From: Gammaproteobacteria bacterium
Lineage (GTDB): Bacteria > Pseudomonadota > Gammaproteobacteria > Pseudomonadales > Azotimanducaceae
Reading direction: 5' to 3'
NCBI GenBank assembly: GCA_030123805.1
Contig: JASJXV010000008.1
Location: forward strand, 1 to 49,711
Length of the DNA stretch: 49,711 nucleotides
The position numbers and the translations under genes were made by a program. The notes under the pieces were generated by a model. The model was not told where the DNA came from and ran no database searches. It saw nothing but the letters and a program-made list of their open reading frames with translations. The stretch's first letter is position 1, and every line of letters starts with the position of its first letter. Shown here in pieces: positions 1 to 49,711 of this stretch.

Positions 1-970
1 CTTTGCAGGGATCCTCGGCTGGCGGAAATTGCGCCGCAGTAAACCACTGGTACTCGTGGTTCGGGCCATAGTCTTTGCCATCAAACTCGGTTCTTTGCAG
101 ATAGGTATGCAGCGCAACCGGTGCATCCGCCAGTGCTCGCAGTCCAATATTGATCTGTTTCAGCTCTGAATCAAGATACGCGACCCGTTCATAGACCCCC
201 ATATTATATCGGGTGTGCCCTGCTCCGGTGATAAGAACAACCGGGCGTCCATCGTGCGCCTGGAAAGTATTTACAACAGCGCGAGCCATTGCATCGTTGC
301 GAGACAACCAGGTGTCATACAACCGGCTGAAGTAATCATCAGAACCCCAACCACAATGTGCAGTCTTGAATCGCTCATACATTAATTTCCGGTAATGTTC
401 ATCGGCTAATCCCGAGTCATAAATTAGCTGCTTTTCAACAGCGGTGAGGCCTTTTTTCCCGGTTTTTGCAATGCGTTTCCGAATGGACGTGTGCAGATCT
501 GCGCCGAACACAGTGAGGTTGTGCTCTCGCGCTTTCATGAGCAATGGTCCATAAAATTGCCAGTAGCTGTTATCTTCCCCTTTCCAACCCAGCTTTCCTC
601 GCAACCACTCCTCTGCAGAATAACCGGAAGCATTCTCGTGTGGACTTGATTTCCCCTGACTGTAGGTCATCAGCGTGCTGGTCTGTTCCAGTGCGAAAAG
701 TTCGAATCCGATTGCAGGACGTAATCCACTGGTTAGTAAAGACTCGATAACCAACAGTTGCAGGCGATGATGTTCTGCCTGATCGTGTTGCTCCGCCAAA
801 TAAATCACATCGGCGCTACGCAGTCGCTCGAATAGTTCATCCCGGGATATTTCCGTTTGGGTCTCGGTTTCGAAAATTCTATTGGCTAGCGGATCACGGG
901 GTTCAGGAGCGGGTGATCTACAACCTGACAATGAAAAGACGAGTATGCAGTACAGCACAATTTTTAACAT
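1..970 (-). CDS. ChaN-like haem-binding lipoprotein (partial, 3' end outside window)
   Basis: This is an open frame of 323 codons on the minus strand that runs off the left edge, so the C-terminus is missing. It starts with ATG at 970 and has a short hydrophobic leader ending in the lipobox L-S-G-C (Cys17), so the product should be an envelope lipoprotein. The body carries YLAEQHDQ and GFELFALEQ, matching the conserved G-E-x-H-D and E-x-F segments of the ChaN/DUF399 family, which binds haem as a cofactor and has been linked to iron uptake. A later segment reads LITGAGHTRYNMG, also typical. It is divergent from the YqgE-like gene, with about 125 bp between the starts. The family call is solid; the physiological role is inference. 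Confidence 0.85.
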   Translation of the reverse strand, partial: MLKIVLYCILVFSLSGCRSPAPEPRDPLANRIFETETQTEISRDELFERLRSADVIYLAEQHDQAEHHRLQLLVIESLLTSGLRPAIGFELFALEQTSTLMTYSQGKSSPHENASGYSAEEWLRGKLGWKGEDNSYWQFYGPLLMKAREHNLTVFGADLHTSIRKRIAKTGKKGLTAVEKQLIYDSGLADEHYRKLMYERFKTAHCGWGSDDYFSRLYDTWLSRNDAMARAVVNTFQAHDGRPVVLITGAGHTRYNMGVYERVAYLDSELKQINIGLRALADAPVALHTYLQRTEFDGKDYGPNHEYQWFTAAQFPPAEDPCK

Positions 971-1096
971 GGCGTTCCTGGATCCTTCCGCAATAAAACG
1001 TTACTAGATTACCACAGACCCGGAAATCCAGGCGACGAACTTGACTGGATCATGCGTAAACTTTTCAAGAGGATTTTTTGCGAGTAAACTGAGGTT

Positions 1097-1822
1097 ATGT
1101 TAAGTGCGTGTCTATCGTTCCTCAGGCCGATTTCGGGTATTTGTACCCGATTCTTGCTGGTCGTACTGGTGCTCATGAAGTTACCCTTTACACCTGTTTC
1201 CGCAGACCCGTTGCAAGTAAAGGAATCGTTTTCCCTGGCAGGAATGCTCCTTGTTGCGGAAGACGGCATGCGAGATCCCCGGTTCGCCCATAGTGTGCTG
1301 CTAATCACTCAACATGACAGCAACGGCGCCATCGGACTGATAATCAATCAACCAACGACAATTCTTTTGTCCCGTGCCTTGCCTGACCTGGTAGAACTGA
1401 AAAACGCCGAGGAGAAATTATTCATGGGCGGCCCGATGACAGGGGCACCCTATATGCTGCTGATTAGCAGCGCTGAACGATTGCCGGGCAATTCCACCCG
1501 GTTAGTCTTTGACGACGTCTATTTCAGTATGAATACAGATCTCATCCCTCGGATGATGAATCAGTCAAAGCGGGCGTTCAGAGTCTATTCGGGTTACGCA
1601 AGCTGGGCACCGGGGCAACTGGAGGGCGAGCTTGAAAGGGGGGGCTGGCATCTGAGGGTTGCAAATGCGTTCACAATATTTCAGAAGGCCTCATCCCGTA
1701 TTTGGCCTGATCTATCCAACTCAAGGGGGTCACTAAAGTGGATCAACTTTGATTGCGAAATGGATAATTGTGCTGCCCCTGGCGACATTGCGTCGATTAA
1801 CGCTGTTCATTTTCAATATTGA
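1097..1822 (+). CDS. YqgE/AlgH (UPF0301) family protein with N-terminal signal-like segment
   Basis: A 241-residue protein whose core, from about residue 48, has the UPF0301 pattern: DPRFAHSVLLITQH, then NGAIGLIINQPT, FMGGPM, and GYASWAPGQLEGEL. Standard members are about 185 residues and begin directly at the core. This one has about 36 extra residues with a hydrophobic stretch (FLLVVLVLM) ending in P-V-S-A before D-P, which reads like a cleavable signal peptide. A second Met at residue 27 could give a shorter form without a complete signal. The tail after the core is also longer than usual. Molecular function of the family is unknown. The ATG at 1097 is the most upstream in-frame start seen and has no strong ribosome site. 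Confidence 0.8.
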   Translation: MLSACLSFLRPISGICTRFLLVVLVLMKLPFTPVSADPLQVKESFSLAGMLLVAEDGMRDPRFAHSVLLITQHDSNGAIGLIINQPTTILLSRALPDLVELKNAEEKLFMGGPMTGAPYMLLISSAERLPGNSTRLVFDDVYFSMNTDLIPRMMNQSKRAFRVYSGYASWAPGQLEGELERGGWHLRVANAFTIFQKASSRIWPDLSNSRGSLKWINFDCEMDNCAAPGDIASINAVHFQY

Positions 1823-1885
1823 TCATACGGTCCCTTACCGCCCTGGTGGTTTGGGGAACGCCGCAGAGCTTTTTTCTGAGCCTCG

Positions 1886-4060
1886 TTAGACTTTTACACC
1901 CGCATACAATAGTTGCTGAAATTCATCGGCCGGCAGGGGTTTAGAGAAATAATATCCCTGACCCAGATCACAGTGAAAACCAGCCAGAATGGATAATTGT
2001 TGTGGTGTTTCAATCCCTTCAGCAACTACTCGTAAATCCAGGTTGTGAGCCATGCCTATCATGGTAGATACCAGTGTCGCCTCGTCGGAATTGAGTCGCA
2101 TATTGGATACGAAACTCTGGTCAATCTTTAAATTAGTAAAAGGAAAATCCTTCAAATAACCGAGTGAAGAGTAACCGGTACCAAAGTCATCGATTGACAC
2201 ACAGGTGCCATCTTGGGTCACTTCAGCAAGAATGCTTCGAGCTAACTCTACGTCCTGCATTATCAGATCTTCTGTTACTTCAAGCTGAATAGCATCTCGA
2301 GTCAATTTGTAATCTTCCAGTGAAGCCTCCAATACTTTCAAAATATGGCGATCACGAAATTGCCTGGGAGAGACGTTAACTGCCACCGCGAAGGCAGGTG
2401 AAAAATTGCTTCGCCAGAGCTTACAATCCGAGCAGGCCTTCCTGATAATCCATTCGCCAAGAGGCACAATGACACCAATATCTTCTGCGAGATGTATAAA
2501 TTGCTCCGGCAGCACGTATCCCAACTCCGGGTTGAGCCAACGAATTAACGCTTCCGCTGCAACGATCTTACCTGTCGCAATCTCGATAATGGGTTGATAA
2601 AGCAATCTGAATTCATCATTCTCCAGCGCGTGCCACAACCGGGATTCCATATCAATACGTGCACGAATCTGTTCATTCATTTCCGAGGTGAAAAATCTGT
2701 AGGTGTTGCGCCCGGCGTTCTTTGCCTGATACATAGCGGCATCAGCGTTGCGCATGAGTGATTCAGGTTTATCGCCATCTTCGGGGAATTGAGTCACTCC
2801 GATGCTGGCGGTGATGTTAAATTCCCTGCCCTCCAGTAAAATCGGTTGGACCAGGCTATCCAGCAATCGTTTTGCGGCAAACTCACCTGCTGCGACCTCC
2901 GTTTCTTCAAGAATAACCAGAAACTCGTCACCACCAAGTCGTGCCAGGGTTTCTCCCTCTCTGATGGTTGATGAGAACCTGGACGCGACTTCCTGCAACA
3001 ACACATCGCCCTGGACATGGCCCATGGAGTCATTCACATCTTTAAATCCGTCCAAATCAATGAATAGAACATACAGGCGTCGATCAGCTCGGTGAGCTGC
3101 CCTGATCGCATGGTCAAGCCTATCCATGGCCAACGGGCGGTTGGCTAATCCCGTCAGGCTGTCTGAATACGCCTGATGAACCAGTCGCTCTTCCGTAACG
3201 GCACGTTGAAGTTCAGCTGCCGCTCGATCAGCAAATAATTCAATAACCCTGGTTACCAGCTCAACCTGCCTCAGGGGAGCCTGACTCATGACCACAAGCA
3301 GGCCGATGCAGCGATCATCACTACCATACAGCGGTGTACTTGCGTACCCTGATATGCCCATCTCCTGTAAGCGAAGGTCTTCTGGAAACATCTGCTGGAC
3401 ATCTTGTGCGATCACGCGGGTTGTTGATTGGGTGACCTCTGCACAGGGCGTATTGGCTAAATCGTATGAAAAATTCTCTGCAGGGCGACCCAACGCGAAC
3501 ACCGAGAGCGTACTCGCTGATTTCTGGCTTTCATCATCCATTCGGACCACGTATGCATAGTCAACTTTAAGAGTTTCTGCTATCCCCCGGGTAAGCGCTT
3601 CAAAATAGTTCCCACCCACCTTATCGGAAACCGATTCCTTGATATGCTCAAGTATGTAATTCGTCGCTATCTTTTCGCTGACCTCCATGCCTATGCCACG
3701 GTAGCCGAGATGATTGTTATTCTCATCGAATAAGGGATAGCCATTGAGGGAGACCATAACCAATCTGCCATCAGGACGAAGTAATTCAAGATACAGATTA
3801 CGAAACGGTTCCAGCTGATCAATCAAAGCATAGATATCCGGGGAATTCACTTGCGGTCCAGCTTGCACTCCAGGGATTTCCACAAATTTTTTGCCGATAT
3901 ACTGGCTGGTTTCGTATCCGGTATACTGGCTAAACGCGTCAGAGATATAGGTAAGTCGTCGCTCCCGGTCAATCTCCCATGCCCAATCAGCGCATGCCTC
4001 CAGCGCATTGAGAGCGCGACTACCCTGTGCTGGGCTATCAGCCGAGATATCTTTATTCAC
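1886..4060 (-). CDS. PAS-GAF-GGDEF-EAL cyclic-di-GMP turnover protein
   Basis: A 724-residue cytoplasmic signalling protein with no membrane segment. Order: PAS with PAC-like end at about 15-130, GAF-like domain at about 150-290, diguanylate cyclase domain at about 295-460 with an intact GGDEF motif (376-380), and EAL phosphodiesterase domain at about 475-720. EAL residues look intact: E504 in EALIRW, NVSPRQF, LEVTEDLI, DDFGTGYSSL, LKIDQSF, AEGIE and GQGYYFSKP. The usual inhibitory I-site RxxD, five residues before GGDEF, reads R-E-G-E, so product inhibition may be lost. Both activities are possible from sequence; which dominates cannot be read. The GTG at 4060 is the start. It is divergent from yccA. 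Confidence 0.95.
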   Translation of the reverse strand: MNKDISADSPAQGSRALNALEACADWAWEIDRERRLTYISDAFSQYTGYETSQYIGKKFVEIPGVQAGPQVNSPDIYALIDQLEPFRNLYLELLRPDGRLVMVSLNGYPLFDENNNHLGYRGIGMEVSEKIATNYILEHIKESVSDKVGGNYFEALTRGIAETLKVDYAYVVRMDDESQKSASTLSVFALGRPAENFSYDLANTPCAEVTQSTTRVIAQDVQQMFPEDLRLQEMGISGYASTPLYGSDDRCIGLLVVMSQAPLRQVELVTRVIELFADRAAAELQRAVTEERLVHQAYSDSLTGLANRPLAMDRLDHAIRAAHRADRRLYVLFIDLDGFKDVNDSMGHVQGDVLLQEVASRFSSTIREGETLARLGGDEFLVILEETEVAAGEFAAKRLLDSLVQPILLEGREFNITASIGVTQFPEDGDKPESLMRNADAAMYQAKNAGRNTYRFFTSEMNEQIRARIDMESRLWHALENDEFRLLYQPIIEIATGKIVAAEALIRWLNPELGYVLPEQFIHLAEDIGVIVPLGEWIIRKACSDCKLWRSNFSPAFAVAVNVSPRQFRDRHILKVLEASLEDYKLTRDAIQLEVTEDLIMQDVELARSILAEVTQDGTCVSIDDFGTGYSSLGYLKDFPFTNLKIDQSFVSNMRLNSDEATLVSTMIGMAHNLDLRVVAEGIETPQQLSILAGFHCDLGQGYYFSKPLPADEFQQLLYAGVKV

Positions 4061-4134
4061 TGAACAGCTCGATTAGTTTTTCGCAAATGATCATTGAACA
4101 ATATCATAGCAGATGGAAATCAGGGTGGTTCTTA

Positions 4135-4159
4135 GACAGATTATACAGAATTATCTGTC
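4135..4159. promoter_or_regulatory. Inverted repeat in the 302-bp divergent gap before yccA
   Basis: Perfect 7-bp arms GACAGAT and ATCTGTC are separated by 11 AT-rich bases. It sits between the GGDEF-EAL gene and yccA, where a divergent promoter region is expected, so it could be an operator. No regulator can be named. Nothing else in 4061-4362 is supported beyond a weak TTGCCT (4255-4260) and TATTAT (4280-4285) pair with an overlong 19-bp spacer before yccA. Confidence 0.3.
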
Positions 4160-4362
4160 GCTGTTTGCTTCTGAAAAATAATCTTTCAACATTTAAGGAA
4201 CCAGGTGGTGCTGAATGTCTCTAAGATTGGATCTGTTTCCTGCGGACTTGAAGATTGCCTAAATGTCCCAAATATAGTGTATTATCCGCTGAGTCGGACG
4301 TACTCTGGCCCCGAAATATTCATCGGGTACAGAGTCTAAACTGTTTGAGGAGATAAAATAAC

Positions 4363-5043
4363 ATGGTTAACGCCCAATTTGCCGTAGCACGCAGTCGCGA
4401 GGCGATACTTGCTACTAATAAGGTACTCAGAAACACCTACATGCTGCTCTCAATGACGCTGCTATTCAGCGCAGCCATGGCGGGTGTTTCAATGGCCATT
4501 AATGCTCCCTACATGGGATTCTTGCCGCTACTGGTAGCATTCGCCCTGATATTTGCAATCAATAAACTCAAGAATAGTGGTTGGGGAATCGTTCTGGTGT
4601 TCGCCTTCACCGGAATCCTCGGCTTCGCCCTGGGTCCCGTCATCGGTTTCTACATGCAGGTACCCGGGGGTAATGAAGCGGTCATGACTTCGGTCGGTCT
4701 AACCGGATTGATCTTTCTGTCCCTGTCCGGCTACACCTTGACAACTCAGAAGGACTTTTCCTTCATGCGGGGGTTTCTGTTTACGGGCCTGATGGTAATC
4801 ATTGGAGCCATGTTGTTAATGTTTGTAGGATCTTTCTTCGGATTCTACATTTCAGGTCTGCAGCTGGCATTGTCGGCAGCTATCGTTATCCTGATGTCCG
4901 GCTTTATTCTGTTTGATACCAGCCGAATTATTCACGGTGGTGAGACAAATTACATCATGGCAACCGTCTCACTTTATCTTGATATATATAATCTCTTCGT
5001 CGCCCTGCTGCACCTGGTGGGTATTTTCGGCGGCGACGATTAA
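4363..5043 (+). CDS. yccA: BAX inhibitor-1 family membrane protein, YccA-like
   Basis: A 226-residue polytopic protein with about seven hydrophobic segments and the family ending (LDIYNLFVALLHLVGIFGG). The segment FDTSRIIHGGETNYI matches the conserved D-T..I..G motif of the UPF0005/BI-1 family. In Escherichia coli YccA is an inner-membrane substrate and modulator of the FtsH protease. A GAGGAG-type ribosome site precedes the ATG. A strong hairpin terminator follows directly, so it is probably transcribed alone. From memory, yccA also lies just before the tus genes in Pseudomonas, so the location is ancestral. Confidence 0.93.
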   Translation: MVNAQFAVARSREAILATNKVLRNTYMLLSMTLLFSAAMAGVSMAINAPYMGFLPLLVAFALIFAINKLKNSGWGIVLVFAFTGILGFALGPVIGFYMQVPGGNEAVMTSVGLTGLIFLSLSGYTLTTQKDFSFMRGFLFTGLMVIIGAMLLMFVGSFFGFYISGLQLALSAAIVILMSGFILFDTSRIIHGGETNYIMATVSLYLDIYNLFVALLHLVGIFGGDD

Positions 5044-5073
5044 GCAGAGATTCTTCTGGCTAACAAGCGCAAG

Positions 5074-5108
5074 GCCTCGGGTCTCTGATGATCCCCGGGG
5101 CTTTTTTT
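5074..5108 (+). terminator. Rho-independent terminator after yccA
   Basis: An 8-bp stem pairs GCCTCGGG (5074-5081) with CCCGGGGC (5094-5101), with one G-T pair and a 12-nt loop, followed directly by seven T residues. It separates yccA from the tus operon. Confidence 0.85.
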
Positions 5109-5140
5109 GACCCCTTTTTTAGACTGATCAGGGTCCATAA

Positions 5141-5533
5141 ATGATCTTTTCGTTAGCAGTTTACGGTTCACCCTACACTTACCAATCATCTGACTCAGCC
5201 TACCAGTTTGCGCGCGAGCTATTGAATCAAGGGCATGAGATATACCGTATTTTTTTCTATCACGATGGTGTATACAACGCCAATCGGCTGACAATACCAC
5301 CTCAGGATGAAATTAACATTTCCTCGAGATGGTCATCATTTGCCGGAGAGAACAATATTGAACTGGTGGTTTGTGTAGCATCGGCGTTAAGAAGGGGTGT
5401 GCTTGATGATTCAGAGTCACGCCGGTATGAGAAAGATACACATAACATTGAGCAGAACTTTACACTATCCGGCTTGGGGCAACTCATCGACGCAGGCATC
5501 GTGTCGGATAGACTGGTCACATTCGGATCTTGA
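5141..5533 (+). CDS. tusD: Sulfurtransferase TusD (DsrE family)
   Basis: A 130-residue DsrE-fold protein, the expected length. It starts with the beta-strand F-S-L-A-V-Y-G-S-P, and carries the acceptor cysteine at residue 78 in LVVCVASALRRGV. TusD takes persulfide sulfur from TusA as part of the TusBCD hexamer and passes it to TusE, the route to 2-thiouridine in tRNA. It is the first gene of a tight tusDCBE operon, and the receiving thiolase MnmA is also encoded in this window at about 23.6 kb. Confidence 0.95.
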   Translation: MIFSLAVYGSPYTYQSSDSAYQFARELLNQGHEIYRIFFYHDGVYNANRLTIPPQDEINISSRWSSFAGENNIELVVCVASALRRGVLDDSESRRYEKDTHNIEQNFTLSGLGQLIDAGIVSDRLVTFGS

Positions 5534-5555
5534 AAATAGAGCCTGAGTCCTGATT

Positions 5556-5909
5556 ATGAAGAGTTTTCTCATCATCACACGGCGGTCACCGTATGGTACG
5601 TCGTATGGCAAAGAAGCGCTTGATGCGGTTCTAATGGCATCTGCTTTTGTGCCGGTGTCATTACTGTTTCTCGACGATGGTGTATTCCAGATAAAACAGC
5701 ACCAGGATGCTGACTGCATAGAAATCAAAGATTATTCACCTACCTTTGCAGTATTGGAACAGTATGACGTAAAGAATATCTATGTCTCTGCATCGTCCCT
5801 GCAGCACCGCGGCCTGACAGAGAAGGACCTGGTGCTGGATGTTGAGGTGATTTCCGACGCCAGAATCGCGAACCTGCTGGACACAAATGCAGTGGTATTG
5901 AGTTTTTAA
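5556..5909 (+). CDS. tusC: Sulfur relay protein TusC (DsrF family)
   Basis: A 117-residue DsrE/F-fold subunit of the TusBCD complex. The N-terminus IITRRSPYGTSYGKEALDAV and the LFLDDGVFQI segment are typical. TusC has a structural role in the hexamer. It lies 22 bp after tusD and one base before the tusB start, so the operon is co-transcribed. The ATG at 5556 has no strong ribosome site, which is common for translationally coupled genes. Confidence 0.93.
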   Translation: MKSFLIITRRSPYGTSYGKEALDAVLMASAFVPVSLLFLDDGVFQIKQHQDADCIEIKDYSPTFAVLEQYDVKNIYVSASSLQHRGLTEKDLVLDVEVISDARIANLLDTNAVVLSF

Positions 5910-5910
5910 C

Positions 5911-6207
5911 ATGATTCTACATACGGTAAACAAGTCACCCTACGCTGATCAAACATTGCTATCCTGCCTCAGAGCGGCGAGTGAAAAGGATACCTTGCTG
6001 TTAATTGAAGACGGCGTGTATGGGGCATTGAAAGGTGGAGAATACTCTGCTCTGGTTGAATCCGCCGCACCCAGAATTTTGGTTCTGGCTCCTGATCTGG
6101 AAGCGCGTGGGCTTTTAGATAAGTTATCAACCACAATCGCCACTGTTGACTATGCCGGATTTGTGGAATTAACAGTTACTCATGACAAAGTAGTCAGCTG
6201 GTTTTAG
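5911..6207 (+). CDS. tusB: Sulfur relay protein TusB (DsrH family)
   Basis: A 98-residue DsrH protein, near the usual 95-100. The N-terminus ILHTVNKSPY and the LLLIEDGVYGAL segment match the family. It is the third subunit of the TusBCD complex. Its TAG stop shares a base with the GTG start of tusE, so translation is coupled. Confidence 0.93.
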   Translation: MILHTVNKSPYADQTLLSCLRAASEKDTLLLIEDGVYGALKGGEYSALVESAAPRILVLAPDLEARGLLDKLSTTIATVDYAGFVELTVTHDKVVSWF

Positions 6208-6521
6208 TGCATTGTATCGATACAGACCGGGAAGGCTATCTTAAGGATCTTTCAGACTGGTCAGCTGACGTTGCGGTTCAATTAGCTGAATCTGAATCCC
6301 TTACCTTGACTGATAATCACTGGGAAGTCATCCATCTCATTCGCGATTTTTATATGAAGTACAAGATATCGCCTACCATGCGTGTACTCGTGCGGCAAGT
6401 AAGGGATAAACTGGGAGTGGAGAAGGGGCGCAGCTTTCATCTGCTGACGTTGTTTCCTGACAACCCTCTTAAGCGACTCAGCAAGATTGCGGGTCTGCCT
6501 AAACCGCCTAACTGCGATTGA
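6207..6521 (+). CDS. tusE: Sulfur relay protein TusE (DsrC family)
   Basis: A 104-residue DsrC-fold protein ending in GLPKPPNCD. The penultimate cysteine (Cys103), which accepts sulfur from TusD and delivers it to MnmA, is present. The second cysteine that marks dissimilatory DsrC, about ten residues earlier, is absent, so a tRNA-thiolation role is favoured over sulfur oxidation. It starts with GTG overlapping the tusB stop. Its 3' end overlaps the remnant of cysG on the other strand. Confidence 0.93.
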   Translation: MHCIDTDREGYLKDLSDWSADVAVQLAESESLTLTDNHWEVIHLIRDFYMKYKISPTMRVLVRQVRDKLGVEKGRSFHLLTLFPDNPLKRLSKIAGLPKPPNCD

Positions 6522-6765
6522 TAGTTTCGGCTTTGCCAAGTCCGAACTTATCGTGCAGCTTTACTACTTCCCCCACTATAAGCAAAGTTAGTGCATGCAC
6601 ATCGGATGCTTCTAGCAGTTTTGGCATGGATTTGAGTGTGGCTGTAATGCCCGGGACTACCTGAAACGGAATGCGATGACGAGCCAGTTTTTCAATCTCC
6701 TCCCCCTCCCCTGCCGAAAGTGAATGGATCTCACGGTTATTATCGCAATCCAGAATATCTCGTGC
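6508..6765 (-). pseudogene. cysG: Decayed siroheme synthase (cysG, CobA domain) remnant
   Basis: Read on the minus strand, one frame gives EEIEKLARHRIPFQVVPGIT, a hallmark of the uroporphyrinogen-III methyltransferase half of CysG. It passes straight into MPKLLEASDVHALTLLIVGE and VVKLHDK, which is the extreme C-terminus of the same domain. The roughly 90 residues that should lie between are missing. A second frame just upstream reads DPFTFGRGG, the piece expected immediately before EEIE, so there is a frameshift in the G-run near 6710. Stop codons precede that, and the N-terminal half of the gene is gone. The place between serS and tusE is where cysG sits in Pseudomonas, from memory. Non-functional. 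Confidence 0.8.
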
Positions 6766-8097
<1,332 letters not shown>

Positions 8098-8122
8098 TTA
8101 TCATTTCGGTACTACCTGGCGT

Positions 8123-9484
8123 TTACTTATTGTTATCCTCAGGCGCTTTATCATCCCCTGGTTTTTGCGCATGGCGTTGAAAACTGCTGTTTTTATCAAG
8201 TTCACGAAGTGCGGCAAGTTTTTCCTCTATCCTGACTTCCAGTCCTCTGGAAACCGGATGGTAGTATTGTTGACCATCCAGTTCGATTGGGAGGTATGAT
8301 TCCCCTGCAATGTAGCCATCGGCGGCATCATGGGCATAATGATACTCTTCGCCGTAACCCATTTCCTTCAAGAGCCTGGTGCTGGCGTTTCTTAAGTGCA
8401 AAGGTACATCATGAGACGGTTGACTATCTACGTCAGCCAACACTGCGTTGTAGGCACTGTAGACAGCGTTACTTTTTGGTGCACAAGCAAGATATACGAC
8501 CGCCTGAGCAATGGCCAGGTGCCCTTCCGGACTGCCGAGACGCTCCTGTGCTTCCCAGGCATTTAGCGCCACCTGCAATGCTCTCGGATCGGCGTTGCCA
8601 ATGTCTTCCGAGGCCATGCGTACAACCCGTCTGGTTATATATAAAGGGTCGCAGCCGCCATCAATCATGCGTGTGAACCAATAGATTGCACCATCCGGTG
8701 AAGATCCTCTTACCGACTTATGCAGTGCAGATATCTGTTCATAGAAAATATCTCCGCCCTTGTCAAATCGTCTGCTATCACCAGAGAGTACCTCTGTCAC
8801 TACTTGTGCAGTAATTTGTTGATCAGTCGTTAAGTCAGCAGCTATTTCCAATAAATTGAGAACTTTCCTGGCATCACCATCCGCAGCGCTGGCAAGCATT
8901 GATTTGTGTTGCTGCGAAATCTGTAACTTGCGCCGCGCCAGACTGGTATCGTTTTTCAGAGCACGATCAACAATCTTGACAAGGGTTTCAGAATCAAGCG
9001 ATTTTAACTTATACACTCGAGTTCTGGACAACAATGAATTATTCAACTCGAATGAAGGATTCTCCGTGGTTGCACCGATAAAAATGATCGTGCCATCTTC
9101 GACAAATGGCAAGAACGCATCCTGTTGTGCCTTATTGAATCGATGCACTTCATCTACAAATAGTATTGTCTTGCGACCTCCGGACATATTGTTTTGCTGA
9201 GTTCTTGCAATCGCGTCTCTAATATCCTTGACCCCTGAGAGGACTGCTGACACTGATTCAAAATGAACGTCGCACAACTCGGCAAGCATTTTGGCGAGGG
9301 TGGTTTTACCGACGCCCGGGGGACCCCATAAAATCATTGAGTGCAACGAACCGGAATCTAATGCCTCTCTCAGTGGTTTGCCCCCTGCGAGTATATGCTC
9401 CTGGCCAAGAAACTCATCCGGCCTGGTTGGCCTCATCCTGGCTGCAAGTGGCTGATATTTGTTTTCTGAATTGAAAAGTGACAT
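8123..9484 (-). CDS. rarA: Replication-associated recombination protein A (AAA+ ATPase)
   Basis: A 453-residue AAA+ protein of the RarA/MgsA/WRNIP1 family. Walker A is GPPGVGKT (54-61), Walker B is LFVDEVHRFNKAQQDAF, and the C-terminal half carries the tetramerisation region with ASEDIGNADPRAL. RarA acts at stalled forks and double-strand ends. It lies 17 bp after lolA on the same strand, in the order ftsK-lolA-rarA-serS conserved in many gammaproteobacteria, so it is probably read in one operon. Confidence 0.95.
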   Translation of the reverse strand: MSLFNSENKYQPLAARMRPTRPDEFLGQEHILAGGKPLREALDSGSLHSMILWGPPGVGKTTLAKMLAELCDVHFESVSAVLSGVKDIRDAIARTQQNNMSGGRKTILFVDEVHRFNKAQQDAFLPFVEDGTIIFIGATTENPSFELNNSLLSRTRVYKLKSLDSETLVKIVDRALKNDTSLARRKLQISQQHKSMLASAADGDARKVLNLLEIAADLTTDQQITAQVVTEVLSGDSRRFDKGGDIFYEQISALHKSVRGSSPDGAIYWFTRMIDGGCDPLYITRRVVRMASEDIGNADPRALQVALNAWEAQERLGSPEGHLAIAQAVVYLACAPKSNAVYSAYNAVLADVDSQPSHDVPLHLRNASTRLLKEMGYGEEYHYAHDAADGYIAGESYLPIELDGQQYYHPVSRGLEVRIEEKLAALRELDKNSSFQRHAQKPGDDKAPEDNNK

Positions 9485-9501
9485 CTTATTCAGCTCGAAA
9501 A

Positions 9502-10167
9502 TTAACGTATCACATCTGTGCCGTCAGGAATCTGAAATTGAAACATGGCATCGGGCAAATTTTCCTCGGAGCGGATGTTTGTAAGTTCTATACTGGTTTT
9601 TTGATTCAGAGCATCGGTAATATCGATTCCCCTTATCTGATCGTCTTTAATCAGCAACGACACCCGTTTGAAAGATCCTGAATCAACTTTGGGGCGAAAG
9701 GAAAAATGGTCACCGGCTTCATCCAGGTAATGATCAACAAGAAAGTCCTGACTTAATCTGGATACATCGCCGGTAAGAATCAGCACTGGAAGAGTCGAGA
9801 TCTCAGACTCGATTTTTTGGATTGTAACTTGCTCCAGATCCGGATCATAGAACCATAACAATTCACCATTGGAAACCAAAACATACTCCATAGGGGGCTC
9901 TGCATGCCAGCGGAATCTATACGGTTTACTGATCCATAACTGACCATGAGTGACTTGTAATCTTCTACCCGTATTGTCAGAAGTGATCTGTTTGAACGTA
10001 GCAGAAAAATCCGACACATTGCTCAGTGCTGCAGTTAAACTCTCCACAGGATCGCCGGATGCGGGGATTCCCATTAGCAAACTGACTGCGACGATCAGCA
10101 AGAATTTGTTGCTCCACACTAGCTGCGGGAATGGGGCTTTAGATTTATCTTTTACCAAAATCAACAT
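9502..10167 (-). CDS. lolA: Outer-membrane lipoprotein carrier protein LolA
   Basis: A 221-residue periplasmic chaperone that carries lipoproteins from LolCDE to LolB. The hydrophobic stretch FLLIVAVSLLMGIPASG is a signal peptide, and the mature part begins with DPVESLTAALSNVSDFSATF. The conserved G.LWISKPYRFRWH segment (beta-strand with aromatic patch) is present. The ATG at 10167 gives about 20 residues before the hydrophobic core, which is long; a GTG a few codons before WSNKF would give a more normal signal peptide. No ribosome site decides between them. The start is two bases after the ftsK stop. Confidence 0.92.
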   Translation of the reverse strand: MLILVKDKSKAPFPQLVWSNKFLLIVAVSLLMGIPASGDPVESLTAALSNVSDFSATFKQITSDNTGRRLQVTHGQLWISKPYRFRWHAEPPMEYVLVSNGELLWFYDPDLEQVTIQKIESEISTLPVLILTGDVSRLSQDFLVDHYLDEAGDHFSFRPKVDSGSFKRVSLLIKDDQIRGIDITDALNQKTSIELTNIRSEENLPDAMFQFQIPDGTDVIR

Positions 10168-10169
10168 CC

Positions 10170-12518
10170 CTAACGGCCTGGCGGAGGGGGAGCGATAACC
10201 TCCCTGGACCCGTTGGAGCTCATCTCGGTAACGACGCCGGCTTGTTCCATGGTTTCAATCATCCTTGCCGCCCGGTTGTACCCAATTCGCAATTTTCGCT
10301 GTATGGAGGAGATGGATGCTCTGCGTGATTCAGTGACAATTAGTACTGCCTCATCATAGAGTGGATCTTCTTCCGCATCCAGTTCTTCGATATTGATCCC
10401 CAGCCCGCTCGGAAGAACTTCCGCATCAGTCCTTTTCTCCAGAATTTCTTCCAGATAATTGGGTTCACCCAGTTCCCTCAAGCTATTCACGACACGGTGC
10501 ACTTCATCATCTGACACGAACGCACCATGCACACGAATTGGAGTGGGTGATCCCGCAGGTAAATACAGCATGTCGCCGTGGCCCAACAATTGCTCGGCTC
10601 CGCCCTGATCAAGAATAGTCCGGGAATCGATACGTGATGAAACCTGAAATCCGATTCGGGTGGGAATATTGGCCTTGATGAGACCCGTGATGACGTCTAC
10701 CGATGGCCGTTGCGTAGCAAGTATCAGATGTATGCCAGCAGCTCTGGCTTTCTGTGCAATACGGGCGATAAGTTCTTCAACTTTCTTACCTACAATCATC
10801 ATCATGTCTGCAAATTCATCGATGACTACAACGATGAAAGGTAGCGTTTCCAGATCTGGCGCTTCAACATCATCCGGTTCATCCTCTGCTAAGAGACCGG
10901 TTTCAGGTTGCCAAAATGGATCTTTTAAAGGTGAATCATTGCGGATCGCTTCCAGAACTTTGCGGTTAAATCCACTCACGTTACGCACACCCAAAGTGGC
11001 CATCAGTCTGTATCTGCGTTCCATCTCGGCGACACACCATCGCAATGCATTGGCGGCATCCTTCATGTCGGTAACAACCGGCGTTAGTAGATGCGGGATG
11101 CCTTCATAGATCGCCAATTCCAGCATCTTGGGATCTACCATAATCATGCGCACCTGCTTCGGAGTCGCTTTGAACAGTATGCTCAAAATCATGGCATTGA
11201 GACCGACCGATTTACCCGATCCCGTTGTACCCGCAACCAACAGGTGTGGCATTTTGGCCAAATCAACGACCACTGGTTGACCGGCGATATCGTCTCCCAG
11301 CACCAGGGTGAGAGGTGACTTGGCTCGGTCGTATGCAGCCGAATTCAGGACGTCGCTGAGATGCACCAATTGTCGATCGATATTGGGGATTTCGATGCCA
11401 ACCACTGCTTTGCCGGGTATGACTTCAACGACTCTCACGCTTATCACTGCCAGTGATCGGGCTAAATCCTTGGCCAATCCGGTAATTCTGCTGACCTTTA
11501 CACCCGCCGCCGGTTGAATTTCAAACCGGGTAATGACCGGTCCCGGATAGACTGCGACTACTTCTGCGATTACACCATAGTCTTTAAGTTTCAATTCCAG
11601 CAGGCGTGACATAGCTTCCAGATCTTCTTCTGAATAGCCCCTTTTATCTTCCGGTTTGCTGGTATCAAGAAGATGAATAGCCGGTAATCCGTTGCTAGCC
11701 TTGGTCCTGAACAGATTTCCCTGTCGTTCACGCTCAACTCTGACACTGGGCTCCGGCTTTGGGGGAGTGGGCGCAATCCTCAGTGGTGCTCGGGTCTTGT
11801 TCTTTTCTTGTTGTGCCGCCAGGGCATGGCGACGGATTTCAGTGGATTGCTTGACTTCCGCTCTTTCTCTCCGCCAGTGATCAAATTTCTGCCAACCAAG
11901 AACTGACCTATCAGATAACTCCAGCACCACATTCCCGGTAATATCCATGATCTTCAGCCAGGATAGATCTGTAGCAACTGTGATACCGATGAGAAAGGTA
12001 GCTGACAGTAACAGTGTCGATCCCACGTAGCTAAACGCCGGGATTAAACCGGAGATCAATGCCTCACCCAGAATGCCCCCGCTACCTGCCGGGAGCATCT
12101 GACCGGACACATAGAAGTGGAGACTCGCAAGCCCTGTACCTGCAGCTATGGTGAAGAGCAAACCAAGCAATCTGATCGAAAAAATCGCGAAACTGAAATC
12201 CTGGGGCGCCTGCCTTTCTCTGAATAACTGCCAGGCTTTCTGCAGCAATAAAACGGGGAATAGAAAAGCCAGATAGCCGAATAGAAACAATAATACATCC
12301 GCAACCCAGGCACCTGATCGACCGACGAGATTTCCCACCTGGGCAGATGTCCCTGTGTAGCTCCAGCCGGGATCCCCGGCATCGTAGCTGAAGAGAGCGA
12401 GGCAAAGATATATGCAAATCGCTATCAGAGCGATAAGGCTTCCCTCATTCAATCCCTTGCGCAAATGGCTTTGCGTGGGTGCTGCTTCGGATGTCGCTTT
12501 TGCCTGAGCCAATTTCAT
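10170..12518 (-). CDS. ftsK: DNA translocase FtsK
   Basis: A 782-residue translocase coordinating chromosome segregation with division. Four to five transmembrane segments occupy about residues 25-185, a short linker of about 100 residues follows, then the RecA-like motor with Walker A GTTGSGKS and Walker [13 protein letters not shown]. The last 65 residues form the gamma winged helix ([19 protein letters not shown]) that reads KOPS sites. It is shorter than E. coli FtsK because the linker is short, as in Pseudomonas. An in-frame TTG lies two codons upstream at 12524; ATG 12518 is chosen, and neither has a clear ribosome site. Confidence 0.95.
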
Positions 12519-12776
12519 ATCCAATGCTGATGGCAGATTTGTTGAATATTCTTAATAATCAAACTCTTATATGATATACGCAGAAGCTGGATTAACCAAG
12601 CTCAATTCCGATAAAGTCAATTTTAACCTGCGCAGTGATTGTACATTATCAAGGGCAAGAGCACGAAGGACAAGAGTACACCAGATGCACATTACGCTGG
12701 GCGAACAACGACTTTATCGGCAATGATCCGCTGTGAGATCTATGCTAACGGTTACGAGTAGTGGCGGAATTGCTGA

Positions 12777-13799
<1,023 letters not shown>

Positions 13800-13808
13800 C
13801 ATTGACCT

Positions 13809-14519
13809 GTGGCTGAAATAAATTGGCTTGATCTCGACAAACCGGAATTCCCGCCGGTAGAATCAGCTTTGACCGACCCGGACGGTCTGTTAGCCGTGGG
13901 CGGTAATCTATTCGCTGAACGGCTGATATTGGCCTACCAAAAAGGCATATTCCCCTGGTATGAAGAGGGGCAGCCAATTCTCTGGTGGGCACCTGATCCA
14001 CGCTCGGTGATTTCCCCGGATGAGGTTAGGATTTCGCGTTCACTGCATAAGAATCTTCGCAATAGCGGTTTCATTGTGACCATGGATAATGCTTTTGAAG
14101 ATGTGATTGCGGCCTGTGCGGGAAAGCGCAACTATAGTGTCGGTACCTGGATCACTCGGGACATGCAGAGTGCGTATACCGAACTGCATCGATTGGAATT
14201 GGCGCATTCGGTGGAAGTATGGCTTGAAGGAAACCTGGTCGGTGGACTCTACGGTGTGGCACTGGGTAGATTGTTTTTTGGCGAATCCATGTTCAGCACT
14301 GTGTCAAATGCGTCAAAAGTTGCTCTGGTTCACCTGGCCGGACAATTACTTGCGTGGGGATATAAACTCATTGATTGCCAGGTCCAGAGTGAGCATATGA
14401 ACAGCCTGGGCGCACAAAGCATCCCCAGAACTGTGTTCCAGAAGTATCTGGATACCTATGTGACAGCACCGACAGCCCAGGGGAAATGGACTTTAAACTG
14501 GCAATATAAGAGCGGATAA
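13809..14519 (+). CDS. aat: Leucyl/phenylalanyl-tRNA-protein transferase
   Basis: A 236-residue GNAT-fold enzyme that transfers Leu or Phe from aminoacyl-tRNA to proteins with N-terminal Arg or Lys, creating a primary N-degron for ClpS-ClpAP. Typical blocks are LLAVGGNLFAERLILAYQKG, FPWY, WWAPDPRSVI, and GLYGVALGRLFFGESMFS. It starts with GTG at 13809, ten bases after the trxB stop, so it is likely co-transcribed with trxB. ClpA and ClpS, which act on its products, are encoded about 2-4 kb away. Confidence 0.95.
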   Translation: MAEINWLDLDKPEFPPVESALTDPDGLLAVGGNLFAERLILAYQKGIFPWYEEGQPILWWAPDPRSVISPDEVRISRSLHKNLRNSGFIVTMDNAFEDVIAACAGKRNYSVGTWITRDMQSAYTELHRLELAHSVEVWLEGNLVGGLYGVALGRLFFGESMFSTVSNASKVALVHLAGQLLAWGYKLIDCQVQSEHMNSLGAQSIPRTVFQKYLDTYVTAPTAQGKWTLNWQYKSG

Positions 14520-14811
14520 TTCCGTATTGGAACAGCGATTCCTGCGGATAAGCGGAGCCTGTCGTGAAGGCGGTCCAAAATGGTTGCAAAGCTTAGCTAT
14601 TTGAACAGGTTAATCTATAATTCATGGTGTTTTGAAAAAAGCATTTTGCACCGGAATGGTTTTCTGACGGTCCGGCGTCCCGGAATTCTGGCTTCGAATC
14701 TTGAACAAAATTGCTCCAGCCATAGCGACGCATATGCCATTCACAATGTTTGCACAACCGCCACAATGTCCAGAAATTCCATTCCTTTCATGAAATATAC
14801 GGACTAGAAAA

Positions 14812-15519
14812 TTGACATCACTTTCAGAGCTTAGGTTCTTTGCCACCCCTCCACATCCATGTAGCTACATGGAGAATAGAGAAGCTGTGACACTATTTAC
14901 TGACCCGGCGGCAAATATTGATGCCCGGACCTATTCGGCCCTGTCAGCATTTGGCTTTCGACGCAGCGGCAATCATATCTACCGTCCTCATTGCCAGAAC
15001 TGTTCCGCATGTGTGCCGGTGCGGATTCCGGTCAAAAAGTTCACTATGAAGCGCTCACAGAGAAGAATCTGGAAACGCAATCAGGATCTGCAGGTGAATC
15101 GCGTTGCACCTGTTTTCTGTGATGAAACCTACAACCTTTACGATCAATATATCTCCCGGCGCCATGCAGATGGCGATATGTATCCTCCAGAACCCGAACA
15201 ATTCAAAAGTTTTCTGGTTGAAGGCCGGGAAGAAACCAGCTTCTATGAATTCCGCCAGCAAGGGTGTCTGATTGCTGTTGCTGTGGTAGACAAATTACAG
15301 GACGGATTGTCATCTATATATACCTTTTTTGATCCAGATCTGGCGAAACGAAGTCCCGGAATATTCACAATCTTGTGGCAGATTGAAAAAGCCAGAGAGA
15401 TGGATCTGCAATATGTGTATCTCGGATACTGGATCAAGCAATCAAAAAAAATGAATTATAAATATGATTTCAAGCCCCTGGAGTTGTTTCTAAAGGATCA
15501 CTGGGTTTTAGTCACCTAG
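14812..15519 (+). CDS. bpt: Aspartate/glutamate leucyltransferase (Bpt, ATE1-like)
   Basis: A 235-residue member of the arginyl-tRNA-protein transferase fold. Bacterial Bpt adds Leu to N-terminal Asp or Glu, extending the N-degron pathway. The family N-terminus SELRFFATPPHPCSY is present, as are the cysteine-rich segment YRPHCQNCSACVPVRIP and the ending YLGYWIKQSKKMNYKYDFKP. The start is taken as TTG 14812 because it gives exactly the family N-terminus; the next in-frame ATG would remove it. The 292 bp between aat and this gene contain no supported feature. Confidence 0.93.
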   Translation: MTSLSELRFFATPPHPCSYMENREAVTLFTDPAANIDARTYSALSAFGFRRSGNHIYRPHCQNCSACVPVRIPVKKFTMKRSQRRIWKRNQDLQVNRVAPVFCDETYNLYDQYISRRHADGDMYPPEPEQFKSFLVEGREETSFYEFRQQGCLIAVAVVDKLQDGLSSIYTFFDPDLAKRSPGIFTILWQIEKAREMDLQYVYLGYWIKQSKKMNYKYDFKPLELFLKDHWVLVT

Positions 15520-15579
15520 AATTAGATCAGAACGCTGCTTGACCAGCCTTTAGCCTGTAAACTTTTGCCATGATATGTT

Positions 15580-15608
15580 TTGCCTTGAAACCTGATTTAA
15601 GGCACAAT
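15580..15608 (+). promoter_or_regulatory. Candidate sigma-70 promoter for infA
   Basis: TTGCCT at 15580-15585 and CACAAT at 15603-15608 are spaced by 17 bp and lie 38 bp before the infA start. Both boxes differ from consensus, so this is a candidate only. Confidence 0.35.
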
Positions 15609-15646
15609 GCTCGCCGTCAAAAGCATGTAAACCCGTTGAGAATTGA

Positions 15647-15862
15647 ATGGCAAAAGAAGATCAGATACAGATGTCCGGCACAGTTATTGATACTCTGCCA
15701 AATACGATGTTTAAAGTTGAATTAGAGAATGGTCACATAGTGACCGCACACATCTCCGGTAAGATGAGGAAAAACTATATTAAAATCCTGACCGGGGATA
15801 GTGTGAAGGTTGAATTGACGCCCTATGACCTGAGCAAAGGTAGAATTACGTTCAGGGAATAA
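15647..15862 (+). CDS. infA: Translation initiation factor IF-1
   Basis: A 71-residue S1/OB-fold protein nearly identical in layout to the family ([19 protein letters not shown] start, [15 protein letters not shown] centre). IF-1 binds the ribosomal A site during initiation. It ends in RITFRE, one residue shorter than the usual 72. It stands between bpt and clpA, its standard gammaproteobacterial place, and its stop directly abuts the convergent clpA stop. Confidence 0.97.
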
Positions 15863-18148
15863 TCAGCTATCAGTCAAGGCCGATACCTCACTGGAGTCTT
15901 CTATCTCCAGTACTAACTCATCATCGACTACCGTGACGTGCACCGTCCCGCCGTTGCGTGAAAGACGTCCAAAGAGTATGTCTTCTGCCAACTCCTTTTT
16001 AACTTTATTCTGAATCAATCGCTGCATGGGGCGTGCCCCCATATTCTTATCGTAGCCATTTTCAGCCAACCAATCTCTTGCCGCATCGTCGACTATAAGC
16101 GTGACTTTCTTGTCATCCAACTGAACCTGTATTTCCACCAGAAACTTGTCAACAACGGTTTTGATGACTTCCTTATCAAGCGTGTCGAACTGAATAATGG
16201 CATCCAGTCTATTTCTGAATTCTGGCGTAAACATCTTCTTCAGGATTTCCATACCGTCTGTCGAATGATCCTGTTGGCTAAAGCCAATTGAAGATCGGCT
16301 CATTTCCTGAGCCCCGGCATTTGTTGTCATGATCAGGATAACGTTGCGAAAATCCGCTTTGCGCCCATTGTTGTCCGTCAAGGTTCCATGGTCCATGACT
16401 TGAAGCAGCAGATTAAACACTTCGGGATGTGCTTTCTCAACTTCATCCAACAACAGCACACTGTGTGGGTGTTTATTGATGGCTTCAGTAAGCAAGCCTC
16501 CCTGATCATATCCGATGTATCCCGGCGGAGCACCAATCAGACGTGAAACCGTATGCCGTTCCATATACTCGGTCATATCAAAACGGATCAACTCGACGCC
16601 CATTATCTTGGCTAATTGTCTGCACACCTCTGTTTTTCCGACGCCAGTTGGTCCGGCAAAAAGGAAGGAGCCGATGGGCTTTTCTTCTTCCTTCAATCCC
16701 GCCCGAGACAGTTTTATCGCACTTGAAAGTAAATCGATAGCGGGATCCTGTCCGAAAATGACCATCTTGAGATTTTGATCGAGTTTCTTCAATGCTGCCT
16801 TATCCGAGGAAGAGACACTCGTTTCAGGAATACGTGCAATCTGGGCAACTACTCTTTCTACGTCGGCAGCACCAATCTTCTTTTTGCGTTTGCTCAAAGG
16901 CTGTAATTGTTGATAGGCCCCGGCCTCGTCAATGACATCAATTGCCTTGTCAGGCATGAATCGATCATTGATGTAACGGCTAGCCAGTTCGGCAGCTACG
17001 CGTAAAGACTTATCCGTATATTTAAGATTGTGATGTTCTTCGAAGCGGGATTTCAATCCCTTGAGAATTTTATAGGTATCCTCCACATCAGGCTCAACGA
17101 TATCAATCTTCTGAAATCTGCGGGAAAGCGCCCTGTCTTTGTCGAACACACCACGATACTCGGCGTAAGTTGTTGAACCCATGCAGCGCACTTCTCCTGA
17201 TGCCAGTAGCGGCTTCAGCAGATTACTGGCATCCATCGTTCCACCGGACGCAGCACCGGCACCAATAATGGTATGGATTTCATCTATGAACAGGATCGCA
17301 TTATCGAGTTTTTGCAATTCAGATAACAAAGCCTTGAGTCGTTTCTCGAAGTCCCCACGATATTTTGTACCGGCTACAAGAGCGCCTAAATCAAGCGCAT
17401 AAACCTCGCTATCTGCGATAATTTCAGGTACCTCACCGTCAACTATCAGCTTGGCAAGACCCTCAGCAATAGCTGTTTTTCCAACGCCAGATTCTCCAAC
17501 AAGCAATGGATTGTTTTTGCGACGTCGGGATAAAATCTGGATTACCCGTTCGATTTCATCTGCCCTGCCAATCAATGGATCGATCAGCCCTTTTCTGGCT
17601 AATTCGTTTAGATTACTGGCATAGCTTTCCAGTGGTGTCGGCTTGTGCTCTTTAGTTTCACCTTCCTGAGCATCGACTGATTCTGTTTCTTCATCGTCTT
17701 CTTCAAAACCCGGTACTTTGGAAGTGCCATGAGAAATGAAGTTCACAATATCCAGTCTGACGATACCCTGTTGCTTGAGAATGTATACAGCCTGACTTTC
17801 CTGTTCGCTGAATATTGCAACCAGAACATTAGCCCCGGTCACCTCTTTTTTACCCGATGACTGGACGTGAAAGACGGCACGTTGCAAGACACGCTGAAAG
17901 CCCAGTGTCGTTTGAGTTTCGCGTTCGGCATCGTTTTTGGGGATCATAGGCGTGGTGGTATTGACAAATTCTTCCAGATCCTTGCGCAACTTATCCATAT
18001 CTGCGCCACAGGCAAGCAGAACCTTGGCTGCAATCGCATTATCCAGCAAAGCCAGGAGTAAATGATCCACCGTCAAGAACTCATGACGCTTGGCCCGTGC
18101 TTCTTTGAATGCCATGTTTAGCGTTATTTCAAGATCTCGACTTAACAT
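15863..18148 (-). CDS. clpA: ATP-dependent Clp protease ATP-binding subunit ClpA
   Basis: A 761-residue AAA+ unfoldase for ClpP. The N-domain (1-145) that binds ClpS is followed by D1 with Walker A GESGVGKT and D2 with Walker A GPTGVGKT. Between them [18 protein letters not shown] marks D1. The start is ATG 18148, with AGGA seven bases upstream, giving [19 protein letters not shown] as in the family; a TTG at 18169 would add seven residues and is less likely. It follows clpS on the same strand after 56 bp, so clpS-clpA form an operon. Together with aat and bpt they make up the N-degron pathway. Confidence 0.96.
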
Positions 18149-18204
18149 TTTGTTGTCCTGCTTTTGCAACGAACTTTCAAATTCGTCATTGACTGAAAGT
18201 TGTA

Positions 18205-18567
18205 TTAATCGATACTCTCAATATCCGATATGAGAGGATGCTCGTTATCCTGTGCGCACTGGTTGACTTGCGTTACTTTTGTTTCAGCAATCTCACGTGT
18301 AAAAATGCCACAGACCGCTTTGCCTGTCTGGTGGACTGCCAGCATAACCTGGGTGGCCTTTTCGCGATTCATGCTAAAGAAAGTCTCCAGTACCTGAATC
18401 ACGAACTCCATCGGCGTGTACGCGTCGTTAAGCATAACCACCTTGTACATGCGCGGTTTTTTTAGTTTCGGTTTGGCCGTTGCTACAGCCAGCCCGCTGT
18501 CCTTGTCCTCATTCAGATCATCATCCTGATTATTCAAACCAGGTTGATATTTCCGAGTCTTACTCAT
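18205..18567 (-). CDS. clpS: ClpS N-degron adaptor
   Basis: A 120-residue adaptor. The conserved core from about residue 41 reads [20 protein letters not shown], containing the LND and TPMEFV elements that shape the N-degron pocket, followed by [19 protein letters not shown]. The N-terminal 38 residues are acidic and basic, probably disordered, and would thread into ClpA. ClpS hands proteins with Leu, Phe, Trp or Tyr N-termini to ClpA. Confidence 0.96.
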
Positions 18568-18882
18568 CTGGCTTTGCTCTCCCGGTCTCTATCGACAATC
18601 AAAACCCACACCCTATTAGTGTTGAAAACCCCTGAGCTAGTTCACCATTTTTCAGGGATCGGGCACCTGATTTGACCGCTTTTTTATATGATACTATCTT
18701 GATAACCAATACAGTAGGGATTAATTGTGAATATTCAAGTAAAACCGGCTAGTATTTCTGTCGGGGCTACAAGCACTTGACTAATCGCCGAAAATGCTAA
18801 TAAAGTAAACATTCTAGCGCCATAGAATGTGTGAGTCAGGTTTGTTGTCTGTCCAGAAAATGGATACTAGAAGGATGTAACC
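18568..18882 (+). promoter_or_regulatory. Divergent clpS-cspD gap with two candidate cspD promoters
   Basis: This 315-bp gap has no gene. Two plus-strand promoter-like pairs are visible: TTGACC (18672-18677) and TATCTT (18695-18700), 17 bp apart; and TTGACT (18777-18782) with ATAAAG (18800-18805), also 17 bp apart, with an overlapping TAATAA. The second would leave a leader of about 70 nt before cspD. The -10 boxes are weak, so these are candidates. Confidence 0.35.
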
Positions 18883-19134
18883 ATGCCAACAGGTAGAGTG
18901 AAGTGGTTTAATAACGCAAAAGGCTACGGTTTTATTCTGCCAGATGAAGGTGGCGATGATTTATTCGCACACTACTCTTCGATCATCATGGACGGGTATA
19001 AAACATTAAAGGCAGGTCAATCGGTAAGTTACGAAGTACTTGGCGGTCCAAAAGGATCACACGCCATTAACATCACAAGCCAGGATGTTGATCGGGTTGA
19101 GACTGATTCGGAAGATCTTGAAGACTCAGATTAA
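18883..19134 (+). CDS. cspD: Cold-shock-like protein CspD
   Basis: An 83-residue cold-shock-domain protein with RNP1 KGYGFI and RNP2-like DLFAHYSSI, and an acidic tail rich in Asp and Glu. CspD in E. coli binds single-stranded DNA and inhibits replication in stationary phase. The length beyond 70 residues and the position next to clpS support CspD rather than a CspA-type protein. AAGGATG lies just upstream of the ATG. Confidence 0.9.
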   Translation: MPTGRVKWFNNAKGYGFILPDEGGDDLFAHYSSIIMDGYKTLKAGQSVSYEVLGGPKGSHAINITSQDVDRVETDSEDLEDSD

Positions 19135-19167
19135 GCGGCTTTTCAAATCTGTATCGAGCCACAAAAT

Positions 19168-19199
19168 AGCCCGCTGTAAAATACAGCAGGCTCTGCTGT
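19168..19199. terminator. Overlapping hairpins between convergent cspD and icd
   Basis: Two hairpins share bases. One pairs AGCC and GCTGT (19168-19177) with ACAGC and GGCT (19183-19192), with one C-A mismatch. The other pairs ACAGCAG (19183-19189) with CTGCTGT (19193-19199). They cannot form together. Either could end transcription from one side; the T-tract is short. Confidence 0.45.
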
Positions 19200-19238
19200 T
19201 TAGCCCGGATCAGTGCTGGATCCATGACCTCCTTAGGG

Positions 19239-20501
19239 TCAATCATCCATATGATCAATCATCGCCTGACCAAATTCAGAACACTTGACCAAAATAGCGT
19301 CGTCCATCAAACGTTCAAAATCATAGGTCACTGTTTTTGCTTCAACGGCTCCCTGCATGCCTTTTAGTATCATATCAGCGGCTTCAGTCCATCCCATGTG
19401 ACGCAACATCATCTCGGCAGACAGAATGAGCGAGCCGGGATTGACTTTATCCTGCCCTGTATACTTTGGTGCCGTGCCATGAGTCGCCTCAAACAATGCC
19501 ACACTTGCACCTATGTTCGCGCCAGGCGCGATGCCGATACCGCCAACCTCTGCTGCCAGTGCATCTGACAGATAGTCCCCGTTCAAATTCATCGTTGCAA
19601 TAATGCTATATTCAGCAGGTCGTGTAAGAATTTGTTGCAACATGGCATCTGCGATTATGTCCTTGATAATAATTTCATTTCCGGTGTTAGGATTTTTCAG
19701 CGTGCACCAGGGACCACCATCCAACAGCTCTGCTCCGAATTCTTCCCGCGCCAGTTGGTATCCCCAATCCTTAAATGCGCCTTCCGTATATTTCATGATA
19801 TTGCCTTTGTGAACCAGAGTCACCGAAGGCTTGTCATTATCGATTGCATACTGAATTGCTTTGCGAACCAGACGATCGGTACCTTGTTTTGAAATTGGTT
19901 TGATACCGATGCCGCAATTATCCGTGAAGCGAATACTGGTCACACCCATTTCATCCTGAAGGAACTTGATTACCTTTTTGGCTTCAGGCGAATCCGCTTC
20001 CCATTCAATTCCGGCATAGATGTCTTCCGTATTTTCTCTGAAGATCACCATTTCTGTCAGCTCCGGACGTTTGACCGGGCTGGGAACACCCTTGAAGTAA
20101 TGAATCGGGCGCTGACAGAGAAACAGATCCAATTCCTGTCTCAAAGCCACGTTCAATGATCGAATACCACCGCCTACGGGAGTCGTTAAAGGTCCCTTGA
20201 TGCCCACTATAAACTCTTCCATCGCGGTCAGGGTTTCCTGCGGCAGCCATTCATCTGAACCATAAACGTCAACTGCCTTCTCACCTGCGTATATCTCCAT
20301 CCAGACAATTGATTTCTTACCGCCATAAGCCTTTTCAATTGCTGCATTCACCACCTTTAACATGGTTGGGGTAATGTCGATTCCGATCCCGTCTCCCTCG
20401 ATAAAGGGAATAATTGGGCGATCGGGGACATTCAGGGACATGTCGGCATTTACGGTGATTTTGTCACCATCTGCCGGTACATTGATATTTTGATATCCCA
20501 T
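19239..20501 (-). CDS. icd: NADP-dependent isocitrate dehydrogenase
   Basis: A 420-residue dimeric TCA-cycle enzyme oxidising isocitrate to 2-oxoglutarate. The substrate-loop serine lies in [12 protein letters not shown] (Ser115), the site phosphorylated by AceK in E. coli. [20 protein letters not shown] and the NADP-site block [17 protein letters not shown] are present. A strong GGGAGAAG ribosome site precedes ATG 20501. With aceA at 28.6 kb the window holds both arms of the isocitrate branch. No aceK is seen here. Confidence 0.96.
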
Positions 20502-20648
20502 AACTTCTCCCTATTTATAATAGTAATCGATTAATTGATCTGGAATTTCTCGTTGTAAACGGTTCGCGTATATCGGAAAAATTGACTTGCCGAGAAGCGA
20601 ATGATTATATCATTTACTCCGCTGTTACCGCGAGGTTCTGAGCCACAG

Positions 20649-21188
20649 ATGGCAAGGTTAGTCCTGTTTAACAAGCCCTTTAATGTCCTATGTCAATTTT
20701 CTGCTAACGGGAACATCAGAACACTGGCAGATTACATGCACATTCCGGACATATATCCAGCGGGTCGTCTGGACAAGACTTCTGAGGGTCTTGTGCTTCT
20801 GACCGATAGTGGCAACTTGCAAGCTAGAATCAGTAATCCCAAATTCAAGCTGGAAAAGACTTATTGGGTCCAGGTAGAGGGAACCGTAAGCGCACAGGCG
20901 CTGGCACTGTTGTCAACCGGTGTAAGTTTGAAAGATGGTTTAACACGGCCGGCTAAAGTTCGCATGCTTGAAGAACCTCTGGCGCCACGGCAACCGCCCA
21001 TTCGCTACCGCAAGAACATTCCTGCAAGTTGGATTGAGCTTAAAATTCGGGAAGGTAAAAATCGCCAGGTGAGACGGATGACGGCTGCCGTCGGCTATCC
21101 CACGTTACGATTATTCAGATTCCAAATCGGACCATGGTGTGTTGATGGAATTTCGCCGGGTGATTATATCGAGTTAGAAAATACTTGA
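20649..21188 (+). CDS. rluE: 23S rRNA pseudouridine synthase, RluE type
   Basis: A 179-residue RsuA-family pseudouridine synthase. The catalytic motif is AGRLDKTSEGLVLLT, with the catalytic Asp in GRLD. LEKTYWVQVEG and KIREGKNRQVRRMTAAVGYP are also typical. There is no N-terminal S4 domain, as expected for RluE, which modifies U2457 in 23S rRNA. ATG 20649 matches the family start (MARLVLFNKPFNVLCQF); an upstream ATG at 20601 would add 16 non-conserved residues. It lies next to icd, divergent. Confidence 0.9.
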   Translation: MARLVLFNKPFNVLCQFSANGNIRTLADYMHIPDIYPAGRLDKTSEGLVLLTDSGNLQARISNPKFKLEKTYWVQVEGTVSAQALALLSTGVSLKDGLTRPAKVRMLEEPLAPRQPPIRYRKNIPASWIELKIREGKNRQVRRMTAAVGYPTLRLFRFQIGPWCVDGISPGDYIELENT

Positions 21189-21192
21189 ATCC

Positions 21193-21654
21193 TCAACAGG
21201 ACTCTTCATTCTGCCACTGACTGGCCGCGTCAACATCACTGCTTCGGGTTTCCAGCCAGCGCTCCCCTTCGGTTGTCTGTTCCTTCTTCCAGAAAGGCGC
21301 CCTGGTCTTGAGATAGTCCATGATAAACTCGCAAGCAAGAAACGCATCCTTCCTGTGCTGACTGGTCACCGCAACCAGTACGATCTGGTCAGACGGGGAC
21401 AACTGTCCTACTCTATGAATCACCCGGGTGCCTATCAATTGCCATCGAGATTTTGCTGCGTCGACGATCCCTTCAATACTCTTCTCAGTCATTCCAGGAT
21501 AGTGTTCCAGATACAACCCGCTGACCTTATCGCTGTCACTGATATCGCGCACCAGTCCGATAAAAGTAACGATCGCTCCTGTTTCAGAAGATTGCGCTCG
21601 CAACACTTTTACTTCTTCTGCAATATCAAAATCCGCTTCCTGAATTATGACCAT
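21193..21654 (-). CDS. moaE: Molybdopterin synthase catalytic subunit MoaE
   Basis: A 153-residue subunit that, with thiocarboxylated MoaD, converts cyclic pyranopterin monophosphate to molybdopterin. The motifs GAIVTFIGLVRD, LEHYPGMTEKSI, RVIHRVGQL and CEFIMDYLKTRAPFWKKE (with the catalytic Lys pair) are present. It is the last gene of moaC-moaD-moaE, with two bases between the moaD stop and its ATG. Confidence 0.95.
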   Translation of the reverse strand: MVIIQEADFDIAEEVKVLRAQSSETGAIVTFIGLVRDISDSDKVSGLYLEHYPGMTEKSIEGIVDAAKSRWQLIGTRVIHRVGQLSPSDQIVLVAVTSQHRKDAFLACEFIMDYLKTRAPFWKKEQTTEGERWLETRSSDVDAASQWQNEESC

Positions 21655-21656
21655 TG

Positions 21657-21914
21657 TTATCCGCCTGAAACCGGTGGGAAAAAAGCAACTTCATCACCGT
21701 CTCTGAGCCCATGATCTGCCTTGACCATAGATTGATTAACCGAAATCAGCAAATTTTCCTGCTGCAACGTACTCGACCACCTATCGTCCCTGGCACCACA
21801 CAGGTAGTCAATCAGGGAGGCTATGTCCTCAATATCATCGTTAAGCGTCATCTGCTCTCTTCCCATACCGAGTATCTCTCGGATACGAGCAAAATATAAG
21901 ATCTCTATCACCAC
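21657..21914 (-). CDS. moaD: Molybdopterin synthase sulfur carrier subunit MoaD
   Basis: An 85-residue beta-grasp protein ending in Gly-Gly (PPVSGG), the thiocarboxylate site. The ending GDEVAFFPPVSGG is the family hallmark. It lies between moaC and moaE with near-zero spacing. Confidence 0.95.
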   Translation of the reverse strand: MVIEILYFARIREILGMGREQMTLNDDIEDIASLIDYLCGARDDRWSSTLQQENLLISVNQSMVKADHGLRDGDEVAFFPPVSGG

Positions 21915-21917
21915 CTG

Positions 21918-22409
21918 TCAGTCCCCCCCCTGATCCGATCTTGACCAATGGCCTGATTTGCCACCTTTCTTCTCCAGGAGTTTGATATCGCTGATTATCA
22001 TGCTTTTATCAACCGCCTTGCACATATCATAAAGTGTAAGTGCAGCGACTGAAGCCGCCGTCAGCGCCTCCATCTCAACGCCGGTCTGACCCGTCAGCCG
22101 GCAACAGGTTCGGATGCTAACTCTGGCGTTAGCTTCATCCAGCTCCAGGTCTACCGATATTGACGTCAACAGCAGCGGATGACACAAGGGTATCAACTCC
22201 GAACATTTCTTGGCTGCCTGAATACCTGCAATACGTGCCACGCCAAGCACATCTCCCTTGCTGTGACCTCCCTCACGAATCAACCTGAGAGTGTTCTCCG
22301 ACATCATCACGCAGGCTGATGCTCGCGCTTCCCTCGAAGTTGAATTCTTTTCGGTCACATCGACCATCTGTGCCTGGCCGTCCTCATTCAAGTGTGTCAG
22401 TTCAGTCAT
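21918..22409 (-). CDS. moaC: Cyclic pyranopterin monophosphate synthase MoaC
   Basis: A 163-residue enzyme that closes the pyranopterin ring after MoaA. The start is ATG 22409, giving the family N-terminus [18 protein letters not shown]; a longer frame from 22478 adds 23 non-conserved residues. Conserved blocks are [53 protein letters not shown] and the C-terminal KKGGKSGHW. First gene of a moaCDE operon; moaA and moaB are not in the window. Confidence 0.95.
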
Positions 22410-22562
22410 ATCAGATTCTTTCATCCGTACAAGTAGAGGCATCTGCGTTGTGTGCCTTTTCCGCCATCGCGCAAACACCTCGGTTGAGCCCGGTTTGCCG
22501 AATCCGGCCGGGACATTTAAACTGGTAGCATTCTTTCAGATCGCGGTAAAAATAGCATTATA

Positions 22563-22994
22563 ATGACTTGGAGTCCTCATATCACCGTTGCCACGATAGT
22601 TCCTGATGGTGATCGATTCTTACTGGTAGAAGAGTGGGCAGATAATCGTCTGGTGTTGAATCAACCCGCCGGACACCTGGACCCGGATGAAAGCCTGATT
22701 GAAGCGGCTGTCCGGGAAACTCGCGAAGAAACCGGATGGCAGATCGAAGTGCGATCCATTGTCGGTATTTATTTATACAAGGCTGTCAATGGTGTGACTT
22801 ATCACCGCACCTGTTTTCTGGCTGATCCTGTATCACAGACCAGTAAAGCACTGGATCATGGCATCGAAAGAATCGTGTGGATGACACGAGCAGAAGTCGA
22901 TGCAAACAAAAATCGTCTCAGAAGCCCGATGGTTACTCAATGTATTGACGATTACCTGGCCGGTCAGCAATTTCCCCTTTCAATGCTTCGTTAA
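22563..22994 (+). CDS. nudJ: Nudix phosphatase NudJ
   Basis: A 143-residue Nudix hydrolase. The Nudix box starts at GHLDPDESLIEAAVRETREE and continues T-G-W, fitting GX5EX7REUXEEXGU. The PAGHLDPDES and YHRTCFLA segments match NudJ, which in E. coli hydrolyses thiamine pyrophosphate and nucleotides and often neighbours mnmA. The promoter must lie in the short gap shared with moaC. Confidence 0.9.
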   Translation: MTWSPHITVATIVPDGDRFLLVEEWADNRLVLNQPAGHLDPDESLIEAAVRETREETGWQIEVRSIVGIYLYKAVNGVTYHRTCFLADPVSQTSKALDHGIERIVWMTRAEVDANKNRLRSPMVTQCIDDYLAGQQFPLSMLR

Positions 22995-23063
22995 TAATCA
23001 ACAGATTCGAACTGGCTCGACTGTAACGCCGACACGTCCTCACTGCTGTAGCACAAACCAGCT

Positions 23064-23193
23064 AACAAGCTGAGGCGGATATTCGCTCCTGGGACACGCT
23101 GTAAACCATCCATGGGCGCTTAATCGTCGGCCCCGAGACGTCGGACCGCCTGTCTCCGACAGTCCCTGGAGCAAATATCCGCCTCAACTTGTT
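23064..23193. repeat. Long imperfect palindromic intergenic repeat, copy 1
   Basis: The ends are an imperfect inverted repeat of about 32 bp: the left arm begins AACAAGCTGAGGCGGATATT and the right arm, read in reverse complement, begins AACAAGTTGAGGCGGATATT, with about three mismatches in all. The middle holds CTCCTGGGACACGCT, CGTCGGCCCCGA, and ACGTCGGACCGCC. A second copy lies in inverted orientation at 23351-23473. There is no coding frame. This is part of the 613-bp gap (22995-23607) between nudJ and mnmA. Confidence 0.8.
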
Positions 23194-23350
23194 TCTTGGC
23201 ATCAAGAATGTTCTACCGTAAAAATATGGTTGTTATAGCCTTTAATCAAAATACAGTAGCCGGTGGGAGCGAGGTATCTCCTTGGCTACTGCATCTCGAT
23301 CTAATCCTATAAAAACTCTATCGATTGATAGAAAATGCTTGATGCTAAGA

Positions 23351-23473
23351 GAGTTGCGATGGATATTTAGTCCTGGGACCGTCGGAGGCGGCGGTCCGAC
23401 GTATCGGGGCCGACGCAGAGCGTACAGGGAAGTATTCATAGCGTGTCCCAGGAGAAAATATCCAGCGCAACTC
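23351..23473. repeat. Long imperfect palindromic intergenic repeat, copy 2 (inverted)
   Basis: Its reverse complement reads CTCCTGGGACACGCT, then a variable block, then CGTCGGCCCCGA, ACGTCGGACCGCC and CGACGGTCCCAGGA, the same order as copy 1. The ends form an inverted repeat: GAGTTGCGATGGATATTTAG against GAGTTGCGCTGGATATTTTC. Between the core and the outer arms it differs from copy 1, so cores are conserved and the flanks have co-varied to stay paired. The 157 bp between the copies contain no gene. Confidence 0.8.
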
Positions 23474-23607
23474 GCTACACAAATTTGCGGGACAACAGTG
23501 CCCCCAAAACCTACTTCAGCTCAGTTAATCGCAAAGCCAACAACTACTTGGGCAGGCACCTGCGGTCGCGTACAATACAGGTTTCCCAGGTTATATTGTC
23601 CGAAATC

Positions 23608-24786
23608 ATGTCATCCAATACTCAAACGCGCGTCATAGTCGGAATGTCCGGTGGTGTGGACTCATCCGTTGCGGCTCTGTTACTGCTTGAGCAGGGACTG
23701 CATGTGGAGGGGCTCTTCATGAAGAACTGGGAGGAAGATGACGGCAGTGAGTATTGCACCGCGAAACAAGATCTTGCCGATGCCCAGGCAGTATGTGACA
23801 AACTGGGGATACGGCTGCATCAGGCAAACTTCGCAAGTGAATACTGGGATACGGTCTTCGAACATTTTCTAGCCGAGTATAAGGCTGGCAGGACACCGAA
23901 CCCGGACATTCTCTGTAACAAGGAGATTAAATTCAAAGCGTTTCTGGAATACGCCCTGGTACTGGGTGCCGACTACATCGCCACCGGCCATTACGCCCGG
24001 ATCGATCGTGGCAGCGCTGGTACTCGTCTCTTGAAGGGACTCGATGGCAACAAAGACCAGAGCTATTTCTTGCACGCTGTGGCGGAAGAGCAATTTAAAA
24101 GATCCCTGTTTCCACTGGGAGAAATAACGAAATCCGAAGTCCGGGCTCTGGCGTATTCGAATGGCCTTACTACCCATGATAAAAAGGACAGCACGGGTAT
24201 TTGTTTTATTGGTGAACGACGCTTCAAGGATTTTCTTGAGCAGTATATACCTGCTCAACCTGGCGAAATTGTGTCCGCTGAGGGGGAACTACTGGGTCAT
24301 CATTCCGGATTGATGTTCCACACGCTTGGCCAAAGACAAGGACTGCGAATTGGCGGTCTAAAAGATCACAAGGAAGCTCCCTGGTATGTAATCGAAAAAC
24401 GTCTTGACACGAACCAACTCGTCGTTGCTCAGGGCAATGAGCACCCATTGCTGTTCAGTAACAATTTGTGTTGCGATAATATTGAATGGATTGATGGTCA
24501 AGGACCGGCGTTGCCATTTTCAGGCAAAGCCAAAACCCGCTATCGTCAGAGTGATCAGAACTGCCATGTCGTGCGTGAATCTACGGGTTACAGAGTGTTA
24601 TTTGAACATCCTCAGAGATCTGTAACACCAGGGCAATCTGTGTGCATCTACGACCATGACTGGTGTCTGGGTGGTGGCGTCATTACTGCCACTGGCAGAG
24701 CCGGTGAAGCAGAAGTTCTGGACTCTTCTGCTAAAGTTGTGGACAGTTCCTCTAACGTTCTGGACAGCTCCGGTGATTTCATTTGA
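23608..24786 (+). CDS. mnmA: tRNA-specific 2-thiouridylase MnmA
   Basis: A 392-residue PP-loop enzyme that puts sulfur on U34 of Lys, Glu and Gln tRNAs, receiving it from TusE. The PP-loop is GMSGGVDSS; the first catalytic Cys lies in NPDILCNKE and the second in [11 protein letters not shown] 23608 matches the family start; a longer frame from 23443 would begin inside the repeat and is not credible. The protein is about 20-25 residues longer than usual: the tail holds three imperfect copies of V-L/V-D-S-S. The stop overlaps the hflD start. Confidence 0.95.
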
Positions 24787-25424
24787 GCAGCATTGATGAT
24801 CAAGTCCTGGCTCTGGCAGGCATCTTTCAAGCTGCCTATCTGGTGGCCAAAATTGCTAAAACGGGAATTCACCCGCAGGACTGCTTTGCATCCAGTATAA
24901 ACAGTCTGTTCGTATTTGATGCCGATTCCACGTCCGGCATCTATCAGGGCTCTGCAAACCTGACGGTGGGATTACGAGTCTGCAGCCAAGTATTGGAACG
25001 GAAAGGGTTGAGTGATATCTCTCGTGAATACTTCGATATCTTTCGCTATGGGCTGAATCTGCTGCAATTGGAGAGAAAACTCTCCAAGTATCCAGCCATG
25101 ATGGATCATATAGGCGAGCGCTTGAAAGATATTACTATGCGAACAGATCACTTCTCGCCCACACACTCGCAGGTTATAGCCGATATTGCCCTGTTGTACC
25201 ATGAAACGGTGAGCACCCTGGCTCGGCGTATTCAAGTCCGTGGTGAGACGAGATTTCTGCAAAATGAGGTCAATGTGAATAAAGTCCGCGCTCTGCTGCT
25301 GTCCGGTATCAGGTCATCCGTGTTATGGCACCAGCTGGGCGGTCGCCGTTGGCACTTGCTATTCTTCAGAAATCGATTACGGAGTGCGATAAGTCATCAA
25401 ATGAACTTAATTCAAGCAGATTAA
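24783..25424 (+). CDS. hflD: High-frequency lysogenization protein HflD homolog
   Basis: A 213-residue alpha-helical, membrane-associated protein. The start [20 protein letters not shown] and the ending [21 protein letters not shown] are family hallmarks. In E. coli HflD binds lambda CII; the native role is unclear but mnmA-hflD-purB order is conserved. It starts with TTG at 24783 overlapping the mnmA stop by a few bases, so it is translationally coupled. Confidence 0.93.
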
Positions 25425-25483
25425 TAGCTTATAATAGTTACCTAAAGTAAATTCTAGTCAGGATTACCGGGTTTGGTTTAGTG

Positions 25484-26886
<1,403 letters not shown>

Positions 26887-26961
26887 GTTCCCTGGCAGGA
26901 ATTTCGCATCGTTAGCGTAATTCCCGATGGCAATTTTACCAACACGCACGGCGTTTCCACT

Positions 26962-28461
26962 ATGCCCAAATCGCTCACGCTCAGACAATTTGATATCGCC
27001 GAAGCAAACTGGAAATTTCAGGCGGACTCGTTGTCAGTACCGAGACATCAGGTATTTGTATTGGAACAAGGCACATCCGCAGGTGATGAATTTGATGGCA
27101 TGGACGCTGAAGCCTGGCATTGGCTGGCAATGGACGGAAGGGGTAACCCCATCGGAACCGGTCGATTACTGCCAAGTGGACAGATAGGTCGAATGGCTGT
27201 CGTGAAAAAATTCCGCGGGCTGGGTATCGGTGCTGCAATCCTGGCAGAAGCAATCTCTAAAGCAAACCGGTTAGGTATGAACGAGGTGTTTGTACACGCC
27301 CAGACCCATGTAACTTCATTCTACGAGAAACTCGGCTTTCTCATCACCGGTGCTGAATTCAAAGAGGTCGACATTCCCCATGTGAAAATGGTGTTGGCAA
27401 TCGATTCAGAACAACACGGAATTTCGGCCAGGCAGTCCGCAGACAGCATGTCAATCAAGCAATTTGACACGCGAGAAGCCTATTGGGAAACCGATGCATC
27501 CGAATTGATTCGGTTACGTCATGAGGTATTTGTAATCGGCCAAAAGGTACCGGAAGAAATCGAACAGGATGGTCGCGATGCAACCGCCTGTCACTGGATT
27601 GCGAGGGACCCGGAAGGCAGGGTAATCGGCACCGGTAGACTACTTCCGGATGGTCATATTGGTCGAATGGCGGTATTGGAAGAGCATCGTGGTCAGGGAA
27701 TTGGCTTTACCATCCTGGAAATGGCGGTCCAGAAAGCCCGTTATCTGGGTTTCAAAGAGGTTGTTCTGCATGCCCAATCTCATGCACGGGCTTTTTATGA
27801 GCGAGCGCAGTTCTGCGTACGCGGAGAAGAATTCATGGAAGCTGGAATACCTCACATAGAGATGTTCCGTGAACTTGAAAGGGCAGATATACATGCCGCC
27901 CGCGGCATCAGCTTTCTGCAAACAGTTGAACGTGGTGAATATCAGGGTGATGGCGCCAAACCCGACTATGTGCTTGGCAAGACCAACCAGCCTCTGCTAC
28001 TAGGGTCGGAGAACGAGTTTCGTGACGTATCCTGTGATTTGGCGGATCAGTCAGTTATGTCACTCAAGATCTGGTCACCGTTGCTGGAACACGGTCTTTA
28101 TGACAATCCGGAATTTTATGCTGCTGTGTCTCGTCTGGCACGAAGAAATCGACACACGGAAGTGCAAATATTAATCTATGACTCACACCGGATGGTAAAA
28201 AACGGACATGCGATACTGGAGTTAGCCAGGCGCTTATCCAGTAGCATTAACATCCGCATCGTGCACGAAGACTATCGTCAGATAAATCACGAATACCTGT
28301 TGGCCGATGCATCGGGTATTGTGTATCGACCGGATTATGAGGTGTTCGATGGATATACCAATTACTATGATCCGACCGAAGTTAATCGTTTGAGAAGGGA
28401 ATTTGTCAGAGCCTGGGAGACGGGTTTATACGATCCCAATCTGCGGCAACTCAAGATTTAG
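26962..28461 (+). CDS. Tandem GNAT acetyltransferase with C-terminal PLD-like domain
   Basis: A 499-residue protein with two similar GNAT domains, about 5-148 and 164-305. Each has the acetyl-CoA loop in the same context: IGRMAVVKKFRGLGIGAAIL (75-94) and IGRMAVLEEHRGQGIGFTIL (233-252), and each has GTGRLLP just before and VHAQTH or LHAQSH after. The halves clearly arose by duplication. Residues about 315-499 form a third region with LKIWSPLLEHGLYDN, EVQILIYDSH and LADASGIVYRPDYEVFDG; it resembles the phospholipase-D-like C-terminal domain (DUF7931, from memory) of Pseudomonas GNAT proteins. Substrate unknown. It lies between purB and aceA. The ATG has no clear ribosome site. Confidence 0.85.
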   Translation: MPKSLTLRQFDIAEANWKFQADSLSVPRHQVFVLEQGTSAGDEFDGMDAEAWHWLAMDGRGNPIGTGRLLPSGQIGRMAVVKKFRGLGIGAAILAEAISKANRLGMNEVFVHAQTHVTSFYEKLGFLITGAEFKEVDIPHVKMVLAIDSEQHGISARQSADSMSIKQFDTREAYWETDASELIRLRHEVFVIGQKVPEEIEQDGRDATACHWIARDPEGRVIGTGRLLPDGHIGRMAVLEEHRGQGIGFTILEMAVQKARYLGFKEVVLHAQSHARAFYERAQFCVRGEEFMEAGIPHIEMFRELERADIHAARGISFLQTVERGEYQGDGAKPDYVLGKTNQPLLLGSENEFRDVSCDLADQSVMSLKIWSPLLEHGLYDNPEFYAAVSRLARRNRHTEVQILIYDSHRMVKNGHAILELARRLSSSINIRIVHEDYRQINHEYLLADASGIVYRPDYEVFDGYTNYYDPTEVNRLRREFVRAWETGLYDPNLRQLKI

Positions 28462-28624
28462 CAGAGGCGTTCGCAACAACAGACCGGTAAGCACACACGG
28501 CTTGTCCGGTTCAATTGATGAAAAATTGGAATATATTAGTGTCCAATTATTCGCTATTCATTGAATAATATACTGATACATTGCGTCGCTTCTGTACCTG
28601 CTAACCAATGCGAGGTGATTTAAC

Positions 28625-29917
28625 ATGTATGAGAGACCAGCACCCAGAGACGTTCAAATTGCAGAACTCGAGCAAGATTGGGCTGAAAACGAACGCTGGG
28701 AATATGTAAAGAGAGGCTACACCGCGGAACAAGTGGTGAATCTACGTGGATCAGTCCCTCACCACTACAGTCTCGCCGACCTGGGCGCAAGAAAGTTGTG
28801 GAAATTATTGCATACAGAGGATTTCATAAATTGCCTGGGCGCACTCACTGGGGGTCAAGCGGTACAGCAGGTGAAGGCCGGTATTCAGGCCATCTATCTC
28901 TCAGGATGGCAGGTTGCAGCGGATGCAAATCAGGCTGAAACCATGTATCCCGACCAATCATTGTATCCCACCAATTCGGTACCAAGCGTAGTCAACCGTA
29001 TAAATAACGCATTTCGTCGAGCTGATGAGATTCAATGGTCAGAAGGGAAAAATAGCGTCGACTTTTATGCACCGATTATTGCCGATGCCGAAGCCGGTTT
29101 TGGGGGTGTTCTGAACGCTTTCGAATTGATGAAATCGATGATCTCCGCCGGAGCGGCCGGGGTACATTTTGAGGATCAGCTCGCATCCGTTAAAAAATGC
29201 GGACACATGGGTGGAAAGGTGCTGGTGCCCACCAAAGAAGCTGTTCAGAAACTGATTTCCGCTCGCCTTGCGTCAGATGTTTGCGGCACACCCACACTTC
29301 TTTTAGCGAGAACCGATGCCAATGCGGCAGACATGATTACCTCGGATATTGACCCGTGGGATAAGGAATTCCTGACAGGAGAAAGAACGCCCGAAGGTTT
29401 TTACAAGACCAGAAATGGACTGGATCAGGCAATCTCTCGAGGTTTGGCTTATGCTCCATACGCTGATTTACTGTGGTGTGAGACAGCAGTTCCTTCACTG
29501 GAAGAAGCCAAACGATTCGCAGAAGCAATACACAAGGAATATCCGCATCGGTTACTCGCCTACAATTGTTCCCCTTCCTTCAACTGGAAGGCAAATCTGG
29601 ACGACGCAACAATTGCAAAATTTCAAACGGAACTTGCCGCGATGGGCTATAAATACCAGTTTATCACGTTGGCGGGTATCCATAGCATGTGGTACAGCAT
29701 GTATGAACTGGCTAAGGATTACAAAGAGCGTCAAATGCCGGCTTATGTCGAACTTCAGGAGAAGGAATTTGCAGCTGCGAAACGAGGCTATAGTTTCGTT
29801 TCTCACCAGCAGGAAGTGGGTACTGGTTATTTCGACAAGGTAGCAGAATGTATCCAGGGCGGACAGTCTTCAGTAACGGCACTCAGTGGTTCTACTGAAG
29901 AACGCCAATTCGCTTGA
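28625..29917 (+). CDS. aceA: Isocitrate lyase
   Basis: A 430-residue enzyme cleaving isocitrate to glyoxylate and succinate. The catalytic loop is [15 protein letters not shown]; the start of the barrel shows [20 protein letters not shown] and [10 protein letters not shown], and the C-terminal YNCSPSFNW segment is present. Length matches the 430-residue bacterial class. GAGGTGATTTAAC precedes the ATG. It allows growth on acetate and fatty acids, in line with acyl-CoA genes later in the window. No malate synthase gene is seen here. Confidence 0.97.
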
Positions 29918-29937
29918 ATTAGATTAAGGTTCGCGCC

Positions 29938-29961
29938 AAGGGGCAGCTTTGGCTGCCCTTT
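29938..29961 (+). terminator. Hairpin terminator after aceA
   Basis: AAGGGGCAGC pairs with GCTGCCCTTT (10 bp with one wobble) around a 4-nt TTTG loop. The stem is stable but the T-run after it is short, so strength is uncertain. Confidence 0.6.
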
Positions 29962-30156
29962 AGTGCGTCAGCATCTGCTACCAATACTTTTCCAGTGCCT
30001 TTATCGACCACCTGATCAGCCACCAATGAATTGTCTTCGTGGCACTTTATCGTGACGATTTCTCCACCAAACCTCCCTCCGGTGGTCCGACGACCTGCCG
30101 AGACAGAGTTCATGTGATGGGTTAGACTGCATCACCATTATAACCGGCTCAGACCC

Positions 30157-30792
30157 ATGATAAATCGCACACTCGGATTCCTGTTGATTTACTGGCTTAC
30201 AGCGCAAGCTGTTGCCGAGGTGTTTATCTACAGCAGTCCTGACGGGCATAAAATGATCAGTGATCATCCCGTCAGAGAGCCGGGTTACCAACTGATAGTA
30301 GAGAAAAAAACCCTGCGTAACGTCGGCCGCATAATGGCGAACCGTACCCAGGACATAACGGGTCACAGTCAGTTCAAAGAAACCATCGATGCCGTGAGCA
30401 ACCGTCATGGCGTTGATCCGACGTTGGTGGAAGCGGTAATTCGAACGGAGTCCAGTTTCGATCCCATGGCCCTGTCAAAAAAGGGGGCAGCCGGGCTGAT
30501 GCAATTAACGGATGAAACAGCGAATCACTACCGTGTTTTCGACAGTTTGAGCGCTGAAGAAAACATCAACGCTGGAGTGAAGCATTTAAGCATGTTGATA
30601 ACCCGGTACCAGGGCAGATTGCCACTGGTACTCGCGGCCTACAATGCAGGCGAGACAGCGGTAGCGAAATTTGACGGTGTACCCCCCTACCCCGAAACCC
30701 GGCGTTACATCAGAAAAGTGTTAAGGTTCCACCGCCATTACTGGCAATTAAGGTATGGGAAGGTGGCGTACCCTTATCAGAACCTGTTCTAA
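30157..30792 (+). CDS. Lytic transglycosylase (SLT domain) with DUF4124-like N-terminus
   Basis: A 211-residue exported enzyme predicted to cleave peptidoglycan glycan strands. Residues 1-20 are a signal peptide ending A-V-A. A short DUF4124-like segment (EVFIYSSPDGHKMISDHP) comes next. The SLT domain spans about 75-195, with the catalytic Glu98 in RTESSFDPMALSKKGAAGLM and the later motif LAAYNAGETAV. Single domain, about half the size of MltF or Slt70. It stands 15 bp before pabB, in the same direction. Confidence 0.92.
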   Translation: MINRTLGFLLIYWLTAQAVAEVFIYSSPDGHKMISDHPVREPGYQLIVEKKTLRNVGRIMANRTQDITGHSQFKETIDAVSNRHGVDPTLVEAVIRTESSFDPMALSKKGAAGLMQLTDETANHYRVFDSLSAEENINAGVKHLSMLITRYQGRLPLVLAAYNAGETAVAKFDGVPPYPETRRYIRKVLRFHRHYWQLRYGKVAYPYQNLF

Positions 30793-30807
30793 GTCGATCC
30801 TCCTACA

Positions 30808-32190
30808 ATGACAAAGCGGGACATAAGCACACTGGAGCTTCCCTATCACGCAGATAGTGGCCACTGGTTCGAGAAAGTAAGACATCTGCCTTGTCCTGTT
30901 TTTCTCAACAGTGCCGATCTCAAAGGCGTCGACATTATTAGTGCTGCACCGGTCGTCAAGGTGACAACCCGCGGTGAGATTACCCGCATCACGGATGCGG
31001 CGGGAAGTCGCGAATCCGCTGAAGATCCATTTCAGATACTAAAGGAAATCCTGCGTGACGGCGCGGACACTATAGTACCCATCGGACCCAGGAAGCCGAA
31101 GTTCGAAGGGGGTGTATTAGGCTATTTCGGATATGACCTGGGCCGACGTATCGAACGGCTTCCAGGTACACCCGCAGCGGATATTTCTCTCCCTGACATG
31201 GCCGTGGGAATCTACCTGTGGTCAGTGGAAACTGATCATAGCCAGAAGACCACGACTTTATTTATTGCACCGAATTGTCCCGATCAATTGGCAAGCCAGA
31301 TCATCGACAGGCTTGAGTCAGAAGACCAAAAACCAGGCAGGTCATTTAGCCTGGAATCTTCACTGGTCAGCAATTTTAGCCGTGAAACCTACCGTGAGGC
31401 GTTTGGCCGTATCAAGCGATATATTGACAGTGGTGATTGTTATCAGGTGAATTTGGCGCAGCGATTTTCCGGTAAATTCCGCGGCGATAGCTGGAATCTC
31501 TTTGCCAGAGTCAGTAAAGAGATTCAGGCACCCTTTTCTGCCTTCCTATCCTCAGAGGACTGGTCTGTTCTGAGCTTTTCACCGGAAAGATTTTTATCTC
31601 TTGATAATCGCAGGGTAATGGCGCAACCCATAAAAGGGACAAGGCCTAGAGGTGCAGATGCAAGTGAAGACGAGAGATTAGCCAGAGAATTACTGGCCAG
31701 TGACAAAGACCGGGCAGAAAACCTGATGATTGTGGATCTGTTAAGAAACGATCTGGGCAGAAGTTGCGTGCCAGGCTCCATCCAAACACCCGCGTTGTTC
31801 CGACTGGAACGGTTTAAAAATGTCCATCACCTGGTGAGTGATATCACTGGATATCTGGACGATGCAAAAACATCTACCGATCTCTTGCGAGGTTGTTTCC
31901 CCGGAGGATCCATTACCGGAGCACCCAAGATAAGGGCAATGCAAATAATAGATGAACTGGAACCTCAGCGAAGATCTGTATACTGCGGCTGCATTGGATA
32001 CCTTGGCTTCAATGGCACGATGGACATGAACATTGCCATCAGAACTCTGGTCTGTGATGCCGATCAAATCCACTGCTGGGGAGGGGGTGGTATCGTCGCC
32101 GATTCAGATTGGCAGCAGGAGTATGAAGAGACGTTCCACAAGATAAATATCCTGCTCAGGGCTATGCAAGGATCAACCGTTCCCGCATAG
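30808..32190 (+). CDS. pabB: Aminodeoxychorismate synthase component I
   Basis: A 460-residue chorismate-utilising enzyme for 4-aminobenzoate and folate synthesis. The key lysine is in QPIKGTRPRG: PabB has PIKGT where anthranilate synthase TrpE has PIAGT. Other blocks are GDCYQVNLAQRF, DLLRNDLGRSCVPGS, HHLVSDITG and FPGGSITGAPKIRAM. No amidotransferase domain is fused, so PabA must come from elsewhere. It converges with thrH, as in Pseudomonas. Confidence 0.95.
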   Translation: MTKRDISTLELPYHADSGHWFEKVRHLPCPVFLNSADLKGVDIISAAPVVKVTTRGEITRITDAAGSRESAEDPFQILKEILRDGADTIVPIGPRKPKFEGGVLGYFGYDLGRRIERLPGTPAADISLPDMAVGIYLWSVETDHSQKTTTLFIAPNCPDQLASQIIDRLESEDQKPGRSFSLESSLVSNFSRETYREAFGRIKRYIDSGDCYQVNLAQRFSGKFRGDSWNLFARVSKEIQAPFSAFLSSEDWSVLSFSPERFLSLDNRRVMAQPIKGTRPRGADASEDERLARELLASDKDRAENLMIVDLLRNDLGRSCVPGSIQTPALFRLERFKNVHHLVSDITGYLDDAKTSTDLLRGCFPGGSITGAPKIRAMQIIDELEPQRRSVYCGCIGYLGFNGTMDMNIAIRTLVCDADQIHCWGGGGIVADSDWQQEYEETFHKINILLRAMQGSTVPA

Positions 32191-32200
32191 AATGTTTTGC

Positions 32201-32812
32201 TTAGGGGTTGTCCGCCTTGGCCCGCTCAAAGTAATCCTGCAGATCCCTGTAGTTCATCGCAACAGGATATTGGGGAAATTCGGCAATCACGTTTTCCGGT
32301 GGTTTGAAGAGGAATCCGGCATCCGCCTCCGCCAGCATACCGACGTCATTGTATGAGTCACCGGCAGCAAATATCCGGTAGTTCAGTTGTCTGAATGCTT
32401 GTACGGATTTTCGTTTTGGATCTTTCTGCCGCAGGCGATAACCGGAAACGGCTCCCCGGTCGTCTATCTCCAGTCGGTGACATAGCAGCATTGGCCATCC
32501 CAGTTGACGCATCAGGGGTTGTGCGAACTCATAAAATGTGTCTGACAGGATTACGACCTGGAATTGCTCCCGCAGCCTATCCAGGAAATCTTTCGCACCA
32601 TCCATGAGGCTCATCTGGTCGATCACAGCCTGGATATCGGCCAGGCCCAGCTTATGCTGATCAAGGTATTGCAGCCTTTGCGTCATGAGTTCATCATAGT
32701 CCGGTATATCGCGAGTAGTTGCTTTGAGTCCTTCAATTCCGGTAATTTCTGCAAATGCGATCCATATTTCCGGAACCAGAACGCCTTCCAGATCAAGACA
32801 AATAATATCCAC
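32201..32812 (-). CDS. thrH: Bifunctional phosphoserine phosphatase/homoserine phosphotransferase ThrH
   Basis: A 203-residue HAD enzyme with motif I CLDLEGVLVPE (DxE in place of the usual DxD, as in ThrH), motif II VVILSDTFYEF, and motif III/IV KSVQAF and AAGDSYNDVGML. ThrH of Pseudomonas aeruginosa dephosphorylates phosphoserine and can move the phosphate to homoserine. The gene order pabB-thrH-cysH also fits Pseudomonas from memory. Confidence 0.93.
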   Translation of the reverse strand: MDIICLDLEGVLVPEIWIAFAEITGIEGLKATTRDIPDYDELMTQRLQYLDQHKLGLADIQAVIDQMSLMDGAKDFLDRLREQFQVVILSDTFYEFAQPLMRQLGWPMLLCHRLEIDDRGAVSGYRLRQKDPKRKSVQAFRQLNYRIFAAGDSYNDVGMLAEADAGFLFKPPENVIAEFPQYPVAMNYRDLQDYFERAKADNP

Positions 32813-33165
32813 GGCTACTCCTGCTGATCATTGCTATTCCATTCACCCCGACATGAATGGCAGCGATATGTTAACACTCTGGCCCTGTTCCACGGGAAAC
32901 TTATAATTGAAGCTTATTAAATTTCGATTCTTACAAGTAAGGCGTATTAGTTTTGAACTCAATACAGCGTCTTATGCCGTCTTATTAGCGGCACACACCT
33001 GATTAGTCCGCAACAATCATCGCATGCTTATTTATACTGGTTATTTTAATATGCCCACAACCTCTTTTGATTGTGAGTCGTGCTTTGCTAGGCTTGCGCA
33101 AAACCAGTGTGAGGCGTTTACACTGTAGCGAGCGTAAATGCCTCAATAATGTAAACCGGAAGTAT
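32813..33165. promoter_or_regulatory. 353-bp gap between thrH and cysH
   Basis: No gene seen. It contains a consensus-like TATAAT (32902-32907), a small palindrome CTTACAAGTAAG (32930-32941), and an imperfect inverted pair GCGTTTAC (33113-33120) and GTAAATGC (33133-33140) close to the cysH start. The last could be an operator. No binding site for CysB can be named with confidence. Confidence 0.3.
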
Positions 33166-33876
33166 ATGAATAGTCACAAACTTGCCTCAGATGCCGTGGA
33201 CCAGACTCCGCAGCAAGTGCTTGAGACGGCCTTCGATCAACATGACGCAGTGGCTATTTCATTCAGTGGTGCAGAAGATGTAGTGCTCATCGATATGGCC
33301 TGCAATCTTTCTGATGCAATTGCAGTGTTCTGCCTGGATACAGGCAGATTGCATCCGGAAACTTATCAATTCATCGAGAAAGTCCGGGACTTTTATGGCA
33401 TAGATATCGATGTTATTTTTCCTGAAGCAGAATCAGTGGCCAGTCTGGTTAAAGAAAAGGGGTTGTTCAGCTTCTATGAGGAGGGTCATGCAGAATGCTG
33501 CAGCATCCGCAAGATTGAACCTTTGCGCAAATACCTGACAGAAATGGATGCCTGGATAACGGGACAAAGAAGAGATCAAAGCCCTACTCGCAGTTTCGTG
33601 GCCCAGATGCAGGATGACCTGGCATTTTCCACAGCAGAAAAAACCATGAAGAAATACAATCCCCTGGCAAACTGGAGTTCAGCTCAGGTATGGCAATACA
33701 TTCGTGACAATGATGTACCCTACAACAAACTCCATGATCGAGGCTTCAGGAGCATCGGGTGCGAACCCTGCACCCGTAGCACAGCACCGAACCAGCATGA
33801 ACGGGAAGGTCGCTGGTGGTGGGAAGAAGCGACCCGGAGAGAGTGTGGATTGCATGTTGTGGTAAAAGACGAATAG
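33166..33876 (+). CDS. cysH: Adenylylsulfate (APS) reductase, [4Fe-4S] type
   Basis: A 236-residue enzyme reducing APS to sulfite. Two cysteine pairs, in [11 protein letters not shown] and IGCEPCTR, bind a [4Fe-4S] cluster and mark the APS-type rather than PAPS-type enzyme. The P-loop-like [14 protein letters not shown], the [11 protein letters not shown] motif and the catalytic cysteine in RECGLH are present. There is no fused thioredoxin domain, so it needs an outside reductant. ATG 33166 with GGAAG is chosen; a frame from 33067 adds 33 non-conserved residues. The small CxxC gene follows after 51 bp. Confidence 0.95.
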
Positions 33877-33927
33877 AGTGAAACTCATAACTCGGGTACA
33901 CGCATCGACGTTCCGGTCATCGCGATT

Positions 33928-34260
33928 ATGAAGATTACATTTGTTAAGAAAATCCTCGTGGACGGCAACCCCTGCCCAAAATGCGCAGATGTAGAGAAAA
34001 AGTTGCGACAAAGCGGCAATATCGATCGAATTGACGAGGTCTTGATAGCAGATGTGCGAGATCCTGATTCTGCAGGGATGCAACTGGCTAATGACCTGCA
34101 GGTAACCAGAGCGCCATTCTTTGTCGTTGAAAGGGATGGCGATGTGGAAGTATTCACAGTGTATTTCAAGTTCGTCAAGCAAGTTCTGGGTGGCAAAACA
34201 AATTCCACAGAAGAAGCCGCTGAATTGCTCAATGATAATCCTGATCTGGATTATATCTGA
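33928..34260 (+). CDS. Small thioredoxin-fold protein with CPKC motif
   Basis: A 110-residue protein with a glutaredoxin/thioredoxin-like layout: strand KITFVKKILVDGNP, then CPKC (16-19) at the start of a helix, and RAPFFVVERDG, where the Pro after Ala sits like the cis-Pro of the fold. No signal peptide, so cytoplasmic. The family is not one I can name. Placed right after an APS reductase that lacks its own thioredoxin domain, it could be the electron donor; that is inference from neighbourhood only. It could also be a general redox protein. Confidence 0.7.
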   Translation: MKITFVKKILVDGNPCPKCADVEKKLRQSGNIDRIDEVLIADVRDPDSAGMQLANDLQVTRAPFFVVERDGDVEVFTVYFKFVKQVLGGKTNSTEEAAELLNDNPDLDYI

Positions 34261-34388
34261 TTGGCTGGGTGTGACATGCCTCAAGCATAGGATTTTTGTT
34301 ACAATAACACCCGGATTTCATACCACACTTTAACGGCCTCAAGCATGCCTGCAGGCACAGTCACCCTGGTAACAGGAAAGGAGATGCG

Positions 34389-35414
34389 ATGAAAGCGCTT
34401 GTAAAGAAGCACTCATCACCTGGCTTATGGTTGGAAGACATGCCCATGCCGGAAATGGGCATCAACGATGTGACGATCCGCGTTTTGCGCACTGCCATCT
34501 GCGGTACCGATATGCATATCTACAATTGGAATAGTTGGGCGCAGAAGACGATCCCTGTACCAATGGTTACCGGTCATGAATTCGTCGGTGAAATAGTCGA
34601 CGTGGGGAGTAATGTTAATGACTTTTCTAGTGGACAAATTGTCTCTGGTGAAGGACATGTCGTATGTGGTCGCTGTCGAAACTGCATGGCGGGTCGGCGT
34701 CATCTGTGTGCTCACACCAGCGGCGTTGGCGTAGATAGACCCGGCGCATTCGCTCAACATCTGGTACTGCCCATGTCGAATGTCTGGGAACACCGTGCAA
34801 ATATCAATCTTGATGTGGCAGCACTGTTTGATCCCCTTGGTAATGCCGTTCACACCGCTTTGCAATTTGATCTGTTAGGAGAAGACATACTAATAACAGG
34901 GGCAGGTCCTATCGGTATGATGGCTGCTGCTGTTTGCAAACATGCAGGGGCACGTCATATTGTCATTACAGACTTAAATCCAGACAGGTTAACTCTGGCT
35001 ATACAACTGGGAGCTACAAGATCTGTCGATGTGACCAGGGAGAAACTCGCGGATGTGCAGGTGGAACTGGGTATGACTGAAGGATTTGACGTAGGACTTG
35101 AAATGTCCGGCAGTCCAGAGGCTTTCAAGGATATGCTTGCCAATATGTGCCATGGTGGCAAAATTTCCATGCTGGGATTACCCGAGGGGGAACTGGCCAT
35201 CGATTGGAATACGGTCATCTTCAACATGCTGACTATCAAGGGAATCTATGGGCGAGAAATGTATGAGACCTGGTACAAGATGTCTGTAATGATTGAGAAT
35301 GGTTTGGATATTACGCCGGTTATAACACACAGATTTCACTACACTGAATTTCAGAAGGGATTCGATTTGATGTGCGCCGGCCAGGCCAGTAAAGTTATTC
35401 TGAATTGGGACTAG
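34389..35414 (+). CDS. tdh: L-threonine 3-dehydrogenase
   Basis: A 341-residue zinc medium-chain dehydrogenase oxidising threonine to 2-amino-3-oxobutanoate. The catalytic zinc ligand region is [12 protein letters not shown] and TGHEFVGEI; the structural zinc cysteines are in [15 protein letters not shown]; the NAD fold is [14 protein letters not shown]. An AGGAAAGGAG ribosome site precedes ATG. Its usual partner kbl is not adjacent. It lies between the CxxC gene and cysB, where Pseudomonas has no tdh as far as I recall. Confidence 0.96.
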
Positions 35415-35443
35415 TCCGCGAGCTTGTATTGTCGTTAGACCAG

Positions 35444-36493
<1,050 letters not shown>

Positions 36494-36585
36494 CTAAATT
36501 TACAATGATCACGCAATTGGCAGCGCAGATTTCATCCACCTGCCACCCGTGAGAAGCATAATTTTAGTCCATTGAGAAAACAAAT

Positions 36586-37374
36586 GTGGACATAGGTTTA
36601 ACAATTTTTGCTGGTGCAACCGTCGGACTGGCCATTGGTATCACCGGTGTGGGTGGTGGTTCTCTGATGACGCCCATACTCCTGTTGTTTGGTTTTCCTC
36701 TCCATATTGCGGTTGGAACAGACCTTTTGTATGCCGCTGTAACCAAATCCGGTGGTGCGGTGCTGCATGCCGGGCAACAAAGTATTGAGTGGCCCCTGGT
36801 GTTTTTACTTGCCGCGGGTAGCGTACCTGCGGCGTTGTTAACCATTCTGGGCTTGCACCTGTTGTTCGATTCTCCGGATCAGTATCGCCAACTCATAACC
36901 ACAACATTGGGTATTATGCTGATAGTCACTGCAGCTATTCTGGCTTTCCGAGTTTCATTTTTGCGAAACCGGCCAGTTGCCGCCACGCGCAGTGATCTGA
37001 AGGTCCAGTCCAATCGAAGCAGCGACGTGTTGACTTTCCTGATGGGCATCGGGTTGGGTGTTACGGTCACCCTTTCTTCTGTAGGTGCCGCAGCAGTGGC
37101 GACAGCGGTTCTGCTGCTCCTCTACCCTCGCCTGAGTGCATTGCGTATCGTCGGCACCAATATGGTACATGCGGTACCACTCACGCTGGTAGCAGGTTTA
37201 GGGCACTTCTACCTGGGTAACGTGGACTTGTTTCTATTGCTTTGTCTGTTAATTGGTTCGCTGCCAGCAATATATGTGGGTACCAAAGTCGCGGTCTTCA
37301 TGCCTGACAATATCCTGCAACCCATATTGGCGGTTGTCCTGCTGGCCATCGGCGTCAGGTATACATTCTTCTAA
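36586..37374 (+). CDS. TauE/SafE family sulfite/organosulfur exporter
   Basis: A 262-residue membrane protein with about eight hydrophobic segments. The two family repeats start at GATVGLAIGITGVGGGSLM and MGIGLGVTVTLSSVGAAAV. TauE/SafE proteins move sulfite, sulfoacetate or related anions. The gene is divergent from cysB, suggesting CysB control, and cysH makes sulfite, so sulfite export is a plausible role. It starts with GTG at 36586. Its stop overlaps the convergent nucleotidase stop by a few bases. Confidence 0.88.
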   Translation: MDIGLTIFAGATVGLAIGITGVGGGSLMTPILLLFGFPLHIAVGTDLLYAAVTKSGGAVLHAGQQSIEWPLVFLLAAGSVPAALLTILGLHLLFDSPDQYRQLITTTLGIMLIVTAAILAFRVSFLRNRPVAATRSDLKVQSNRSSDVLTFLMGIGLGVTVTLSSVGAAAVATAVLLLLYPRLSALRIVGTNMVHAVPLTLVAGLGHFYLGNVDLFLLLCLLIGSLPAIYVGTKVAVFMPDNILQPILAVVLLAIGVRYTFF

Positions 37375-38282
37375 TCTTCCTGGTCAGTAGCGGAATTTGC
37401 GATACCGTGGGGGACATGTCCTGTAGCAACATGTTCACTGGCAGCTTCACAATGATCTGCTTGATCATCAAAAAAGACATCAGCGCCATAGGCTTTTAGA
37501 AATTCTGATTTGTTCATGCCACCCAAAAAAAGTGATTCATCCAGCCTGATCTGCCAGGCTCTAAGGGTCTTGATCACACGCTCGTGAGCCGGTGCCGACC
37601 GGGCCGTTACCAGAGCGGTGCGTATGGGGCTTTCAGCGTGAGAGAATTCCGCTTGTAATTGCTGTAAAGCGGCCAGAAAATCCTTGAAAGGACCTCCCAT
37701 TAGCGGAGTTTCAGCAGACTCTCGTTCGCTCTGGGTAAAAGCCTCGAGTCCCTCCTTCTTGTATACGCGTTCTGCTTCGTCGGAGAAAATTACGGCGTCG
37801 CCGTCGAATGCAAAATGCAACTTATCATTCTGGTTTGTTTGTGAGTTGCCGCGCAGAATGGTGGCAGCGGCCATACCCTTGTCCAGTGCTTCCCTGACAT
37901 CCTCAGCGTTGGTGGACAAAAACAGGTGGCAGCCGAACGGTTTCATATATCGAAAAGGCGACATTCCACCTGTAAATGCGGCCCGTGAAATATCTAAATC
38001 GTGGTACTGAATTGAATTAAATACCCGCAAACCGGTATCGGCAGTATTGCGAGACAGAAGAATCACCTCGACCCGCTCCGGCTCCTGTATCAACTCATTG
38101 ATATGCAATAATTTCCTGACCAGCGAAAATGCATCGCCCGGTTCAAGAGGATCGTTTTCCCTGGCTATCTGATAGGCCGCGTAAGCCTTTAATCCTTCTG
38201 TACGATAGACCTTGTCGCTGTCATCAAGGTTAAATAGCGCGCGCGACGATATGGCAATTACCAGTTTGTTCTTGGCCGACAT
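37371..38282 (-). CDS. Cytosolic 5'-nucleotidase (PF06189-type)
   Basis: A 303-residue protein resembling the bacterial relatives of cytosolic 5'-nucleotidase 1. Hallmarks are VIAISSRALFNLDDSD near the N-terminus, VILLSRNTADTGLRVFNSI, AFTGGMSPFRYMKPFGCHLF, FAFDGDAVIFSDEAERVY and LFLGGMNKSEFLKAYGADVF. It would dephosphorylate nucleoside monophosphates. The DGDAV..D segment is the HAD-like catalytic motif. Monocistronic, convergent with the exporter gene. Confidence 0.88.
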   Translation of the reverse strand: MSAKNKLVIAISSRALFNLDDSDKVYRTEGLKAYAAYQIARENDPLEPGDAFSLVRKLLHINELIQEPERVEVILLSRNTADTGLRVFNSIQYHDLDISRAAFTGGMSPFRYMKPFGCHLFLSTNAEDVREALDKGMAAATILRGNSQTNQNDKLHFAFDGDAVIFSDEAERVYKKEGLEAFTQSERESAETPLMGGPFKDFLAALQQLQAEFSHAESPIRTALVTARSAPAHERVIKTLRAWQIRLDESLFLGGMNKSEFLKAYGADVFFDDQADHCEAASEHVATGHVPHGIANSATDQED

Positions 38283-38537
38283 TTTTTTCGTAGCGCCTAC
38301 CCCGATAATTAGTGATTCCTGGATCTCCGGCTATTATTGCACAATCGAGTACCCAGGAGGCAGTCCTGATAGACGGGGTCGCCCGGACTTACCTACTGCG
38401 TACTCATCTGACAGGCCGGATTTGCCGATTGAACATCGAGACTCAGTGGCTCCGGCATACTATAATAAAATGATTGAATGGGCAGGATCAGTTCGCATTT
38501 TAAACATCGCATAGCAGCGTCATGTTCACCGAATCCA

Positions 38538-39257
38538 ATGAAAGACAAACACATCAGAAAACGAGATCCAACTAACTCCAGCAACAAAGCAGTGGATCAA
38601 TTTCTCAATCAGGTGGCAAAAGTACCGCCTGCCAAAACCGGCGCCAGTGCTGGCCGGCTGATTTTTGGCATGGATGCTACCGCGAGCAGAGAGGCCACCT
38701 GGGATCAAGCCAGCCACATTCAGGCTGAAATGTTCGCTGATACCGCTGCCCTCGGCGGACTCGAAATTCAGCTCTGCTACTATCGCGGTTTCGGTGAGTT
38801 TTCCAAGAGTCAATGGTTCAAGGATTCTGCCCGGCTGTTAAAAAAGATGACTTCTGTCTTCTGTCTCGGCGGCAGAACCCAGCTAAACAGAATACTGCAA
38901 CACTGTGTAGAGGAAGCCACAGCACGGAAAATACACGCAGTTGTCTTTGTAGGTGATGCCATGGAGGAAGCCATTGATGACCTGTGTCATCTTGCGGGTA
39001 AACTCGGTATCCTGAATGTGCCGGTATTTCTGTTTCAGGAAGGCTATGATCCATTGGCAGAACAAGCTTTTCGTCAGATTGCTCGCTTGACGCATGGTGC
39101 CTATTGCCGGTTCGACTCGAGCAGTCCAAAACAGCTGAAGGAAATGCTTGGTGCCGTTGCCATATATGCTGCGGGGGGGCGCAAAGCCCTGGAAGATTTC
39201 AGCAAAGGATCCGGATCTTCAGTGCAATTGATCACTCAACAGCTAAAGAAGGGCTAA
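38538..39257 (+). CDS. VWA-domain protein paired with a J-domain protein
   Basis: A 239-residue soluble protein with a von Willebrand A-like fold. The metal-site motif is FGMDATASREATWD (D-x-T-x-S), followed by VVFVGDAMEEAIDD and NVPVFLFQEGYDPLAEQAF. The first 35 residues are basic and probably flexible. ATG 38538 is chosen; a frame from 38478 adds 20 unlike residues. The next gene codes for a membrane J-domain protein, and the pair recurs in other proteobacteria, as I recall. Function is unknown; metal-dependent scaffold is inference. Confidence 0.75.
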   Translation: MKDKHIRKRDPTNSSNKAVDQFLNQVAKVPPAKTGASAGRLIFGMDATASREATWDQASHIQAEMFADTAALGGLEIQLCYYRGFGEFSKSQWFKDSARLLKKMTSVFCLGGRTQLNRILQHCVEEATARKIHAVVFVGDAMEEAIDDLCHLAGKLGILNVPVFLFQEGYDPLAEQAFRQIARLTHGAYCRFDSSSPKQLKEMLGAVAIYAAGGRKALEDFSKGSGSSVQLITQQLKKG

Positions 39258-39260
39258 AAG

Positions 39261-39995
39261 ATTATTTTCTATCTGACTATTGTTGTTGTGGGCGCTGTTG
39301 TGGTTGCATCAATCGCCGCATTTTTGTTTAAACAGACAAACTTGAGCTTGCGGCGGTTGGTAGCGATGTGGGTATTTATCCTGTTCATCTTCGCATTGCT
39401 TTTCCTGGCTGCAACGGGCAGATTACATTGGCTGGTAGCCGCAGGTGCCGCGGTATTGCCTCTGCTGCGTAGATTGCCCTTACTCTTAAGAGCCATTCCC
39501 TTATTTCGGCAGTTATCCGGATATGCGCGCAGTGCGGGTTGGACGCAGCGCGCCGGGCAAGCTTCGAAGATTCAGACCAGATTTCTTGCCATGTCCCTGG
39601 ATCACGATACAGGTGAAATGGATGGCGAGGTTCTGGAGGGTCCATTCCAGGGCAAAATGCTATCCTCATTAGCGATGAACGAACTGATGATCCTGCACCG
39701 GAATTGCCAGTCGGACCCTGATTCATTGCAGGTTCTCGAGGCCTGGCTTGAACGTTGCCACCCTGATTGGCGGCAACACGCAGAACCTGCAGGTCAACAA
39801 AATTCGCAACGCTCCTCCAGTGGATCCATGACCAAACAAGAGGCTTTGGAAATTCTGGGGCTGGAACCAGGCGCTTCAAAGGAAAAAATAGTAGGTGCAC
39901 ATCGTCGACTGATGCAAAAGCTACACCCGGATCATGGCGGCTCCACGTACCTGGCAGCAAAACTGAATGCAGCCAAGGACTATCTACTTGGTTAA
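39261..39995 (+). CDS. Membrane-anchored J-domain protein (possible AUU start)
   Basis: A protein of about 244 residues with two hydrophobic helices in the first 65 residues and a C-terminal J domain (about the last 65 residues) carrying the LHPDHGG motif that stimulates Hsp70 ATPase. A basic linker lies between. The first conventional start is GTG 39288, which cuts the first membrane helix and has no ribosome site. AAGAAGGG at 39246-39253 instead lies seven bases before ATT 39261, which would give a whole helix ([20 protein letters not shown]). AUU starts are known but rare, so the start is uncertain. Coupled to the VWA gene four bases upstream. Confidence 0.75.
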
Positions 39996-40088
39996 GATTT
40001 AATGGCGGAGATCTATCCATGTCCGAACTATCCGTAAATGCTCAGAATCCAGACAGCAGATTTCGTAAATTAGTCAGAGGTTCAACAA

Positions 40089-41261
40089 ATGGACATGTCT
40101 TTTAGTGCTGAAGATCTTGCATTCCGGGATGAAATAAGGGCATTCATCAATGCAAACTTCCCGGACGCGGTAAGGATGAATCCCAGCGAAGCGGACATTA
40201 AAAGGTGGCACCATGCGACCTATGAAAAAGGCTGGGCTGCTGTGAATTGGCCGGTGGAGTATGGAGGTACCGGCTGGACGGCTACCCGGAAGTATTTCTG
40301 GGATCGCGAGACCGCCAATGCAGGTTGTCCCGCACCGAGCCCCTTCGGCATCAGCATGCTGGCACCCATCCTGATTGCCTACGGAGACGATGTCCAAAGA
40401 GAGGAACATCTACCCAGGATACTTTCCGGTGAAAGAAGATGGTGTCAGGGATATTCTGAACCCGGTTCCGGCTCGGACCTGGCCTCTCTCAGAACCCGGG
40501 CAGTCAGGGAGGGTGATTACTATACGGTGAATGGCGCCAAGACCTGGATTTCGGACGCACATAATGCGGATTGGATTTTTGCTCTGGTCAGGACTGATAG
40601 TACCGGCAAGAAACAGCAGGGTATCACCTTTCTGCTGATCGATATGACCACGCCGGGTATCTCAGTCAGCCCTATTATCACCATGGGTGGGAGTCACGTT
40701 GTAAACTCAGTGACTTTTGAGGATGTAAAAGTTCCGACGGCAAACCGCATCGGTGAAGAAAACAAGGGCTGGACCTATGCCAAGGAATTATTGACCCATG
40801 AGCGTACGGGACTTGCTGGCGTGGCACGATCAAAGGCGGCATTCGCGAAACTCAAAAAGATCTCTACAGAACAAGTATACGAGGGTGTTTCTCTACTGGC
40901 AGATGCGGACTTTAGAACAAAGCTTGCCGATATCGAGATTCAGCTCATGGCTCTGGAGATGACCGAACTCAGAACGCTGGCAACGGTAGCCACCGGGCAC
41001 GCCCCTGGTCCGGAATCATCCATCCTCAAGATAAAAGGCACAGAGATTCAGCAGCGACTGACTGAACTTGCCATTGAGGCCACGGCCTACTATGCCATTC
41101 CCTTCCCGGCTCTGACAGACGGCCTGAATGAACCACCCGTGGGTCCGGACTATGCCCGGGAAACAAGTATGAGTTACATGTCTCAGCGTGTTGCAACCAT
41201 CTACGGAGGTTCATCCGAAATACAAAGAAATGTCATCGCCAAGGCTGTGCTCGGCCTGTGA
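40089..41261 (+). CDS. Acyl-CoA dehydrogenase, PimC/FadE-like
   Basis: A 390-residue flavoprotein of the acyl-CoA dehydrogenase family, oxidising an acyl-CoA to the 2-enoyl-CoA. Typical blocks are WCQGYSEPGSGSDLASLRTR (FAD site), YTVNGAKTWISDAHNADWIF, and the C-terminal YGGSSEIQRNVIAKAVLGL. It resembles the PimC large-subunit type; such enzymes often pair with a second subunit, which is absent here. AGAGG lies eight bases before ATG 40089. It heads a run with HAD and aminotransferase genes. Confidence 0.93.
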   Translation: MDMSFSAEDLAFRDEIRAFINANFPDAVRMNPSEADIKRWHHATYEKGWAAVNWPVEYGGTGWTATRKYFWDRETANAGCPAPSPFGISMLAPILIAYGDDVQREEHLPRILSGERRWCQGYSEPGSGSDLASLRTRAVREGDYYTVNGAKTWISDAHNADWIFALVRTDSTGKKQQGITFLLIDMTTPGISVSPIITMGGSHVVNSVTFEDVKVPTANRIGEENKGWTYAKELLTHERTGLAGVARSKAAFAKLKKISTEQVYEGVSLLADADFRTKLADIEIQLMALEMTELRTLATVATGHAPGPESSILKIKGTEIQQRLTELAIEATAYYAIPFPALTDGLNEPPVGPDYARETSMSYMSQRVATIYGGSSEIQRNVIAKAVLGL

Positions 41262-41273
41262 AGGATAGCTTGT

Positions 41274-41945
41274 ATGCGCTTTATCAAATGCCTGGCTGTC
41301 ATATTTGACCTGGACGGTACGCTGCTTAACACCCTGAAGGATTTGACGGACTGTCACAACAGGGTACTGGAAAGTGAAGGCTTCCCGCCTCATCCCGATA
41401 CTTCATACAAGTATTTTGTTGGTGATGGCGCCAGGAAATGTGTCGAACGCGCTTTGCCTGAAACTGCACGAACGGAACAAATCATAAACAGATGCGTTAA
41501 GGCGCAAGCAAAAGACTATGCTGACAATTGGCATGTGGCGACAGAGGAATATGAAGGCATAACTTCTCTTCTAAAGGAATTATCCAGGAACAAAATAAAG
41601 ATCGGTGTATTATCCAACAAGGACCATCATTTCGCAGAATTATGCATCCGGCACTTCTTCCCGAATATTGCATTCGATGTCATTCAGGGTTACATGCACG
41701 GAGTACCTCACAAACCAGACCCAACGGGTGCTCGGATAATTGCAGAGAAAATGGGAGTAAAATGCCAGGAAATTATCTTTCTGGGTGATTCTGCCATGGA
41801 TATGTCGACGGCTGTCGCTGTAAATATGCGTGGCATCGGTGCTCTGTGGGGATTTAGAACGGACGGCGAACTAATAGAAGCCGGAGCATCTGCGCTCATA
41901 GAAACACCCGGCCAATTACTTGAACTTATAGGACATCCCATATGA
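41274..41945 (+). CDS. HAD phosphatase, phosphoglycolate phosphatase-like
   Basis: A 223-residue HAD hydrolase with motif I IFDLDGTLLNT, motif II GVLSNKD, a motif III lysine in HKPDP, and motif IV IIFLGDSAMDMSTA. The cap between motif I and II is a small helical type 1 cap. It resembles phosphoglycolate phosphatase (Gph), but substrate cannot be fixed from sequence. It lies 12 bp after the acyl-CoA dehydrogenase gene and overlaps the aminotransferase start by four bases. Confidence 0.88.
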   Translation: MRFIKCLAVIFDLDGTLLNTLKDLTDCHNRVLESEGFPPHPDTSYKYFVGDGARKCVERALPETARTEQIINRCVKAQAKDYADNWHVATEEYEGITSLLKELSRNKIKIGVLSNKDHHFAELCIRHFFPNIAFDVIQGYMHGVPHKPDPTGARIIAEKMGVKCQEIIFLGDSAMDMSTAVAVNMRGIGALWGFRTDGELIEAGASALIETPGQLLELIGHPI

Positions 41946-43273
41946 CCAACATCAATCACAATATTCTGCCAGATTCCCTTGACGCCTACTGGATGCCATT
42001 TACGCCTAACCGAAGCTTCAAAGAGAATCCTCGCTTTATCGTAAGCGCTAAAGGAATGTATTATCAGGATTCCGATGGTAATAACATCCTGGATGCCACG
42101 GCTGGGCTCTGGTGCGTCAACGCGGGTCATTATCGTGAACGGATCAATGATGCGATCAGCCGCCAATTGCAGGACCTGGACTTTGCCCACAGCTTTGGTA
42201 TGGGTCACCCTCACGCGTTTAATTTTGCCAACCGATTGGTCAAGCACTTTCCAGATGAACTTGGTCACGTTTTCTTCACCAACTCCGGATCGGAATCCGT
42301 AGACACTGCTCTGAAAATCGCTCTCGCTTATCAGAAGATCCGGGGTGAGGGATCACGACAACGGCTGATTGGTCGAGTCAAGGGCTATCACGGTATGGGT
42401 TTCGGCGGCGTCTCGGTAGGTGGTCTGGTAAACAATCGACAGCAATTCGGCGTGTTGCTACCTGGCATAGATCATATTCGAGATACATTGGATATTGAAC
42501 ACAACGCTTTCTCACGTGGTTTACCCAAATGGGGAGCCCATCTAGCCGATGATCTTGAGGAACTCGTGCAATTGCATGGCGCTGAGACAATTGCTGCTGT
42601 GATCGTGGAGCCGGTAGCGGGTGCAGGCGGTGTCATATTACCCCCGGAAGGATATCTGCAGCGATTAAGAGATATCTGCACCAAACACGGTATTCTGCTG
42701 ATATTCGATGAAGTGATTACCGCCTTTGGTCGCCTGGGCGATAGCTGTGCGGCCAAACGCTTCGGTGTGACTCCCGATCTCATAACCACCGCGAAAGGCA
42801 TCACCAATGCCACTGTTCCCATGGGAGCTGTATTTATCAGCGATGAGATACACGATACGTTTATGAATAATTCGGCGCCCGGGATTGAACTGTTTCATGG
42901 CTACACCTATTCCGGCCATCCGCTGGCGTGCGCTGCCGGTATGGCAACTCTGGATATCTATGAAGAGGAGAATCTGTTCCAACGCGTCCTAGAACTGGAA
43001 GACCACTGGATGGACACCGCCCTCAAACTGAAGCACGAACCCAATGTGATCGATGTGCGTTGTATCGGGCTAATCGGTGCCGTTGAGATGTCACCCAGGG
43101 AAGACGCGCCTATGGCAAGAGGCATAGAAGTGGGCAAGAAATGTTATGAGAAAGGATTCTGGGTTCGCAACATTGGTGATGCCATGGTGTTCTCCCCTCC
43201 CCTTATCATCACTGAGGAGGAGATCAGCCAACTGTTTGAAACAGTCGCCGAAGCGATCCGTGACACGGACTGA
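41942..43273 (+). CDS. Class III omega-aminotransferase (beta-alanine-pyruvate type)
   Basis: A 443-residue PLP enzyme. The PLP lysine is Lys285 in LITTAKGITNATVPMGAV; other blocks are FTNSGSESVDTALKIAL, VKGYHGMGFGGVSVGG, and LIFDEVITAFGRLG. It is closest in pattern to omega-amino acid:pyruvate transaminases, which take beta-alanine, taurine or other omega-amines. The ATG overlaps the HAD stop. Substrate is inferred from family only. Confidence 0.93.
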   Translation: MTNINHNILPDSLDAYWMPFTPNRSFKENPRFIVSAKGMYYQDSDGNNILDATAGLWCVNAGHYRERINDAISRQLQDLDFAHSFGMGHPHAFNFANRLVKHFPDELGHVFFTNSGSESVDTALKIALAYQKIRGEGSRQRLIGRVKGYHGMGFGGVSVGGLVNNRQQFGVLLPGIDHIRDTLDIEHNAFSRGLPKWGAHLADDLEELVQLHGAETIAAVIVEPVAGAGGVILPPEGYLQRLRDICTKHGILLIFDEVITAFGRLGDSCAAKRFGVTPDLITTAKGITNATVPMGAVFISDEIHDTFMNNSAPGIELFHGYTYSGHPLACAAGMATLDIYEEENLFQRVLELEDHWMDTALKLKHEPNVIDVRCIGLIGAVEMSPREDAPMARGIEVGKKCYEKGFWVRNIGDAMVFSPPLIITEEEISQLFETVAEAIRDTD

Positions 43274-43342
43274 TGTGTGCGGGACCAATGAACTGAATTG
43301 ACAATTCAACCGACCCGCTATTAATGGAGGCAAGTTGCAGCA

Positions 43343-43837
43343 ATGGCCAGAGAAAGAAATGACTTGATATTAGCGGATGTCATCGCGACCAAAGCCGATC
43401 AATATCCAGATCTGGATATCGTCACCTTTGAAGGTGGCGGAGTCAGGTAAGATGAGACTCGCACCTATGGTGATCTGTTGGAGAATGGTAATCGCATTGC
43501 ACACGCACTGATTAGCCGCGGCATGGAATCAGGCGACAGATTCGCCCTTTTGATGAGAAATCATCCCCAGGTAACTGATGTATTTGTTTAACGCGTTGCC
43601 GCGAGTTCAGGCGCGCCTGGCGAGAAAGATGTTGTGGCCGCTATCGTTCCCGTTGATGCTGAATTGCTGGATACAGCGTCTGTTTTTGCGCTGTGCAGAA
43701 AGGACCTGGAATCTAATTTTGTGCCCACCTATCTTCACGTTGTGGACGAAATTCCCAAGACAGCATCAGAGAAGCCGCAGGAAAGGTTTCTGTTGGATGC
43801 ATTTAGTGTCGATGCGGGGAACGTCTTTACCGAGTAA
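43343..43837 (+). pseudogene. Acyl-CoA ligase (AMP-binding family) pseudogene
   Basis: One frame starting at ATG 43343, with GGAGG upstream, reads the N-terminus of an AMP-forming acyl-CoA ligase (LILADVIATKADQYPDLDIV, TYGDLLENGNRIAHALISRG, GDRFALLMRNHPQ). It is broken by TAA at about 43448-43450 and TAA at about 43590-43592. After the second stop the same frame reads the C-terminus (KDVVAAIVPVDAE, FVPTYLHVVDEIPKTASEKP). The 350 or so residues with the AMP-binding core are deleted. It follows the acyl-CoA dehydrogenase run, so it was probably part of that pathway. Confidence 0.85.
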
Positions 43838-43914
43838 GATACATGACCGGTCAGACAGTTGCCGCCGATGACGGTGCACTGATATAAAATCATCAAAGTA
43901 ATCAACCCGTAGAT

Positions 43915-45159
43915 ATGAGTAAAACCACATTAACTATTGACAAGTCCATTCAAGCAATTGTTGATGATCAATTGCTAAATCACGGGTTTTTCAGTTCTCT
44001 CGATTTTCTGCTGACCAGTGGACGAGTGTCCTCTAGTGCCTATGCAGCCTGGCGCTCTTGTGAGGTCGAATATCTGGATGAAACACTATCGGGCAGTATT
44101 CCAAAAATTATTTCGCTGCTTCGACAAGCATGTGACTACGCGGATCGTCTGGGTTTATCCCGAAAAAAAGTACAATTGATGAGTTGGTCTCAGCCAAATA
44201 TTACTGAAACTAAAGAGCTTCAATTCAGTAGAAACAATGAACTTGAAGCACTGCTTGCATGTCAGTTTGAAGCGAAGAATAGGCACCCACAGCAAGACCT
44301 GTTTATCAATAATCCTGTTATCGCTGCGGTTAACAATTTAGTTGCGGCTATTATCGTACGGAATTTAAACGATGCTGAAGCCTGCATTAGTGAATTATAT
44401 TTAAGGGCACCAGATCACAAAGATCTGGCGGGTTACGATTTGCTGGTGCACAGCTTAAGCATGATTCAAAAACCTGCCATTGGCGACATGTCTGAATTGC
44501 AATTAATCGAAAACCGGCTTGTTGCTACAGCACTGGAACTTTTGGGTGACCAAAAGAATGATTTTATCAATAGCTTGTGGCACTGGTTGGCAAACGCGAC
44601 AGTGGATCGGGCCTATAATCCGCAGTTTCCCAAACTGCATGCCAGTTATCTTCTGGCGCAAGCCGGTGACTGGTCAAGTGTGCGACAAATCATAGAGACA
44701 GAAGGGAACTATACTGCCGTGCCTGAAATTGGATTCAGGCTCGCTAAAGCCCTGCATTTCCTGGGTGAGCGCTCTTCACAGATTGAAGTATGTTGCAGAA
44801 TGTGCTGGGCATTTCCAACTGAGACTGAAGATTACTTTTCATCAGAAGCGTTTAGAGACAGCTCTATCAAACAGCTCTGGATGGACTATTTGAGTATGGA
44901 GGACATCTATGATTTTTCAGAACCTCTTGAATGTGGTTCATTTCCCTCATGGATACTCATACATGAACCCGGAATCATACACACACTGCCTCAGGATATG
45001 CTGCTGGGGAAGACGAATCATCAAATTACTTTCAAGTTGGCTCACAATCTAATTATGGCGCGATTGAAGCATAAACAAGAAATCGAACATCGTAGAGCTT
45101 TGGGCCACCAACATCCCATTTTATTAAAGTACTACCTTGATAACATAGATACTAGCTAA
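43915..45159 (+). CDS. Unrecognised protein, 414 residues
   Basis: I do not recognise this gene. The product is soluble, has no signal peptide or membrane segment, and looks largely helical. Repeated hydrophobic-helix patterns with small residues (for example VAAIIVRNLNDAEACISELY and LHASYLLAQAGDWSSVRQII) suggest a TPR-like scaffold in the middle. Residues 1-110 may be a separate helical region. No catalytic motif was seen. Its wording looks richer in A and T than its neighbours (not computed). It lies between a pseudogene and a repeat-rich segment, as an accessory gene would. The frame is long and has a plausible start (ATG 43915), so a real gene is likely. Confidence 0.75.
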   Translation: MSKTTLTIDKSIQAIVDDQLLNHGFFSSLDFLLTSGRVSSSAYAAWRSCEVEYLDETLSGSIPKIISLLRQACDYADRLGLSRKKVQLMSWSQPNITETKELQFSRNNELEALLACQFEAKNRHPQQDLFINNPVIAAVNNLVAAIIVRNLNDAEACISELYLRAPDHKDLAGYDLLVHSLSMIQKPAIGDMSELQLIENRLVATALELLGDQKNDFINSLWHWLANATVDRAYNPQFPKLHASYLLAQAGDWSSVRQIIETEGNYTAVPEIGFRLAKALHFLGERSSQIEVCCRMCWAFPTETEDYFSSEAFRDSSIKQLWMDYLSMEDIYDFSEPLECGSFPSWILIHEPGIIHTLPQDMLLGKTNHQITFKLAHNLIMARLKHKQEIEHRRALGHQHPILLKYYLDNIDTS

Positions 45160-45182
45160 AGAAGTAAAGGGAGGGTAAAGGG

Positions 45183-45267
45183 AGGGGTCAAGTCTTGATA
45201 TAATACCTTTACGCGGTAATAAATCAGATGCATAATGCATAAAGTATCATATCAAGACTTGACCCCT
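45183..45267. repeat. Hairpin-forming inverted repeat
   Basis: Left arm AGGGGTCAAGTCTTGATAT (45183-45201) and right arm ATATCAAGACTTGACCCCT (45249-45267) are exact reverse complements over 19 bp, and the pairing continues with one mismatch for about five more bases. The centre is 47 bp of AT-rich sequence. No open frame. GGGGTCAAG-type palindromes of this kind are, from memory, common near REP-associated Y1 transposases, but none is present here. Confidence 0.8.
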
Positions 45268-45391
45268 TAATCATTTCTCTTAAATTGACCTCTTAAGTTC
45301 TCAATGAAGTAACCAAGAAGAATGAGGGAAAGAGGGTGAATGGATTCGCAGCATTACACTCAGACAATTTTATTGAGTGGGAACAAGGGAG

Positions 45392-45463
45392 AAAATAAAT
45401 CTGCCCCCTTTCCCAAATAAATCTGTCCCCTTTTCCAAAATAAATCTGTCCCCTTTTCCCTTT
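45392..45463. repeat. Short tandem array of an AAATAAATCTGTCCCCTTTT-type unit
   Basis: Three head-to-tail copies of a unit of about 22 bp: the first with CTGCCCCC, the next two with CTGTCCCC, each preceded by AAATAAAT and followed by TTTCC. The array ends just after the stop of the molybdoenzyme beta gene. The same unit is, from memory, widespread next to REP-type elements in gammaproteobacteria. It may act as a boundary or terminator, which is inference. Confidence 0.8.
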
Positions 45464-45479
45464 TCTCGTAAATCAGCGA

Positions 45480-46514
45480 TTATACAGAAACTGGATCCTT
45501 GCTGAAGGGTCCCAGCAGTTCGTGCCACTGATAGGCGACGAGGGTGTCAATAATTTCTGAAGACCCCCCCGCTCGCACACTGGCAATTTCCCTTTTCAGG
45601 GTATTAAGGGCGTCGTGCACAGCCGGACCGAACAGCGATTCCAGATATTCCGGTGGAATGCGTGGCACATCGTTTTGGAATGACATGTCCTCGTTAAGAC
45701 GGTCAGCAGAAAGTGGCGGCACATAGAAGACGTTGGGACCGGTACCGTATTCGCCATGCAGCGGTAAGGCCACTTTCCATTCACGTATCAGCCGGTGAAT
45801 GGCTCCGCCTTCGTCATCGCGCCAGCCGATGAATAGAGCACGACCCGGACACTGGCGCACACACGATGGTGCGACACCCGCTTCTATGCGGGGATAACAG
45901 CCGATGCACTGCTGAGCCACATGCCGCTGGTAGTTGAAATAGATCTTCTTATAGGGACACGCTTCCATACAGAACCGAGCACCAGAGCAGACCTCTTCAT
46001 CCCGCAGCACGATGCCATCGTCACGTTTGTAGATAGCGCCCACAGGGCAAGCTTCCTGGCAAACCGGTCGTGAACAGTGGTTACACATACGCGGCAGATA
46101 GAAATGGTAGGAGTTGGGCCACTCCCCTGCCCCTTGATCTTCATCCCAATTCATGGCCCAACGATTTTTTCGAGGGGCCTGGGGTTCCAGAAACTCCTTA
46201 CCGGCGTTGCCGCCATAGAGGACTTCCTTGAAGTTGAATTCCCAGGCACCACCAAACTCCTCGCGGGTGGGTTGATGACCGGGGCGAGGTTCCTGGGTCT
46301 GCGGATCAATACCACCGCCCATCTGCTCCCAGCTCTTCGGTGTGCCTTCTCCCGGTTGCGTGTTAACAGAGCGCCACCATTGGTGCTCTTCGCCCTCTTC
46401 CCGGGTCCACAATACTTTGCATGCCACCGAGCAGGTTTGACATCCCAGGCACTTATTGAGATCGATCACCCAGGCAAGTTGCCTGTTCGAGTCGCTGTTT
46501 GTTGCCCTGGTCAT
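45480..46514 (-). CDS. Molybdoenzyme beta subunit, four-cluster ferredoxin (type II DMSO reductase family)
   Basis: A 344-residue iron-sulfur electron-transfer subunit with four cysteine groups: CLGCQTCSVACK near residue 23; MCNHCSRPVCQEACPVGAIY; CSGARFCMEACPYKKIYF; and CIGCYPRIEAGVAPSCVRQC, P. Length and layout match the beta subunits of ethylbenzene, dimethylsulfide, selenate and related dehydrogenases (about 325-352 residues) rather than NarH (about 510). It carries electrons from the alpha subunit onwards. The start overlaps the alpha stop by four bases. No gamma (haem b) gene follows; the operon ends in the tandem repeat. Confidence 0.9.
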   Translation of the reverse strand: MTRATNSDSNRQLAWVIDLNKCLGCQTCSVACKVLWTREEGEEHQWWRSVNTQPGEGTPKSWEQMGGGIDPQTQEPRPGHQPTREEFGGAWEFNFKEVLYGGNAGKEFLEPQAPRKNRWAMNWDEDQGAGEWPNSYHFYLPRMCNHCSRPVCQEACPVGAIYKRDDGIVLRDEEVCSGARFCMEACPYKKIYFNYQRHVAQQCIGCYPRIEAGVAPSCVRQCPGRALFIGWRDDEGGAIHRLIREWKVALPLHGEYGTGPNVFYVPPLSADRLNEDMSFQNDVPRIPPEYLESLFGPAVHDALNTLKREIASVRAGGSSEIIDTLVAYQWHELLGPFSKDPVSV

Positions 46515-49324
46515 GTTACTCCCTCCTCATCCGCTTTCTCGTAGTCGACCCGAATACCACGATCAAAAAAGGTCGGCTGCCATTGCACCGGCCAATAGCG
46601 TAAATGGCCATAGCCACCCGCCAGATGCAGCCACTTCACCATTCCCGGCTCCAGGTCCATGGGTCCGCGCCAACCCCTGAACTGATATGGCTCCCAGCCG
46701 TTGTAAACGATAACCTGTCCTGGTCGCACCCAGGGTGCTATTTTCACCCGGACAAAGAAGGATCCCAAATCGTTGAATACACGAACTTCATCGTCATCGG
46801 CAACCAGTTTACTCAAGGCATCCCGGTTGTTGATCACCATGTGGGGTTGTCCGCGATGGGTGTCCAGCATGGTTCGATTGGTGATATTCATGGAGTGGAT
46901 GCTCCAGCGATTGTGTCCACTGGTCATCTCGAAGGGGTAATCTCCACCCATCTTGGGGTTGGGTTTGTGAACCGGCAGTTCCTCCTTACCCTCCAGAAAC
47001 CATTCGTGATCGATATAGAACTGGGCGCGTCGAGAGAAGGTTGGATAGGGTAGCTTGTCATCGACGTGCCAACGCAGGGACTGGAAGGGGCGTTTCTCGA
47101 CATCAACATCGGATGCCTGATTGAGGGAGTAGGGAAAGGTGTCCTCAGCGCCACCGTCGGTAATATTCGCCATACCTGTTTCGCGAAGCGTATTAAGGTT
47201 GGTGCCTTCTTCAACAACCCCGGTCAAGACTGAGTCTCTGACCCACTCATCCACCAGATCGTCCTCTTTTTCAAGGCCAAGGGTGTAGCGATAATGGAGA
47301 TTCTCGAGGCTTCTCTCGCGGCCCGTGGCATCCTTATATGTGGTTAAATTACGCTGCCTGGCTCTTTCCTCCAGCTTCTTGGCCAGCATGCTGAAGATCT
47401 CCCATTCCGGTTTGGAATTGCCCAGAGGAGAAACTGCCCGGTCGGAGAAGGTGAGACGGTGGAGCATCGGTTCGGCAAAGTGAAAACTCATCTTTTCGTA
47501 GTGCTGGGCAGCAGGCAGGATATAGTCGGCCCACATACCGGTCGTGTTGATGCGCCAGTCCACCTGGATAATCATCTTCAGCTTTGGCCACAGATGCTTC
47601 AGCAGCATGTTCTGACCACCACGTACCCGGCGCAGCATATTGCCACCTACTTCGATCAACACCTGAGGGGTCGTTTCCGGGGCTGGTCGACTGACCCCTT
47701 TCCACCAACCCTTTTCCATCGCTTCATTGAAATACTCATCGAAGCTGCGCACCATGGTCGGATCACCCCATTCGGGATTATTCCAGTTTTCCTTGTAGCC
47801 GAAGTGGTAGTAAAACAGGTTTGTTATGGGGACCATGCCACCTAATCCTGCGCTAACAGCCTGGTGCACCGCTTCGATCGCAGCCATCTCGCGAGTGAGG
47901 GAGGGATCCGCTTCCATTATTGGTTTGAGACCATCCTTCTGGGCCTCCACTACGCGGTGTGCTTCCTCGATACCGGCCCGTTGCTTGGCGGCGAAAATAC
48001 CAGGTCCCGGAAAGTTCGGTGGTGACCAGCTGCCCATACCGGTACCGGTTCTGCCCCAGTTGCCGGTGAGTGCCAACAACAATAGCATGGCGCGCTCGAT
48101 TAAATCGCCATGGTAGAACTTGCAGAGGTTCATTCCCCTGCCTATGGTGGTTCTACGGGTTGCCACCTTGCGTGCGATGGTTGTTATCACGTCCGGATTG
48201 ACGCCACTTATCTCGCCACCCAGTTCGGGCGTATAATCAGCATCCAGCATGGCGCGCAATTTCGTGAAAACCGGTATCACTTCAACTTTTGACCCATCCA
48301 GCAAGGTGACGGTGGCACTGCCATCGAGCACCGGGTCGATCTCACCCAGAGCCAGGGTTTCACGCGGCGCCTTGACTACCAGCTTGCTGTTGCCGTCCAG
48401 GAAGTAAAGTTGATCATCGAGGCCATCTCGCTCCATATCGCTGCCACGCAGGTAACGGTTGTTGTCACGGCGAACCAGCAGGGGCAAATCGGTCTGATCC
48501 TTGATGAAAGCCGCATCGTAGTTGCCATCCTGCATAATGACCTGACACATTGCCAGGGCCAACGCACCGTCTGTGCCTATCTTTACCGGTATATACTTGT
48601 CGGCATGGACATGTGAAGGGCTGCAATCAGGACCGATAAGGATCTCCTCCGTGCCTGTATAGCGAGCTTCACTGCGGAAATGGTAATTGGGGATGCTGGT
48701 ATAGACTGGATTGGAATGCCAGATCAGACTTAATTGCCCCCGAAACCGCGACTCAGGACTGATGCTGGGATTGAACTTACCCCAGGTAAGGTACTGTCCT
48801 TGTTGAAAGTCATTGATGACACCATTGACGTCGGTATGTAAACCACCCAGCATTCCCGATATCAATCGGGTGCAGGGCCACTGAGCCGTGGTGCCACCTT
48901 CAGCAGGAGTCGCCTCGTGAATAATGGAATCGGGCCCCTCGGACTCGATCGCATCCAGCAATGCGTCGGCTATCTCGGTCAGTGCCTGGTCCCAGCTTAC
49001 CGCTTGCCACTTCCCCTCACCACGCTCCCCGGCACGTTTCAATGGCTCGGTGACGCGATCTTCACCATAGAGAGTTTTGCTCCATCCAGCACCTTTCTGA
49101 CAACCCATCGGGTTGCGGTCGGGTATATCAGGATAGATGGCGGGGATGGTGCCAGATGACTCTTCCCAGATTACTTTGTCATCTTTCGAGTAGACGCGGT
49201 AAGGACAGTTGCCGGGGAAGCAATCCACGCAATGGGAGCCCCAGGCGACAGCATCCCACTGCCATCTCTTTCGGTAGTTTTCTTCAGTAACTGCACCCAG
49301 GCGTCGCTTGCTGGTTTCGTCCAT
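46511..49324 (-). CDS. Molybdoenzyme alpha subunit, type II DMSO reductase family
   Basis: A 937-residue molybdopterin enzyme. The FS0 cluster site is H-x3-C-x4-C (His31, Cys35, Cys40) with a fourth ligand in NPMGCQKGAG (Cys75); the histidine marks type II enzymes. Asp172, in NDFQQGQYLTWG, lines up with the Mo-ligating Asp of NarG by spacing to the TWG motif. GTDGALALAMCQVI and NTTGMWADYILPAAQHYEKM are conserved. Relatives include ethylbenzene, steroid C25, dimethylsulfide dehydrogenases and selenate or chlorate reductases; the substrate cannot be read. There is no twin-arginine leader, and no in-frame start upstream to supply one. GAGGAG lies nine bases before ATG 49324. Confidence 0.9.
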   Translation of the reverse strand: MDETSKRRLGAVTEENYRKRWQWDAVAWGSHCVDCFPGNCPYRVYSKDDKVIWEESSGTIPAIYPDIPDRNPMGCQKGAGWSKTLYGEDRVTEPLKRAGERGEGKWQAVSWDQALTEIADALLDAIESEGPDSIIHEATPAEGGTTAQWPCTRLISGMLGGLHTDVNGVINDFQQGQYLTWGKFNPSISPESRFRGQLSLIWHSNPVYTSIPNYHFRSEARYTGTEEILIGPDCSPSHVHADKYIPVKIGTDGALALAMCQVIMQDGNYDAAFIKDQTDLPLLVRRDNNRYLRGSDMERDGLDDQLYFLDGNSKLVVKAPRETLALGEIDPVLDGSATVTLLDGSKVEVIPVFTKLRAMLDADYTPELGGEISGVNPDVITTIARKVATRRTTIGRGMNLCKFYHGDLIERAMLLLLALTGNWGRTGTGMGSWSPPNFPGPGIFAAKQRAGIEEAHRVVEAQKDGLKPIMEADPSLTREMAAIEAVHQAVSAGLGGMVPITNLFYYHFGYKENWNNPEWGDPTMVRSFDEYFNEAMEKGWWKGVSRPAPETTPQVLIEVGGNMLRRVRGGQNMLLKHLWPKLKMIIQVDWRINTTGMWADYILPAAQHYEKMSFHFAEPMLHRLTFSDRAVSPLGNSKPEWEIFSMLAKKLEERARQRNLTTYKDATGRERSLENLHYRYTLGLEKEDDLVDEWVRDSVLTGVVEEGTNLNTLRETGMANITDGGAEDTFPYSLNQASDVDVEKRPFQSLRWHVDDKLPYPTFSRRAQFYIDHEWFLEGKEELPVHKPNPKMGGDYPFEMTSGHNRWSIHSMNITNRTMLDTHRGQPHMVINNRDALSKLVADDDEVRVFNDLGSFFVRVKIAPWVRPGQVIVYNGWEPYQFRGWRGPMDLEPGMVKWLHLAGGYGHLRYWPVQWQPTFFDRGIRVDYEKADEEGVT

Positions 49325-49711
49325 GCCATTTCGCTCCTCTTGTTGAAGGCGATCAGGGTGCGAAATAGAAATCTACTTCCGATTGCCAAGCAGGCTAATC
49401 CCACCTGCATATGCTGTCAAGCAGGAGTCGGTTGGAACCGAATGGTTTTTTAGATCTAAAATACTGGAGTCGCTCCTGCCACACACCCGGTAGACGAGGC
49501 ATGGCTGAAACCAATTTCCGATATATTGACATTGGTTCTCGTTAGCAATCACTTGGACCTTCGATAACGTGACTACGTAGTGTTTTCCGTCGAGCACAAT
49601 AAACGATTAGCAGCTTTTTAAAATTTGTCTCTTGATACTGTCAGCTATCACTGCTATCCAAATAGGGTGATGGGATTGCAGGTGGTGAGACAAAAAAAGT
49701 GGGTGTTTAAA
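49325..49711. other. Right-edge region, no gene seen
   Basis: 387 bp upstream of the molybdoenzyme operon with no supported coding frame. It contains a distant 8-bp inverted pair, TTTGTCTC (49624-49631) and GAGACAAA (49687-49694). The operon promoter should lie here, but no convincing -35/-10 pair was found. Confidence 0.4.

Follow-up and report, generated by a model that had tools for sequence, protein, structure and literature searches.

The locus

The window, a stretch of DNA of 49,711 nucleotides, is one entire contig (G000:C251) of a 252-contig assembly, G000 being its own genome. Two minus-strand genes at its right end are best read, from sequence, as the putative alpha and beta subunits of an enzyme in the type II DMSO reductase family, more precisely in its ethylbenzene dehydrogenase (EbDH)/steroid-C25-dehydrogenase (S25DH) group.

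45393 to 45460, no strand: tandem repeat, three copies of 23 bp, immediately downstream (left) of beta
45480 to 46514, minus strand: beta subunit (four-cluster ferredoxin-like), 344 aa; its start overlaps the alpha stop by 4 bp
46511 to 49324, minus strand: alpha subunit (Mo-bis-MGD catalytic), 937 aa by ORF call, without Tat leader
49325 to 49711, no strand: stretch upstream of alpha to the contig end, without a leader in any frame and without a gamma or delta ORF

The alpha ORF has the coordinates, start codon and length given in the first-pass annotation, and beta follows directly as described there, the two genes sharing positions 46511-46514. The same annotation held that gamma and delta genes are missing. 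This is correct at the locus: neither lies left of beta, where the tandem repeat and a 27-bp inverted repeat (45183-45267) occupy the sequence, and no gamma gene is present anywhere on the window contig, which stops at 49711, 387 bp upstream of alpha. The linked haem-b gamma of EbDH is thus absent here. The claim does not extend to the genome, as gamma-like and delta-like genes are found elsewhere in G000. An Rfam scan of 43000-49711 gave no matches, and no promoter-like site was found upstream of alpha (49300-49711).

Family, fold and cofactor ligands

Alpha matches TIGR03479 and beta matches TIGR03478 over their full lengths, at 834.9 and 453.9 bits, below the curated cut-off of 984.75 and the cut-off of 480.7, respectively. 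The ethylbenzene dehydrogenase equivalog models score further from their thresholds, with 752.8 bits for alpha against the EbdA model of NCBIfam (cut-off 2000) and 402.4 bits for beta (cut-off 740). The NarG profile gives alpha 209 bits (cut-off 1084), and alpha does not have the length of NarG. The best PDB match by sequence is 2ivf_A for alpha (727 bits) and 2ivf_B for beta (401 bits). The predicted fold of alpha (pLDDT 87.6) aligns in Foldseek to 2ivf_A with TM 0.94/0.96 and an rmsd of 1.9 Å; on this model ethylbenzene dehydrogenase is the nearest to alpha among solved structures.

49100 to 49234, minus strand: FS0 ligands His31, Cys35, Cys40 and Cys75 of alpha, aligned to EbdA H82, C86, C92 and C127
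48905 to 48907, minus strand: Pro140, where EbdA has His192 (alignment)
48809 to 48811, minus strand: Asp172, equivalent of EbdA Asp223 (alignment)
48119 to 48121, minus strand: Lys402, equivalent of EbdA Lys450 (alignment)

At the level of residues the pair carries the Mo-ligand Asp, a His-Cys3 FS0 site and the beta cysteines for three 4Fe clusters and one 3Fe cluster. The alpha sites recur in the leaderless alphas described below: FS0 ligands are kept in 118-120 of 120, the two misses being rows cut at a contig start, Lys402 is Lys in all 120, and the position of EbdA Asp223, which we take to be the molybdenum ligand, is Asp in all 120 and in 21 of 21 Tat alphas. Window beta keeps 15 of 15 cluster Cys, and a single row of 71 in the beta alignment (L116, cut) is without the first four. 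The position of EbdA His192 is His in none of the 120 leaderless alphas, versus six of six in the EbdA clade.

A clade of alphas without a Tat leader

The missing Tat leader pointed out in the first-pass annotation is real. The alpha frame is open for only 16 codons upstream (ISISHPDRLQQEERNG) before a stop, and RRx[FLIVMWY] is absent from all frames of the 387 bp between alpha and the contig end, so a leader hidden by a missed start or one frameshift is excluded. The RR at alpha residues 7-8 (SKRRLGAV) is followed by no hydrophobic stretch, and the window alpha lacks both an EbDH-type and an S25DH-type leader. A Tat leader in close homologs, which the annotation had named as evidence that would overturn its claim, was not seen in the eight-row clade of alpha; two of its rows carry an RR motif, in each case located before the likely start and lacking a hydrophobic stretch.

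The absence is common to a whole clade. In a tree of 153 alphas, compiled without S25dA, CmdA and AhyA, the 120 leaderless rows, including the window's, form one clade with support 100; they represent 119 distinct sequences, the identical L046 and L128 both being counted. Alphas shorter than 800 aa were left out. Short coverage removed two more, L098_1340 and the leader-bearing L115_1. The Tat set consists of 15 rows assigned by rule, four assigned by hand, and the known Tat enzymes EbdA and PcrA. A 57-row mixture-model tree recovers the leaderless clade (32 rows, SH-aLRT 100) and does not resolve how this clade, the sister clade and the EbdA clade branch off. The N-terminus is readable in 118 of the 120 members, L092_3 and L110_3 being cut before it, and none passes as Tat. 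Loose RR motifs in six members are judged spurious because no hydrophobic stretch accompanies them; in L090 the frame closed only five residues before the motif. The leaderless label requires five changes on the 153-row tree, since L054, L091_1 (cut), L137 and the C49 group are also without a leader. The branch itself probably lost the Tat leader one time, and by its sequence the window enzyme is a member of a large uncharacterised leaderless branch, not a one-off.

Many alphas, few partners

Eleven chosen genomes hold 124 alpha matches versus 40 beta matches. G000 alone has approximately 11 alphas, about ten besides the window's, and five betas. Gene runs comprise 42 with alpha only and 21 with alpha and beta only, together with mixed runs in which a leaderless alpha (A0) and a Tat alpha (AT) occur as A0-B-AT (n=2) or A0-G-B-AT (n=2); the counts include loci that overlap and runs truncated at a contig end. 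Because the alphas are multiplied and many stand alone, beta, gamma and delta are probably common to many of them and supplied by unlinked genes. Such dependence, one of the options raised by the first-pass annotation, is very likely in G000, where gamma genes adjoin alphas on C13, C49 and C94 and four delta-like genes are found at E 1e-31 or better along with a weaker fifth, none above the TIGR03482 cut-off. The only Tat alpha seen in this genome (C94) has its own beta, gamma and delta. Further genes with an EB_dh domain (PF09459) lie on C235, C156, C220 and C44. A leaderless and a Tat alpha flank a single beta in some runs, A0-G-B-AT among them; this arrangement is at odds with a clean separation by compartment.

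Loss of the conserved Met and Lys in gamma

Gammas of this family have a conserved Met and a conserved Lys that would be the axial ligands of haem b, as suggested by their conservation and by a paper that names the two residue types but gives no positions. The numbering Met101/Lys141 for the EbdC haem ligands disagreed with the sequence and was dropped. Both residues are kept in 12 of 12 distinct Tat-enzyme gammas in which both sites are visible (the duplicates L048/L151, L051/L149 and ClrC/L136 counted once); among 15 gene clusters with leaderless alphas only, no gamma keeps both. The columns were chosen from conservation. Since the Met was already known when the haem-type set was selected, independent evidence is confined to the Lys column and the run-wise count. 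L093 and L127_5014 have gammas identical in the kept columns. On the gamma tree the label for gammas with neither residue takes four changes, at least three of them forced by starred branches. The C13 gamma of G000 is without Met and Lys; at L065, which combines leaderless alphas with one unplaced alpha, gamma stays haem-type. The fold survives in relatives lacking Met/Lys (TM 0.85 to 2ivf_C).

Clues to the substrate

The first-pass annotation left the substrate between a hydrocarbon, a sterol and a sulfur compound. Alpha lies next to EbdA and has lost its His192, as reported for S25DH; both points favour C-H oxidation over a sulfur compound without proving it. KshA_C, a marker of aerobic steroid degradation, was not found in G000, but the cut-off was not reached in any control genome, so this absence is weak. 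Clustering of neighbours at 83 loci gives an acyl-CoA dehydrogenase group and an MFS transporter group at 10 of 83 each, an AMP ligase group at six and a thiolase group at four. These groups are named by representatives, and several others resembling antisense frames were ignored. The counts have no background control and no substrate is claimed from them; the neighbours hint only loosely at CoA-linked catabolism.

A proposed cytoplasmic branch and its alternatives

Our leading interpretation, held with somewhat better than even confidence, is a cytoplasmic branch of the EbDH/steroid-C25-dehydrogenase group that shares subunits in trans and has a changed electron exit. Loss of the leader would leave alpha-beta in the cytoplasm, where the Mo-bis-MGD of alpha would oxidise a C-H bond in a hydrophobic substrate with oxygen derived from water. 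Electrons would run from FS0 to FS4 via beta, and many paralogous alphas would draw on a common beta, gamma and delta chaperone encoded by unlinked genes. For EbDH and S25DH the reported exit potential of the electrons lies above +200 mV, with cytochrome c as the probable acceptor (PMC8840923, PMC10799449). In much of the leaderless branch they may instead exit at FS4 or to an acceptor docked there, bypassing a high-potential haem and periplasmic cytochrome c, because gamma there retains its fold and has lost the haem-b ligands. As the branch has no export signal and often no haem site, the enzyme is probably intracellular with another electron outlet. A bolder version, which we hold tentatively and at somewhat less than even chances, describes a second branch of oxygen-free C-H hydroxylation, cytoplasmic and haem-independent, in which the many exchangeable alphas of one genome use a few shared beta(gamma) wires. 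Their substrates would occur solely inside the cell (e.g., intermediates bound to CoA or hydroxylated beforehand), and the electrons would go to an acceptor in the cytoplasm with a potential lower than that of cytochrome c.

The same chemistry could take place in the periplasm if the complex were exported along a different pathway or travelled with a partner that bears a Tat leader. Subunits of enzymes like these are described as hitchhiking on a Tat-bearing one (PMC3578206), and leaderless and Tat alphas share a beta in the mixed runs. However, the usual carrier is alpha itself, the only Tat alpha seen in G000 (C94) comes with its own partners, and gamma Met/Lys loss recurs beside leaderless alphas, making this unlikely. 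A cytoplasmic reductase running in the opposite direction, one that uses a low-potential donor to strip oxygen, as a hydroxyl or otherwise, from a hydrophobic compound, is less likely again. A cytoplasm without a high-potential haem would offer ferredoxin-like donors and no obvious acceptor for C-H oxidation above +200 mV, but alpha has its nearest structure in a hydroxylase and retains the active-site ligands; we know of no reductase in the EbDH/S25DH group.

Least probable is an enzyme of a fully known kind, acting as a dehydrogenase on steroid C25, p-cymene or alkane C2, with a leader that was missed or that dropped out during metagenome assembly. Sterolibacterium denitrificans is described as having more alpha than beta/gamma genes (PMC6016249), and Chloroflexota genes of the same class have been named ahyA or cmdA homologs (PMC6472368, PMC13170169). 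Against this stand the 118 readable N-termini without a single Tat leader, S25DH and S26DH being described with TAT, and the absence of the AhyA primer motif from the alphas. Inward membrane attachment as in NarGH, a further suggestion of the first-pass annotation, found no support; no NarI-like partner was noticed in analyses directed at other genes.

Oxygen-free alkyl hydroxylation is a route of anoxic attack on sterols, alkylbenzenes and probably alkanes, and the sources cited place the characterised EbDH, S25DH, S26DH and p-cymene enzymes in the periplasm, with EbDH and S25DH probably connected to cytochrome c by way of a high-potential haem. A branch of this size that lacks the leader, and in large part the haem ligands too, raises the questions of where its electrons go and what a cytoplasmic hydroxylase would act on. 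Such enzymes can be found by simple sequence rules, i.e., RR leader absent, gamma Met/Lys lost and His192 absent. In metagenomes, genes with labels like ahyA or ebdA may have a different biochemistry.

Comparison with known systems

NarGHI is a leaderless type II enzyme with alpha and beta in the cytoplasm. Unlike the window pair it has a membrane haem gamma, its NarG alpha is about 300 residues longer, and the window alpha reaches a TM of only 0.74-0.77 by query length against the NarG fold. Plasmid records for named relatives number five; Ideonella and Alicycliphilus carry named chlorate reductases.

AhyABC, the alkane C2-methylene hydroxylase of Desulfococcus oleovorans, is described as an EbDH ortholog class with homologs in Chloroflexota metagenomes. 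Its motif S[LF]GKKGC, translated from a primer, occurs in 0 of 153 alphas and GKKG in 51 of 153; at this site the window alpha reads NWGRTGTG. The family and order to which G318 belongs, represented by 7 and 8 genomes with no more than two matches in any one, yielded no Sterolibacterium-like S25dA.

The C25/C26 dehydrogenases of S. denitrificans resemble the window enzyme and its relatives in two respects: the active-site His is absent (reported for S25DH, PMC6153880), and alphas outnumber beta and gamma genes. They differ, by their descriptions and not by compared sequences, in carrying TAT and being periplasmic. Compared with EbdABC of Aromatoleum aromaticum (PDB 2IVF), the window pair is without the Tat leader, His192 and a linked gamma or delta, and the gammas of its relatives are without the conserved Met and Lys; the two systems share the alpha fold, the Mo Asp, Lys450, the FS0 ligands and the set of beta clusters, and the gamma fold of the window's relatives is likewise similar.

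The gene pair and its flanks

The dehydrogenase pair and the adjoining repeat are arranged as follows.

46511-49324, minus strand: alpha (molybdenum-bis-MGD catalytic subunit), 937 aa, at the contig's right end
45480-46514, minus strand: beta (iron-sulfur subunit), 344 aa, overlapping alpha by 4 bp
45183-45267: inverted repeat of 27 bp, loop of 31 bp, downstream of beta

Alpha carries the Pfam domains Molybdopterin and Molydop_binding, and beta 4Fe-4S domains. The closest solved structures by sequence are the subunits of ethylbenzene dehydrogenase (EbDH; 727 bits for alpha, 401 bits for beta), with perchlorate reductase next. NCBIfam type II models match the pair over their full length, yet under the curated cut-offs, and alpha scores far under the EbdA equivalog model's own cut-off. 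The alpha fold model, built on a 39-row alignment (pLDDT 87.6; <50 for residues 1-13), superposes on EbdA (2ivf_A) with a TM of 0.94 and an rmsd of 1.9 Å. The absence of a Tat leader, claimed in the first-pass annotation, holds: the alpha frame closes 16 codons upstream of the ATG, and no twin-arginine motif occurs in any frame of the 387 bp between the ATG and the contig end, the window being one complete contig of a 252-contig, 3.49-Mb assembly and readable to 49711 only. The repeats reported next to beta are likewise there, as three tandem copies of a 23-bp unit downstream and, near them, the inverted repeat, which at a guess resembles remnants of small mobile elements.

A clade of leaderless alphas

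In a tree of 153 alphas (labelled 131 leaderless, 21 Tat, one NarG; leader columns excluded) the window alpha falls in a clade with support 100 that has 120 rows, 119 of them distinct, and no Tat-labelled member; six rows have a loose RR motif upstream, in no case followed by the hydrophobic stretch of the Tat-labelling rule. As far as these sequences tell, leaderlessness is the property of a clade and not an accident of the window gene. In this tree the 120-row clade pairs with a group of six Chloroflexota alphas that bear Tat leaders (support 95), with the EbdA clade next out. A 57-row mixture-model tree, also without leader columns, again gives a single leaderless clade (32 rows, SH-aLRT 100) without fixing which branches first, the sister group or the EbdA clade; it has two label changes in total, the second being the group of the alpha on contig C49 of the window's own genome. 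This second, separate leaderless group has eight rows in the 153-alpha tree, including the following.

L043:3720-6728, alpha
L052:1495-4359, alpha
L066:2946-5786, alpha

The 120-row clade spans Chloroflexota (66), Myxococcota (14, by NCBI's ranks), Pseudomonadota (13), Actinomycetota (6) and Acidobacteriota (5), the rest being unassigned. The window alpha is 57-62% identical to its nearest relatives, mostly from Chloroflexota, and 47-51% identical to its own leaderless paralogs, which suggests horizontal transfer. Counting the window's genome, alphas of the wider kind, with or without leader, are present in 4 out of 58 relatives (at 1e-100) and in 5 out of 369 genomes from the host's taxonomic class (at 1e-120). 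Scanning named genomes yielded 399 matching stretches; 380 were confirmed as relatives, and the top 80 (74 loci) were retained.

Gene organisation and paralogs

Runs of leaderless alphas, some cut at contig ends, comprise 42 of alpha alone, 11 alpha-beta (the window's included) and 10 beta-alpha; gamma (the haem-b subunit of described relatives) and delta (chaperone) are present in a minority. In the window's eight-row clade beta adjoins in 7/8 and gamma or delta in 0/8, with little sequence upstream of the pair at four loci (L057, L058, L061 and the window). Eleven genomes, chosen for holding loci, gave 124 alpha matches of all kinds, fragments included (E 1e-80; at most 27 per genome), versus 40 beta matches (E 1e-60). 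Several alphas sharing beta and gamma were proposed earlier for S. denitrificans, according to the accessible text of PMC6016249.

Two other protein groups occur at these loci. One, found at seven loci, includes the two copies below, proteins of ~470-500 aa that each begin where a leaderless alpha ends, inside its final codons.

L047:4242-5654, no NCBIfam or PDB match
L078:18140-19630, no NCBIfam or Pfam match

The other, found at four loci, includes at L074:1727-2854 a MobB-FmdE domain fusion with a weak zinc-finger match, adjoining beta and delta genes.

The window's genome has 12 places matching alpha at E 1e-100 or better, probably about 11 genes once contig-edge fragments are discounted, and five beta genes (E <1e-100). 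The leaderless clade holds eight of its alphas, the window's included; the C94 alpha has a clear Tat leader and its own beta, gamma and delta alongside. The claim that gamma and delta are missing stands for the genes adjoining the window pair but not for the genome, whose other contigs carry matches to both models. The chaperone model TIGR03482 has five matches, four with E of at most 1e-31 and a fifth that is weaker; all lie under the cut-off. The gamma model PF09459 gives 12, of which those on C94 and C49 adjoin alphas and lie above cut-off, that on C13 lies under it, and the remainder are on C235, C156, C220, C44 and C108. Two more alphas, NarG-sized, lie on C164 and C156 (open frames of 1209 and 1181 aa); the latter, accompanied by EB_dh, chaperone and beta-like matches, is possibly a nitrate or nitrite enzyme.

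Proposed haem ligands and cluster ligands

Twelve haem-type gammas, EbdC and ClrC included, share a Met column (12/12) and a Lys column (11/11 with a residue), neither of which is conserved in ten gammas adjoining leaderless alphas; both sets were selected after the Met had been noticed, the Lys column being the independent part. Since the accessible text of PMC8840923 names methionine and lysine for EbDH haem b, we take these columns as its ligands. When every gamma found is counted by gene run, both residues are kept in 0/15 leaderless-only runs (neither 12, Met only 2, Lys only 1), against 13/15 Tat-only runs, the other two being cut (12/12 distinct gammas). They are also kept in 3/3 of the second leaderless group's own runs, in 7/7 runs without alpha and in 4/7 mixed or partly unplaced runs (Met only 1, neither 2). 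A Fisher test of 0/15 versus 12/12 gives 6e-8, with rows related by descent; on the gamma tree the "neither" label takes four changes, at least three of them forced by starred branches. Locus L065, with leaderless alphas and one unplaced, is a counter-example whose gamma retains Met and Lys. The C13 gamma (E 3e-13 to EbdC, 2ivf_C) is predicted to retain the fold (pLDDT 91.2, TM 0.85 to 2ivf_C).

In the clade, equivalents of the Mo-ligand Asp (Asp223 in EbdA) and Lys450 are present in 120/120 rows and the FS0 His and three Cys in 118-120 of 120; a His in the place of EbdA His192 occurs in 0/120. The Lys450 numbering, and the lack of the active-site His in steroid C25 dehydrogenase, are found in the accessible part of PMC6153880. 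Beta keeps 15/15 cluster Cys in 70/71 rows, the remaining row being cut.

Proposed mechanism and comparison with known systems

Characterised members use water for hydroxylation at Mo(VI)=O, and their electrons leave at >+200 mV by haem b (PMC8840923, PMC6153880, PMC10799449), probably to cytochrome c (PMC8840923, PMC10799449, all as far as accessible). With neither leader nor haem ligands, the electron exit must differ from theirs. What we infer for the leaderless enzymes concerns location, acceptor, substrate and direction: the complex would lie in the cytoplasm, electrons would exit at the FS4 cluster, and gamma, where present, would be a haem-free adaptor. Such a complex could work on cytoplasmic intermediates and would spare the alternation between periplasm and cytoplasm reported for cholesterol (PMC7411048, accessible text).

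In the literature searched, with most subscription papers outside reach, no branch of this group is described as leaderless or haem-free. Two metagenome papers (PMC6472368, PMC13170169) label Chloroflexota members of the class as cmdA or ahyA homologs; term searches of their accessible text turned up neither periplasm nor cytoplasm in either paper, and neither Tat nor heme in PMC13170169. EbdA, S25dA and CmdA are listed as periplasmic in the accessible part of PMC10100899.
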